A stretch of DNA of 50,973 bases from Chloroflexota bacterium (lineage in GTDB: Bacteria > Chloroflexota > Dormibacteria > CF-121): NCBI GenBank assembly GCA_005881175.1, contig VBEN01000009.1, positions 1 to 50,973 of the forward strand. The letters are read 5' to 3'. The notes beneath the pieces were generated by a model that saw only the letters and a program-made list of their open reading frames with translations, searched no databases and was not told the origin of the DNA. The translations under genes and the position numbers were made by a program. Positions 1-50,973 of the stretch are shown here, piece by piece (positions within the stretch are counted from its first letter, which is position 1; each line of letters opens with the position of its first letter).

Positions 1-232
1 CCTTGTGAACGTGAGTGCCTTTGCGTCATTCCTTGTTTTCCTTAGCGGTTAGAATCGCCGCTGCGCGGCAACTCGACACACGGCAAAACAGATGAGATCC
101 TCGGACTCCTTCGCAATTCAACGCCAGCCTATGCGAAAGCCTGTAGCGACCCCAAGAGCGGACTCGCTTCGTGACGGCGCCGTCGCGGCCCTGTTGCGGG
201 TTTCTTTCAGATTCCGTGACGGCTCTGTTGTT
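1..232. other. Upstream region, no convincing gene
   Basis: Contains TAGAAT at 50-55, which may be a -10 box, but no -35 at the right spacing. The open frame from 92 to 232 is not supported as coding, because the signal peptide of the M23 peptidase begins at 233. Confidence 0.4.
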
Positions 233-2104
233 ATGCGGTTCTTAAGGTTGCACAGACCCGTGATGCTGGCGGCGATTGTCACGGTCGTCTCAACCCAACC
301 GGTGCTGGCGGCGGGCAACCTGACGCTGCCTTTTGCCGATCCGCACCCACGGATCACGTCGTGGACGGACCACCACTATCCGGACCGGCAGGACGACGGG
401 ACCATGATCCGGTTCGACGGCGCCAGCGGCTATGCCTACGACGGTCATCGTGGTACGGACTTCGCCGTACCGTCCAACACGCCGGTGCTGGCGGCCGATG
501 ACGGCACCGTCATCTACAGCGAATGGAGCGACAGCGGTGGCTGGGGCGTGGTGATCGATCACGCGTACGACCGCACCGCCTACTTCCACAACAACCAGCT
601 CTTTGTTTATCCCGGGCAGCACGTGTCACGCGGTCAGCTGATCGCGCTCAGCGGCAGCACTGGAAACTCGACCGGCCCGCATGTGCATTTCGAGGTGCGC
701 GATCTGCTCACGCCCTGGCATTCGGTCGATCCCTACGGCTGGACCGGGCCCGGCAAGGACCCCTGGCGCTGGGATCTGGGTAATCTGTGGACCAGTAACC
801 CGCCGGTGCCCTTCCTGCTCCCGCTCGCCTTTCCGGCTGGAGCGCGCTGGAACCACTGGTATGGCATGGATGGCCCACCCCCACCGGTGAGCTGGCATCT
901 CCGAGATGGCGGCCACGGCCTGGCCGGCTTTGCCGCGCGCTGGGACGCGGACCCCGGGATGGCGGCCCGCCGCACCCTGGCGACCAGTGGGAGCGCTGCC
1001 GTGCCTGGCCCGGGAGCCCACACCCTGCACCTTCGCGTCTTCGATCGGGCCGGCACCAGCGCCGACATCACCTACCTATATCTATATGACGTCGAGCCGC
1101 CGAGCTCGGCGCTCCGCCTGGACCCGGCAACCTCGGCGGCAGTCACCCTGCACTGGTCGGGCAACGATGGCCTGTCCGGTGTCAACGGGATGGCGGTCGA
1201 GGTGGCGGCCGGCTCGGCCGCGTTTCGGCCATGGGTCTCACAGATGCCCGATCAGCCATCTGCGGGCGCGAGCCGCGGCGCGGTCCGGTTCCTCGGCGAT
1301 CCCGGAGCGACCTATCAGCTTCGACTCACGGTCAACGACGCCGCCCGAAATCCCGCGCCGCCCGTCGTCGTGACAGCCACCATCCCGGCGGCGGCTGCCA
1401 TGCCGGCTACCGCCGCGGACCACGCGCTGCTGGGAGCACTCCCGGCTGCGCCGGGAGGGGCGGCGGCGATCATGGGCGTCCGCCAGGAACACCCATCGGC
1501 CGATGGTGCACTCCTGCTCGGCACGGACGCCTCGCTCCACCGATTGGGCGTAGCTGCATCGACACCCAGCGTGTCGCCGACGTCGATGGCAGCCGCCGTC
1601 GATGTTGCTACCCCGCCCTCCGGGCCGCTGCGCCTGCTCGCCGACGGGACGACCTGGGACAGCGCCGGCACGGCCGGTCCGCGATTTTCCGTGAAGACGC
1701 CCGTGCGGCTGCTGGCCGCCGGTGATGGCAGCCTCATGGTCATCGATGCCGCGGGCGTAATTTCTCCGTCGTCCTCTGGGGGCGGCCGGATCTCGCTTTC
1801 CACCGGGGTCGCGGTGGTCGATGCGGCCTTGTTCCCCGGATCACACCTCGGGCTCGCGCTCGACAGTGCGGGCGCCGTCCACGCCTTTGGCGCCGCTGAT
1901 GCTGCGCTGTCGGCCATCACCCCCGGGTGGACGTTACCGGGGCGGCCGGTGGCGATCGCCGTCGGCGGCACCCCGCAGGCGCCGGCCGGCATCGTGACGG
2001 ACGCGAGCGGTGACTGGCAGGCATTTGGGAGCATGCTCCTCTTGCCGGATGCCACGTTCGGCGGTCCGCTGTTCGATTCGACGACCGGCTTGCCGGTGCG
2101 CTGA
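233..2104 (+). CDS. Secreted M23-family (LytM-type) metallopeptidase
   Basis: Probable extracellular peptidoglycan endopeptidase or related zinc peptidase. With the ATG at 233 the protein begins with a short basic stretch and a hydrophobic segment ending in a plausible signal-peptidase site (VLAAG). The frame stays open to an ATG at 92, but that adds 47 residues ahead of the signal peptide, so 233 is preferred; neither start has a clear Shine-Dalgarno. The LytM core is complete: H72 and D76 (GHRGTD motif), a YFH histidine near 119 and the HVH pair at 150/152. The remaining ~450 residues are Ala/Gly/Pro-rich, with an Ig-like part and then short propeller-like repeats containing 'D..G..HAFG', a type seen in actinobacterial wall proteins. 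The gene stands alone; the next gene is convergent. The class is confident; the C-terminal role is unknown. Confidence 0.85.
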   Translation: MRFLRLHRPVMLAAIVTVVSTQPVLAAGNLTLPFADPHPRITSWTDHHYPDRQDDGTMIRFDGASGYAYDGHRGTDFAVPSNTPVLAADDGTVIYSEWSDSGGWGVVIDHAYDRTAYFHNNQLFVYPGQHVSRGQLIALSGSTGNSTGPHVHFEVRDLLTPWHSVDPYGWTGPGKDPWRWDLGNLWTSNPPVPFLLPLAFPAGARWNHWYGMDGPPPPVSWHLRDGGHGLAGFAARWDADPGMAARRTLATSGSAAVPGPGAHTLHLRVFDRAGTSADITYLYLYDVEPPSSALRLDPATSAAVTLHWSGNDGLSGVNGMAVEVAAGSAAFRPWVSQMPDQPSAGASRGAVRFLGDPGATYQLRLTVNDAARNPAPPVVVTATIPAAAAMPATAADHALLGALPAAPGGAAAIMGVRQEHPSADGALLLGTDASLHRLGVAASTPSVSPTSMAAAVDVATPPSGPLRLLADGTTWDSAGTAGPRFSVKTPVRLLAAGDGSLMVIDAAGVISPSSSGGGRISLSTGVAVVDAALFPGSHLGLALDSAGAVHAFGAADAALSAITPGWTLPGRPVAIAVGGTPQAPAGIVTDASGDWQAFGSMLLLPDATFGGPLFDSTTGLPVR

Positions 2105-2131
2105 GGCCGTTCCCTCGCCGGCTACGATCCG

Positions 2132-3187
2132 TTAGCCGGTGGCGCGAAGCGCGGCGGTCGACGGCTCTACGAACAGCCGGCGGATAGCCCCAACGGCGTA
2201 ATCGACGTCTTCAGAGGTGACGCCTCGATGGGTGACCATGCGCCATCGATAAGCTGATGCCTGGTCGAGCAAGACGCCCACCGTGCGGCAGCGATCGATG
2301 AAGTGACGCGCGGTAACGGGCGGACGGCACTCACCAAAGACCATATTGGTTTCGACCCTGCCGATATCCACATTGATGCCTGATAGTCCCTGCAGACCTT
2401 CGGCTAGACGCCTGGCGTTGGCATGGTCCTCGGTCAGCCGATCGACCATCTCGGTGAGCGCGCACAGCCCGGCCGCGGCCAGAACGCCCGCCTGGCGCAT
2501 ACCGCCGCCCACCATCTTGCGCATGCGGCGAGCGCGCTCGATGAAATCGACCGACCCGGCCAGCATGGAGCCGACCGGCGCGCTCAATCCCTTGGAGAGG
2601 CAGAACATCACGGAATCCACCGGGGCAGTGAGCTCCCGGACGTCGACCCGCTGGGCGACGGCGGCATTGAAGACGCGGGCGCCATCCAGATGGACCTTCA
2701 AGCCGGCCTGGTGGGCCACCGCGCAGAGCGCCGCGGTCTGGTTTGGGCTCAGACAGGTGCCGCCCTTGCGATTGTGGGTGTTCTCCAGGCAGAGCAGCGC
2801 ACTGCGTGGCTCGTGGATATCCGGTTCTCGGATAGCCCCTAAAACCTGCTCCGGTTGGAGCCGGCCGCTCTCGCTGTCCAGGGGGCGCAGTTGCAGCCCG
2901 CCGACCACGGCAGCGCCGGCCACCTCGTTCTGAAAAATATGGCTGTCGATCTCCACGATCACTTCGTCCCCTGCCCGGGCATGGCTCAGCAGGGCGCAGA
3001 GATTGCCCATCGTCCCACTGGGGACGAACAGCGAAGCCTCCATGCCAACCATCTCGGCGGCCCGATCCTGCAGGCGATGGATGGTAGGGTCCTCGTCCCA
3101 AACGTCGTCGCCCACCTCCGCGATGGCCATTGCCTTCCGCATCGATTCGGTAGGCAGCGTGAAGGTATCACTCCGCAGCTCGACCAT
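2132..3187 (-). CDS. ltaE: Low-specificity L-threonine aldolase
   Basis: PLP-dependent cleavage of L-threonine/L-allo-threonine to glycine and acetaldehyde, in the cytosol. The 351-residue length is normal for the beta-eliminating lyase family. It opens with the family's usual 'ELRSDTFTLPT', has 'LDGARVFNA' near residue 168 (cofactor-binding aspartate) and the PLP lysine at about K199 in 'CLSKGLSAPVGS'. The ATG at 3187 is preceded by GGTGA; an in-frame TTG at 3199 is the alternative. It begins 18 bases after the downstream DUF881 gene stops, so it is probably the last gene of a three-gene minus-strand unit. No functional link to the DUF881 genes is evident. Confidence 0.93.
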   Translation of the reverse strand: MVELRSDTFTLPTESMRKAMAIAEVGDDVWDEDPTIHRLQDRAAEMVGMEASLFVPSGTMGNLCALLSHARAGDEVIVEIDSHIFQNEVAGAAVVGGLQLRPLDSESGRLQPEQVLGAIREPDIHEPRSALLCLENTHNRKGGTCLSPNQTAALCAVAHQAGLKVHLDGARVFNAAVAQRVDVRELTAPVDSVMFCLSKGLSAPVGSMLAGSVDFIERARRMRKMVGGGMRQAGVLAAAGLCALTEMVDRLTEDHANARRLAEGLQGLSGINVDIGRVETNMVFGECRPPVTARHFIDRCRTVGVLLDQASAYRWRMVTHRGVTSEDVDYAVGAIRRLFVEPSTAALRATG

Positions 3188-3205
3188 GCGCGTCACCAAC
3201 CGAGT

Positions 3206-3889
3206 TTACCGGCCGAGCTGTGCATAGATCAGGGGACGAGCGCTGATGACCTCGGTAATGGCCAGGTCGGATTTGCGCTGAATGTCGACCTGCAGCCGGG
3301 TCTGCAGGCTGCTGGCCGACAGATCCGCCGCCGGCTCCAGCTGCTCCGGGTCTCCGATCACCAACAACACCAGTGGTGCGCTGACGGCATGCCCGCCGAT
3401 CATCAGGGTGTTGCCGCGGCTCGCAATCGGAGTGCTGCTGATCATGCGACTGCCATTGAGCGCGAACGCCTCGCCCCCGGCAGACCGAAGGCTGTTCAGT
3501 AAGTCCTGCAGCTCAAAGTCCATGATCGGCCCCAGGATCCGTATCTGCAGTCCCGGGCCATGAACGGGAACGGCGCCGGTCACCTCGCGCAGCGTCTGGA
3601 GCTCCTTTGAGATCGCCTGCGCGTCGGCCCCACCGGCCAACAGGGCCTGGCGCAGCTGGGTTTCCTGCTGCGAAAGCGCCGCGGCTTGCTGAATGAGCTG
3701 ATTGTTGGCCCGGTTCAGGTCATTGATGAGGAGCGCCACGCTCGTGTTGTCCTGGGACGCCAGCGTGCGCGCCACCGCGGCCTGCGAGCGCAGCTGCACT
3801 ACCACGAGGAAACCAAGGGCCAGGCCGATCAGGCTCACGATGAGGACCCGCTGAAAACGTGCGGTCCGGTCAGCCGAGTGGTTGAGCAC
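3206..3889 (-). CDS. DUF881 family membrane-anchored protein (second copy)
   Basis: A 227-residue protein with one N-terminal transmembrane segment (about residues 14-32), a coiled-coil-like Gln/Leu/Ala-rich region (about 50-90) and a C-terminal DUF881 domain carrying the usual 'VHGPGLQIRI' and 'ALNGSRMISSTPI' elements. Members of this family are found mainly in Gram-positive and related bacteria, often in tandem pairs near division or sporulation genes; their molecular role is not established. It overlaps the start of its paralogue by 20 bases, indicating co-translation. The start is ATG. The family assignment is strong; no function is claimed. Confidence 0.85.
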   Translation of the reverse strand: MLNHSADRTARFQRVLIVSLIGLALGFLVVVQLRSQAAVARTLASQDNTSVALLINDLNRANNQLIQQAAALSQQETQLRQALLAGGADAQAISKELQTLREVTGAVPVHGPGLQIRILGPIMDFELQDLLNSLRSAGGEAFALNGSRMISSTPIASRGNTLMIGGHAVSAPLVLLVIGDPEQLEPAADLSASSLQTRLQVDIQRKSDLAITEVISARPLIYAQLGR

Positions 3890-4583
3890 TCTTCACCAGG
3901 AAGGTCGCATCGTAGGCCGGAACACTCAGCCGGGTGCTGCGCAGCCAGCTCAAGCCGAGCCGATAGATGCGATTACGGCTCTTCAGTTCGGCAAGCTGAT
4001 CGGGATCGCTCACCCCGTTGGCCAGGGTCGATGGATCTCCCAGCGCCGTCAGGGTGTAGGGGCCCGTCAGCCGGTTGGCGTTGTTGATCAGAATGTTGAC
4101 GCCGGCATAGTGGAATGAGGTAGTGGGCACCACCCGCTGCCCGTTCACGGCCACCGCCTCGGCGCCGCTCGCCCACAGCAGGCTCACGATGTCCTGCAGA
4201 TCCTGGTAATGGACCGTCCACCCGAGTGAGCGGTCGGCCGGGTCACCCGGGTCGACGCCGTCGTGCAGCAGAATCGTCAAGCCCGGGCCATGTAGAGCCA
4301 CGAGCCCGGCGATGGCCCTCTGTTCATCCAGGAGGGCCTTGACCTGCTGCACGGCGCTCGAGCGCCGGGCGCTCTCGTCTTCCCCGGCCTTGACCTGGGC
4401 CTGCAGCGTCTGAACCCGCGCCTTCAACGCTGCATTCTGGTCCTCGAGCTGGTTCACGCTCTGGCGCAAGGCTTCGTCCCGGGCGAGCCGGTTGGAGGAA
4501 GCAAGCGGCTGGCTCCGAAACTGGGTGGCGGCGAGCCCGGCGACGAGGAAGGTTGCAAGCGAAACGCTTGCTAGGACCGTCAT
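3870..4583 (-). CDS. DUF881 family membrane-anchored protein (first copy)
   Basis: Tandem paralogue of the gene that follows it on the minus strand. It has an N-terminal hydrophobic anchor (about residues 3-20), a heptad-rich region (about 30-75, 'LEDQNAALKARVQTLQAQ') and the DUF881 domain with 'LHGPGLTILL' and 'AVNGQRVVPTT'. It is probably a single-pass protein with its domain outside the membrane. The ATG at 4583 starts right at the hydrophobic segment; an in-frame GTG at 4595 is possible. The unit is divergent from glutamate dehydrogenase, and the 85 bases between the two ATGs must hold both promoters; none is convincing by eye. Confidence 0.85.
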   Translation of the reverse strand: MTVLASVSLATFLVAGLAATQFRSQPLASSNRLARDEALRQSVNQLEDQNAALKARVQTLQAQVKAGEDESARRSSAVQQVKALLDEQRAIAGLVALHGPGLTILLHDGVDPGDPADRSLGWTVHYQDLQDIVSLLWASGAEAVAVNGQRVVPTTSFHYAGVNILINNANRLTGPYTLTALGDPSTLANGVSDPDQLAELKSRNRIYRLGLSWLRSTRLSVPAYDATFLVKSAQPLG

Positions 4584-4668
4584 CCGCGGCGTCACGGTGC
4601 CGTGTAGTGTAATGGGTGCCGAGCGCCCAGTCAGCGTGCATCGCCGGCGTGAGCGAGTAGGAGGAAGA

Positions 4669-5964
4669 ATGGCTCAGAAGGTAGTGGCGACGCCGGTCAG
4701 GGGCTTTGCGCAGCCAGAGCCGGACCATTCGAACCCGTGGAAGATCGCCCAGCGACAGTTCGATATCGCCGCCGAGGTGCTCGGGCTCGATCCGAACATG
4801 GCCCGCGTCCTCCGCGAGTGTAAGCGCCAGCTGATTGTCACCTTCCCGGTGTTGATGGACGACCACACTATCCAGATGTTCACCGGTTTCCGGGTGCATC
4901 ACAACATCGACCGCGGCCCCGCGAAAGGCGGCATTCGCTATCACCCCGGCGTCACGATCGAAGAGGTGAAGGCGCTCGCCATGTGGATGACCTGGAAGTG
5001 CGCCGTCGTCGGGATCCCCTACGGCGGGGCCAAGGGCGGGGTGATCGTCGATCCCAAAAAGCTCAGCCGCAACGACCTCGAGAATCTGACCCGCCGCTAC
5101 ACCAGCGAGATCAGCATCCTGATCGGACCGGACCGCGACATCCCCGCCCCGGACGTCAATACCAATGCCCAGATCATGGCCTGGATGATGGACACGATCA
5201 GCATGCACGCCGGCCACTCGGTGCCGGCGGTCGTCACCGGCAAACCGCTGGGCATCGGCGGCTCCGAAGGTCGACCCGAAGCGACCGGGCGCGGTTGCCA
5301 GCTGACCACGCTCGCGGCGCTGAAGCACCTTAACATCCGCCCCGAGGATGCGACCGTGGCCGTGCAGGGCGTCGGTAATGTCGGCTACACGACCGCGAAG
5401 CTGCTCGCACAGTCCGGCTGCAAGGTGATCGCGGTCAGCGACTCGAATGGCGCCTGCTACAACGACGGTGGCATCGAGCTCGACGAGGTCGTCCGCGAGA
5501 AGGAGCTGAACGGCCGGCTACGGCAGAAAGTTTGTGAGTTCATCTCCAACGAGGAGCTGCTCGAGCTGCCGGTCACCGTGCTCGTTCCGGCGGCGCTGGA
5601 AAACCAGATCCACGAGGGGAACGCCAACCGGATCAAAGCCAGGATCGTCTGCGAGGGGGCCAATGGACCGACGACTCCCGAGGCCGACGAGATCCTCTAC
5701 GACAAGGGCGTGTTCGTCATCCCCGACATTCTGGCCAACGCGGGTGGCGTCACGGTGTCATATTTCGAGTGGGTTCAGGACCTGCAGGAGTTTTTCTGGG
5801 ACGAGCACGACATCAACGACCGGCTGCAGCGGATCATGCTGCGGGCGTTTGACAACGTGCTCAGAGTCAGCCAGGAGAAGAAGGTGATGATGCGCACCGC
5901 GGCCTACGTGCTGGCCGTCGACAAGGTCGCGCAAGCCACCACCATCCGCGGAATCTATCCCTAG
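4669..5964 (+). CDS. gdhA: Glutamate dehydrogenase (Glu/Leu/Phe/Val family)
   Basis: Oxidative deamination of glutamate to 2-oxoglutarate, or the reverse ammonium assimilation, with NAD(P). The 431-residue length fits the hexameric class. Visible landmarks are the substrate-binding lysines near K86 ('GPAKGG') and K110 ('TWKCAVVGIPYGGAKGG'), and the Rossmann motif GVGNVG at about 234-239. The ATG at 4669 follows a strong Shine-Dalgarno (AGGAGGAAG); upstream in-frame sequence runs through the divergent promoter region and lacks support. Its stop overlaps the convergent deacylase's stop in a shared CTAG. Cofactor preference cannot be read with certainty. Confidence 0.95.
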   Translation: MAQKVVATPVRGFAQPEPDHSNPWKIAQRQFDIAAEVLGLDPNMARVLRECKRQLIVTFPVLMDDHTIQMFTGFRVHHNIDRGPAKGGIRYHPGVTIEEVKALAMWMTWKCAVVGIPYGGAKGGVIVDPKKLSRNDLENLTRRYTSEISILIGPDRDIPAPDVNTNAQIMAWMMDTISMHAGHSVPAVVTGKPLGIGGSEGRPEATGRGCQLTTLAALKHLNIRPEDATVAVQGVGNVGYTTAKLLAQSGCKVIAVSDSNGACYNDGGIELDEVVREKELNGRLRQKVCEFISNEELLELPVTVLVPAALENQIHEGNANRIKARIVCEGANGPTTPEADEILYDKGVFVIPDILANAGGVTVSYFEWVQDLQEFFWDEHDINDRLQRIMLRAFDNVLRVSQEKKVMMRTAAYVLAVDKVAQATTIRGIYP

Positions 5965-6434
5965 CGCCGCAAATCAACGATTGTGCCCGCGGTCACGCGG
6001 ACCAGATCTTGCGGGGCGATGGAGAAGACATGGCGAGGTGTTCCGGCGGCGGCCCATAGGAGGTCGTACTGGACCAGGTCGCGGTCGATGAAGGTCCGGA
6101 TAGGCTTCGGGAAGCCAGTCGGCGGCACCCCGCCGATGGCGTAGCCGGTCGCGTCGCGCACCGCATTCGCATCGGGCTTTCGCACGGGCGCTCCGGCCAG
6201 GGATGCGAGACGCGCCAGATCAAGCTGGTTCACTCCGGAAACGAGCGCCAGGACCGGGTGATCGCCGGCGAGGAAGAGGAGCGACTTCACGATCTGGCCG
6301 ACGCGGGTGCCAATCGAGTCGGCCGCTTCCTGAGCGGTGCGGGTGGAGGTCGCAAATTCCTGGATGCGCACGGCGACGCCGGCGCTGCTGAGCGCCGCTC
6401 GCACCCGGTCCGGCGGTGAAAGTCCTTGATTCAT
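5961..6434 (-). CDS. YbaK/EbsC-type aminoacyl-tRNA deacylase domain protein
   Basis: A single-domain member of the YbaK/ProX editing family (about 157 residues), which hydrolyses mischarged aminoacyl-tRNAs in trans, for example Cys- or Ala-tRNA(Pro). Family features include an early 'TRTAQEAADSIG' segment, the lysine in 'GQIVKSLLF', and 'ATGYAIGGVPPTGFP', which corresponds to the conserved glycine-rich substrate loop. Two in-frame ATGs exist, at 6446 and 6434; 6434 leaves more room for the divergent promoter at 6451. Substrate specificity cannot be told from sequence alone. Confidence 0.85.
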   Translation of the reverse strand: MNQGLSPPDRVRAALSSAGVAVRIQEFATSTRTAQEAADSIGTRVGQIVKSLLFLAGDHPVLALVSGVNQLDLARLASLAGAPVRKPDANAVRDATGYAIGGVPPTGFPKPIRTFIDRDLVQYDLLWAAAGTPRHVFSIAPQDLVRVTAGTIVDLRR

Positions 6435-6456
6435 CGGAAAACCCATCCGCTATAAT
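6426..6456 (+). promoter_or_regulatory. Probable promoter of the guaB3-guaA-purDE cluster
   Basis: A perfect TATAAT lies at 6451-6456, about 70 bases before the guaB3 ATG. A TTGATT at 6426-6431 could serve as -35, but with a long 19-base spacer. The element sits in the short gap after the start of the divergent deacylase gene. The -10 box is good; the -35 is weak. Confidence 0.5.
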
Positions 6457-6526
6457 CCCCGAAAACCACCCTTTCTGAGGACCACGCATACCCTTTGAGC
6501 TCGACACGGTTTCGAGGTCGACCGCG

Positions 6527-7732
6527 ATGAGTGTGCGTGCGCCCTCGAGCCTATCGGCCGTGGTGGCCGCCGACACGCTGGAGCTGGGTCGATTCAAGCG
6601 GGCGCGTCGCGCCTACGGCTTTGATGAGGTGGCGCTGGTGCCGGGGCGAATCACCATTAACCCCCAGGAGGTCGACAGCTCCTTCGAGCTGGGCTCGTTG
6701 CGGCTCGCCGTCCCCATCCTGGCGGCCGCCATGGATGGCGTCGTCGACGTCCGTTTCGCGATTGAAATCGGCCGGTTGGGCGGGATGGCCGTCATCAACC
6801 TCGACGGGCTGCAGACCCGCTACGTCGACCCCACCGGCGTCCTCCGCGAGATTGCTGAAGCCCCTCGCGATCGCATCAACGGGTTGCTGCAGAAGGTCTA
6901 TCAAGCCCCGGTTCGCGAACACCTGATCGGCGAACGGATCGCGGCGGTCAAACGGGCCCGGGTCCCGGTCGCCGTATCCACGGTGCCGGCCCAGGCCAGC
7001 CGGCGTTCGGGCCTGGTGCAGGAGGCGGGAGCCGATTGCCTGGTCGTTCAGGGTACCGTGCTCACCGCCCGCCACATCTCGCGTTCCTACGATCAGCTCT
7101 CCTTCGAAAAGCTTTGCGCCGGCTTATCGATTCCGGTGATTGCCGGCAATTGTGTCGAGTACGAGGCAGCGCTGGAATTGATGCAGACCGGCATCGACGG
7201 CATCCTGGTAGGCGTCGGACCGGGAGCCGCCTGCACCACCCGGGGCGTGCTGGGTGTGGGGGTTCCACAGGTCACCGCCACCAGCGACGTGGCTGCGGCG
7301 CGCGAAACGTACCTTCGAGAATCTGGGCGGCGGGTACAGGTCATCACGGATGGTGGAATGAGGGTCGGCGGCGACATCGCCAAGGCGTTCGCCTCCGGGG
7401 CCGACGCCGTGATGATCGGCTCGATCTTCGCCGGCACCACCGACGCGGCCGGTGGCGGTTATCACTGGGGGATGGCGACGCCCGATCCCAACCTGCCGCG
7501 CGGCACCCGCATCAAAGTCGGCCAGCGCGGGACTCTCCGCGAGGTCTTGCTCGGCCCGGCTCGGGTGGACGATGGCACCCAGAATCTCGTCGGCGCCCTG
7601 CGCTCCGCAATGGGTGTCTGTGGGGCGCGAACGCTGCAAGAGTTCCAGATGACCGAACTCGTGATCGCACCGGCGATCCAGAACGAAGGAAAGCTCTTCC
7701 AGCAAGCTCAGCAAGTCGGGATGGGCACATAG
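6527..7732 (+). CDS. guaB3: GuaB3-type IMP dehydrogenase family protein
   Basis: A TIM-barrel protein of the IMP dehydrogenase/GMP reductase superfamily, 401 residues, without the CBS pair that interrupts classical GuaB. The N-terminal '[18 protein letters not shown]' is typical of the GuaB3 group. The catalytic loop '[13 protein letters not shown]' carries the cysteine near residue 236, and '[25 protein letters not shown]' contributes the phosphate-binding site. It may oxidise IMP to XMP, but biochemical roles within the GuaB3 group are not uniform. It lies 59 bases before guaA, which supports a role in guanine nucleotide synthesis. The start is ATG. Confidence 0.88.
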
Positions 7733-7791
7733 CCGCCAGCGCAGGCAGGGCCGTCGCCGCACAACCTCAGCATCCTCTTAGGGGAGGGCGC

Positions 7792-9336
7792 ATGGTGGGG
7801 GTGGAGGAGCTGGTGCTGGTACTCGATTTCGGCTCGCAGTACAGCCAACTGATCGCCCGCCGGGTACGCGAGGCCGGCGTTTACTGTGAGTTGATCCCCG
7901 GGACGACACCGTGGGAGGCGATCCGGGCTCGTACCCCCAGGGCGCTGATCCTATCGGGTGGACCAGCCAGTGTCTACGCGGACGGCGCGCCGCTGGCTGA
8001 TCCCGACGTGCTGAAGGCAGACATCCCGGTACTCGGCATCTGCTACGGCATGCAGCTGCTCGCCCATCAGCTGGGCGGGCGGGTGGCAGGCGCCGGCAGG
8101 CGGGAGTACGGCCCGGCGAGCGTACGCGTGGATGATCCGTCGCGATTGTTCAAGGACCTCCCGTCGAGCTTGCCGGTTTGGATGAGCCACGGTGACACCA
8201 TCCTCGAGGCGCCGCCGGGCTTTCGCCGGCTTGCGCAATCGGACAATTCGTTGATCGCGGCCATGACCGATGATGCCGGGCGGTTCGGCATCGCCTTCCA
8301 CCCGGAGGTCATTCATACCCCACAGGGTCGCGAGATTATCCGGAACTTTCTCTATGAGGTGGCGGCCTGCCGCGGCACCTGGAAACCGGCCGCCTTCATC
8401 GAGCAGGCGACCGCCGCGGTTCGCGAACAGGTGGGCGACGGACGCGTCCTCTGCGCGCTCTCGGGTGGCGTCGACTCGGCGGTGTGCGCCACGCTGGTGC
8501 ATCGCGCGCTCCCCGGCCAACTCACCTGCTTGCTGGTTGACAATGGGCTCCTCCGCCGCGACGAGCGGCGCAGGGTGGAAGACGTGATGCAACGGCATCT
8601 GGGCATCGACGTGAAGAGCGTCGACGCCAGCGACGAGTTCCTGGTCGCCCTGCAGGGGGTTATCGACCCGGAAGAGAAGCGGCGGCGGATTGGCGCGACC
8701 TTCATCAAGGTCTTCGAGCGCCAGGCCGGAATCTTGCGGAACGTCGATTTCCTGGCACAGGGCACGCTCTATCCCGACGTGATCGAGAGTACGAGTCACG
8801 ATACCGTCAATGCGCACCGGATCAAGACCCATCACAACGTCGGCGGCCTCCCCGCCGATCTTCGCTTCCAGCTGGTCGAGCCGCTGCGATACCTGTTCAA
8901 GGATGAAGTCCGCGCCATCGGGTCCGCGCTGGGGCTTCCGGATGACATGGTGCACCGGCAACCCTTCCCCGGTCCCGGGCTGGCGGTGCGCATCATCGGC
9001 GAGGTCACCCGCGATCGGCTCGAGACGTTACGGGCGGCGGACTGGATCGTCATCGACGAGATCAAAGCCGCCGGGCTGTACCGCTCGCTCTGGCAGGCGT
9101 TCGCGATCCTGACGCCGCTGCAAAGTGTAGGAGTGATGGGCGACTACCGCACCTATGGCAACGTGGTGGCGGTGCGAGCCGTGCAGAGCGAGGACGGCAT
9201 GACCGCCGACTGGGCCAGGTTGCCATACGAGGTCCTCGCAAAGATCTCCAGCCGCGTCGTCAACGAGGTCCCGGGCGTCAATCGGGTCGTCTACGACATC
9301 TCCTCGAAGCCGCCGTCGACGATCGAATGGGAATAA
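7792..9336 (+). CDS. guaA: GMP synthase (glutamine-hydrolysing)
   Basis: Converts XMP, ATP and glutamine to GMP. The 514-residue two-domain form is complete. The class I glutamine amidotransferase domain has its nucleophile at about C84 ('GICYGMQ') and the partner motif 'FHPEV'. The ATP pyrophosphatase domain has its P-loop 'SGGVDSAV' near 224. The C-terminal dimerisation domain ends in the usual 'KPPSTIEWE'. The ATG at 7792 is preceded by AGGGGAGG; the frame is open much further upstream, but that part only shadows guaB3. The 3' end overlaps purD by 10 bases, indicating translational coupling. Confidence 0.97.
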
Positions 9337-10610
9337 ACATTCTCATCGTCGGCAGCGGCGCGCGCGAACACGCGCTCACCTGGAAGGCGCTGCAGAGCCC
9401 GCTGACCGATACCGTGTTCTGTGCGCCCGGGAATGCCGCAACGGGGGCAATCGCCATCAACACCGGGCTGCAGGCGACCGACGTCGAGGGCATCGTGCGT
9501 TTTGTGAAGGAGCGCGAGGTTGGCCTGACCGTGCTCGGGCCGGAGGTGGCGGTCGCCGCTGGATTGGCCGACCGACTGAGCACCGCCGGCCGGCTCGTGT
9601 TTGGGCCGACTCGCGCGGCGGGGCGCATCGAGAGCAGCAAGGTGTTCGCCAAATCGCTGATGAACCGGGCCGGCGTGCCGACCCCCGCCTACCGGGTCTT
9701 CGACAATCCGGCGAGCGCCAAGGACTTCGTGCGCGGCGAACGGCGCGCCTTCGTGGTCAAGGCCGATGGGCTGGCCAAAGGTAAGGGCACCCTGGTGGCC
9801 CGCGATGCGGAGGACACGCTGGAATGCATCGACATGCTCATGCTGCGCCGGACCGTCGGTGCCGCCGCGGACCGTATCGTGGTGGAGGAGAAGATCGAGG
9901 GGAGGGAGGTCTCGTTGCTGGCCCTCGTCGATGGCGAACGCATCCTCCCGTTAGCGCCGGCGTGTGACTACAAACGTGCCCTCGACGGCGACAAAGGACC
10001 CAACACGGGTGGCATGGGCGGATACTCGCCCGTCTCGTTCTTCGGGCCAGAGGCCGTCGAAAGGGCCGTAGCCAGCGTCCTGCTGCCCATCGTTCAGGGC
10101 CTGCGAGATGAGGGCACGCCCTATCGCGGCTGCCTCTACGCCGGCTTGATGGTCGGGCCACAAGACATCCAGGCACTCGAATTCAATGCTCGCTTCGGCG
10201 ACCCCGAGGCGCAGGTTGTCTTACCCCGCCTCGAGACCGACCTGATCACGCTGCTCGAGGCGACTGCGGGCGGCGACCTGGCAGGCCTGAGCGCGTCATG
10301 GACGACCAGGTCAAGCGTGGGCGTCGTGCTTGCATCCCGCGGTTATCCCGGAACGTTCACCACCGGCTACCCGATCGAGGGCTTAGGCACGATCGAGCGC
10401 GACGTGGTTGTCTTCCATGCCGGCGCCAGCGCTGATCCATCAGGGTATGTGACGGCGGGGGGCCGGGTGCTCACCCTGGTCGCGCTTGGCGACTCGATGG
10501 CGGAGGCCCGCGACCGGGCCTATCGGAACGTCGATCGCGTTCGCTTTCAGGGGATGACCTATCGTCGCGACCTGGCGCAGCGGGAGGTCGAGGCTCCCGC
10601 GCTGCGGTGA
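9327..10610 (+). CDS. purD: Phosphoribosylamine-glycine ligase (GAR synthetase)
   Basis: Second step of de novo purine synthesis: phosphoribosylamine + glycine + ATP to GAR. The 427-residue ATP-grasp enzyme has the N-terminal '[13 protein letters not shown]' motif, the ATP-grasp region around '[12 protein letters not shown]', and '[15 protein letters not shown]' followed by '[12 protein letters not shown]', the metal/nucleotide-binding signature. Its ATG lies inside the end of guaA, and its stop TGA overlaps the GTG of purE. Length and motifs are those of a full, functional enzyme. Confidence 0.97.
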
Positions 10611-11080
10611 GCGACGGGCCCCTCGTCGGCATCGTGATGGGCAGTGAGTCGGATCGGCCGACCATGCAGCGCTGCTGCGAGGTGCTCGACGGCTACGGCG
10701 TTTCGTACGAGGTCGTGGTTCGTTCGGCGCACCGTGACCCTGAGGGTTGTCGTGAGTGGGCGACGCAGGCAGAGGGCCGTGGCGTCAAGGTGTTGATCGC
10801 CGCCGCGGGCGGTGCCGCGCACCTGCCTGGCGTGGTCGCGGCCTGGAGCGTGCTTCCGGTCATCGGCGTGCCGATGTCTGCCGGTGCGCTCGGCGGGCTC
10901 GACGCCCTGCTCTCCATGGCGCAGATGCCGGCCGGCATCCCGGTCGCCACCGTCGCGATCGGTGACGCGGGGGCGCGCAACGCCGGTCACCTGGCCGTGG
11001 GCATTCTCGCGCTTGCTGACGCGGGCGCTCGCGAAAAGCTGGTCAAGCGCCGGGAGGCCAACCGGCAGCCGAAGCAGTAG
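10607..11080 (+). CDS. purE: N5-carboxyaminoimidazole ribonucleotide mutase
   Basis: Catalyses CAIR formation in purine synthesis. It is 157 residues long, with the N-terminal '[13 protein letters not shown]', the 'SAHRDP' histidine motif and '[14 protein letters not shown]'. These are class I-like features, and class I enzymes normally work with PurK, which is not encoded in this window. The GTG start overlaps the purD stop (GTGA). It appears to end the guaB3-guaA-purD-purE unit; a 102-base gap follows. Confidence 0.95.
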
Positions 11081-11182
11081 GGGCGCTGGAGCCTTCGACA
11101 ACTTCGCGGGTGTATGGTAAGCCGACGACACCAGGGGGCGCCGAACACCCACGAGCAGACGACCCGTTGAGGAGAAACGTCC

Positions 11183-11707
11183 ATGACCGATCAGCCTGCT
11201 TCACCAGGAACAACATCTACGAAGGTTCGAATCGAGCGAGTTTACCCCGCGTCGGCCAATGAGGTGTGGGATCTCTGGAGTACCAAGGAAGGAATCGAGT
11301 CGTGGTGGGCACCCGACGGCTTCAGGGTCGAGGTCCGGACGCTTGAGCTCCGACCTGGTGGTGAACTGATCTACGCGATGACGGCGACGGCCCCAGAGCA
11401 GGTCGAGTTCATGAACGGCGCCGGGATGCCGCTAACGACAGAGTCGCGGAAGACCTTCACCGAGATCGTCCCGCCAAAGCGGATTGCTTACAAGTCCCTT
11501 GCCGACTTTATTCCCGGTGTTGCGCCATACGAATTTCTCACCGTCGTCGACTTGAATTCGACCGGTGACGGCGTGCGGGTGGTCATGACCGTCGACCCGA
11601 TGCACGACGATGTGTGGACGCAGCGATTGGCAACGGGCCGCGAAAATGAGCTCGCCAACCTGGCGAAGGTGATCGATCGCAAACCATCAGGACGAAGAGG
11701 CCAGTAA
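11183..11707 (+). CDS. SRPBCC (AHSA1-like) domain protein
   Basis: A 174-residue member of the START/SRPBCC superfamily, of the type annotated as 'activator of Hsp90 ATPase homologue 1-like'. The N-terminal 'IERVYPASANEVWDLWSTKEGIESWWAP' and the C-terminal amphipathic helix ('ATGRENELANLAKV') are characteristic. These proteins form a hydrophobic ligand pocket; substrates are mostly unknown. The ATG has a clear GAGGAGA upstream. It is monocistronic as far as can be seen, flanked by gaps of about 100 bases on each side. Confidence 0.8.
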   Translation: MTDQPASPGTTSTKVRIERVYPASANEVWDLWSTKEGIESWWAPDGFRVEVRTLELRPGGELIYAMTATAPEQVEFMNGAGMPLTTESRKTFTEIVPPKRIAYKSLADFIPGVAPYEFLTVVDLNSTGDGVRVVMTVDPMHDDVWTQRLATGRENELANLAKVIDRKPSGRRGQ

Positions 11708-11804
11708 CACTCGCGTAGGTGGCAGGGGCCTTGATGAAGGCGTCGTGGGTCAGATCGGCGGCGGCACCGGCATCGTCCAACTGAGATAGGTGAATTCGGC
11801 GACC

Positions 11805-11817
11805 TAGAATAGCGGCG
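11805..11817 (+). promoter_or_regulatory. Probable -10 element giving a leaderless transcript
   Basis: TAGAAT at 11805-11810 ends six bases before the GTG start at 11817, so transcription should begin on or next to the start codon. There is no Shine-Dalgarno ahead of that GTG, which agrees with leaderless initiation. No convincing -35 is visible. Confidence 0.4.
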
Positions 11818-13619
11818 TGCCCAGGGTCTTGATCACTGAGACCGTGCTGCGCGACGCGCAGCAGAGTCTGGTGCAGGGCCGCCTCAAGCTGCAGCACGTG
11901 CTGCCGATTGCCAAGAACCTCGACGACATCGGCTATCACGCGCTCGATGCCTGGGGTGGCTGGACCTTCGCGGCATCGGTGCGCGCCCTCCAGGAGGATC
12001 CGTGGCAGCGGCTGCGCGCGCTGCGCGGCGCCATCGAGAAAACGCCCCTGCAGATGTTGATCCGCGGTCAGACGCTGATCTCGCAGTCGCATCAGCCCGA
12101 CGACGTGGTACGAGCTTTCATCGAGCAGGCGGTTGAAGACGGCATCCGTGTGATCCGCATGTTCGATCCGCTCAATGACCTGCGCAACCTCGAGGTCCCC
12201 ATCGAGGCGGCCCACAAAGCGGGCGCCCGGGTGATCGGAGCGCTGGTCTACAGTCCGAGCCCGGTCGAGGACGAGCCCTGGCTGGTGCGGTCAGCGAACC
12301 GGTTGAAGGCGCTCGGCGCCGACTGGATCGGCATCGAAGATGTTGCGGGCATCCTGGCGCCGGTCACCGCCCGAACGCTGGTCAGCGCGCTGGTGAGCGG
12401 GACCAGGCTGCCCGTCAGCATCCATTCGCATTCGACGACGGCGCTCGCGCCCATCTCGTATTTCGCCGCCATCGAAGCGGGCGCGACGGGCGTGGATACG
12501 GCGCTCTCGGCGCTCGCCTGGGGCGCGTCGCAGCCGGCCACCGAGACGATGGTGGCAAGTCTGCACGACGGGCCATATGACACCGGCCTCGATCTCACGC
12601 TGATCAGCCAGGCCAGCCGGTACTTCGATGAGATCCATGATGAGTACCTCGAATTCCAGGATCCGATCGCTTTTCGAAACGACGTCTATGTCCTCGAACA
12701 TCAGTTGCCTGCCCCGGTGCTGGCCGTGTTGATCCGCAATCTCCGCGAGCGCAAGGCGATCGATCGCTATGACCGGTTGATGCATGAGCTGGTTCAGGTT
12801 CGCCAGGAGATGGGGTATCCGCCGATGGCGGCGCCCATCAATCGGATCGCGGCCAACCAGGCGCTGGCCAACACCCTCAGCGACAAGCGCTATCAGCACA
12901 TCGATCAGCCGTTTCGCGACTACGTCAAAGGCCTCTATGGGGCTCCGCCCGCGCCGATCGATGCGGACGTGCGCAAGCGCGCGCTCGGCTCGTCGGAGGC
13001 GATCACCATGCGGCCGGCCGACCTGCTCCAACCCGGGCTGGAGCGGGCGCGACGGGAGATGCGCAAGCAGGGGCTGACGCCGAGCGGGGTCGACCAGGTG
13101 CTGACCTATATCTTGTTCCCGGAGGAGGCGCCCGGGATCCTCCGCCCATCGTCGGCCCGCCGGGTCGAGCCGGCCCCGGCCTCCGGCTCGAGCCAGCCGC
13201 CCGAGCCGGCACCGGCCCAAGCGCCTGCGGGAGCTGCTGCGCCGGATCCGCTCGCCTTGCCCGGGCCCGCCGCCCGTGAATTCACGGTCGAGGTCGACGG
13301 TGAGCCCTACCGCGTCAGGATTCTTGCCGATGGTGTGCCCGGCGCGCCTGCCGGTGCGCCTCGCGTCGCGGCTTCGGCGCAACCTGCTGCCAGGCCGGCC
13401 GGCGGTAACGGGGCCATCCAGGCGCCGATGCAAGGTATGGTCGTCAAGGTGAAGGTCGCGCCCGGCGACAAGGTTCGCCTCGGTGACGTGGTGGTCGTTC
13501 TGGAAGCCATGAAAATGCAGAACGACATCGTCGCCACGCTGGGGGGAACGGTCCGGGAGGTCTACGCCAAGGAGGGCGCCATCGTGGCGCCCAACGAAGT
13601 CCTGATGACGATTGGCTAG
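11817..13619 (+). CDS. Divergent biotin-dependent carboxyltransferase with fused biotin carrier domain
   Basis: A 600-residue relative of pyruvate carboxylase subunit B / oxaloacetate decarboxylase alpha. It consists of a carboxyltransferase TIM barrel (about 1-290), a C-terminal helical part (to about 430), an Ala/Pro linker (about 440-530) and a biotinyl domain with the lysine in 'EAMKMQ' near the end. The overall fold signature is clear, but several active-site positions differ from the usual family. The metal-binding lysine motif IKDM[AS]G reads 'IEDVAG'. The HTHDTTG metal site reads 'HSHSTTA'. RDAHQS reads 'RDAQQS'. The 'PGG..[ST]N' loop reads 'PAPVLAV'. It is co-transcribed (8-base overlap) with a biotin carboxylase. 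Acceptor substrate unknown; pyruvate is not assured. Confidence 0.82.
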   Translation: MPRVLITETVLRDAQQSLVQGRLKLQHVLPIAKNLDDIGYHALDAWGGWTFAASVRALQEDPWQRLRALRGAIEKTPLQMLIRGQTLISQSHQPDDVVRAFIEQAVEDGIRVIRMFDPLNDLRNLEVPIEAAHKAGARVIGALVYSPSPVEDEPWLVRSANRLKALGADWIGIEDVAGILAPVTARTLVSALVSGTRLPVSIHSHSTTALAPISYFAAIEAGATGVDTALSALAWGASQPATETMVASLHDGPYDTGLDLTLISQASRYFDEIHDEYLEFQDPIAFRNDVYVLEHQLPAPVLAVLIRNLRERKAIDRYDRLMHELVQVRQEMGYPPMAAPINRIAANQALANTLSDKRYQHIDQPFRDYVKGLYGAPPAPIDADVRKRALGSSEAITMRPADLLQPGLERARREMRKQGLTPSGVDQVLTYILFPEEAPGILRPSSARRVEPAPASGSSQPPEPAPAQAPAGAAAPDPLALPGPAAREFTVEVDGEPYRVRILADGVPGAPAGAPRVAASAQPAARPAGGNGAIQAPMQGMVVKVKVAPGDKVRLGDVVVVLEAMKMQNDIVATLGGTVREVYAKEGAIVAPNEVLMTIG

Positions 13620-15051
13620 CGTCACCAGGGTCCTGGTCGCCAATCGCGGGGAGATCGCGCTTCGCGTGATGCGGACCTGCCGCGAGATGGGGATTTCGAC
13701 GGTCGCCGTGTATGCGGAGCCGGACGCGCGCGCTCCCCATGCGTACTTCGCGGACGAACGCGTGGCCCTGACGGGTCCATCGCCACGGCAGGCCTATCTC
13801 GATATCGATCAGCTGCTCCGGGTCGCGCGGGACAAGGGTGCCGATGCCGTCCATCCCGGCTACGGATTTCTTTCCGAGAATCCCGGCTTCTCGGAGGCCT
13901 GCGCCGACAACGGCCTGACCTTTATCGGGCCGTCCGCGTCCAGCATGCGGGCCATGGGCGACAAAGTCGAGGCACGTCGTCGAATGACCGAGGCGGGCGT
14001 CCCCGTCGTGCCGGGGACCACTGCCCTGCGCGATGAACACGCGGCGGTCAGCGAGGCCGCGCGGATCGGGTACCCGGTGCTGGTCAAAGCCGCCGCTGGT
14101 GGGGGCGGAATCGGAATGCGGGTCGCCCAGCGGGCCGAGGAGCTCCCGGGGGCCTTTGAGGCCTGCCGTCGGGCGGCCCAGGCATCCTTTGCCAGCCCGG
14201 ATGTCTATCTCGAGCGCTACCTTTCGCACCCTCGTCACATCGAGATGCAGGTGCTCGCCGATGGGCACGGCACGACGCTGGCGCTCGGTGAGCGAGAGTG
14301 TTCCATCCAACGGCGGCATCAGAAGCTCCTGGAGGAGACGCCGGCCGTCGGCCTGAGTGATGCGCGCCGGCGTGCCATGGCTGAGGCGGCGATCAAGGCC
14401 GCCGCCGCGGTCGGCTATCAGAACGCCGGGACCGTGGAGTTCATCGTGTCAGGTGAAGACTTTTACTTCCTCGAAATGAATACCCGGCTGCAGGTCGAAC
14501 ACCCGGTCACCGAGTCGGTGCTCGGCATCGACCTGGTGCGCGAGCAGATCCGGATCGCTCGTGGCGAGCGAATCCCGGCGCCGGGCTATCCCGCGCCACG
14601 AGGCCACGCCATCGAATTCCGGATCAACGCCGAGGATCCCCTGCGCAACTTCATGCCCACGCCGCGTCGGATTCAGCGTTACGCGCCGCCGACCGGGCCG
14701 GGCGTTCGGGTCGATAGCGGCATCCGGCCGCACCAGGAGATCTCCCCGCATTTCGATTCGCTGCTGCTCAAGTTGATCGTCTGGGCGGATGATCGGGACG
14801 CCGCCATCGGCCGGGGGCGGCGAGCCTTACAGGAGCTGGTCCTCACGGGGCCGAAGACAACCGTCCCGCTGCATCGAGCCCTGCTCGAGGAGCCCGATTT
14901 CCTCAACGGCCGGATCTCGACGAGCTTCATTCAGGAACACCCCAGCTTGCTACAGAAAACGAAGGAGTTCGATGCCCAGGGGTCGCCGCTCGAGTCGCTC
15001 TATGGCGGCGGTGAGATTGCGGCGGCCATCGCGGCCGCGGTTATCGACTGA
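13612..15051 (+). CDS. accC: Biotin carboxylase subunit (acetyl-CoA/pyruvate carboxylase type)
   Basis: ATP-dependent carboxylation of biotin, using bicarbonate. A 479-residue ATP-grasp enzyme with the N-terminal 'VLVANRGEIALRV', the glycine-rich ATP lid 'AAAGGGGIGMRV', the catalytic signature 'EMNTRLQVEHPVTE' and 'EFRINAEDP'. The start is TTG, overlapping the end of the carboxyltransferase/BCCP gene by 8 bases. The two genes therefore should form one two-subunit carboxylase of the PycA/PycB arrangement. It also could serve another carboxylase in the cell. The symbol reflects the family, not proven partnership. Confidence 0.92.
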   Translation: MASVTRVLVANRGEIALRVMRTCREMGISTVAVYAEPDARAPHAYFADERVALTGPSPRQAYLDIDQLLRVARDKGADAVHPGYGFLSENPGFSEACADNGLTFIGPSASSMRAMGDKVEARRRMTEAGVPVVPGTTALRDEHAAVSEAARIGYPVLVKAAAGGGGIGMRVAQRAEELPGAFEACRRAAQASFASPDVYLERYLSHPRHIEMQVLADGHGTTLALGERECSIQRRHQKLLEETPAVGLSDARRRAMAEAAIKAAAAVGYQNAGTVEFIVSGEDFYFLEMNTRLQVEHPVTESVLGIDLVREQIRIARGERIPAPGYPAPRGHAIEFRINAEDPLRNFMPTPRRIQRYAPPTGPGVRVDSGIRPHQEISPHFDSLLLKLIVWADDRDAAIGRGRRALQELVLTGPKTTVPLHRALLEEPDFLNGRISTSFIQEHPSLLQKTKEFDAQGSPLESLYGGGEIAAAIAAAVID

Positions 15052-17311
15052 TCACCAGCGGGGCGTCGTATTCCTGGGCAAGGGGCATTCCGTTGATGTC
15101 CGTGACCCCGGTGGTCACCACTAGCTGATAGGTGCCCTTCTGCAACCTGACGGTCACGGTTGCCAGGTGCTTGTCGGCATCGAAGGACACACGGGCGGCC
15201 ACCAGCTGGCCGTTGGCATCCTTCACCTGGATGGTGGTACTGGTGACGCTGTCCGGTTTGAGGTCGGCGTCAAAACGGACTCGCACCTGCTGACCCGGTG
15301 GGGCCTGAAGGATTTGCACCGAGACGACCGTCGGACCGTGGCCCAGAGCCATGGTCTCCGAGGCCTTGACGCCGTCGACCAGGTAACGCTGATCCCGCAG
15401 GACCAGGCTGAGCTGCTCTTCGAAGAAGCTGGTCTCAACTCCTGACTTCTTGATGAAGATGCGCACGCCCACCAGGAATTTGTTGGGGTTGGAGCCGGTC
15501 AGCTGCACGGTGACCGGATAGTAGCGGTCGAATTGCGTTCCGGCGGGACTGAACAGCGCGGAAGCACCCCCCTGGTAGGCCGCTCGGCCGGCGTCGTCCA
15601 GTTCGTCCTGCGCGGTGCCGCTGTCACCGCGAATGCGTGCCTGCATGAACTTGTCGACTTCGGCCAGCGCCTGCTTTTCCGCGGCGTCGTTGGCGGACGG
15701 GGCCGAGGTGGCAACCCAGAATGCGTTTCCGCCCGCCTCGTCGCGACGGGTGAAGAGCACCAGGTCTCCGGCCGGTGACCACTGCGGGGCGCTGTATTCC
15801 CGCTGGGGACCAAACTGAGTGGGATTGCTGCCGTCCCGATTGATCAGCATCAAGACCGATGACATGCTGTTCCCTCCGGCGGGCCTGGCCGCGAACAGGA
15901 GCGAGGTCGCGTCGGGCGCCCAGTTCAGATCGGACCAGGTCTGTCCGTTGGCGCTGCTGGCAATCTTGGACGTCTTTCCTTCCGTCAGCACGTACAGATC
16001 CGTGCCATTCTCGCGCTGGATCGTAAAGGCGAGGTCCCCTTTGGCCGACCAGTTAAAGCCGGTAGCGCCGTCATGCAGGCGCTGAGTGGCGGCCGGCGTC
16101 AGGTCGAGCACGACGGAGCCCCCGGTTGACTGTACCGCCAGCAGCTGCCCGTTCGGCGATGCCGCCAGGCTGCCATGGTCGACCTTGAGTGCCGGCGTCT
16201 CGAGCGGAGCATGCAGTCCCACGATGCGAAGGGTGCCCCCATCGACATAGGCCAGCCGGTCGGCGCCAATCCAGACCGCCGGTCGATCGGGAACGCCCTC
16301 AACCGTAGCCGCGGTCGAAATCAGGTTCCCCTGCAAGTCACGAACCTCGAGGTTGGCATGGTTGCCTTCCGCCTGGCGCCAGACGCTAAAGAGCCCACCG
16401 GTGGGAGCCGCTGCCGGGAAGTTGCCGCCCGGGGCGACCATCCGGATGGGCGTCCCCATTGTGCTCATCAACCAGACGTCGGTGCTCGCCGCTGGGCCGG
16501 AGCCGCTCGCCGTCGCCGATGCGGTGGGCAGCGATGAGGGCCCCGGTTGGCCGCCCGGGCGGGTGACCAGCAACTGGCCGGCGGGCGTCCACACCGCGCC
16601 CAGGATGTTGACCCTGGCTGAATCCCCGAGGCGGCTGTCGAACCCGTAGGTGACGCCCGCGCTCCGAAACGACGGCGGGACCACCGGCGGGACCGGGGCG
16701 CGGACCGTCGTGAAGTGCACCACGGCGGGCGTGGGGGCCACGGCCGGTTTCGGGGTATTGGGATTGGAGGCGTTGGGCGAGGGCACGGTCGCCTTGGGCT
16801 TGACCGTGACCGTATACGTTGTGTTGGGAGCCAATGGATGGTCGGGGACGATGACCAGCTTTTGGCCGACCCACTGCTGGGTAAACGAGGTCGCCGGCTC
16901 GATCTGGACCTCCACCGCGGCTTGGTCAACGGGCCCACTGAAGGGGATCTCGATCGGCTCACCGGTCGCCACGTTGGTCTTGTTGTTGAGCTTGCTAACG
17001 TCCATGGCCACCAGCGATGAGGTGGTGGGCTGGTTCGCCAGGTAGACCTCGATGCCGAGCACGACGATGAAGCCAGCGGCCACCGCGGCCATCGCCGGCG
17101 CCAGCAGCCGGGGCGTGAAGGTAAATGGAAACCACGATCGCGCGGCTCGCGGAGTGAGGGTGTTCCGGGCCTCGGCCATCAGCTGGGCCCGCAGATGCAG
17201 GCGGAAGTTGGGGTCGAGCGGCGGAGTCGCGGGCCGCGACGCCTTGAGGAGGTCCACTACTTCCTGGTGGGCCGGATCGGTGAAGAGCTCGTCGAGTTCT
17301 TTGTCTTCCAT
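15041..17311 (-). CDS. Membrane-anchored putative anti-sigma protein with Ig-like and beta-propeller domains
   Basis: A 756-residue protein. A cytoplasmic N-terminus of about 65 residues ('DELFTDPAHQEVVDLL' and on) precedes one transmembrane helix at about 69-91. Outside the membrane come an SbsA-like Ig domain with 'PNTTYTVTVKP' (about 100-200), a Pro/Thr linker, a TolB/PD40-type propeller (about 215-540) and C-terminal modules, the last again Ig-like. The ATG overlaps the sigma gene stop as TGATG, so translation is coupled. Position next to an ECF sigma gene, plus topology, suggests a transmembrane anti-sigma with a sensory exterior. No zinc-binding anti-sigma motif is visible, so the role is inferred from context. 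Confidence 0.65.
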   Translation of the reverse strand: MEDKELDELFTDPAHQEVVDLLKASRPATPPLDPNFRLHLRAQLMAEARNTLTPRAARSWFPFTFTPRLLAPAMAAVAAGFIVVLGIEVYLANQPTTSSLVAMDVSKLNNKTNVATGEPIEIPFSGPVDQAAVEVQIEPATSFTQQWVGQKLVIVPDHPLAPNTTYTVTVKPKATVPSPNASNPNTPKPAVAPTPAVVHFTTVRAPVPPVVPPSFRSAGVTYGFDSRLGDSARVNILGAVWTPAGQLLVTRPGGQPGPSSLPTASATASGSGPAASTDVWLMSTMGTPIRMVAPGGNFPAAAPTGGLFSVWRQAEGNHANLEVRDLQGNLISTAATVEGVPDRPAVWIGADRLAYVDGGTLRIVGLHAPLETPALKVDHGSLAASPNGQLLAVQSTGGSVVLDLTPAATQRLHDGATGFNWSAKGDLAFTIQRENGTDLYVLTEGKTSKIASSANGQTWSDLNWAPDATSLLFAARPAGGNSMSSVLMLINRDGSNPTQFGPQREYSAPQWSPAGDLVLFTRRDEAGGNAFWVATSAPSANDAAEKQALAEVDKFMQARIRGDSGTAQDELDDAGRAAYQGGASALFSPAGTQFDRYYPVTVQLTGSNPNKFLVGVRIFIKKSGVETSFFEEQLSLVLRDQRYLVDGVKASETMALGHGPTVVSVQILQAPPGQQVRVRFDADLKPDSVTSTTIQVKDANGQLVAARVSFDADKHLATVTVRLQKGTYQLVVTTGVTDINGMPLAQEYDAPLVISR

Positions 17312-17871
17312 CAAGGCGTCCCCAGCTCGAATTCGGGAGGGAGCTCCCGGCGCAGCCGCTCGACGCCGCGATGGAGCAGCAGCTTGACCGCTCCGGAGCT
17401 CTTGCCCAGGATCTGGGCGATCTCCTCGATCTTCCGGTCTTCACCGAACTTCAGCACCATGGCGGCCCGCTGCTGCTTCGGCAGCTGGTCAATCGCGGAC
17501 CAGACCCGGCGGCTGCGATCGCGCCGCACCACCTCGTCGACCACGGTCGGCTCGGTGCTGGGCAGGCTGGCGCCCTCCTCGAGCTCTACCTCTTTTCCGG
17601 CCGCCCCGCGATAGTGGTCGGCGACCGCGTTCAGCGTGATCTGGTAGAGCCACGACGAGAAGGGGTGGCCGGAGTAGGTGTACCGCTTGATGTTTTTCAG
17701 CGCTTTAAAGAACACCTCCGACGTCACATCCTCTGCCAGCGACTGGTCTCGAACTCGGGAATACGCAAAGCGATAGATCTGCGGGAAATAGCGGTCGTAA
17801 AGCGCCCCGAACGCGTCCGGGTCCAGCTTCGCCCGCTCGACAAGTTCCCGCTCTTCAAATCTTTCCGGCAT
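17311..17871 (-). CDS. ECF-type RNA polymerase sigma factor
   Basis: A 186-residue group 4 sigma factor. Region 2 spans about 20-90 ('FGALYDRYFPQIYRFAYSRV', 'AEDVTSEVFFKALKNI'). Region 4 spans about 125-180 and includes 'LPKQQRAAMVLKFGEDRKIEEIAQIL', the helix-turn-helix that reads the -35 element. There is no region 1 or 3. It is translationally coupled to the large membrane protein downstream, the classic sigma/anti-sigma layout. The ATG is at 17871. Target genes cannot be told from this window; autoregulation from the 225-base divergent gap is likely by analogy. Confidence 0.9.
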   Translation of the reverse strand: MPERFEERELVERAKLDPDAFGALYDRYFPQIYRFAYSRVRDQSLAEDVTSEVFFKALKNIKRYTYSGHPFSSWLYQITLNAVADHYRGAAGKEVELEEGASLPSTEPTVVDEVVRRDRSRRVWSAIDQLPKQQRAAMVLKFGEDRKIEEIAQILGKSSGAVKLLLHRGVERLRRELPPEFELGTP

Positions 17872-18045
17872 CAAGGCACCCCACGGGGCGCCCGCTGCAG
17901 ACTGAACGGGCCACGCCCCCTCTTGGTTACGTGCTCGGCCAATTTACCAGCAACTCCCCGTATAAGAAAAAGTCGCCCGTGGGACGGGAGGTTACGGTCT
18001 GCCGTACGGCCGGCGGCCCGCCGGTTTTGGAGGGGGAATCGCCAG

Positions 18046-18051
18046 TATAAT
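18046..18051 (+). promoter_or_regulatory. Probable -10 box of the purine operon
   Basis: A perfect TATAAT at 18046-18051 lies in the 227-base gap between the divergent sigma gene and purB. No good -35 is found at the right distance. The gap also holds an A-rich Shine-Dalgarno (AAAAGGAGA, 18078-18086) before the TTG of purB. No riboswitch or recognisable PurR site is evident. Confidence 0.5.
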
Positions 18052-18098
18052 CAGCCGGTCACCGACGGCCCGCCACCCAAAAGGAGACCTGCCGCCGT

Positions 18099-19418
18099 TT
18101 GATCCCCCGATACGCTCACCCGGAGATGAGCGAGATCTTCGCCCCAAAGCAGCGCTACGAACTGTGGCTGCGGATCGAACTCATCGTGACCGAGGGTTGG
18201 GCCGAGATCGGAGAGATCCCCAAAGCGGCGATCGAGCGCCTCCGGCAGGCGACTGTCGATCCCGATCACATCGCCCGGCTGGAGGAGCGGGTTGGGCATG
18301 ATGTGGTGGCTTTCCTGGACTCTCTGGCCGAGTCGGTGGGAGACGACGCCCGTTACCTGCACCGGGGCCTGACTTCCTCCGACATCCTCGATACGGCGCT
18401 GGCGCTGCAGCTGGTCAGCGCCGCCGACATCCTGCTCAACGACCTCGATCGGGTTTCCTCCGTGATCCGGCGCCGTGCGATCGAGGAGCGCGGGACGCTG
18501 ATGGCCGGCCGGACCCACGGCATCCATGCCGAGCCGCTGAGCTTCGGGTTTGTGCTCGCCGGCTGGCTGGACGAGCTGGACCGTGACCGCCAGCGGCTGG
18601 TCACCGCCCGGGAAGACATCCGAGTGGGCAAGCTGTCCGGCGCGGTGGGGACGCATGCCACGGTCGATCCCCGGGTCGAAGAAGCTGCCCTGGCAAAGCT
18701 GCGCCTCAAGGTCGCGCCCGTGACGACTCAGGTGATCCCGCGCGACCGGCACGCCGCCTACCTCTCGACGCTGGCTGTGCTTGCCGGCAGCCTTGAGAAA
18801 TTCGCCACGGACATCCGGCATCTGCAGCGGAGTGAGGTCTCCGAGGTTCGTGAACCGTTCGGCGAGCAGCAGAAGGGCTCGTCCGCGATGCCGCACAAAC
18901 GCAACCCGATCCTGAGTGAGCGGATCTGTGGCCTGGCCCGGGTGATGCGCGGCTACGCCCAGACCGCGCTGGAGAACCAGGCGCTCTGGCACGAGCGTGA
19001 TATCAGCCATTCCTCGGCGGAACGAATCATCGTTCCCGATGCCTGCGTCCTGCTCGATTACATGCTCCGCCTGACGGCCGACATCCTGGAAGGATTGACC
19101 ATCGACCGCGAACGGATGCGGGCCAATCTGTATCGCAGCGGCGGCGTGGTCTTCTCGCAGCGGGTGCTGCTGGCCCTTGTTCAGAAAGGGATGTCGCGCC
19201 AGGACGCCTATCGGGTCGTGCAGCGCGCGGCCTTGAGCGCGCTCGATGATGGGCAGGACTTCAAGACCATCGTCGGGCAAGCGCCGGAGGTGCGCGAGAG
19301 GCTCACCGCCGAAGAGCTCGCGGAGCTCTTCGACCCAGCCTTCTACCTGCGCCACCTCGATGTGACCTTCGAGCGGCTCGGGATTGAGCCGGCCCCCGCG
19401 GAGATCCAGCGCAGATGA
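18099..19418 (+). CDS. purB: Adenylosuccinate lyase
   Basis: Cleaves SAICAR to AICAR and adenylosuccinate to AMP, acting twice in purine synthesis. The 439-residue length and helix-rich sequence match the fumarase/aspartase superfamily. The superfamily signature 'GSSAMPHKRNP' is near residue 265, 'TSSDILDTA' near 90 and 'GRTHGIHAEP' near 140, the latter two supplying active-site residues. The start appears to be TTG at 18099, spaced well from AAAAGGAGA. First gene of a nine-gene operon; its stop overlaps purC (ATGA). Confidence 0.96.
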   Translation: MIPRYAHPEMSEIFAPKQRYELWLRIELIVTEGWAEIGEIPKAAIERLRQATVDPDHIARLEERVGHDVVAFLDSLAESVGDDARYLHRGLTSSDILDTALALQLVSAADILLNDLDRVSSVIRRRAIEERGTLMAGRTHGIHAEPLSFGFVLAGWLDELDRDRQRLVTAREDIRVGKLSGAVGTHATVDPRVEEAALAKLRLKVAPVTTQVIPRDRHAAYLSTLAVLAGSLEKFATDIRHLQRSEVSEVREPFGEQQKGSSAMPHKRNPILSERICGLARVMRGYAQTALENQALWHERDISHSSAERIIVPDACVLLDYMLRLTADILEGLTIDRERMRANLYRSGGVVFSQRVLLALVQKGMSRQDAYRVVQRAALSALDDGQDFKTIVGQAPEVRERLTAEELAELFDPAFYLRHLDVTFERLGIEPAPAEIQRR

Positions 19419-20344
19419 CGGCGGTCACGACGACGGCCCTGCCCCTGCCGTTGCACTCCCGCGGCAAGGTCCGCGACACCTACCGGATGAGCGAGGGCGA
19501 GCTGTTGATGGTGGCGACCGACCGGATTTCCGCCTTCGACGTGGTGCTCCCAACCCCGATCCCACAAAAGGGACGGGTCCTGAATCAACTCTCGCTTGCC
19601 TGGTTCGCGCAGACGGCCGACCTGGTCCGCAATCACCTTTCCCCTGACCTGTCGGTCCCACCCCCGCTCCTCCGTGAGCTGCCGGACCTCGAGCAGCGGA
19701 GCATGCGGGTCGTTATGGCCGAGCCGATCCCGTTTGAGTGCGTGGTACGCGGCTACATCTCGGGGTCGGGCTGGAAGGACTACCAGCGCAGCGGATCGAT
19801 CGCCGGAGCGCCGCTGCCCAGGGGATTGCGAGAGAGCGCCCGGCTGCCCGAACCGATCTTTACCCCATCCACCAAGGCGGCTGCCGGCCATGATGAAAAC
19901 ATTTCGCGGGCTGAGCTCGCCAACAGGGCCGGCCGGGAGCTGGCCGAGACGCTCGAACGGCTCAGCCTTTCGCTCTACCGGTTTGGGACGGAGCGGGCGC
20001 TGACGTCGGGACTCATCCTGGCCGATACGAAGTTCGAGTTCGGGTTCCATCATGGTGAGATCATCTTGATCGATGAGCTGTTGACGCCCGATTCATCGCG
20101 GTTCTGGGATGCCGAACAATACCGTCCCGGGGGACCACAGCCGTCATTCGACAAGCAGTACGTCCGCGATTACCTCGAGCAACTTGGCTGGAACAAGCAA
20201 CCGCCGGCACCCTGGCTGCCTGATGACGTGGTTGAGGGAACGAGCAGCCGTTACCTCGAGGCACTGCGCCGCCTCGGGGCCGCCGGCCCACGGGAGCCAC
20301 GCGAATTGCGAAGCGAGGGTTTGAGGCGTTATGTACCGAGCTGA
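19415..20344 (+). CDS. purC: Phosphoribosylaminoimidazole-succinocarboxamide synthase
   Basis: ATP-dependent joining of CAIR and aspartate to SAICAR. The 309-residue enzyme is of the longer yeast-like type. The N-terminal 'SRGKVRDTYRM' and 'VATDRISAFDVVLP' form the nucleotide-binding part; 'VRGYISGSGWKDYQ' and 'LADTKFEFGF' are the family signatures. The ATG overlaps the purB stop by 4 bases, and the 3' end overlaps purS by 14 bases. Complete and typical. Confidence 0.96.
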   Translation: MTAVTTTALPLPLHSRGKVRDTYRMSEGELLMVATDRISAFDVVLPTPIPQKGRVLNQLSLAWFAQTADLVRNHLSPDLSVPPPLLRELPDLEQRSMRVVMAEPIPFECVVRGYISGSGWKDYQRSGSIAGAPLPRGLRESARLPEPIFTPSTKAAAGHDENISRAELANRAGRELAETLERLSLSLYRFGTERALTSGLILADTKFEFGFHHGEIILIDELLTPDSSRFWDAEQYRPGGPQPSFDKQYVRDYLEQLGWNKQPPAPWLPDDVVEGTSSRYLEALRRLGAAGPREPRELRSEGLRRYVPS

Positions 20345-20636
20345 AGTCTTCGTCACGCTGAAGGCGGTTGTCAACGATCCCGCGGGTCTCACGATCCGCG
20401 GGGGTCTGCACGCCCTCGGCTTCGAGTCGGTCAAAGATGTGCGGGCCGGCAAGTACCTCGTGATCACGGTGGACGAGCCGGACGAAGATCATGCCCGAGC
20501 TCGGGTCGAAGACATGGCTCACCAGCTTCTCGCCAATGCGGTCATCGAGGATTTCCGGGTCGAGCTCCGGCCCGAGCCCGCGTTGCAATCTCCCTCCCCC
20601 GCTCGCGGGGGAGGCCAGGGCGGGGGCGGTTCTTGA
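20331..20636 (+). CDS. purS: FGAM synthase subunit PurS with repeat-derived C-terminal tail
   Basis: Small subunit that bridges PurL and PurQ in the three-part FGAM synthase. Typical PurS proteins have about 80-85 residues; the core here ends at about residue 82 ('VIEDFRVELRP'). It is followed by an extra ~17-residue Pro/Gly/Ser-rich tail encoded by a GC-rich palindromic repeat (20589-20626). The reading frame runs through the repeat without a stop and still overlaps the TTG of purQ (TTGA), so coupling is preserved. The tail is probably unstructured; its effect on complex assembly is unknown. Confidence 0.9.
   Translation: MYRAEVFVTLKAVVNDPAGLTIRGGLHALGFESVKDVRAGKYLVITVDEPDEDHARARVEDMAHQLLANAVIEDFRVELRPEPALQSPSPARGGGQGGGGS
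20589..20626 (+). repeat. GC-rich palindromic repeat, copy 1 (inside purS)
   Basis: CTCCCTCCCCC-GCTC-GCGGGGGAGG followed by CCAGGGCGGGGG. The first part can form a strong hairpin. It resembles the C-run/G-run interspersed repeats scattered through many GC-rich genomes, and it matches copy 2 in carAB closely. It encodes the extra C-terminal residues of PurS. Confidence 0.6.
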
Positions 20637-21334
20637 GGACGGGCATCGTTGTCTTCCCGGGCACCTGGAGTGACCGGGACTGTGCTCATGCGGTCGGCGA
20701 GATCCTGGGCGAGCCGGTCCGCTACGTCGATCATCGCGAGCGCGATTTGCATGATCTGGACCTGGTCATCCTGCCTGGCGGCTTTTCCTACGGCGACTAT
20801 CTGCGCTGCGGCGCGCTAGCGCGCTTCACACCGGTGATGGAGGCCGTCAGCGACTTTGCGAATCGTGGCGGACTGGTGCTGGGAATCTGCAACGGCTTTC
20901 AAATCCTGCAGGAGGCACGACTGCTCCCGGGGGCGCTGCTCAGGAATTCATCCTGCGAGTTTCGATGTGAGTGGGTCCACCTGCGTGTTGAGCAGAGTGA
21001 CTCGGCTTTTACGCTGGACTCTCGCCCGGGCCAGGTGCTCCGAATCCCGATTTCCCATGGCGAGGGGAACTTCTTCGCCGATGCACATACCCTCGAGTCG
21101 CTCGAACGAGACGGGAGGGTGGTGTTCCGCTACTGTGCACCGGACGGGCGGGTGACCGCCGCGGCGAATCCGAACGGCTCACTGCGCAACATCGCCGGAA
21201 TCTCCAATCCGCGGGGCAACGTGGTTGGCATGATGCCGCATCCCGAACGGGCCTGCGAGGTGCTGCTGGGCGGCGACGATGGGCTTGCTGTCTTTCGCTC
21301 GGCCGTTCACGCCCTGGCGCGGGTCCCCGTCTAA
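20633..21334 (+). CDS. purQ: FGAM synthase glutaminase subunit
   Basis: Class I glutamine amidotransferase that supplies ammonia to PurL for FGAR to FGAM conversion. It has 233 residues, with '[13 protein letters not shown]' at the N-terminus, the nucleophile cysteine in 'GICNGFQIL' and the His/Glu of 'MPHPERA' near the C-terminus. The start is TTG overlapping the purS stop (TTGA). Its stop overlaps purL by one base (TAATG). Confidence 0.96.
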
Positions 21335-23502
21335 TGGCGGCCACTATTGGCCGGCTCGCGTTGGCGGCGGTCGCCCTCAACCAGGACGAATACCGTGGCA
21401 TTCTCGGTGCCCTCGGCCGTGCCCCCAATGAACTTGAGCTCGGGATGCTCGGTGCGCTCTGGAGTGAGCACTGCTCCTACAAGACCTCGAAATCGTTGCT
21501 ACGTCAGCTGCCGACTGAGGGCCCGTACGTGCTTCAAGGTCCAGGCGAGAACGCGGGTGCTGTGGATATCGGTGATGGGCTGGCGGTCGTCTTCAAGATC
21601 GAGTCGCACAATCATCCATCGGCGATCGAGCCATACCAGGGTGCCGCCACCGGTGTGGGCGGGATCCTTCGGGACGTTTTTGCCATGGGGGCACGTCCCA
21701 TTGCGATTCTCAACGCCCTGCGCTTCGGTCCGTTGGAAGGGGGCCGCAATCGTCACCTGTTCCAGGGTGTCGTCGCGGGCATCGGCGGCTACGGCAATTG
21801 CTTCGGCTGTCCGACGGTCGGTGGCGAGGTCTACTTCGATAGCGGTTACGACGACAACCCGATTGTCAATGCGATGTGCGTTGGGCTGGTGGCGCACCAG
21901 CGGCTGCGGCATGCAAAGGCCGACCGCACCGGCGACGTCGTGCTGCTCGTCGGTGCCGACACCGGCCGCGACGGCATCCACGGCGCGACCTTCGCTTCGG
22001 TGGAGATGGATGAACGATCGGCCTCCCGGCGTCCCGCGGTCCAGGTCGGGAACCCATTCCTCGAGAAGCTACTCTGCGAAGCCTGCCTGCAGCTCAACGA
22101 GCTCGACGGCGTCACGGCCATTCAGGACCTGGGCGCTGCCGGATTGACAAGTGCCGCGAGCGAGTTGGCGCACCGCGGCGGTCGCGGCATCGACATCGAT
22201 GTCGACCGGGTCAGCCGGCGGGAGCTGGGCATGAGCGCCTACGAGGTGATGCTGTCCGAATCTCAGGAGCGGATGCTGGTGGTTGTCAGGCCGGAGGCTG
22301 AGACCGCTGCCCGGCAGATCTTCGACCACTTCGAGCTGCATGCGGATCGGGTTGGCAACATAACCTCGACGGGGCGGATCCGCATTCGAGACGCTGGCGC
22401 TGTCGCTGCCGATCTTCCTCTGAAGACGTTGGTCGACGGCGTCCCACTTCGATCACCCGCTGCCGCGTTTGGGGACAAGCCACCGTCGCCCGTTTTGCCT
22501 TCCATCGAGGAGCCCGAGGCCGTGCTGCTGGACCTGATCGCCCGCCCGAACTTGCGCAGCCGCCGTCCCATCTACCGCACCTACGATCACCAGGTCCAGG
22601 ACAATACCGTCATCGGTCCGGGCTTCGACGCCGCCCTGCTGCGAGTGCCGGGCACCCACAAGGCGCTGGCCCTGACGACCGACGGCAATCCCTGGTACGT
22701 TGCGCTCGACCCGTATGAAGGCACGAAAGCCGCGGTCGCTGAGGCGGCCCGAAACATTACGTGCACCGGGGCGCGTCCGATCGCCGTGACCAATTGCCTC
22801 AACTTTGGCAATCCCGAGCGCCCATGGGTTTTTGGACAGCTGCAGGAGAGCGTCCGGGGTCTGGCCGACGCCTGCAGGGCCTTCGACCTCCCGGTGGTCA
22901 GCGGAAACGTGAGCCTCTACAACGAGACGAGTGAACGGAATATCCCGCCGACACCGGTGATCGGCATGGTCGGCTTGCTGGACGACCTATCGGCTCGTTG
23001 CCCGGCTGGGTTTCAGGAGGATGGCGATCTCGTATTCCTCCTGGGAGAGACTCATGAGGAACTCGCTGGCAGCGAGTACCTGCGAATGCTGGGCGCCAGA
23101 GTGGAAGGCCGGCCACCGATGGTGAGTCTCGAGATGGAGCGTCGCCTGCAAGCGGGGCTGCTCGATTCCATCGGAAGAGGAGTGCTACGCTGCGCCCACG
23201 ATGTTGCCGAAGGCGGCCTGCTGATTGCACTGGCGGAGAGTGCGCTCTTCGGCGGACGAGGGCTGCGCTGCCCCAGCATCGTGGGCCACGTCAGTCGTGA
23301 GGCCTTCTACTTCGGTGAATCGCAAGGCCGCGTCATCGTCAGCGTGGCGCCGCGTCGGGTGCCAGAGCTGCAGAAACTGATGGCGCACCACCATGTTCCC
23401 CTCTACGCCATCGGTGTGGTTGGCGGCGAGGACTTCCAGGTGGGATCGGATATCCGGGTCCCCCTCGACACGCTGCGAGCCGCTTGGGAGACGCCCTTTT
23501 GA
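21334..23502 (+). CDS. purL: FGAM synthase large subunit (small-type PurL)
   Basis: ATP-dependent synthetase subunit of FGAM synthase. At 722 residues it is the short PurL that needs separate PurS and PurQ, both encoded immediately upstream. Motifs include 'EHCSYKTSK' with the catalytic histidine near the N-terminus, '[25 protein letters not shown]' (split nucleotide-binding signature) and a repeated AIRS-like half containing 'GNVSLYNET'. ATG start coupled to purQ. Complete. Confidence 0.97.
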
Positions 23503-24932
23503 TCCGCCGTCACTGGCTCGCCGAGGAACGGATGCATGAGGAGTGTGGTCTGTTCGGCATCGAGGCCCCCGGTGAGGATGTCGCCAATCTGACCTACTTC
23601 GGTCTCTATGCCCTGCAGCACCGTGGCCAGGAGAGCGCGGGCATCGCGGTGAGTGACGGTCGCCAGTTGCGAGTGCACAAGGCGATGGGATTGGTGGCGC
23701 AGGCCTTCGATCAGGCCGCCCTGGAACGCTTGACCGGCCAGCTTGCGCTTGGTCATACGCGTTACTCGACCACCGGGTCGAACCGGCTCGAGAACGCCCA
23801 GCCGATCACCGTCGAACACCCACAACTCGGCACGATGGCGATCGCGCACAACGGCAACCTGACGAATGCTCAGTCGCTGCGCCAGGGCCTCGAGCAGGAA
23901 GGCCTGCGGTTCAAAACATCAAGCGACACGGAAGTCATCGCCGAGGTCCTCGCCCGCACCAGCGGTGGCGACTTGCTATCGGTTCTGCGTCGGGGTCTCC
24001 CCCGATTTCAGGGCGCGTACTGCCTGCTGGTGATGACCCGCGACAGCCTGGTCGGCGTTCGCGATCCCCTCGGCATCCGACCACTCTGCCTCGGACGCCT
24101 CCCCGACGGTGGCGGCATCATCGCCTCCGAGACCTGTGCCCTCGACACCGTCGGCGCCGAGTTCGTGCGGGAGATCGAACCGGGCGAGGCCGTCCGGCTT
24201 GGACAGGGCCAACTGGTAGCCGAGCAGCTGCTGCCTTCGACCCGGAAGGCGATGTGCATGTTCGAGTTCATCTACTTCGCGCGGCCCGACTCGCGCTTGC
24301 AGGGTCAGTCGCTCTATGAAGCCCGCCGCAACATGGGTCGCGAGCTCGCCCGGGAGGCGCCGGCTGACGGCGATATCGTCATCTCCTTACCGGATTCGGG
24401 GACGCCGGCGGCGGTCGGCTACGCGGAGGCCAGCGGTATCCCCTACAGCGAGGGCTTGATCAAGAGCCGCTACATCACGCGCACTTTCATCCAGCCAAAT
24501 CAGCGATTGCGCAACGTCGGCATCAAGTTGAAGTTCAACCCGTTGCGGGAGATCCTCGACGGGAAACGCGTCGTGCTCGTAGACGACTCGATCGTTCGCG
24601 GTACCACCAGCAAGAAGATCGTGGAGGAGTTGCGGCGGGCCGGCACCAAATCCGTCCACATGCGGGTCAGTAGCCCGCCCATCCAGTGGCCCTGTTTCAT
24701 GGGCATCGACATCGCCAGCCGAGCGGAGTTGATCGCCTCGGGCCGGACGGTCGAAGAGGTCGAGCAGCTGATCGGCGCCGACTCATTGAGGTACCTGAGC
24801 AAGGCGGGACTCTTCCGCGCCGTCAAGAATGTGACCGGTTTCTGCATGGCCTGCTTTGACGGTGATTACCCGGTACCCGTACCGGTGCAGCTCGAGATGG
24901 ACAAGCTGGCTCTGGAGACGGTGCTGACGTGA
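23499..24932 (+). CDS. purF: Amidophosphoribosyltransferase
   Basis: Committing step of purine synthesis: PRPP + glutamine to phosphoribosylamine. The N-terminal Ntn-type glutaminase domain has its nucleophile at the cysteine of '[11 protein letters not shown]' (codon at 23544), which must be exposed by removing a short propeptide as in Bacillus PurF. The C-terminal phosphoribosyltransferase domain has the PRPP loop '[16 protein letters not shown]'. Cysteines near the C-terminus ('[12 protein letters not shown]') are typical of iron-sulfur PurF proteins. The TTG at 23499 overlaps the purL stop and has GGGAG upstream; an ATG at 23532 with GAGG is a fair alternative and would give a 4-residue propeptide. 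Confidence 0.95.
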
Positions 24933-25936
24933 GCACCTATCGCGAGGCGGGCGTTGACATCACGGCCGGCAACCGTGCTGTCGAGCTGATCAAGCCACTG
25001 GCCGAATCAACCCAGGGTCCTGAGGTGCTTGCCGGGGTGGGCCCCTTCAGCGGACTCTTCGCACTGGATACCCGCCGATACCAGCAGCCGGTGCTGGTCG
25101 CCAGCACCGACGGCGTGGGAACGAAAGTCTTGCTCGCCAGCGAGGCCGGCCGCCACGCCCAGATCGGCGCCGACCTGGTGAACCACTGCGTCGACGACGT
25201 CCTCACCGCGGGCGCTGATCCGATTTTCTTTCTCGATTATGTTGCCACTGGCGTGCTCGAGCCGCCCGTGGTGGCCGAGGTGGTGGCCGGAATGGCGAAC
25301 GCCTGCCGGCAAGTCAACTGTGCGCTGCTTGGCGGGGAAACGGCCGAGATGCCGGGACTGTACCGGCCCTCGACCTACGACATCGCCGGATTCATGGTGG
25401 GAGTTTGCGAACGCGACACGGTCATCGACGGCACGTCGATCAGCGCCGGGGATGCGCTGCTCGCCCTCCCTTCAACCGGCCTCCATACCAACGGCTTCAG
25501 CCTGGCCCGCCGCGTGATCCCTCGCCAGGCACTGGCCCAGACCATCCCTGGGAATGGTCAGACGGTGCTCGATGCGCTTCTGGCGCCCCACCCCTCGTAC
25601 CTGGAGCCGGTGCGCCGGCTGCGCGAGACCGTCACCATCAAAGGGCTGGCGCACATCACCGGCGGCGGCATCGTGGGGAACCTGCCGAGGATCCTGCCGG
25701 TTGGCCTTGGAGGGCGTCTTCAGCGTGGCACCTGGCCGGAGCCACCGATCTTTTCCTATCTGGCTCCCTTCGTTGCGGACGAGGAGATGTGGCGTACCTT
25801 CAACATGGGCATTGGGATGATCGTCGTGGTGGACGAGTCGAGCGTCGAGACCGCGCTGCGGGTCCTCGAAGGGGAGATTTTCCAGGTGGGCGATATCGTG
25901 GCATCCGAGCAGCGGCGTGTCCAGATCCTGGAGTGA
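24929..25936 (+). CDS. purM: AIR synthetase (phosphoribosylformylglycinamidine cyclo-ligase)
   Basis: ATP-dependent ring closure of FGAM to AIR. The 335-residue protein carries the family's 'STDGVGTKV' motif, 'GADLVNHCVDDVLTAGADPIFFLDY' and 'LLGGETAEMPG'. GTG start overlaps the purF stop (GTGA), and the stop overlaps the purN GTG in the same way. The length is slightly below average, but all motifs are present. Confidence 0.96.
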   Translation: MSTYREAGVDITAGNRAVELIKPLAESTQGPEVLAGVGPFSGLFALDTRRYQQPVLVASTDGVGTKVLLASEAGRHAQIGADLVNHCVDDVLTAGADPIFFLDYVATGVLEPPVVAEVVAGMANACRQVNCALLGGETAEMPGLYRPSTYDIAGFMVGVCERDTVIDGTSISAGDALLALPSTGLHTNGFSLARRVIPRQALAQTIPGNGQTVLDALLAPHPSYLEPVRRLRETVTIKGLAHITGGGIVGNLPRILPVGLGGRLQRGTWPEPPIFSYLAPFVADEEMWRTFNMGIGMIVVVDESSVETALRVLEGEIFQVGDIVASEQRRVQILE

Positions 25937-26523
25937 CTCGGCTCCGGGTTGGCGTCCTGGTGTCCGGCCGGGGCAGCAACCTGCAGGCCCTGATCGAGGC
26001 GATGAAGGATCCGCTCTACCCGGCGCGCGTCGTGGTCGTCTGCGCCAACCGCGATTGCGCAGCGCTCGAGCTGGCCAACAAGGCGGGCATCTCGCACGCG
26101 ACCTTCCGGCTGGCCGACTATCCCGACCGTAAAGGGCGCGACCTTTCGATGGCGAGGAAGCTTCGCCTTCACGGCGTGGAACTGGTGGTTTGCGCGGGCT
26201 ACGATGCCATCCTGGAACGTGGCTTCACGCGCGAGTTCGCGGGCCGCATCATCAACATTCACCCGTCCTTACTGCCGCAGTTCGCCGGCACCATGGACGC
26301 GGTCGCCATGGCCCTGGAGGCGCGCGTCACCGAGACGGGATGTACGGTGCACGTGGTGACCAAAGATGTCGACGCTGGGCCGATCCTCGCCCAGCGACGG
26401 GTTGAGGTGCGGCCTGATGACACGGTGGAGACTCTTCGGGAGCGGATCCAGGCCGAGGAGCACACGCTGCTGCCGATGGTCGTCAAGCAGGTCGCCGGCC
26501 AGGCGCTGCCCCTCACGGTGTGA
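25933..26523 (+). CDS. purN: GAR transformylase (folate-dependent)
   Basis: Transfers the formyl group of 10-formyltetrahydrofolate to GAR. It has 196 residues, with 'VGVLVSGRGSNLQALI' at the N-terminus and the catalytic set Asn-His-Asp in 'IINIHPSLLPQFAG' and 'HVVTKDVDAGPILAQ'. The start is GTG at 25933, overlapping the purM stop; longer upstream reading in this frame lies inside purM and is not coding. The stop overlaps the GTG of purH. Confidence 0.95.
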   Translation: MTRLRVGVLVSGRGSNLQALIEAMKDPLYPARVVVVCANRDCAALELANKAGISHATFRLADYPDRKGRDLSMARKLRLHGVELVVCAGYDAILERGFTREFAGRIINIHPSLLPQFAGTMDAVAMALEARVTETGCTVHVVTKDVDAGPILAQRRVEVRPDDTVETLRERIQAEEHTLLPMVVKQVAGQALPLTV

Positions 26524-28040
26524 ACGCGCTCCTCAGCGTCTCGGACAAGACTGGCCTGGTTGATTTCGCGCGCGCGCTCGACCGTCTTGCGGTGACGATT
26601 TTTGCCACGGGGGGTACCGAGCGTGTCCTGCGTGATGCGGGGATCCCTGTGCACGCCCTTCAGGAATTGACCGGATTCCCCGAGATGCTGGATGGCCGCG
26701 TCAAGACGTTGCATCCCAACGTCCACGCCGGTATCCTGGCGCGCCGCGACGAGCCGCGCCACCTGCAGGAGCTTGCCGATCGCAAACTGAAGCTGATCGA
26801 CCTCGTGGTCGTCAATCTCTATCCTTTTGTCGATACGGTGCTGTCCGGCGCGGGCCACGCGCAAACCATCGAGTCCATCGACATTGGCGGGGTGACGTTG
26901 CTGCGGGCCGCCGCCAAGAACCACGACCATGTGCTGCCGGTGGTCCGGCCGAGTGATTACCCGGTCGTGCTTGCCGCGCTCAACGATTCGGCGGGCGTTC
27001 CCCCCTCACTGCGCCGGCACCTGGCGGCGGTGGCCTTCGGACACACGGCTGCCTACGATGCCGCGATCGGTGAGCATCTCCGAGATTCCCACGCCTCGGA
27101 GACGTTACCGCAGGATTTCACGCTCGGCGGCCGTAAGGTGCGGGACCTGCGCTACGGTGAGAACCCGCACCAATCTGCGGCGCTGTATCGCACCGCCGAG
27201 GGCGGCGGCGTCGCAGGGGCGACGCAGTGGCAGGGGGTCGAGCTGTCCTATAACAACCTCCTCGACGCCCAGGCCGCCTGGTCGCTGGTCGGCGATTTCT
27301 CGACCACGGCAGTGGCCATCATCAAGCACGCCAACCCTTGCGGCGTCGCCGTTGGCATGGACCCGGCTGAAGCTTTCGACCGCGCGCTCAACTGCGACCG
27401 TCGCTCTGCCTTTGGTGGCATCGTTGCCTTCAACCGCCCGGTCGGGGCGGCTGCGGCCACGGCACTGGTCGGTCCCTTCCTGGAAGTCGTGGTGGCGCCT
27501 TCCTTCGACGACGCCGCTCGCGAGGTCCTCATAACCAGACCGAAACTGCGCGTGCTCCAACCCGGCCCCGGGGCTGCGAATCTGGGCATGGATGCGCGGC
27601 CCATCACCGGCGGATTTCTGGTGCAGACGGCGGATCGAAGTGGCGGCACGCTGGGTGAGGCTCGAGTCGTGACGTCGAAGATGCCCGATGACGCGACCTG
27701 GAAGGACCTGCAGTTCGCCTGGACCGTCGTCAAGCACGTGCGCTCGAACGCCATTGTGCTGGCGCATGAGGGTGCCGCGGTCGGGATTGGTGCCGGGCAG
27801 ATGAGCCGGGTCGAGGCAGTCGAGCTGGCTGTCCACCGGGGGGCATCGCGTGTAGCCGGCTCGGTGCTGGCCAGCGACGGCTTCTTCCCTTACCCGGATG
27901 GTGTCGAGGTAGCGGCGCGCGCCGGCGTGCGGGCGATCGTCCAGCCGGGCGGCTCGGTCAAGGACAGCGAGGCGGTCGCGGCGGCCGACGCTGCCGGGAT
28001 CGCCATGGTCTTCACCGGCGAGCGTCACTTCAGACATTGA
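26520..28040 (+). CDS. purH: Bifunctional AICAR transformylase/IMP cyclohydrolase
   Basis: Last two steps to IMP. The 506-residue protein has the N-terminal MGS-fold cyclohydrolase ('[14 protein letters not shown]', '[14 protein letters not shown]', '[15 protein letters not shown]') and the C-terminal formyltransferase ('[14 protein letters not shown]', '[13 protein letters not shown]', '[15 protein letters not shown]'). GTG start coupled to purN. It ends the purine operon; the FMN riboswitch leader follows immediately. Confidence 0.97.
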
Positions 28041-28061
28041 CGGAAGGGCGCGAAAAGAATC

Positions 28062-28070
28062 TGCTACCTT
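28062..28070 (+). promoter_or_regulatory. Possible extended -10 promoter ahead of the riboswitch
   Basis: TGCTACCTT fits the extended -10 form TGnTAnnnT and lies a few bases before the first aptamer stem. A TTGACG at 28037-28042 is too distant (22 bases) to be a standard -35. Weak support, but some promoter is expected between purH and the aptamer. Confidence 0.3.
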
Positions 28071-28076
28071 AGTAAG

Positions 28077-28204
28077 CGGTCTTCGGGGCAGGGGTGTGAA
28101 TCCCCGATCGGCGGTAAAGCCCGCGAGCGTCCTACGACGCATGACCCGGTGATGGCGTAGCGCCAATTCCGGGGCCGACCGTACAGTCGGGATGAAAGAA
28201 GGCC
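28077..28204 (+). promoter_or_regulatory. FMN riboswitch (RFN element)
   Basis: The conserved parts of the RFN aptamer are all present in order: 'TCTTCGGGGCAGGGGTG' with the P2 stem, 'GATCGGCGGTAAAGCCCGCGAG', a variable stem, 'GGTGATGGCGTAGCGCCAATTCC', and the closing 'GCCGACCGTACAGTCGGGATG' followed by AAGAAGG. FMN binding normally represses downstream genes. About 57 bases separate the aptamer from the EamA gene's ATG. They contain a hairpin (GCGCACACGGTGCGC) and then AAAGGAG, with no U-run, so control at translation initiation is more likely than termination. Confidence 0.93.
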
Positions 28205-28261
28205 CTCGGAGCGCACACGGTGCGCCCGATCGCTGCCCCGGCGGCCAAAGGAGTGTAGACG

Positions 28262-29260
28262 ATGGCCGTTCCGAAGAGCGAGGCCCAGCCGGTCGCAGCG
28301 CCGACGAGAGTTGGCCTGATCGACCGGTTTTCGGTGGTGCTCATCGCCGTGGCGGCGATGCTCTGGGCGTCGGATACCTACTTCCGTGCCCAGTTGATCG
28401 GTCATTTAACGCCATCTCAGATCGTCGTCGTCGAAGACGCCCTGGTCAGCCTCTTCCTGGTCACGTTTCTGCTCCGCGGCATCCCGGAGATGCGCCGCCT
28501 GGACAGGCGTGGTTGGCTGGCGATAGGGCTGATCGGGGTGGGTCCACAGGCGGTTGCGACGATCCTCTTCACGACCTCCTTTTCGTACCGACACTTCGCC
28601 GAGACCTTCGTGCTGCAGCAAACCCAGCCGCTGATCGCGATCCTGCTGGCGTGGATCATCCTGGGCGAACGACGGCGCCCCTGGTTCTGGCCGGCCGCCG
28701 CTCTGGCAATCGTCGGCGTGTACATGGTGGTTTTTGCCCAGAACCTGATGGCGCCGTTTTCCGACCTGCAGCACGGCCGGCTCGAGGCCGGACTCTATGC
28801 GCTCGGCGCAGCCGGCCTGTGGGCCAGCGGCACCGTGCTGGGTCGCTTCGTGCTTGGCAAGCTGAGCTTCCCGACGACGACGGCCCTGCGCTTCACGCTG
28901 GCGCTTCCGGTCCTCGTCCTTGTTGTGCTCGTCCAGAACGGCCTGTCTGGCTTCAGCCATTACCAGACTGGAGACGCCTTTCCGTTTCTGGGAATAGCGC
29001 TGATTCCGGGACTCTTCGCGCTGCTCCTCTATTACCGCGCGCTGGCGAGCACGCCGGCAACCCTGGCGACGATCGCGGAAATGGCTTACCCGGTGGCCGC
29101 GACCTTTATCGCCTCGGCGCCGCCGCCCTATGGTTTCAACCAGCCGCTCTACCTGCCGCAATTCGTCGGCACCGGGCTGCTGATCGCGGTGATCTTCATC
29201 CTGAACTGGAGCAAGGAGCGGACCCCGCCCGTGATCGTTCAGCAGGACGCGGCCGCGTAA
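28262..29260 (+). CDS. EamA/DMT-family transporter, probable riboflavin importer
   Basis: A 332-residue membrane protein with about ten hydrophobic helices in two EamA repeats of the drug/metabolite transporter superfamily. The ATG has AAAGGAG 8 bases upstream. It directly follows an FMN riboswitch. Genes under this switch make or import riboflavin, and an EamA-type riboflavin importer (RibN) is known in alphaproteobacteria. A riboflavin or flavin-precursor transport role is therefore the best inference; sequence similarity to RibN itself was not tested. Topology and family are secure, substrate is not. Confidence 0.85.
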   Translation: MAVPKSEAQPVAAPTRVGLIDRFSVVLIAVAAMLWASDTYFRAQLIGHLTPSQIVVVEDALVSLFLVTFLLRGIPEMRRLDRRGWLAIGLIGVGPQAVATILFTTSFSYRHFAETFVLQQTQPLIAILLAWIILGERRRPWFWPAAALAIVGVYMVVFAQNLMAPFSDLQHGRLEAGLYALGAAGLWASGTVLGRFVLGKLSFPTTTALRFTLALPVLVLVVLVQNGLSGFSHYQTGDAFPFLGIALIPGLFALLLYYRALASTPATLATIAEMAYPVAATFIASAPPPYGFNQPLYLPQFVGTGLLIAVIFILNWSKERTPPVIVQQDAAA

Positions 29261-29275
29261 AAGCCGCGGGCTGAC

Positions 29276-30133
29276 GTGTCGACCGGCTTCGGCATCGATC
29301 CCGACCAGGGCCTGAGCGAAGCCGACGAGCTGCGGCTCGTTCGTCTGGCCGCCGACCTTGGTTACCACTCGGCCTGGACGCCCTCCGGCGCCGACGCGGC
29401 GGCCTTCGATCGCTGTCTGCGCTGGCACCAGGCGAGCGGGCTGCCGGTCGGCATCTCCGCCGTTCCCGCATCCGGTCGTCCCGCGCTGTTTTACGCGGAG
29501 CAGGCGCGACGGCTGTGGGACGCGACCAAGGGACGATTCACCCTGGTGGTGGGCAGTGGGCGGATGCCGCGGCCCGCTCAGACCATGCCCCCGTATCTGG
29601 CTGATCTTCGAGAGCGCCTGCCGGCCGAGATGCCGCTCTACGTGGCCGCGCTCGGCCCCCTGATGCTGGCCGTCGCCGCGGAACTGGCGGATGGTGTCGC
29701 GCTCAACTGGTGTAGCGCCGAATGGGTCGAATGGTCACGGCAGACACTGACCAAAGCCGCGCAGGCCGCTGGCCGAGCCGTGCCGCAGGTGGTCGAGTAC
29801 ATCAGGACGGCTGTCGATCCTGATCCCAAGCTCGCTCACGGGATCGTGGCCGCCGCCGCTCTGCGATACGCGGTTGGTGTGCCGGCGTATCGACGCCACT
29901 TCGAGCGCATGGGTTTCGGTGAGGAACTATCGCGGATCGAGACATCGGGCGGCGCGCCCAGCTCAGCGTTTGTCTCGGCGATCGGGGCCGCGGGGGAGCT
30001 GGGACAGACCCGCCGGCAGTTCGAACTTCTAGCAATCGGCCTGGACCTTCCAATCGCGCGAATCCTGGTCGCCCGGCCCGGTGACGTCGAGTCGGCTCGT
30101 CGCGTTCTCGAGGAGTGCCGGCCGACTCGCTGA
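29276..30133 (+). CDS. Luciferase-like (LLM class) flavin- or F420-dependent oxidoreductase
   Basis: A 285-residue TIM-barrel protein of the bacterial luciferase superfamily. It opens with 'EADELRLVRLAADLGYHSAWTPSG', and has 'FTLVVGSG' and 'PLYVAALGPLMLAVAAELADGVALNW', the usual cofactor-binding turns. Substrate unknown; FMN or F420 are both possible. It starts at GTG only 15 bases after the transporter stops, so it probably shares the FMN-riboswitch transcript, which slightly favours a flavin link. Shorter than many members (about 320-350), but no obvious deletion. Confidence 0.8.
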   Translation: MSTGFGIDPDQGLSEADELRLVRLAADLGYHSAWTPSGADAAAFDRCLRWHQASGLPVGISAVPASGRPALFYAEQARRLWDATKGRFTLVVGSGRMPRPAQTMPPYLADLRERLPAEMPLYVAALGPLMLAVAAELADGVALNWCSAEWVEWSRQTLTKAAQAAGRAVPQVVEYIRTAVDPDPKLAHGIVAAAALRYAVGVPAYRRHFERMGFGEELSRIETSGGAPSSAFVSAIGAAGELGQTRRQFELLAIGLDLPIARILVARPGDVESARRVLEECRPTR

Positions 30134-30196
30134 CCCCGTCCGTCGCGGCGACCTGTGGAAAACGTCGACACGCAGCTGTCGCTGAGCGGTGCCATA

Positions 30197-31924
30197 ATGC
30201 GGCCGGTTTTGAAAAAGGAACGCCGGAACTGGATCCTCCCCGAGCCGCTTCGCGCTCAACCCGGACTGGAGGCGTTCTCATCGGTTTTCCGACAGATCCT
30301 GCATGGGCGGGGCGTCACCCGGCAGAGCCAGCTCGATCCGTGGCTGGAGACCGACCTCGAGCGGGCACCTGACCCCTTCTTACTGAAAGACATGTCGGTC
30401 GCTTGCGAGCTGATTGCGGACGCCGTCAATCGTGGAGAGCGGATCGCGGTCTACGGCGACTACGACGCCGACGGCGTGACCGCCTGCGTCACGCTCGCAC
30501 GCGGCCTACGCGCTGTTGGCGCCGACGTCATCACCTACATCCCCAATCGATTCACCGAAGGCTATGGGCTGAACGGTGAGGCGCTCCACGAACTGCACGC
30601 GCGCGGCGCACGCCTTGTGATCACCTGCGATTGTGGGACCAACTCCGTTGACGTCGCCCGGGGCCGGCCTTCCGGCATGCGCTTGATCGTTACCGATCAC
30701 CACGAGGTCGGGGCCGAGCGCCCGCCGGTCGACGCGCTGGTCAATCCCAAACAACCCGATTGTCCCTATCCGTTTGATGGGCTGGCGGCCTGCGGCGTGG
30801 CCTACAAACTGTTGGTGGCGCTGGAGCAACGCGTGTTTCCCGGAAGACTCGACCCCACGCTGTCACTGGACGCGGTCGCGCTGGGCACGGTCGCCGACGT
30901 GGTTCCGCTACACGGCGAAAACCGGGCCATCGTCCGCGCCGGGCTGCAGCGCTTGAATGAAGCCCCCGGTTCAGGTTGTGCGGCCCTGCTGGCTGTCGCC
31001 GGAATCAGTGGTCCCGTAACTGCCGAGCATCTCGCGTTTCAGCTGGGGCCGCGCATCAACGCCGCCGGTCGGATGGAAGATGCGATGCTGGCGCTCCAGT
31101 TGTTGATGAGCGACAACCGCGAGACCGCCGATCCGCTAGCCCAGCGGCTGCAGGTTCAGAATGCACAACGTCAGCAGCTGACCGCCGAGATCGTACGCGA
31201 AGCGAAAGCCAAGGTTGTGGAGCTCGACAATGCCGCCGCGGTGATCGTCATGGGCGCGAGCAGCTGGCCACTCGGCGTTCTCGGACTGGCGGCGAGCCGT
31301 CTGGTCGAAGAGTTCTATCGCCCCACCTTCATCTTCAACACCGAGGGTGAGGAGTGGCGCGGATCGGCCCGCAGTATAGACGGATTCCACCTGGTCGATT
31401 GCCTGCAATCGTGCGCTCCTCTGCTGCATCGCTTTGGCGGACACGCCATGGCCGCAGGTCTCACCGTGCTCGCCAACCGGTTCGACGACTTGAAAGCCAG
31501 CCTGGAGGCATACACGGCCTTTCGCTTGAATGGCGATGCATTTTCACGGCCAATCCGGATCGAGGCGTCCGCGGCGTTTGCCGACCTCAAGCCAAGCCTT
31601 CACCAGGAAATCCAGCTGCTGGCGCCCTTCGGCGTCGGCAATCGTGAGCCGTTTCTCCTCAGCCGCGAGGTCGAGGTGGTGCGCGCCGAGGCCTTCGGCG
31701 TCGATCGGCGGCATCTGCGCTTGCAATTGCGCGACCGGACCGCCTCGGCTGAGGCGATCGCCTTCGACAGGGGCGCAACCGCCAACCATCTTCCGCCGGG
31801 CCGCCGGATTGACATCGTCTATGCGGTCCAGTGCGAGCGATGGGACGGTTTGGACCGGGTCCGTCTGCATCTCCGGGACCTCCGTCCCGCCGTCGAACCC
31901 GCCCTGCTTCTGGCGACCGTCTAA
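30197..31924 (+). CDS. recJ: Single-stranded-DNA-specific exonuclease RecJ
   Basis: 5'-3' ssDNA exonuclease of recombination and mismatch/base-excision repair. The DHH phosphoesterase core is complete: 'YGDYDADGVTA' near residue 88, 'CDCGTNS' near 145 and 'TDHHEVG' near 167. The DHHA1 part contains 'GGHAMAAGLT', and the C-terminal OB region has 'LLAPFGVGNREP'. About 575 residues from the ATG at 30197; an in-frame GTG at 30155 adds 14 residues without homology-like features. A CATAAT just overlaps the ATG and could be a -10, but that would imply a later start, so it is not called. Confidence 0.93.
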   Translation: MRPVLKKERRNWILPEPLRAQPGLEAFSSVFRQILHGRGVTRQSQLDPWLETDLERAPDPFLLKDMSVACELIADAVNRGERIAVYGDYDADGVTACVTLARGLRAVGADVITYIPNRFTEGYGLNGEALHELHARGARLVITCDCGTNSVDVARGRPSGMRLIVTDHHEVGAERPPVDALVNPKQPDCPYPFDGLAACGVAYKLLVALEQRVFPGRLDPTLSLDAVALGTVADVVPLHGENRAIVRAGLQRLNEAPGSGCAALLAVAGISGPVTAEHLAFQLGPRINAAGRMEDAMLALQLLMSDNRETADPLAQRLQVQNAQRQQLTAEIVREAKAKVVELDNAAAVIVMGASSWPLGVLGLAASRLVEEFYRPTFIFNTEGEEWRGSARSIDGFHLVDCLQSCAPLLHRFGGHAMAAGLTVLANRFDDLKASLEAYTAFRLNGDAFSRPIRIEASAAFADLKPSLHQEIQLLAPFGVGNREPFLLSREVEVVRAEAFGVDRRHLRLQLRDRTASAEAIAFDRGATANHLPPGRRIDIVYAVQCERWDGLDRVRLHLRDLRPAVEPALLLATV

Positions 31925-31958
31925 CCGCGAATTGCGGTTCAGATGCCTTTACGAAGGC
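31923..31958 (+). terminator. Tandem stem-loops at the end of recJ
   Basis: AACCGC-GAATT-GCGGTT begins within the recJ stop codon, and GCCTT-TACG-AAGGC follows 5 bases later. No U-run follows, so a canonical intrinsic terminator is not shown; they may mark or protect the mRNA 3' end. Confidence 0.35.
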
Positions 31959-32038
31959 GCGGGCCCTGTGCTACGGTAGCCGTCAGGCAGGTGCTTTGGG
32001 GAAGAGGCACCTTGTTTAGCAAGCGATAGTGAGGCAGG

Positions 32039-33445
32039 ATGCTGGACGAGGTTCGCACTCCAAGGCTGGTCGTTGCGGGGACCGCGAGCAACGTCGGAAA
32101 AACGATCCTCACCGCCGGATTGATCGCGGCTTACAAAGCTCGCGGCATGACGGTCCAATCGTTCAAGGTTGGTCCCGATTACATCGATCCGGCCTATCTG
32201 GCCCACGTCAGTGGTCGGCCATGCCGCAATCTCGACTCCTGGATGCTGGGCGAGGGTGCGCTGCGCCAGGTGCTTGCCCAGGGTGCGCTCGGCGCTGATC
32301 TTGCGCTGATCGAGGGGATGCTCGGCCTGTTCGATGGGCGTGGCGGAAGTCCCGACGGTAGCACGGCTGACGTGGCGCGGATCGTCAAGGCGCCGGTGGT
32401 GCTGGTCGTCGACGTCGCCGACATGGCGCAGAGCGCCGCGGCGGTGGCGCTCGGCTTCAAGAGTTATGGCGAGCCGCCAAAGATTGCCGGAGTCTTGCTC
32501 AACAACGTCAGGTCGGATGCGCACCGGCGCAGTGTCGAAGACGCCATCTGGGATATCGCCAAACTGCCCGTGCTTGGTGCCCTGCCAAAAATGGCGCAGC
32601 TCGACATTCCGCAGCGGCAGCGTGGGCTCCTGCCGGTAACGGAGAACAAGGAATGGGACCGGATGCTCGGGCTGCTCTCCGAAACGATCAATCGCGACGT
32701 CGATCTCGACCTGCTGTTGCGAATCGCCAATAAGGCCGAGCTGGTGCCGCTGGTGCCCAAGAAGATCTTCCAGGGCAAACCGGCTGGCGGCCCGACGGTG
32801 CGGCTGGCCGTGGCCTACGATGACGCGTTCAACTTCTATTACCCGGAAAATCTCGAACTGCTCGAAGAGCGCGGCGCCCAGGTTGTGCCGTTCAGCCCGC
32901 TGGAAGACGCCCACCTCCCGCCCGATGCCGCCGGCATCTACCTCGGCGGAGGATTCCCCGAAAGCTTTGTCGCACCGCTCGCCCGGAATCGCGCCATGGC
33001 CGAATCGATTCAGCGTGCCTACCGAGGCGGTGTGCCGATCTACGCCGAGTGCGGCGGGTTGATGTACCTCGGACGGTCACTGCGCACCTCCGGCGCCACC
33101 TACGAGATGGCAGACGTGATCCCGGTTGATGTCGAGATGGATGGTGAAATCCACCGCTTCGGCTATCGGCAGATCCTGACCCTGGAGGACAGCATTCTCT
33201 CGTCCCGCGGCCAGTTTTATCGAGGACACGAGTTTCACTGGAGCCGGATCACCGGCCACGACAGCGGGCTCAAGTCCGCTTACCAGATGTTGAGTGCCGA
33301 AGGCGATGTGATCGGATACGAGGGCTTCGTTGGGCCCAACCTCCTGGCCAGCTACATCCATCTCCACTTCGGACAGAATCCCGTGCTGGTCGACAAGTTC
33401 GTCCAGCACTGCCGCGAATACGCGACCGTCCGGACACCCTTCTAA
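32039..33445 (+). CDS. cbiA: Cobyrinate a,c-diamide synthase
   Basis: Glutamine- and ATP-dependent amidation of cobyrinate side chains a and c in corrin synthesis (CobB in the aerobic naming). The 468-residue protein has an N-terminal dethiobiotin-synthetase-like ATPase domain ('AGTASNVGKTILTAGL', then 'KVGPDYIDPAYL') and a C-terminal class I glutaminase-like domain with the nucleophile near C338 ('YAECGGLMYL') and a late 'SYIHLHFGQNP' histidine. No other cobalamin genes are in the window and no cobalamin riboswitch is seen upstream. The enzyme may instead amidate a related tetrapyrrole, as CfbB does for coenzyme F430 in methanogens, but the corrin role is the default. Confidence 0.9.
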   Translation: MLDEVRTPRLVVAGTASNVGKTILTAGLIAAYKARGMTVQSFKVGPDYIDPAYLAHVSGRPCRNLDSWMLGEGALRQVLAQGALGADLALIEGMLGLFDGRGGSPDGSTADVARIVKAPVVLVVDVADMAQSAAAVALGFKSYGEPPKIAGVLLNNVRSDAHRRSVEDAIWDIAKLPVLGALPKMAQLDIPQRQRGLLPVTENKEWDRMLGLLSETINRDVDLDLLLRIANKAELVPLVPKKIFQGKPAGGPTVRLAVAYDDAFNFYYPENLELLEERGAQVVPFSPLEDAHLPPDAAGIYLGGGFPESFVAPLARNRAMAESIQRAYRGGVPIYAECGGLMYLGRSLRTSGATYEMADVIPVDVEMDGEIHRFGYRQILTLEDSILSSRGQFYRGHEFHWSRITGHDSGLKSAYQMLSAEGDVIGYEGFVGPNLLASYIHLHFGQNPVLVDKFVQHCREYATVRTPF

Positions 33446-33509
33446 GCGGGCGACCATAAGCCGGGCCGTTTCGGCCGGCGCCATTTCGGGCATCTATCCG
33501 TATTGAAGA

Positions 33510-34544
33510 ATGGCTACCCCTGAATACAAGGACTACTACCAGACCCTGGGCGTGACCCGGACGGCGAGCGAGAAGGAGCTCAAGTCCGCCTATCGACGCC
33601 TGGCCCGGCAGTACCACCCGGACGTCAACAAAGACCCGAAGGCCACCGAGCGCTTCAAGCTAATCAACGAGGCTTACGAAGTGTTGAGTGACCCGAAGAA
33701 GCGGTCGAAGTACGATCAGCTCGGCTCCGATTGGGAACGCATTGAGCGGGAGCAGGAGTTCGCCCGCCAGTATCAGTCGCAGACTGGCCGGCGGACCGGC
33801 GCCGCCGGCGTCGGCGATTTCAGCGACTTCTTCAACACCTTCTTCGCCGGCGAGGCGGGCGGCTTTTCCGGCTTCGATTTCGAAGGCCCGCGCGGACGGA
33901 CCGTCACTCGCGAACGCGGCGAGGACATCGAACACCCGATCGAGATCACGCTCGAAGAGGCGGCCCAAGGTGGCGAGCGAACCATCCAGACGGAAGTGCC
34001 CGAGACGTGCCCCACCTGCGGAGGCTCAGGGTTTACCGGCGAACGCCGCAAGGTCGGCAATCGGACCGTGCTCGAGAGCGTCACTTGCCCCACCTGCGGC
34101 GGGGCTGGGGTGCGGGCAACCCGCCGCCAGATCCTGGTCAAGATTCCGGCCGGCGTGACCGAGGGTTCGCGCATCAGGGTCAAGGGGGAGGGCCAGCGGG
34201 CGGCGCAGCACGGTGACCTGTACCTGCGAGTCAAGCTGCAGCCCCATCCGCGCTTCGCGGCCAAGGGACGCGACCTCTATACCCCCCTGGCCGTGCTCGA
34301 CGATCAGGCGGCGCTCGGCGACGAGGTCACTATCCAGTCCCTGAGCGGTGCCCAGCTGCAGTTGCGCGTGCCCTCCGGTAGCCAGGCGGGCAAGGTGTTC
34401 CGATTAAAGGGAAAAGGATTGCCGGCGCTCAAGAATGGGCTGGCGGGCGACCTGTACGCGACGCTCGAGATTCGCCTGCCCGAGCCCATCACCCCGGAGC
34501 TGCGCGATCTGTACCAGGGAATCCGCAAAGCGCGGACGAGCTGA
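33510..34544 (+). CDS. DnaJ-like co-chaperone with a single reduced zinc-binding site
   Basis: Hsp40 co-chaperone that stimulates DnaK ATPase. The J domain spans residues 7-72 with HPD at 36-38. A Gly/Phe-rich segment (about 95-130, '[19 protein letters not shown]') follows, then two C-terminal beta-sandwich domains and the end helix. The zinc finger is reduced to two CxxCxGxG motifs (C167/C170 and C193/C196), where classical DnaJ has four and CbpA has none. The 344-residue length also lies near CbpA. It is encoded away from dnaK/grpE, so it is probably an auxiliary J protein. Confidence 0.9.
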
Positions 34545-34548
34545 CCGA

Positions 34549-34764
34549 TCAGCGGCGGAAAAACAGGTTGAGCAGCAGCGTCAAAATCAGGCTCAACAGC
34601 AGACAGGTGACGATCGGAAAATAGAAATGGACGTTGCCGCGGTCGACCGAGATGTCGCCGGGCAACCGTCCCAGGAATGGGATTCGCAGGCCAAAGAAGA
34701 GGACCAGGCCGACCACCAGGATGAAGCCGCCGACGATGATGAGCAGCTTGCCGATTTCGGGCAT
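34549..34764 (-). CDS. DUF2905 family small membrane protein
   Basis: A 71-residue protein with two hydrophobic helices (about 6-25 and 47-68) and the central 'GLRIPFLGRLPGDISV' stretch that defines the DUF2905 family. Function unknown. It ends 4 bases from the stop of the convergent dnaJ-like gene. Confidence 0.85.
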   Translation of the reverse strand: MPEIGKLLIIVGGFILVVGLVLFFGLRIPFLGRLPGDISVDRGNVHFYFPIVTCLLLSLILTLLLNLFFRR

Positions 34765-34840
34765 GAATTTCGTACCTGCGCCGGCGGACGGCTACCCTTC
34801 CGGGTCGGTCAGGTAGCTACTGGAGATTGAACCGGGGACC

Positions 34841-35083
34841 TTAGAACCCGATCCAGCCGATCGCTTGCTCGATCTGTGCCTGGTTCAGGCCCGCGATCGG
34901 CACGCCGTCGATCACGGTGAGGGGAACGTCCTTGACGTCGATATCGAGGTTGCGCAGGTCCTTCCCGTCGAGCTTGCCGTCAGCGCAGACGTGTTCCTGG
35001 AATGCGACGCCTCGGTTCTCCAGGATCTCCTTGATCCTCCGGCTGCTCTCGCAGTCGGGCCGCGTGTAGACGATAACCTCCAT
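34841..35083 (-). CDS. Glutaredoxin-like protein with a CxxS motif
   Basis: An 80-residue thioredoxin-fold protein: 'VIVYTRPDCESSRRIKEIL' at the N-terminus and the cis-proline stretch 'VKDVPLTVIDGVPIAG'. The active site is C-E-S-S, a monothiol form, so it may act in deglutathionylation or as an electron/metal carrier. The ATG at 35083 leads directly into the first beta-strand; a longer frame to 35128 adds 15 uncharacteristic residues. No linked reductase or partner is nearby. Confidence 0.8.
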   Translation of the reverse strand: MEVIVYTRPDCESSRRIKEILENRGVAFQEHVCADGKLDGKDLRNLDIDVKDVPLTVIDGVPIAGLNQAQIEQAIGWIGF

Positions 35084-35249
35084 GTCGCCCTTTGCCTCCG
35101 ATGTGCTCCCGCTCGCCCGGGGTGACACATGACTTGATATCGCGCCTGTCCAAAGGCTATAGCAACACTATCAAGCGAGGTGGTATTTGTCCAATTCTTT
35201 TCTCCGATGAGTTCGATAGAGAGAGTTGATATCATCGCACGCTTTTTCG

Positions 35250-35279
35250 TTGACAGGTAGCCGGTGCCGCCCCTAGACT
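35250..35279 (+). promoter_or_regulatory. Promoter of the pyrimidine operon
   Basis: TTGACA (35250-35255) and TAGACT (35274-35279) are separated by 18 bases, a near-consensus sigma70-type promoter. Transcription should start near 35286, giving a leader of under 50 bases made up almost wholly of the PyrR hairpin. Confidence 0.7.
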
Positions 35280-35294
35280 TACCGGGATCTTCGT

Positions 35295-35326
35295 CCTTTA
35301 ACCCGGCCCAGCGAGGCCGAAAGGAG
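35295..35326 (+). promoter_or_regulatory. PyrR-binding hairpin overlapping the pyrB ribosome-binding site
   Basis: CCTTT (35295-35299) pairs with AAAGG (35320-35324), and inside it GGCC-CAGCGA-GGCC forms the upper stem. The hexaloop CAGCGA fits the PyrR consensus CNGNGA, and a purine/pyrimidine internal bulge separates the stems as in known binding loops. The lower stem contains the AAAGGAG Shine-Dalgarno of pyrB (ATG at 35333). PyrR with UMP should stabilise it and block translation, as described for Mycobacterium. pyrR is the second gene of the operon. No terminator is present. Confidence 0.8.
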
Positions 35327-35332
35327 AATCGG

Positions 35333-36283
35333 ATGACCGACACCCTGACCGCCCCGCTCGCGCGGACGCAGGTCACCCTCCGACATCTGACCGGGCCCGA
35401 GGACCTCGACCAGCTCCTGATCGTGCGCCTGCTCGAACGGGCGGCGCGCTTCGAAAGTGGCGGCACCGACCCGGATCGGCTCCGGGGACGGCTGCTTGCC
35501 ACCATCTTCTACGAGCCGAGCACACGGACGCGGTTCTCCTTCGAGGCGGCCATGCACCGGCTCGGCGGGCAGGTGCTCAGTGCCGAGAGTGCGAGGACGA
35601 CATCGTCGGCGGCTAAGGGTGAATCGCTCGAGGACGCGATTCGGGTCGTGAGTGCCTACGCCGACAGCATCGTGCTCCGTCACCCGGAGGTGGGATCAGC
35701 CGCACGGGCGGCACGAGTCGCTCAGGTGCCGGTTATCAGCGCTGGCGATGGTCCGGGCCATCACCCGACCCAGGCGCTGCTCGACCTGTACACCATCAAA
35801 AAAGAGCTGGGCCGCCTCGACCATCTGCGGATCGGGCTAGCCGGCGACCTCCGCCACGGTCGCACCGCTCGCTCATTGGCCGTCCTGCTTGCTCGATTCG
35901 AGGGCAACGAGCTCGTGCTGATCGCTCCGCCAGCTCTACGCATGGGCGAGGACGTGCTGCACTCGGTGAGGGCGCAGCTGCCGCTGCAAGAAGCAACAGA
36001 TCTTGCCGACGTGGCGCCCACCCTGGACGTGCTGTACCAGACGCGCATCCAGGCGGAGCGTTTCGAATCCGCTGAGGAGTATGAGCGATATCGCGGCGTC
36101 TACGTGGTGGACGCCGAGCTGATGCGTCGACTGCCGGAGCACGCCATCCTGATGCATCCCCTGCCGCGCGCCGGCGAAATCGATCCGCCGGTCGACGCGG
36201 ACCCCCGGGCGGCGTATTTCCGGCAGGCACGCAACGCGCTCTGGGTCCGGATGGCTGTTCTCGACTGGGCGATGGCAGGCTGA
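35333..36283 (+). CDS. pyrB: Aspartate carbamoyltransferase catalytic subunit
   Basis: Carbamoyl phosphate + aspartate to carbamoyl aspartate. The 316-residue protein has the carbamoyl-phosphate loop '[21 protein letters not shown]' near residue 60 (split by a family-typical loop), the 80s-loop-like '[12 protein letters not shown]', '[18 protein letters not shown]' and the C-terminal '[10 protein letters not shown]'. No pyrI regulatory subunit is present. The ATG at 35333 is fixed by AAAGGAG. First gene of pyrB-R-C-carAB-K-D-E; the stop overlaps pyrR as TGATG. Confidence 0.97.
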
Positions 36284-36834
36284 TGTTGCAAAGCCCACCG
36301 GTCAAGGCGGTCATTCTCGATGCAGAGGGCGTGCGCCGCGCCTGGCGACGGATCGCCCACGAGGTTATCGAGCGGCAGCCCGATCTGGCGCACCTCACTT
36401 TGTTGGGCATCGTCACTCGCGGCGTGCCGCTGGCCGAACGACTGGCCGCGACGCTCGCCGAGCTGGAAGGCGTGCGACTGCCGGCAATTCCCCTCGATGT
36501 GCGGGCGTACCGCGACGACTTACCGCGGGCGTCGGCCGCCCCCCTGCCAGTCCTGCCGGCGGCGGCGGTCGACGGCCGATCGGTCCTGCTCGTCGACGAC
36601 GTGCTCTTCAATGGGCGGACGGTGCGGGCGGCCATCGACGCGGTGATCGCGGCCGGTCGCCCCAGACAGATCCAGCTCGCCGTCCTGGTCGATCGCGGCC
36701 ACCGTGAGCTGCCCATACGACCGGATTACATCGGCAAGAACGTGCCCACCTCGCGGCAGGAGTGGGTGGAGGTGCACCTGCGTGAGCGGGATGGCGAGGA
36801 TGCCGTCCGCATTCTCGAGCGACCGGAGCGCTGA
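36283..36834 (+). CDS. pyrR: PyrR bifunctional regulator/uracil phosphoribosyltransferase
   Basis: RNA-binding repressor of pyrimidine genes, with UPRTase activity in many species. It has 183 residues and the type I PRTase fold with the PRPP loop '[20 protein letters not shown]' (near residue 105), the N-terminal '[14 protein letters not shown]' and the C-terminal basic segment '[19 protein letters not shown]' used in RNA binding. It is the obvious partner of the hairpin before pyrB. ATG overlaps the pyrB stop; its own stop overlaps pyrC (TGATG). Confidence 0.96.
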
Positions 36835-37976
36835 TGCACCTCCAGAACGTCCGCGTCCTGGGTCCAACCGGACTCTCCCTTCCGACAACCGTCGAGATCA
36901 ACGCCGCCGGTGCGGTCGAACGCGATGCCAGTGGGCTCATCCTTTCCCCGGGTTGGCTGGACCTCCATGCCCATCTGCGCGATCCCGGCTTTCCGCAAAA
37001 GGAGACGCTGCAATCGGGCGCTACCAGCGCCGCCTTCGGAGGATTCACTCACGTGGTGGCCATGGCGAATACGCGCCCGGTTACGGACCGACCTGCGCCG
37101 CTGCGGGCGTTGATGGCCCGGGCGGTGGATCTTCCAATCCGCGTGAGCTTCGTGGCCGCCGTCACGATGGGGCTCGAAGGCCGAACCCTGACGGACGCGG
37201 CGGCGCTCCGCCGGGCTGGTGCGGTCGCCCTCTCCGACGACGGCCGTCACCTGATGGACAAGGCCACCCTTCGGCGCGCGCTCAGGGCGGCGGCCGAGGC
37301 TGGGATGCCGCTGCTCATCCATGCACAGATTGAGAGGCTTGGAAATGGCCCCGAATCCGAGGCGGCCGCGGTGGAAGAGGCGCTCGAGGCGTTGCAGGCG
37401 GTCCCCGGTGCGCGCCTCCACATTCAGCACGTCAGTACCCGTGCCGGCGTCGATCTGATCCGGACCGGGAAACGGCACGCGCTGCGGGTGACGGCGGAGG
37501 CGACGCCGCACCACCTCGCGCTGACGGCGGCGGACGTCCTGGCCCTGGGCCCGCACGGCCGCGTGAACCCGCCGCTGCGATCGGTCGACGATCGTGACGC
37601 GCTGCGAGAGGCGCTGGCCGAGGGCGTGATCGATGCGATCGCGACCGATCACGCTCCTCACGACGCTGACGCCAAGGCTGCCGGCGCGAACGGATTCCAC
37701 GGCTTCGAGACCGCCCTGGCGGTCGTGATGGACTTGGGCCTTGACGATCGCGTGCTCTATCGCGCGTGCGTTGAGCGACCGCGCGAGATCATCGGACAGT
37801 CAATCGATGACGAGTGGATCCTGATCGACCCCACGGCGGAGTGGATCGTGGATGGGGGATCGTTCAAGAGTCGAGGAAAGAACACGCCGTTTGCTGGGCG
37901 GCGGGTGCGCGGACGCATCGTGATGACGACGTGCCGTAGCCAGATTGTGATGGAACGGGTGATGCAGCATGCCTGA
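36834..37976 (+). CDS. pyrC: Dihydroorotase
   Basis: Cyclises carbamoyl aspartate to dihydroorotate. It has 380 residues and belongs to the amidohydrolase superfamily. '[23 protein letters not shown]' (quoted here as two adjoining parts, HAHLRDP and the ETLQSG element) gives the first two zinc histidines. Later histidines are in 'LLIHAQIE', 'LHIQHVST' and the catalytic aspartate in 'IATDHAPHD'. This is the longer type I form, common in Gram-positive and related bacteria. It overlaps carAB by 8 bases. Confidence 0.95.
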
Positions 37977-40900
37977 GCCGATGGTGCTCCTGCTCGAGGA
38001 CGGATTCACGCTCCATGGCGAACGCGGCGGCCAGGCCATGCAGGCGAGCGGCGAGGTGGTCATCAACACCTGCATGACGGGATACCAGGAGGTCCTTTCG
38101 GACCCGTCTTACGCCGGCCAGATGGTGGTCATGACCTATCCCCTGGTCGGCAACTACGGCGCCACCGCGGATTTCCAGGAATCGGCGCGGCCCTGGGCTC
38201 GGGCCCTGATTACTCGCCAGCTCAGTCGCTTCGAGGAGCATTGGCGCAGCCGCCAGTCACTCGTCGAATGGCTGGATGGCTTCGGCATCCCGATCATGAC
38301 CGGTTGCGACAGTCGGCGGCTGGCGCGGCATCTTCGGACAACCGGCGCTCAGCGCGCGATCATCGGGCCCCGCCAGGAACTCGCATCCCTCCGGGAGCGG
38401 ATCCAGCGGGTGCCCGCGCTCGAGGAGCAGGACCTGGTGCGCCAGGTCTCGGAAGGATTCAGCGACGTCGTCGAGCCGCTCGATCCCGCGCTTTGCTCAC
38501 CCTCCCCCTCTGCGGGAGGGCAGGGTGGGGGCTTTCGGCAGTGGCCCGGGCTTCGCGTCGTAGTCGTCGATTACGGTGTCAAACGCAATACCCTGCGCTC
38601 GCTGCGATCCCGGGGAGTCGAGGTCGATGTGCTGCCCTACGACAGTGATCTGCAGGCGGTCCTCGATCGCCGGCCCGACGCGGTGGTGCTGTCGAATGGC
38701 CCGGGCGATCCGGCGCAACTGCAACCGGCGGTCGCGATGACTCGGGCACTCATTCAGCGCTTGCCGGTACTCGGCATCTGTATGGGGCACCAGTTGATCG
38801 GACAGGCGGCCGGCGCCCGCACCTCAAGGCTCTCGTTCGGCCACCACGGTGGAAACCACCCGGTGATGGACCTCCGTAGCAGGCGCGTGACCATGACCTC
38901 CCAGAACCACGAGTTCCAGGTCGACGGTGAGAGCCTGCCGCGGGACAGCGGATTCGTCGTCAGTCACCGCAATCTGCACGATGGATCGGTCGAGGGACTC
39001 GTGCATACGCGGCTCCCGGTCCGCTCGGTCCAATTTCATCCTGAAGGCGGTCCTGGACCGCAGGACAACCAGGTGATCTTCGACGAATTCCTCGACCTGG
39101 TCGCCGGCCGGCCAGCGCCGGTCGCCCACGTTCTCTCCAGGCCCGCGCGCCCGAACATGGTTCTCGTGATCGGGTCGGGGCCGATCGTCATCGGCCAGGC
39201 AGCCGAGTTCGATTACGCGGGTACGCAGGCCTGCAAAGCCCTGCGTGAAGAAGGCGTTCGAACGGTGCTGGTGAATTCGAACCCGGCAACGATCATGACC
39301 GACGAGGGCGTCGCTGATCGCGTGTACATCGAGCCGCTGACGGTCGAGGCGGTGACGGCCATCATCGAGCGCGAGCGGCCGGACGGCCTGCTGGCCACCC
39401 TGGGCGGGCAGACCGGGCTCAACCTCGCGGTCGCCCTTGCCGACGCGGGGGTGCTGGAACGGTGCCAGGTCCGGGTGCTGGGAACGCCGATGGCGGCGAT
39501 CCGGGAAGCCGAAGACCGGGAGGCGTTCAAGAACGTCCTGCTTCGAATCGGCGAACCAGCTCCGGCCAGCCGGACCGTTAACACGGTGGATGCGGCGCAG
39601 GAGTTCGGCGCCTCGATTGGCTTTCCGCTGGTTGTACGACCCGCCTACACCCTGGGTGGGACCGGTGGCGGCATGGCGCGGAGCCCGCTCGAGCTTGAAG
39701 TCGTGGTCCGCGAAGGCCTGGCGGCCAGTCCGATCCGTCAGGTTCTGGTCGAGCGCGCGCTGATCGGCTGGAAAGAAATTGAGTATGAGGTGATGCGGGA
39801 CGCCAATGACACCTGCATCGCCGTCTGCAACATGGAAAACATCGACCCAATGGGCGTCCATACCGGCGACAGCATCGTGGTCGCCCCCAGCCAGACCCTG
39901 TCGGACCGCCAGTATCAGATGTTGCGCTCGGCTGCCCTGCGCATCATCCGCGAGCTTCGCATCGAGGGTGGTTGCAATGTGCAGTTTGCCCTCGATCCCG
40001 TATCCGATCAGTACTACGTGATCGAGGTCAACCCGCGAGTCAGCCGGTCATCGGCGCTGGCCTCGAAGGCGACCGGCTACCCGATTGCCCGGGTGGCCGC
40101 CAAGATCGCCGCCGGCCGCTTGCTGCATGAGATTCCCAACGCGGTGACGGGGAAGACGACGGCCGCCTTTGAGCCGGCGTTGGACTACTGCGTGGTAAAA
40201 ATTCCTCGCTGGCCTTTCGATAAATTCCCGGCCGCGGACCGGACGCTGGGAACCCAGATGAAATCGACCGGCGAGGTGATGGCCATCGAGCGCACCTTCG
40301 AGGCGGCGCTCAACAAAGCCATCCGGGCCCTGGAACAGCGGCTACCGGACGCCGCACAACTGCGTGGCCGCCCGGATCTCCTGCATCAGCCGAATGACCG
40401 GCGTTTGATGGCCGTCCTCCAGGCCTTGCGAGATGGCGCGTCACAGAGCGAGATCTGCAGCGCGACCGGATATGCGCCATGGTTTGTCGAGCGGCTCGCC
40501 GCTATCACCGCCCTGGAGGCCGAACTGGCGAACGGGTCACGCGATCACGACCTCATGTTGCGCGCCAAGCGCTGCGGCTTTGACGACGGACGGATCGCCG
40601 AACTAAGCAGCGGCCGCCTGCCGCTGCTGGCGATCGAGCCGACCTTCCGCCAGGTTGATACGTGCGCCGCCGAGTTCGCAGCGGTCACGCCCTATTACTA
40701 CGCAACCTACGAAGATGAGGATGAGATCATCCGCAGCGGCAACACCGCCGTTGCGGTCATCGGGTCGGGGCCGATCCGGATCGGCCAGGGCATCGAGTTC
40801 GACTACTGCAGCGTTCATGCGTCGGCGGCCTTGCAGGCGGCCGGCCTCGACAGCGTGCTCATCAATAGCAATCCAGAGACGGTCAGCACCGACTTCGACG

Positions 40901-42345
40901 CCTCCACTCGACTCTATTTCGAGCCGCTCGACCTCGAGGGCGTTCGCAACGTACTCCGCCGTGACCCAGTGCTCGGCGTCGTGGTCCAGTTCGGCGGGCA
41001 AACCGGATTGAACCTTGCGGACGCGTTGGCTGAGGGCGGCGTGCGTATCCTGGGGTCGTCGGTCGATACCATCGACCTCGCCGAAGACCGTCGGCGCTGC
41101 GAAGCGCTGTTACGCGCTAGCGGCATCCCGCAGTCCCCAGGTGGTTCGGCCACCAGTGCCGACGACGCGCTGGCCATCGCGCGCCGGGTCGGATACCCGG
41201 TGCTGGTTCGGCCGTCGTACGTTCTGGGCGGTCGAGGGATGGAGATCGTGCATTCGGCTGAGGATCTGCGCCGTTACGTCGATGCCGCCATCGCGTTCGG
41301 CGTTCGCGGTCCGATCTTGATCGACAAGTATCTGCTGGGCCGCGAGCTCGACGTCGATGCCGTCTGCGACGGTGAGGCGGTACTGATCCCGGGCATCCTG
41401 GAGCACATCGAGCGGGCCGGAGTCCATTCCGGGGACTCGTTTGCGGTCTATCCCCCGATCACCTTGACCTCCGAAGAAACGCAGCGCGTGGTCGAGGCGA
41501 CACGGCTCATCGCCCGACTCGTTAAGGCGGTGGGGCTGATCAACATTCAGTTTGTGATCCAGGAAGGGATTCCGTATGTGCTCGAGGTGAATCCTCGTGC
41601 CAGCCGCACGGTGCCGTTCCTAAGCAAGGTGACCGGCGTGCCGATGGTGACTCTCGCTACCAATGCGTCGCTCGGCCATTCGCTGGCTGAGCAGGGATTC
41701 AGCGGCGGTCTTCAGCCCAACCGCCCCCTGTTTGCGGTGAAAGCCCCTGTCTTCTCCATGGCGAAGCTGCCCGCGGTTGACGCCGTGCTGGGGCCGGAGA
41801 TGAAGTCGACAGGGGAGGCGATGGGCATCGCCCCCGACCTGGCGATGGCGCAGTATAAGGCGTTCCTCTCGACCATGCTGGAGTTGCCGCCCGATGGTGC
41901 GGCTCTCTGCTCGATTGCCGACGCCGACAAGGCGGAGGCGCTGCCCATCCTGCGCGCGTTTCATGGCCTCGGCCTCACGCTCTACGCGACCAGCGGCACC
42001 GCGAGCCTGCTGCGCGAGTCGGGCATCCCGGCGACCATCGTGCAGAAGCTGCGTGATGGACATCCAAATGTGGTCGACGCCATCCGCGCGGGCACGGTTC
42101 AACTGGTCGTCAATACTGTGTCGTCGGCGGGGCCGCTCAGTGACAACGGTCCCGGCGTGCCCCTTCGCGATGGGTATGAAATTCGGCGGGCATCCGTTGA
42201 GCGGCGCATTCCGTGTCTGACGTCCCTCGACACAGCCCGCGCGTTGGTCCAGGCGTTGCGGGCCTGGCGGCGCGAGCATCGCTCCCAGGTCGCCTCACTT
42301 GGCGAGTATGTCGGGTCAGCCGTAACCGCAGACGTGCGCGCATGA
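37969..42345 (+). CDS. carAB: Carbamoyl-phosphate synthetase, glutaminase and synthetase subunits fused
   Basis: One 1458-residue ORF covering both subunits. Residues 1 to about 384 are CarA: an N-terminal swivel domain, then a glutaminase domain with the nucleophile at C271 ('GICMGHQL') and the '[11 protein letters not shown]' His/Glu motif. A linker of about a dozen residues leads to CarB, beginning '[19 protein letters not shown]' at residue 397: two ATP-grasp halves (the second begins near residue 924, '[14 protein letters not shown]') and a C-terminal MGS-type allosteric domain (last ~130 residues). No stop or frameshift is seen at the join. An in-frame ATG at 39157 has no Shine-Dalgarno. 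A GC-rich repeat encodes about 12 residues (177-189) between the CarA domains. Confidence 0.95.
38496..38531 (+). repeat. GC-rich palindromic repeat, copy 2 (inside carAB)
   Basis: CTCACCCTCCCCCTC-TGCGGGAGGG-CAGGGTGGGGG (read in parts). It aligns over its full length with the purS copy and shares the C-run/G-run hairpin. It is read through in frame and falls in the linker between the two CarA domains, where an insertion is structurally tolerable. Confidence 0.6.
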
Positions 42346-43154
42346 GCCTTGCCCTTGCCCCGGCCGTAGTGGTGCAGCGGTCGACGCCGATGCGCGATGC
42401 CATTGAGCTCGTCGTCCATCACCCGCCGTCCGCGGCCGCGGTGAAGCCGGGCCAGTTTTTCCAGCTGGCAGTCGCCGCGCCGCAGACGATCCTGCGCCGC
42501 CCCTACAGCGCCGCCTGGGCCGATCCGCAGGGTGGTCGGATCGGGTTCATCTTCAATGTCGTTGGGGCAGGTAGCGGCTGGCTGGCGGTTCGTCACGAAG
42601 GCCATGAACTGGACCTGCTGGGCCCGCTCGGCCGCGGGTTCAGCCTCGAGGGGGAGCGTCCTGTCATCTGCATGGCCGGGGGGCTGGGTGTGGCTGTCTT
42701 CCCCGGAGTCGTCCAGGCGCTGGTCGCCCGCAAACGACGGGTCACGATGTTGCTTGGCGCCCGGACCTCGTCGCAGCTGTTGCCCGCCGATCGTTTCACC
42801 GGCGCCGATGTCCTTACCGCGACCGATGATGGCAGCGCCGGCTATCACGGCTCGGTCGTCAACCTGTTCACCTCAACCCTGCGAGGGAGGGTCGGGGTGG
42901 AGGCGGTCGACATTCTCACGTGCGGTCCAACCCCGATGTTGCAGGCCCTGATCGAAAACGTCCGTCAACTCGGGTTGCCGCTGGAATCCATCCAGGTCGC
43001 GCTGGAGACCCCGATGGGGTGCGGCGTCGGCACCTGCCTCGGCTGCGCCATTCCACGAGCTGGGGGCGGCTACCTGCTCAGCTGCATTGACGGGCCCTGC
43101 GTGCGCGCCGATCGGATCGATTGGGGTCGGATGACGGATGCCTTCCATGGCTGA
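42342..43154 (+). CDS. pyrK: Dihydroorotate dehydrogenase B, electron-transfer subunit
   Basis: FAD/2Fe-2S subunit that links the PyrD FMN to NAD. It has 270 residues, with an FAD-binding barrel ('[11 protein letters not shown]'), a nucleotide-binding domain ('[18 protein letters not shown]', '[14 protein letters not shown]') and a C-terminal iron-sulfur site with '[15 protein letters not shown]'-type cysteines plus a late cysteine in 'LSCIDGPCV'. The ATG overlaps the carAB stop (ATGA). The loop '[14 protein letters not shown]' is encoded by a G-rich stretch resembling the palindromic repeat. Confidence 0.94.
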
Positions 43155-44079
43155 CCAGGTGGATCTCAGCGTTAGCCTCGGCCGCGGGCTGCGCCTACGC
43201 AGCCCGGTGATGGTGGCCTCGGGCACCTTCGGTTACGGCTTCGATGCGCATGGGGCGGATCGCACCGCGCTCGGGGCGATCGTCACCAAGGGAACAACCC
43301 CAGGAGCGCGTGAGGGGAATGCCCCTACCCGGATCGCCGAAACACCATCGGCCATGCTCAACGCCATTGGGTTGCAAAACCCGGGCGTCGACCACGTGGT
43401 CCGTGTGTACGCGCCGAAGTGGGCGACCTGGGATGTGCCGGTGATTGTCAACGTCGCTGGTGACGCGGTCGACGACTATGTTGCTGTGGCCCGCCGTCTC
43501 GACGGCGTCGCAGGGATCGCTGGATTGGAGCTGAATATCTCGTGCCCGAACGTCGCCAACGGCCTGCAGTTCGGAGTTGACCCCAGGATGGCGGCTCAAC
43601 TGACCGCCGGAGTGCGGGCCGTCACCCGGTTACCGTTGCTGGTCAAGCTGACGCCCAACGTGACGGACATCGTTGCGGTCGGCCGTGCTGTCGAAGATGC
43701 CGGTGCCGACGGTGTGTCCGCCATCAATACCTATCTGGGGATGGCGATTGACGTTCGGCGTCGCCGGCCGGTGCTGTCCCGGGGAAGCGGCGGACTGAGC
43801 GGCCCCGCCATCAAGCCACTCGCCCTGCATGCGGTGTGGGAGTTGGCGGCTGCACTGCGCATTCCGGTTGTCGGTGTCGGTGGGATCACGACCGCGGCCG
43901 ACGCGCTGGAGTTCTTGCTGGCCGGCGCCGCAGCGGTTCAGCTTGGGACCGTGAACTACGTGCGGCCGCAGGCGGTCCGCGAGATCCATGATGGGATCGC
44001 CGCGTACATTGCGGCGCACGATCTGCGCCACCTCGGCGCCTTGCCGATCCGGCAGGCCCGGGTGGAGGCGCATGTCTGA
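43147..44079 (+). CDS. pyrD: Dihydroorotate dehydrogenase, class 1B catalytic subunit
   Basis: FMN-dependent oxidation of dihydroorotate to orotate. It has about 310 residues. Features are 'MVASGTFGYGF', 'AMLNAIGLQNPGVD', the active-site 'LELNISCPNV' cysteine (the class 1 base) and 'GVGGITTAADALEFLLAGAAAVQLGT'. The upstream PyrK shows it is class 1B. The ATG at 43147 is preferred; an ATG at 43138 is also in frame. It overlaps both neighbours by a few bases. Confidence 0.95.
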   Translation: MADQVDLSVSLGRGLRLRSPVMVASGTFGYGFDAHGADRTALGAIVTKGTTPGAREGNAPTRIAETPSAMLNAIGLQNPGVDHVVRVYAPKWATWDVPVIVNVAGDAVDDYVAVARRLDGVAGIAGLELNISCPNVANGLQFGVDPRMAAQLTAGVRAVTRLPLLVKLTPNVTDIVAVGRAVEDAGADGVSAINTYLGMAIDVRRRRPVLSRGSGGLSGPAIKPLALHAVWELAAALRIPVVGVGGITTAADALEFLLAGAAAVQLGTVNYVRPQAVREIHDGIAAYIAAHDLRHLGALPIRQARVEAHV

Positions 44080-44689
44080 AGAGGATCGAGGGCAGCAAGC
44101 TGCGGCGCGGCGGGCATTCGAGTCGGCCGGCGCCTTTCTCCGTGGTCACTTCGTGTACACCAGCGGTCGGCATGGTGCCGACTACCTCGAGAAATTCCGC
44201 GTCCTCGAAGATCCGCAGTCAACGATGAAGCTGGCGGCGATGATCGCCGGGCACTTCAGGTCGTTTGGTACGCAGTTCGTCGCCGGTCCCACCACGGGAG
44301 GCATCATTCTTGCCTACGAAGTTGCCCGGCAGCTCGGCGTCGATGCGGTGTATGTCGAGCGCGGCGACCGGGGCGGTCGCGTCTTACGCCGCGGTTTCGA
44401 GATCCCGCCGGGGGCCCGCGTCCTGGTGGTCGACGACGTGGTGACGACTGGCGGATCAGTCGCGGAGACGCGGGCCTGCATCACGGAATCGGGCGGCCGC
44501 GTGGTCGGGATCGGGGTCCTGGCCGACCGCACCGCGGGCCGGACGGAGGCGGACGTGCCCCTATTCGCCTGCCTTAGCCTCGATTTTCCGTCGTACGTAC
44601 CCGAGGAATGTCCTCAGTGTGCCGCCGGCGTGCCGATCGCGCCACCTCGGGGCAGCGGCAAACGCGCTGCGTCCGCTCCGCGAAGCTAA
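44072..44689 (+). CDS. pyrE: Orotate phosphoribosyltransferase
   Basis: Orotate + PRPP to OMP. It has 205 residues with the N-terminal 'FVYTSGRHGADYLEKF', the 'GPTTGGIILAYEVARQLG' loop and the PRPP motif 'VLVVDDVVTTGGSVAET'. The ATG at 44072 overlaps the pyrD stop by 8 bases; longer in-frame reading upstream lies within pyrD. Last gene of the pyrimidine operon; pyrF, which completes UMP synthesis, is not in the window. Confidence 0.95.
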   Translation: MSEEDRGQQAAARRAFESAGAFLRGHFVYTSGRHGADYLEKFRVLEDPQSTMKLAAMIAGHFRSFGTQFVAGPTTGGIILAYEVARQLGVDAVYVERGDRGGRVLRRGFEIPPGARVLVVDDVVTTGGSVAETRACITESGGRVVGIGVLADRTAGRTEADVPLFACLSLDFPSYVPEECPQCAAGVPIAPPRGSGKRAASAPRS

Positions 44690-44693
44690 TTCG

Positions 44694-45350
44694 TTACTGC
44701 AACCAGGACGGCGCCGCGACTGGCGGCCGATGCAGCTGTTCGCGCATCTCGCGGCGGAGGCTCAGGCGAGCCGCAGCCGGATCCATGGGTCGAGACGGCT
44801 GCGCCGCCGCTATCGGCGGGCGGACCGATGCCGGGGCCCCCTGCTCTTCGCCCGCCCTGCCCCGCGCGGCACGCAACACATGACGTAGGCGCACGGTCCA
44901 CGCCACCTTGCCGAAGTCCCACTGGCCGAGTGCCGGCTCGTGTTCCGGCTCGCGTTCGATTCGCACGGTGAGACTCTGTTCGTGATCGAGGTCGGCAAGC
45001 TGAAGGGCAGCCGCCGAAGCGTTAACCGAGGCCATAACGGCGACAGCGGATGCGGCGGTATCGCGCAGGATGCGCATGATGGCGTGGGTCGGCACCAGAT
45101 TGTCGAGCGCCAACTCCGGGTCGAGGACCAGCTGGACGGCCGATCCGGATGCGGACCCCGCGACAGCCAGATGATCGAGATCCCATATCGATTCCTTGCC
45201 ACCCGGATCAACCACGAAGACCGTGGTCGCCAACAGCTCGGTTGGCGCCAGGGCCTTAACGCGCTCCCGAGCGGTTCCCTCGGCGAGCTCTCGAAGTCGA
45301 TCCAGCTGGGAGCGCTGCGTTAGGCAGCCGTGTTCATCAATGTCTTGCAT
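44694..45350 (-). CDS. Hypothetical protein
   Basis: Not recognised. About 218 residues, acidic in the first half and Arg/Ala/Pro-rich at the C-terminus ('ARGRAGEEQ', 'LSLRREMREQL'), with no signal peptide or membrane segment. The middle ('FVVDPGGKESIWDLDHLAV' to 'LADLDHEQSLTVRIE') looks like a small alpha/beta domain. The ATG at 45350 is supported by a promoter about 50 bases upstream; the frame is open to 45401. It converges on pyrE with 4 bases between stops. Codon use looks like its neighbours. Confidence 0.6.
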   Translation of the reverse strand: MQDIDEHGCLTQRSQLDRLRELAEGTARERVKALAPTELLATTVFVVDPGGKESIWDLDHLAVAGSASGSAVQLVLDPELALDNLVPTHAIMRILRDTAASAVAVMASVNASAAALQLADLDHEQSLTVRIEREPEHEPALGQWDFGKVAWTVRLRHVLRAARGRAGEEQGAPASVRPPIAAAQPSRPMDPAAARLSLRREMREQLHRPPVAAPSWLQ

Positions 45351-45404
45351 GTTGTGCCTGCCCTTCTGAACGTGGGATGCTGCGGCCACGCAGCGCTGCA
45401 AACA

Positions 45405-45433
45405 ATTCTAATCAGCGTGTGGTCGTGACGCAA
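45405..45433 (-). promoter_or_regulatory. Promoter of the hypothetical gene beside pyrE
   Basis: On the minus strand TTGCGT (45433-45428) and TAGAAT (45410-45405) are exactly 17 bases apart. Transcription would begin near 45398, about 48 bases before the ATG at 45350. Confidence 0.5.
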
Positions 45434-45577
45434 CAGATTTTTTCGCGCTTATCCCCACGAGCTCCGTTTCCTGAGCGAGTTCTCATAAACGCTTCGTGGC
45501 AGCCATAAGTTACGCCGCTTTTCAACAGGTCGCGGTTTCGTACCAATCTCTGCCGTCGCCGCGTTGTGAGGGCAGCG

Positions 45578-46372
45578 ATGAAGATCACAAGGATCGGAGC
45601 GATCATCAGCGGCATCGCCCTCGGCACCGCAACTGGTGCGGCGCTTCAGCTCAACGCGGTCAGCGCGTCGGGCGCGAGCCACAACCTGCCGCTGGTGGCC
45701 CCGACCGCGATCGGGAGTCCCGCCCCCAGCCCTTCTCATAGCCCCGGATGCCCGGCAATCAAGCTCGCCCTTGCTTTCACCAGCAATGTGGTCGATACCT
45801 CCACGCTCGATCTACATCTTCCGTGGGGTCAGCCGGGCGATCCAGAGGGACAAATGGTTGAGGATTACGGCGCCTACAACGGCACTACGATCCGAAAGCA
45901 CCTGCCGGTGCACGACGTGACGACAGGGTCGCTAGTGGAGCTGTCCGGTCACAACGCCATCGACATCGTGCTCGACAGTGGGACGCCGCTGCATGCCGTG
46001 ACCTCGGGGACCGCATACCGGATTACGAACTGGACGATTCCGGGCTTTCCGCAGGGTTGGGCATCCGTAGTGGTGTCTGATGTCCTCAAGGACGACCAGG
46101 GCGATCCGATTGCGTTCCTGTACGGCCACGTCCGCGAGTTTGATGCTCAGAATGGGCAGCACGTCGAAGCGGGCGCCTTGCTTGCCAAGAGCGGCGGGGA
46201 CCCGGATGATCCGGGCGCCGGCTTCAGTGACATGGCGAACGTCCATTTTGAGGTGGTCGAGTCCCAGCATCCGTTAGCGGCCCACGCGGGTACGGTCAAT
46301 CCACATCAGTTCCTCGTGAACCTCTACGACCACGCCGCGCACGCGCCGCTGGGTTGCGCGCCCACGCAATAG
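45578..46372 (+). CDS. Secreted M23-like peptidase-fold protein, possibly inactive
   Basis: A 264-residue exported protein with an N-terminal hydrophobic signal (about 5-30), a Ser/Pro linker, and an M23-type domain. The first zinc motif is 'GHNAIDIV' (H and D retained) and 'YGHVREF' is present. The second motif, normally HxH, reads 'NVHFEV': the first histidine, which serves in catalysis, is Asn. It may be inactive, bind without cutting, or use another residue. The ATG at 45578 follows GAGGG. It lies beside an L,D-transpeptidase gene on the same strand (128-base gap), consistent with a wall-related job. Confidence 0.75.
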   Translation: MKITRIGAIISGIALGTATGAALQLNAVSASGASHNLPLVAPTAIGSPAPSPSHSPGCPAIKLALAFTSNVVDTSTLDLHLPWGQPGDPEGQMVEDYGAYNGTTIRKHLPVHDVTTGSLVELSGHNAIDIVLDSGTPLHAVTSGTAYRITNWTIPGFPQGWASVVVSDVLKDDQGDPIAFLYGHVREFDAQNGQHVEAGALLAKSGGDPDDPGAGFSDMANVHFEVVESQHPLAAHAGTVNPHQFLVNLYDHAAHAPLGCAPTQ

Positions 46373-46499
46373 CCGACTAAACGACGCCCTGAGCCGGCGC
46401 CAAAAACGGCTGTGGTGGCAAAAGGTTACGGATAACTTCTCCTAACGAGGGCGCGTTCCTTCTATGTAGTCGACCAATCGTACGCAGGAAGGGAGCGCG

Positions 46500-47156
46500 A
46501 TGACCAAGCGAACCATGATCCGGGTTGGATCAACGGTCAGTGTCTTTATTCTCTTCGGACTCATCGGGGGCATTTTTCTCAACACGCTGTTGACCAGCGC
46601 GGCCAACTCACCGATGGTGGCTCCAGTTTCGACTCCGAGCACCGACGCGACCTCTGAGCCGACAACAACCCCGGTCGCAGACCCGACACCATCCGAGGCC
46701 GCGACGCTAACACCCACGGTCCCCCCGGTCGTGGCGACGCCCACACCGGCGCCGACCCCTGCCGCTCAGGGCAAGCTAATCGTGGTTACCCTGGCGACGC
46801 AGAGCCTGACGGCCTACGAGAACGGCAAGGTCGTCGCGACAACCGTGGTGGCAACCGGTAGGCCGGCTCTGCCAACGCTCACCGGTACCTTCCACATCAA
46901 GGCCAAATACACGCCTTATCAGTTCATCTCGCCCTGGCCGAAGAGCAGCCCCTACTGGTATGCCAGCGCCTGGGTGAAATACGCGATGCTCTACCAGGAC
47001 GGCGGATACTTCATCCACGACGCGCCCTGGCGCACGGTGTACGGTCCCGGCGCCAACCTGACGAATGGAACGCACGGGTGCGTCAACGTACCGCTCAACA
47101 CCATGACCTTCCTCTACAAGTGGGCCGGAGTCGGTACGACCGTCATCGTGCAGTAA
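46500..47156 (+). CDS. L,D-transpeptidase (YkuD domain), membrane-anchored
   Basis: Forms 3-3 peptidoglycan cross-links or attaches proteins to the wall. It has 218 residues: a short basic N-terminus, a transmembrane helix (about 12-32), a Thr/Pro linker (about 40-90), then a YkuD domain. The domain starts at 'KLIVVTLATQSLTAYENGK' and ends with the catalytic 'HGCVNVP' motif; an upstream 'YFIHDAPW' supplies the other histidine. The ATG at 46500 is preceded by AGGAAGGGAG. Complete and probably active, with the catalytic domain outside the membrane. Confidence 0.9.
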   Translation: MTKRTMIRVGSTVSVFILFGLIGGIFLNTLLTSAANSPMVAPVSTPSTDATSEPTTTPVADPTPSEAATLTPTVPPVVATPTPAPTPAAQGKLIVVTLATQSLTAYENGKVVATTVVATGRPALPTLTGTFHIKAKYTPYQFISPWPKSSPYWYASAWVKYAMLYQDGGYFIHDAPWRTVYGPGANLTNGTHGCVNVPLNTMTFLYKWAGVGTTVIVQ

Positions 47157-47168
47157 CCCGTCAGGGAC

Positions 47169-48281
47169 TCAGGCGGCGGCTTGGGTCAGGGCAGACGCCT
47201 GGCGGACTTGCCGAAGCGGTAACGCAGCCAGGCTCACAAGCCAGCCACACAGCGCGGCGAGGGTGATCAGCGGAAATATTGGGGCCACGTAAATTGGGAC
47301 GTAGACCATGAACGTGATGGCGTGTTGCCATCTCGGAGGATTTGTCCGAAGGATCAGCCAGCCCGCTAACACGGGCGCCGAGAGGTCGTAGAAGTTGATG
47401 TAGGGGCTGATCAGCATGCTGGCCACCAGCCCAACGGCGATCGGAATTGACGAATCTCCCGGGCGGGCGCGCCTGATCACCCAAACCGAGACGGCGAGGA
47501 CGAGGAGGATGCCGATCACCGCGGCTGGCAATGGCAGCTGACGTCCAAATGAAATCTGGACGGGCCCGGGAATGCCTTGAACGTCCGCCAGCGATTGCAT
47601 GACGTTGTGGAAAACCGAGGTCCCGACCACGAGCAGGCTGACGGCGGCGAGCATGACCGTCACTCCCAGCCAGCCGACAAAGACACGCCAGTAGCCGGCA
47701 AGTAGCAGCGCGACTGGCACGAGAAAGGCCGCCTGTGGCTTTAGAAATACCGCCGCCAGGGCGATGCCGGCCAGCCAGGGACGGTCGCGCCGCATCAGCC
47801 ACCATGTCACCGCCACTGCGGCCACGATGATCAGGCTCGCCTGGCCGATCATGAAGCTGACAAACACGGGTAGGAGTGTGGCGGCGGCCAGGCCGTGGGC
47901 GACCTTTAATATCCGCGCCCCGGGCGCAACGAGGTGCCAGGCAACCGCGAACGCCCCAGCCAGGATCCCACTCCAGATGACTGCGGCCACGGCGTAAGTC
48001 AGCCAGCTCAAGGGCAGCACCAGCCAGGCCAGGGCGGGCGGGTTCAGATAGGGCAAGGGACGGCCAACGGCGCTCGTCACGGCTGGCAAGAACACTGAAG
48101 GGTCATACATCGCGGCCCATCCATGGGCCTGCCCCATCTGCGCCGCGAGGTAGTAGACGAAGAAATCGGGGAGGGCGACGCGGTACCGTAGCGTGTCCAA
48201 CCACTGCAGGTCGAGGAACGCGAGGACCGCGGCGGCTGCGATTGCGAATAGGAGCAGGTGGCTGCGGCTGAATGCCTTCAC
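47169..48281 (-). CDS. GT87-like polyprenol-dependent glycosyltransferase (DUF2029)
   Basis: A 370-residue protein with about nine to ten hydrophobic helices. The first loop contains 'VALPDFFVYYLAAQMGQAHG', and 'PLPYLNPPALAWLVLPLSWL' follows; both are typical of the GT-C fold GT87/DUF2029 family, whose PimE members are mannosyltransferases using a polyprenyl-phosphate sugar. Sugar and acceptor are unknown here. ATG start overlaps the stop of the upstream CPBP gene (ATGA), so the two are co-expressed. Confidence 0.8.
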   Translation of the reverse strand: MKAFSRSHLLLFAIAAAAVLAFLDLQWLDTLRYRVALPDFFVYYLAAQMGQAHGWAAMYDPSVFLPAVTSAVGRPLPYLNPPALAWLVLPLSWLTYAVAAVIWSGILAGAFAVAWHLVAPGARILKVAHGLAAATLLPVFVSFMIGQASLIIVAAVAVTWWLMRRDRPWLAGIALAAVFLKPQAAFLVPVALLLAGYWRVFVGWLGVTVMLAAVSLLVVGTSVFHNVMQSLADVQGIPGPVQISFGRQLPLPAAVIGILLVLAVSVWVIRRARPGDSSIPIAVGLVASMLISPYINFYDLSAPVLAGWLILRTNPPRWQHAITFMVYVPIYVAPIFPLITLAALCGWLVSLAALPLRQVRQASALTQAAA

Positions 48282-49141
48282 GCCACGCCCTCCAACGCAA
48301 AGACGCCGCCAGAATGTCGCGGCCGGATGAGGAAGAGTCCGAGTCCGGCCAGGCCGAGATTGACCGCGGTGTCGACGAGGAAGCCGGGGAGCGTTGGCGC
48401 AACCGGGGATGCGTGCCCAAAGGCCAGGATCAAGATGAAATCGTAGGCGGCGTGAATCGCGATCACCGGCCAGATGGTGTTCATTCGCAAGCGGGCCGCC
48501 GCGAACAAGACGCCGATCAACGCCGCCTCGAACATCTGATACACGACACCAAGCTCATCGGCGCCAGGCAGGAAGAGATTGTCGACATGGCTGAGCCCGA
48601 AAAGGAGCGAGCAGATCAGGACGCGCGAAAGCGCCGGGTACCGCGCAAGCGCCTCCAGGACGAGCCCGCGATAGGTTGCCTCCTCCATGAAGACGTCGAC
48701 CAGCATGAAAACAATCTGGAGGGCCAGCACAAGAGCGATCGTCGGCATGAACCCACGAGCCGACAGGCCGACAATTGGTAGCGCAAGGGTGGCGACGAGC
48801 GGAACAGCCAGGTGCGGCGCACGCCAGGCGCCCGGCCAGGTGAAGCCGGCCCGTCGCCACCAACCCAGGCGTGTCAGGATGAAGGTGACGAACAGGGCTG
48901 GGACCAGCACGAGCCCAAACGGCATGATGTACTGCCACCGGCTGGAGGTGCCCGCAGCGACCAGGCCGCGGATCGCCACCAGGGTGCCGGTCTGCGCGAT
49001 GAAAAGTGCGAGCGCAAAGCCGAGCCCACCGCGACGCGGTTGCCTGAAGAGGAGCACCCCGGCGGTCGCAACGATGAGACCGATGCTGATCTTGACTAGC
49101 CAGTCCAGGCCCGGAAGGAAGTGCGGCGCGACTAGGCCCAT
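48278..49141 (-). CDS. CPBP-family intramembrane metalloprotease
   Basis: A 287-residue membrane protein with about eight helices. It carries the CPBP/ABI (Rce1-like) motifs in order: 'EEATYRG' (EExxxR), 'FGLSHVDN' (FxxxH) and 'AIHAAYDF' (HxxxD). Such proteins cleave or bind membrane-anchored substrates; in bacteria targets are mostly unknown. It lies first in a two-gene unit with the GT87-like enzyme. The ATG at 49141 has no strong Shine-Dalgarno. Confidence 0.85.
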   Translation of the reverse strand: MGLVAPHFLPGLDWLVKISIGLIVATAGVLLFRQPRRGGLGFALALFIAQTGTLVAIRGLVAAGTSSRWQYIMPFGLVLVPALFVTFILTRLGWWRRAGFTWPGAWRAPHLAVPLVATLALPIVGLSARGFMPTIALVLALQIVFMLVDVFMEEATYRGLVLEALARYPALSRVLICSLLFGLSHVDNLFLPGADELGVVYQMFEAALIGVLFAAARLRMNTIWPVIAIHAAYDFILILAFGHASPVAPTLPGFLVDTAVNLGLAGLGLFLIRPRHSGGVFALEGVA

Positions 49142-49218
49142 CGCCCCTATGACGGCGGCGACGACGGCTGCCTGCGATCATCAGGCGGTCGAAATGGAGA
49201 CGAGACCAGGGGCGAGCG

Positions 49219-49335
49219 CTACTCTCGGGCCGGCTCCTTGGTCGGTTCCGGCCAGGACGGCTCTTCCACCGGCTGGGGCGCCGTCTCCGGCTCCTCGACG
49301 ATCTTGACCGTACGGATTTCGCGCCCTAAGTTCAT
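49219..49335 (-). CDS. 38-residue proline/glutamate-rich small protein
   Basis: Begins with ATG immediately after the stop of the upstream gene (TAAATG), with GGAGGGAG about 6 bases before the ATG, which is a strong initiation site. The product starts 'MNLGREIRTVKIVEEPE' and continues as a Pro/Glu repeat-like tail (EEPSWPEP, TKEPARE). No signal or membrane segment. It looks like the small acidic tail peptides encoded beside hypothetical genes in some actinobacteria, but this is from memory, not a search. Function unknown. Confidence 0.6.
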   Translation of the reverse strand: MNLGREIRTVKIVEEPETAPQPVEEPSWPEPTKEPARE

Positions 49336-49977
49336 TTACGCTCCCTCCACGAAATCTCCCGCTGCGCGCATCAGGTCGGGAAGCTCCGTCAACGACACGA
49401 CCGGTACCTGATATTTCTTGGCCAGGGCTTCGACGGTCGCCTCGCTGAGCACCCTTTGGCTCCTAACCTTCGTCCTGCCGAAAAAGCCGATCGAGGTTCG
49501 CTCAGGTATTTCGTCGGAGAAGGCCACGATGCGGGCAAACTGCGCCCGCCAGCCTCGCTGGTGAATCCGTACGGTTCCGCTGCCCGCCACACCTGTGAGG
49601 ACGAACTGGTCATCTGGAATGGCGAAGCGGCGAGTCCATTGCAGCCTCGCAGCACGCTGCACGCTCTGCACCCTCGACACCCATTGGAGCTCGCCAAGGT
49701 CGTGGCAGGCATACAGGCCACACCCGCATCCCGCCGCGGGCGCCTCATGGACTGGATTGCCGAAACCGCTCAGAGGACCGCAGCAGACGGCGATATTCCT
49801 TCCAGGCTCCCAGAAGTATGTCCGGGGACCGAGGCCCGTCAGCGCCAGGCTGCGCCTATTACCGATGAAGTGAATCCGATTAACCCGGAAGCCGACAACC
49901 GGGCGGGTCTGTGCGGATCCGGCCGCTGCGCGCAACTCTGGAAAGACCGTCCCCCAGACGTCCGGATCGAGCTGCAT
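49336..49977 (-). CDS. Hypothetical protein with a CGCGLYA motif
   Basis: A 213-residue protein without membrane segments. A central 'EAPAAGCGCGLYACHDLGEL' segment, then 'VLTGVAGSGTVRIHQRGWRAQFA', recalls actinobacterial hypothetical proteins with a short Cys-x-Cys-Gly-[IL]-Tyr-Ala motif and a 'GWRA' motif. The C-terminus has a helical 'ATVEALAKKYQVPVVSLTELPDLM'. ATG at 49977 is placed by AGGAGG; a TTG at 49986 sits too close to it. It is directly followed by the 38-residue ORF and so probably co-expressed. The two cysteines could bind metal, but this is unproved. Confidence 0.65.
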   Translation of the reverse strand: MQLDPDVWGTVFPELRAAAGSAQTRPVVGFRVNRIHFIGNRRSLALTGLGPRTYFWEPGRNIAVCCGPLSGFGNPVHEAPAAGCGCGLYACHDLGELQWVSRVQSVQRAARLQWTRRFAIPDDQFVLTGVAGSGTVRIHQRGWRAQFARIVAFSDEIPERTSIGFFGRTKVRSQRVLSEATVEALAKKYQVPVVSLTELPDLMRAAGDFVEGA

Positions 49978-50005
49978 CAGCCGCAACCTCCTGGATTTGC
50001 TGGCC

Positions 50006-50048
50006 TGGTAGGGGCGGAGAGGATCGAACTCTCGACACCCTAGTTAAA
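50006..50048 (-). other. 3' fragment of a tRNA-Lys-like gene (attachment-site remnant)
   Basis: On the minus strand this gives a canonical tRNA 3' half: anticodon TTT followed by AA, anticodon-stem 3' strand CTAGG, variable GTGTC, T arm GAGAG-TTCGATC-CTCTC, acceptor strand CGCCCCT, discriminator A and CCA. Position 33 is C instead of the invariant T, so identity ends at the anticodon. The 5' half (a strand beginning AGGGGCG) is not found to the right in the window. Not a functional tRNA. This is the form left at one end of an element that integrates into a tRNA 3' end; the inserted DNA should be on the right. Confidence 0.75.
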
Positions 50049-50080
50049 GGTAGCAGGGCTTGAGCGCTGTAGCCGGAACC

Positions 50081-50641
50081 TTATGGAATGAAGGAAGGGC
50101 CACACGTAAAGGCCCCGACATTGTTGAGAGTCGGTGCACCAGCCGCGACCATTCGCGCAGCTAACGAGCCGCTCTCTTCGTCCGCCTTGATAGTCAGGCT
50201 TGATGCGCCATTGCGATTCTCAGTCGATAGAGATGATCCTGATTTCGGCAGGAAGTTGAGAAAGTCCATCGAAGGGTAGCCATTTGGAGCGGCCTCCATC
50301 AGAGGATCGGGCGTGGCACTGGTGCCGTGATTTGCGAGAGGCTCTGGTTGGTGGTAGAAGGAGCGATAGGTGTCCGCTCCGTGATACGGATAGGCGTTGA
50401 GCCGCAGGAAGTAGGGCTTGCCGTTAAGGATCCCCTCCAAGAACAGCGAAGTATCGGTAAATTCCCGTTCCCGCCCCGCTCGCATGCCAACCTCTCCGGT
50501 TTGCTGGCCCCCGCTCACGGCCCCGGAAAAAACCATGGTGCCAGGTTCGACTGGGCCGGATGGGACGGTGGGGGTGGAAGTAATGGATCCACAGCCGACC
50601 AAGGCGAAGGCCGCCAGACAACAAACCAGACCCGCGCGCAT
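50081..50641 (-). CDS. Putative lipoprotein of unknown function
   Basis: About 186 residues. The N-terminus is a type II signal peptide with lipobox 'LVGC' near residue 18, followed by a Thr/Pro/Ser-rich spacer. The rest ('GKPYFLRLNAYPYHGADTYRS', 'SLTIKADEESGSLAARM') looks like an all-beta domain of the kind that ends with a composition check 'SGSLxAxM', often seen in small secreted proteins. Base composition looks lower in GC than the operons to the left, and it lies on the element side of the tRNA fragment. Start ATG at 50641; GTG at 50650 possible. Confidence 0.65.
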   Translation of the reverse strand: MRAGLVCCLAAFALVGCGSITSTPTVPSGPVEPGTMVFSGAVSGGQQTGEVGMRAGREREFTDTSLFLEGILNGKPYFLRLNAYPYHGADTYRSFYHQPEPLANHGTSATPDPLMEAAPNGYPSMDFLNFLPKSGSSLSTENRNGASSLTIKADEESGSLAARMVAAGAPTLNNVGAFTCGPSFIP

Positions 50642-50722
50642 CTCTGCCACTATGTAACGGGCGATCCGTCGAAGCCCCGAGTTTGGCTGGCCAAGCGAAA
50701 CCGCCGCAGTTATGGTGTCCCT

Positions 50723-50973
50723 TCAACCGGTACTTTCAGCGATTTTCGTCGTCTCTGATGATTCCGCGTGTCTGAGTCGTTCGAAGCCGTCCAGGAGTAG
50801 ATCCAGGGCGAACTCGAACTCGAACTGATCGTCGCAACCCGGACCGACGACCGACTCGCCTTCGTGGGAGGCCGCCCCGGCGATCTCCACTACGTAGGGA
50901 TACTTCCCTGCCAACTCGCGGAGCATGATCGCCTGCATTTCCGGATCGACAGTTCGTGAGTCATTGAAGAGTT
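50723..50973 (-). CDS. TetR-type transcriptional regulator, C-terminal part (cut by window end)
   Basis: The frame is open to the right edge of the window, so the 5' part lies outside. The visible ~82 residues include 'LRELAGKYPYVVEIA' and 'DQFEFEFALDLLLDGFERLR'. This matches the ligand-binding C-terminal domain of tetracycline-repressor-like proteins, where the 'FEFGLDLLLDG' helix ends the fold. The DNA-binding half is not visible. Its regulated gene cannot be named. Confidence 0.6.
   Translation of the reverse strand, partial: LFNDSRTVDPEMQAIMLRELAGKYPYVVEIAGAASHEGESVVGPGCDDQFEFEFALDLLLDGFERLRHAESSETTKIAESTG

Follow-up and report, generated by a model that had tools for sequence, protein, structure and literature searches.

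A displaced tRNA-Lys 3' end as the probable outer boundary of a tandem cassette array in a Chloroflexota genome

The window, that is the whole stretch of 50,973 nucleotides analyzed here (contig C199 of the ~2.9-Mb genome G000), carries close to its right end a piece of tRNA-Lys that belongs to no complete tRNA gene. The question raised by this locus is how the piece came to lie there and what kind of DNA it bounds. An earlier note, made from the sequence alone, had read it as the scar left by a tRNA-targeting integrase at the edge of a single integrated element.

The displaced tRNA end and its intact source gene

On the minus strand, positions 50006-50048 read TTTAACTAGGGTGTCGAGAGTTCGATCCTCTCCGCCCCTACCA. 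T arm, acceptor strand and CCA are present and the 5' half is missing, just as the note had described (Table 1). ARAGORN called no tRNA in the window, Rfam gave no match within 49000-50973, scar included, and no tRNA 5' half was detected in the window. Upon genome-wide search, the sole other copy in G000 was found in an intact tRNA-Lys(ttt) gene (G000:C110:1052-1123, minus strand), the single tRNA-Lys(UUU) gene of this genome. The exact match extends over 33 nt, which excludes chance in 2.9 Mb. Lys(CTT) tRNA was rejected as the source, as its T arm differs. Beyond the match, two mismatches at 50042-50043 (CT versus GC) are followed by TTTAA, which is again identical, so that the match tapers off over the 3' anticodon stem and loop. 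The 3' part thus matches as claimed, whereas identity is not lost exactly in the anticodon loop, as had been stated, but gradually. In the sister junctions of relatives, identity is full from CTTTTAAGC on. The intact gene ends with CCCCTAATCC and has no encoded CCA; its presence in the scar and absence from the gene fit a tRNA 3' end that was replaced by inserted DNA. Displacement by site-specific insertion is the best explanation for the fragment.

The displaced end is preceded by DNA that is not tRNA-like. The junction constitutes a ~108-bp att site, in which a non-tRNA arm of ~65 bp (CACCATAACTG...GCTACAGCGC(A/T)CAAGCCC) is joined to the 3' end of the tRNA, the tRNA part starting at the anticodon loop. 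Alignment of nine full att sites over 108 bp revealed 43 invariant arm columns; the arm motif model rests on these nine sites, which stem partly from related species. When viral contigs were searched, one arm pattern gave 0 matches and the other 3, which by our estimate is about what chance would yield.

Table 1. Features around the displaced tRNA-Lys end (positions in the window)
Feature	Position	Strand	Evidence or remark
M23 peptidase gene; conserved flank of the array starts here	45566-46372	+	Pfam M23; protein search
Variable flank: L,D-transpeptidase, GT87 and CPBP (Rce1-like) protease genes	46500-49141		Shared with G007
216-aa ORF, first gene beyond the scar; same place in G007	49336-49986	-	Flank 92-94% identical to G007
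Encoded CCA on the displaced tRNA end	50006-50008	-	Sequence; intact tRNA-Lys gene without CCA
tRNA-Lys(UUU) 3' part: end of anticodon stem, variable loop, T arm, 3' acceptor strand, discriminator base	50009-50041	-	33-nt exact match to G000:C110:1052-1084
Right-hand att site: conserved arm, inner half (GGCTACAGCGCTCAAGCCCTGCTACC), joined to tRNA tail	50009-50074	-	nhmmer, relatives' att model positions 42-108, E 1.5e-17; arm model 50046-50074, E 5.8e-5
189-aa lipoprotein-like ORF between the two broken arms	50081-50650	-	Homolog in G010 at 85%; no Pfam match
Outer half of second att arm (CACCATAACTGCGGCGGTTTCGCTTGGCCAGCCAAACTCGGGGCT), end of TetR cassette, tRNA tail lost	50670-50717	-	nhmmer E 2.1e-10; genome-wide arm search E 5.4e-11
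TetR-family regulator, C-terminal part, end of alcohol dehydrogenase/TetR cassette, cut by contig end	50723-50973	-	98-99% identical to G014 and G004

From the orientation of the fragment, the note had predicted inserted DNA on its right and, at the far end, an intact tRNA-Lys gene ending in the same tail. Both predictions were borne out, the intact gene being located on contig C110, which is joined to the window contig across a gap of ~600 bp by homology to the same-genus genome G014. The window contig ends 925 bp right of the scar, inside the TetR gene, and C110 stops inside an alcohol dehydrogenase gene. In G014, the homologous cassette lies on one contig end and spans both G000 contig ends with 98.8% and 99.0% identity. 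As judged from this overlap, ~600 bp would be missing and the whole insert would measure ~2.6 kb. The full-length G014 counterpart of the TetR gene combines TetR_N and TetR_C_1, and the intact arm region of G014 is 99.0% identical to the region of the outer window arm.

Only two arm matches exist in the whole G000 genome, and both lie in the window. Both are broken at the same GGCT directly before ACAGCGC (50048-50074; 50670-50717), and the array in G000 may consequently be frozen. Another arm, in G004 (L054), is likewise cut just before CTACAGCGC. An integrase HMM scan found no integrase in the window. Elsewhere in G000, on contig C32 (L127), a large serine recombinase ORF lies beside reverse-transcriptase-like ORF fragments that resemble a group II intron.

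All DNA left of 50006 had been taken for ancestral chromosome. This holds for the flank that starts with the M23 peptidase gene, which a protein search recovered from 10 of the 14 other same-genus genomes (once as a fragment) and from G017 of a neighboring genus; the side with this gene and pyrE/pyrD is conserved across the genus. It does not hold for the 3.6 kb nearest the scar, which contain the 216-aa ORF and the CPBP protease, GT87 and L,D-transpeptidase genes. These 3.6 kb are shared with G007 at 94% but partly or wholly replaced in other congeners and, being variable, may themselves be old island DNA. Part of the block with the transpeptidase and GT87 genes is ~70% alike in G014 and G013, and the block is not at the corresponding place in G002, G004 and G005. 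Further arms were not found by nhmmer in the 3.6-kb variable flank.

Tandem arrays in same-genus genomes

The tail search covered 100 relatives, among them the Chloroflexi MAGs CF_94, CF_152 and CF_36, which seem to come from soil depth series; the genus set comprises 15 genomes that are 75-95% complete. All genomes are drafts and arrays break contigs. tRNA-Lys tails stand in a row on the same strand, three per contig in G002, G004 and G014 and two in G007, and the boundaries at tRNA and scar are fully contiguous in G002 and G007. The order behind tRNA-Lys is tRNA, cassette, scar, cassette, scar, flank, with cassettes of 0.95-3.5 kb between the junctions, all of them integrase-less. A complete array is present on a 226-kb contig of G002, where tRNA-Lys is followed by a 3.5-kb cassette with genes for an MmyB-like regulator, two SDRs and a GNAT acetyltransferase, a scar, a 1.5-kb cassette, a second scar, a transporter-like gene and the M23 flank. 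Overall, the cassettes encode SDR, GNAT, MmyB-like, TetR, ADH and cupin proteins. Neither an integrase nor remnants of one were detected by the integrase HMM scan in any array of the genus, the 226-kb contig of G002 included. In the neighboring genus, tRNA-Lys of G017 is followed directly by chromosomal genes and no scar is present; in G015 (G015:C187, L062 position 6961, minus strand) a tRNA-Lys tail is preceded by another sequence that contains a perfect hairpin, CGCCTTTTAGGCG, and ARAGORN gave no tRNA there.

For most pairs, cassettes are 92-99% identical between species, versus 72-88% for the flanks of the same genomes. With identity so far above that of the flanks, the cassettes appear to have moved between species. 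One ADH pair, that of G004 and G011, reaches only 84.5%, so part of the cassette sharing is not recent. The position of the ADH/TetR cassette also changes: in G000, G004 and G011 it comes directly after the tRNA, in G014 it occupies the third place, and in G001 it is inverted. G000 and G007 have the flank beyond the scar in common (92-94%) but carry different cassettes. Insertion has thus occurred repeatedly at one site and with a content that varies between genomes, as in additive flexible genomic islands. As in cis-mobilizable elements (CIMEs), attL and attR are kept in tandem at one target in the relatives (both arms in the window being broken), and the arrays contain no integrase or transfer genes. 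We therefore consider it likely that cassettes have accumulated in tandem behind the only tRNA-Lys(UUU) gene, at its 3' end, and that the fragment is the attR furthest out, the array being CIME-like and served by an integrase in trans.

The arrays could also be decayed relics, that is ordinary integrative elements that lost their own integrases by classic CIME decay and accretion, the cassettes now being immobile and spread by homologous recombination between flanks. This would follow a published model (PMC5704250) and agrees with the broken arms of the window and with the deleted or degraded sites of G001, G004 and G013. However, small cassettes with intact arms are found at 92-99% identity in several species despite much greater divergence of the flanks on either side, cassette positions differ between arrays, and integrase remnants are absent from every genus array scanned. 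We regard decay alone as a rather unlikely account.

Arm-linked integrases in other families and a candidate mechanism

The arm sequence model revealed related arms in other families belonging to the same class, where they adjoin the 3' ends of tRNA-Gln(CTG), Thr-type tRNA, tRNA-Gly(CCC) or mreB. In G066, a 4-kb insert consisting mainly of one gene for a 1255-aa cyclase/ATPase lies between tRNA-Thr and its scar. In these families, tyrosine integrases of ~310 aa adjoin the arm motifs. In G107, an intact tRNA-Gly is followed by arm motif and integrase within 83 bp, and the same motif recurs ~51 kb away, where it precedes a tRNA-Gly tail; both ends of the element are thus marked. The genes of this ~51-kb element include a TrwC relaxase, a TraG/TrwB coupling protein and Tad pilus genes. 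Relatives of the G107 integrase (G064, G030 and others) are mostly located behind tRNA or mreB 3' ends. Comparison of the upstream arm with the arm of element or scar was better than all 1000 shuffles in three elements and not significant in other pairs, including G022 and the mreB case; within the genus, the tRNA-side arm is weak (27-35/1000 shuffles in two genomes, 288/1000 for G000). Nine such integrases group in a single clade (100/100 support), distinct from both Xer and a second tRNA-adjacent integrase family. The clade was not detected in the 15 genus genomes (75-95% complete), and its action at tRNA-Lys is for this reason put forward as a proposal.

Arm or integrase clade were observed at an apparent mreB 3' end (..FMYIR*, TTCATGTATATCCGCTGA) in G064:C106 (L261), G101:C190 (L139/L161) and G064:C98 (L153), so the system would not be confined to tRNA genes. 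The second tyrosine integrase family (~313 aa) lies ~165-250 bp behind intact tRNAs (Gln, Gly, Ala, Arg, Val, Thr) at most of 30 loci class-wide (L196-L225). As the responsible enzyme, this family (G048) was rejected because different sequences are found at the distal ends of its elements and the clade differs. Large serine recombinases were likewise rejected, as they occur in only 3 of the 15 genus genomes and on contigs other than those of the tRNA-Lys and scar loci. Two further rearrangements were seen at tRNA-Gln. In G102:C168 near 3060-3390 (L244/L256), the intact gene is followed within 300 bp by incomplete repeats of its 3' part in both inverted and direct orientation, and in G048:C1, 11990-12090 (L163), an inverted arm is joined to an internal tRNA-Gln piece, as would result from an inversion between att sites.

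Starting from the tRNA fragment and the intact tRNA, the conserved arms, the integrase-free tandem arrays, the similarity of cassettes over that of flanks and the linkage of clade and arm elsewhere, all of which are directly supported, we propose the following mechanism. A cassette would circularize at an att site made of arm and tRNA 3' end, and a tyrosine integrase would integrate this circle at the tRNA or at any tail copy, with strand exchange probably in or near the anticodon stem-loop. At each insertion, the tRNA would gain a new 3' end, and the old end, preceded by the arm of the cassette, would be left at the far side. Repeated insertion would then produce the order tRNA-cassette-scar-cassette-scar-chromosome. 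The likely enzyme, also in the genus studied here, is the ~310-aa arm-linked integrase clade, which would be supplied in trans by larger integrative elements, and cassettes of this kind may be mobile at present.

We consider it improbable that cassette movement is driven instead by the Xer-like recombinase found throughout the genus. This enzyme is the only tyrosine recombinase in several array-bearing genomes, for example G000 and G004, but the arm motifs co-occur with another integrase clade and known Xer-dependent elements use dif sites. Less probable still is the single ordinary genomic island of the earlier note, with its own integrase beside the intact tRNA. An intact tRNA and a displaced 3' fragment in the predicted orientation would suit such an island; however, a zinc-type alcohol dehydrogenase gene and not an integrase comes after the tRNA, and the only tyrosine recombinase of G000, the Xer-like one, is encoded on another contig. 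Moreover, the short insert deduced from the G014 overlap contains two arms. In place of one element, two or more cassettes are stacked here, and the one nearer the tRNA ends in the broken arm at 50670-50717. A true integron, with an integron integrase acting on folded attC sites, would account for tandem integrase-less cassettes of one to few genes with a conserved site at one end, but it is hardly credible here: no integrase (IntI) lies beside the array, the att site folds no better than shuffles on either strand (z -0.4 and -0.1), and it contains a tRNA 3' end. A non-functional partial duplication of tRNA-Lys, or an intron-containing or split tRNA, can be dismissed almost entirely, since the window does hold a 3' half only but an intact, unsplit tRNA-Lys exists and the non-tRNA arm is conserved beside different tRNAs in several families.

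Returning to the array with an integrase in trans, we tentatively extend it to a class-wide cassette system of uncultured Chloroflexi, which is possible though not our firm expectation. In such a system, the 3' end of a tRNA gene or of mreB would serve as platform, minimal cassettes sharing the arm would be stacked in integron-like fashion, and the integrase would come in trans from visiting elements of conjugative type that carry the same arm. If this is true, these soil bacteria stack and exchange single genes in the manner of integrons by tRNA-targeted tyrosine recombination and not by attC hairpins. The arm offers a sequence handle for finding such cassettes, which are usually split across contigs in metagenome assemblies, and an isolated tRNA piece at the end of a contig may signal an array rather than a single island. 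With a candidate integrase clade on offer, the system also tests how minimal a trans-mobilized element can be.

Comparison with known systems

Integrons consist of small cassettes that lack an integrase, carry a site at one end, are stacked at one locus and are exchanged between species. The arrays described here resemble them in all these respects. They differ in that the att site is tRNA-derived, attC-like folding and an adjacent integrase are lacking, and the tRNA gene takes the role of attI.

CIMEs retain att sites, lack genes for integration and transfer, occur in tandem at one target gene and derive from decayed ICEs or IMEs; an example at tRNA-Lys together with an IME has been described (PMC5704250). 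The array elements share with CIMEs the kept att sites, the absence of integration and transfer genes and the tandem arrangement at one target. Unlike CIMEs, the cassettes measure only 0.95-3.5 kb, several stand in each array with the ~65-bp arm in common, and their array position varies across species.

For the additive flexible genomic island of 'Ca. Methylopumilus' at tRNA-Lys(ctt), the reported repeats equal the last 20 bp of the tRNA, and the islands span 330 bp to 42 kb, most having no known function (PMC10872708). In both cases, the 3' end of tRNA-Lys recurs as repeats. A conserved arm and a cognate integrase clade do not figure in the passages considered, and phylum and tRNA differ (PMC10872708). 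Tycheposons, as described there, are cargo elements of 4-200 kb at tRNA genes with tyrosine recombinases, the recombinase gene being characteristic; the cassettes here likewise bring cargo to a tRNA gene but are smaller and lack a recombinase gene (PMC10872708).

Within the same phylum, the ssrA islands of Dehalococcoides target tmRNA and feature the serine recombinase DsiB, a 20-bp repeat and reductive dehalogenase genes (PMC3146451). Like the arrays of the present study, they are placed in tandem behind an RNA gene, with a conserved motif directly ahead of each 3'-end repeat, and some are devoid of an integration module (PMC3146451). In contrast, the target here is tRNA-Lys, and the arrays showed no DsiB-type serine recombinase module. 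What is new in the system described here are the very small cassettes, the arm common to families and targets, and the integrase clade linked to it.
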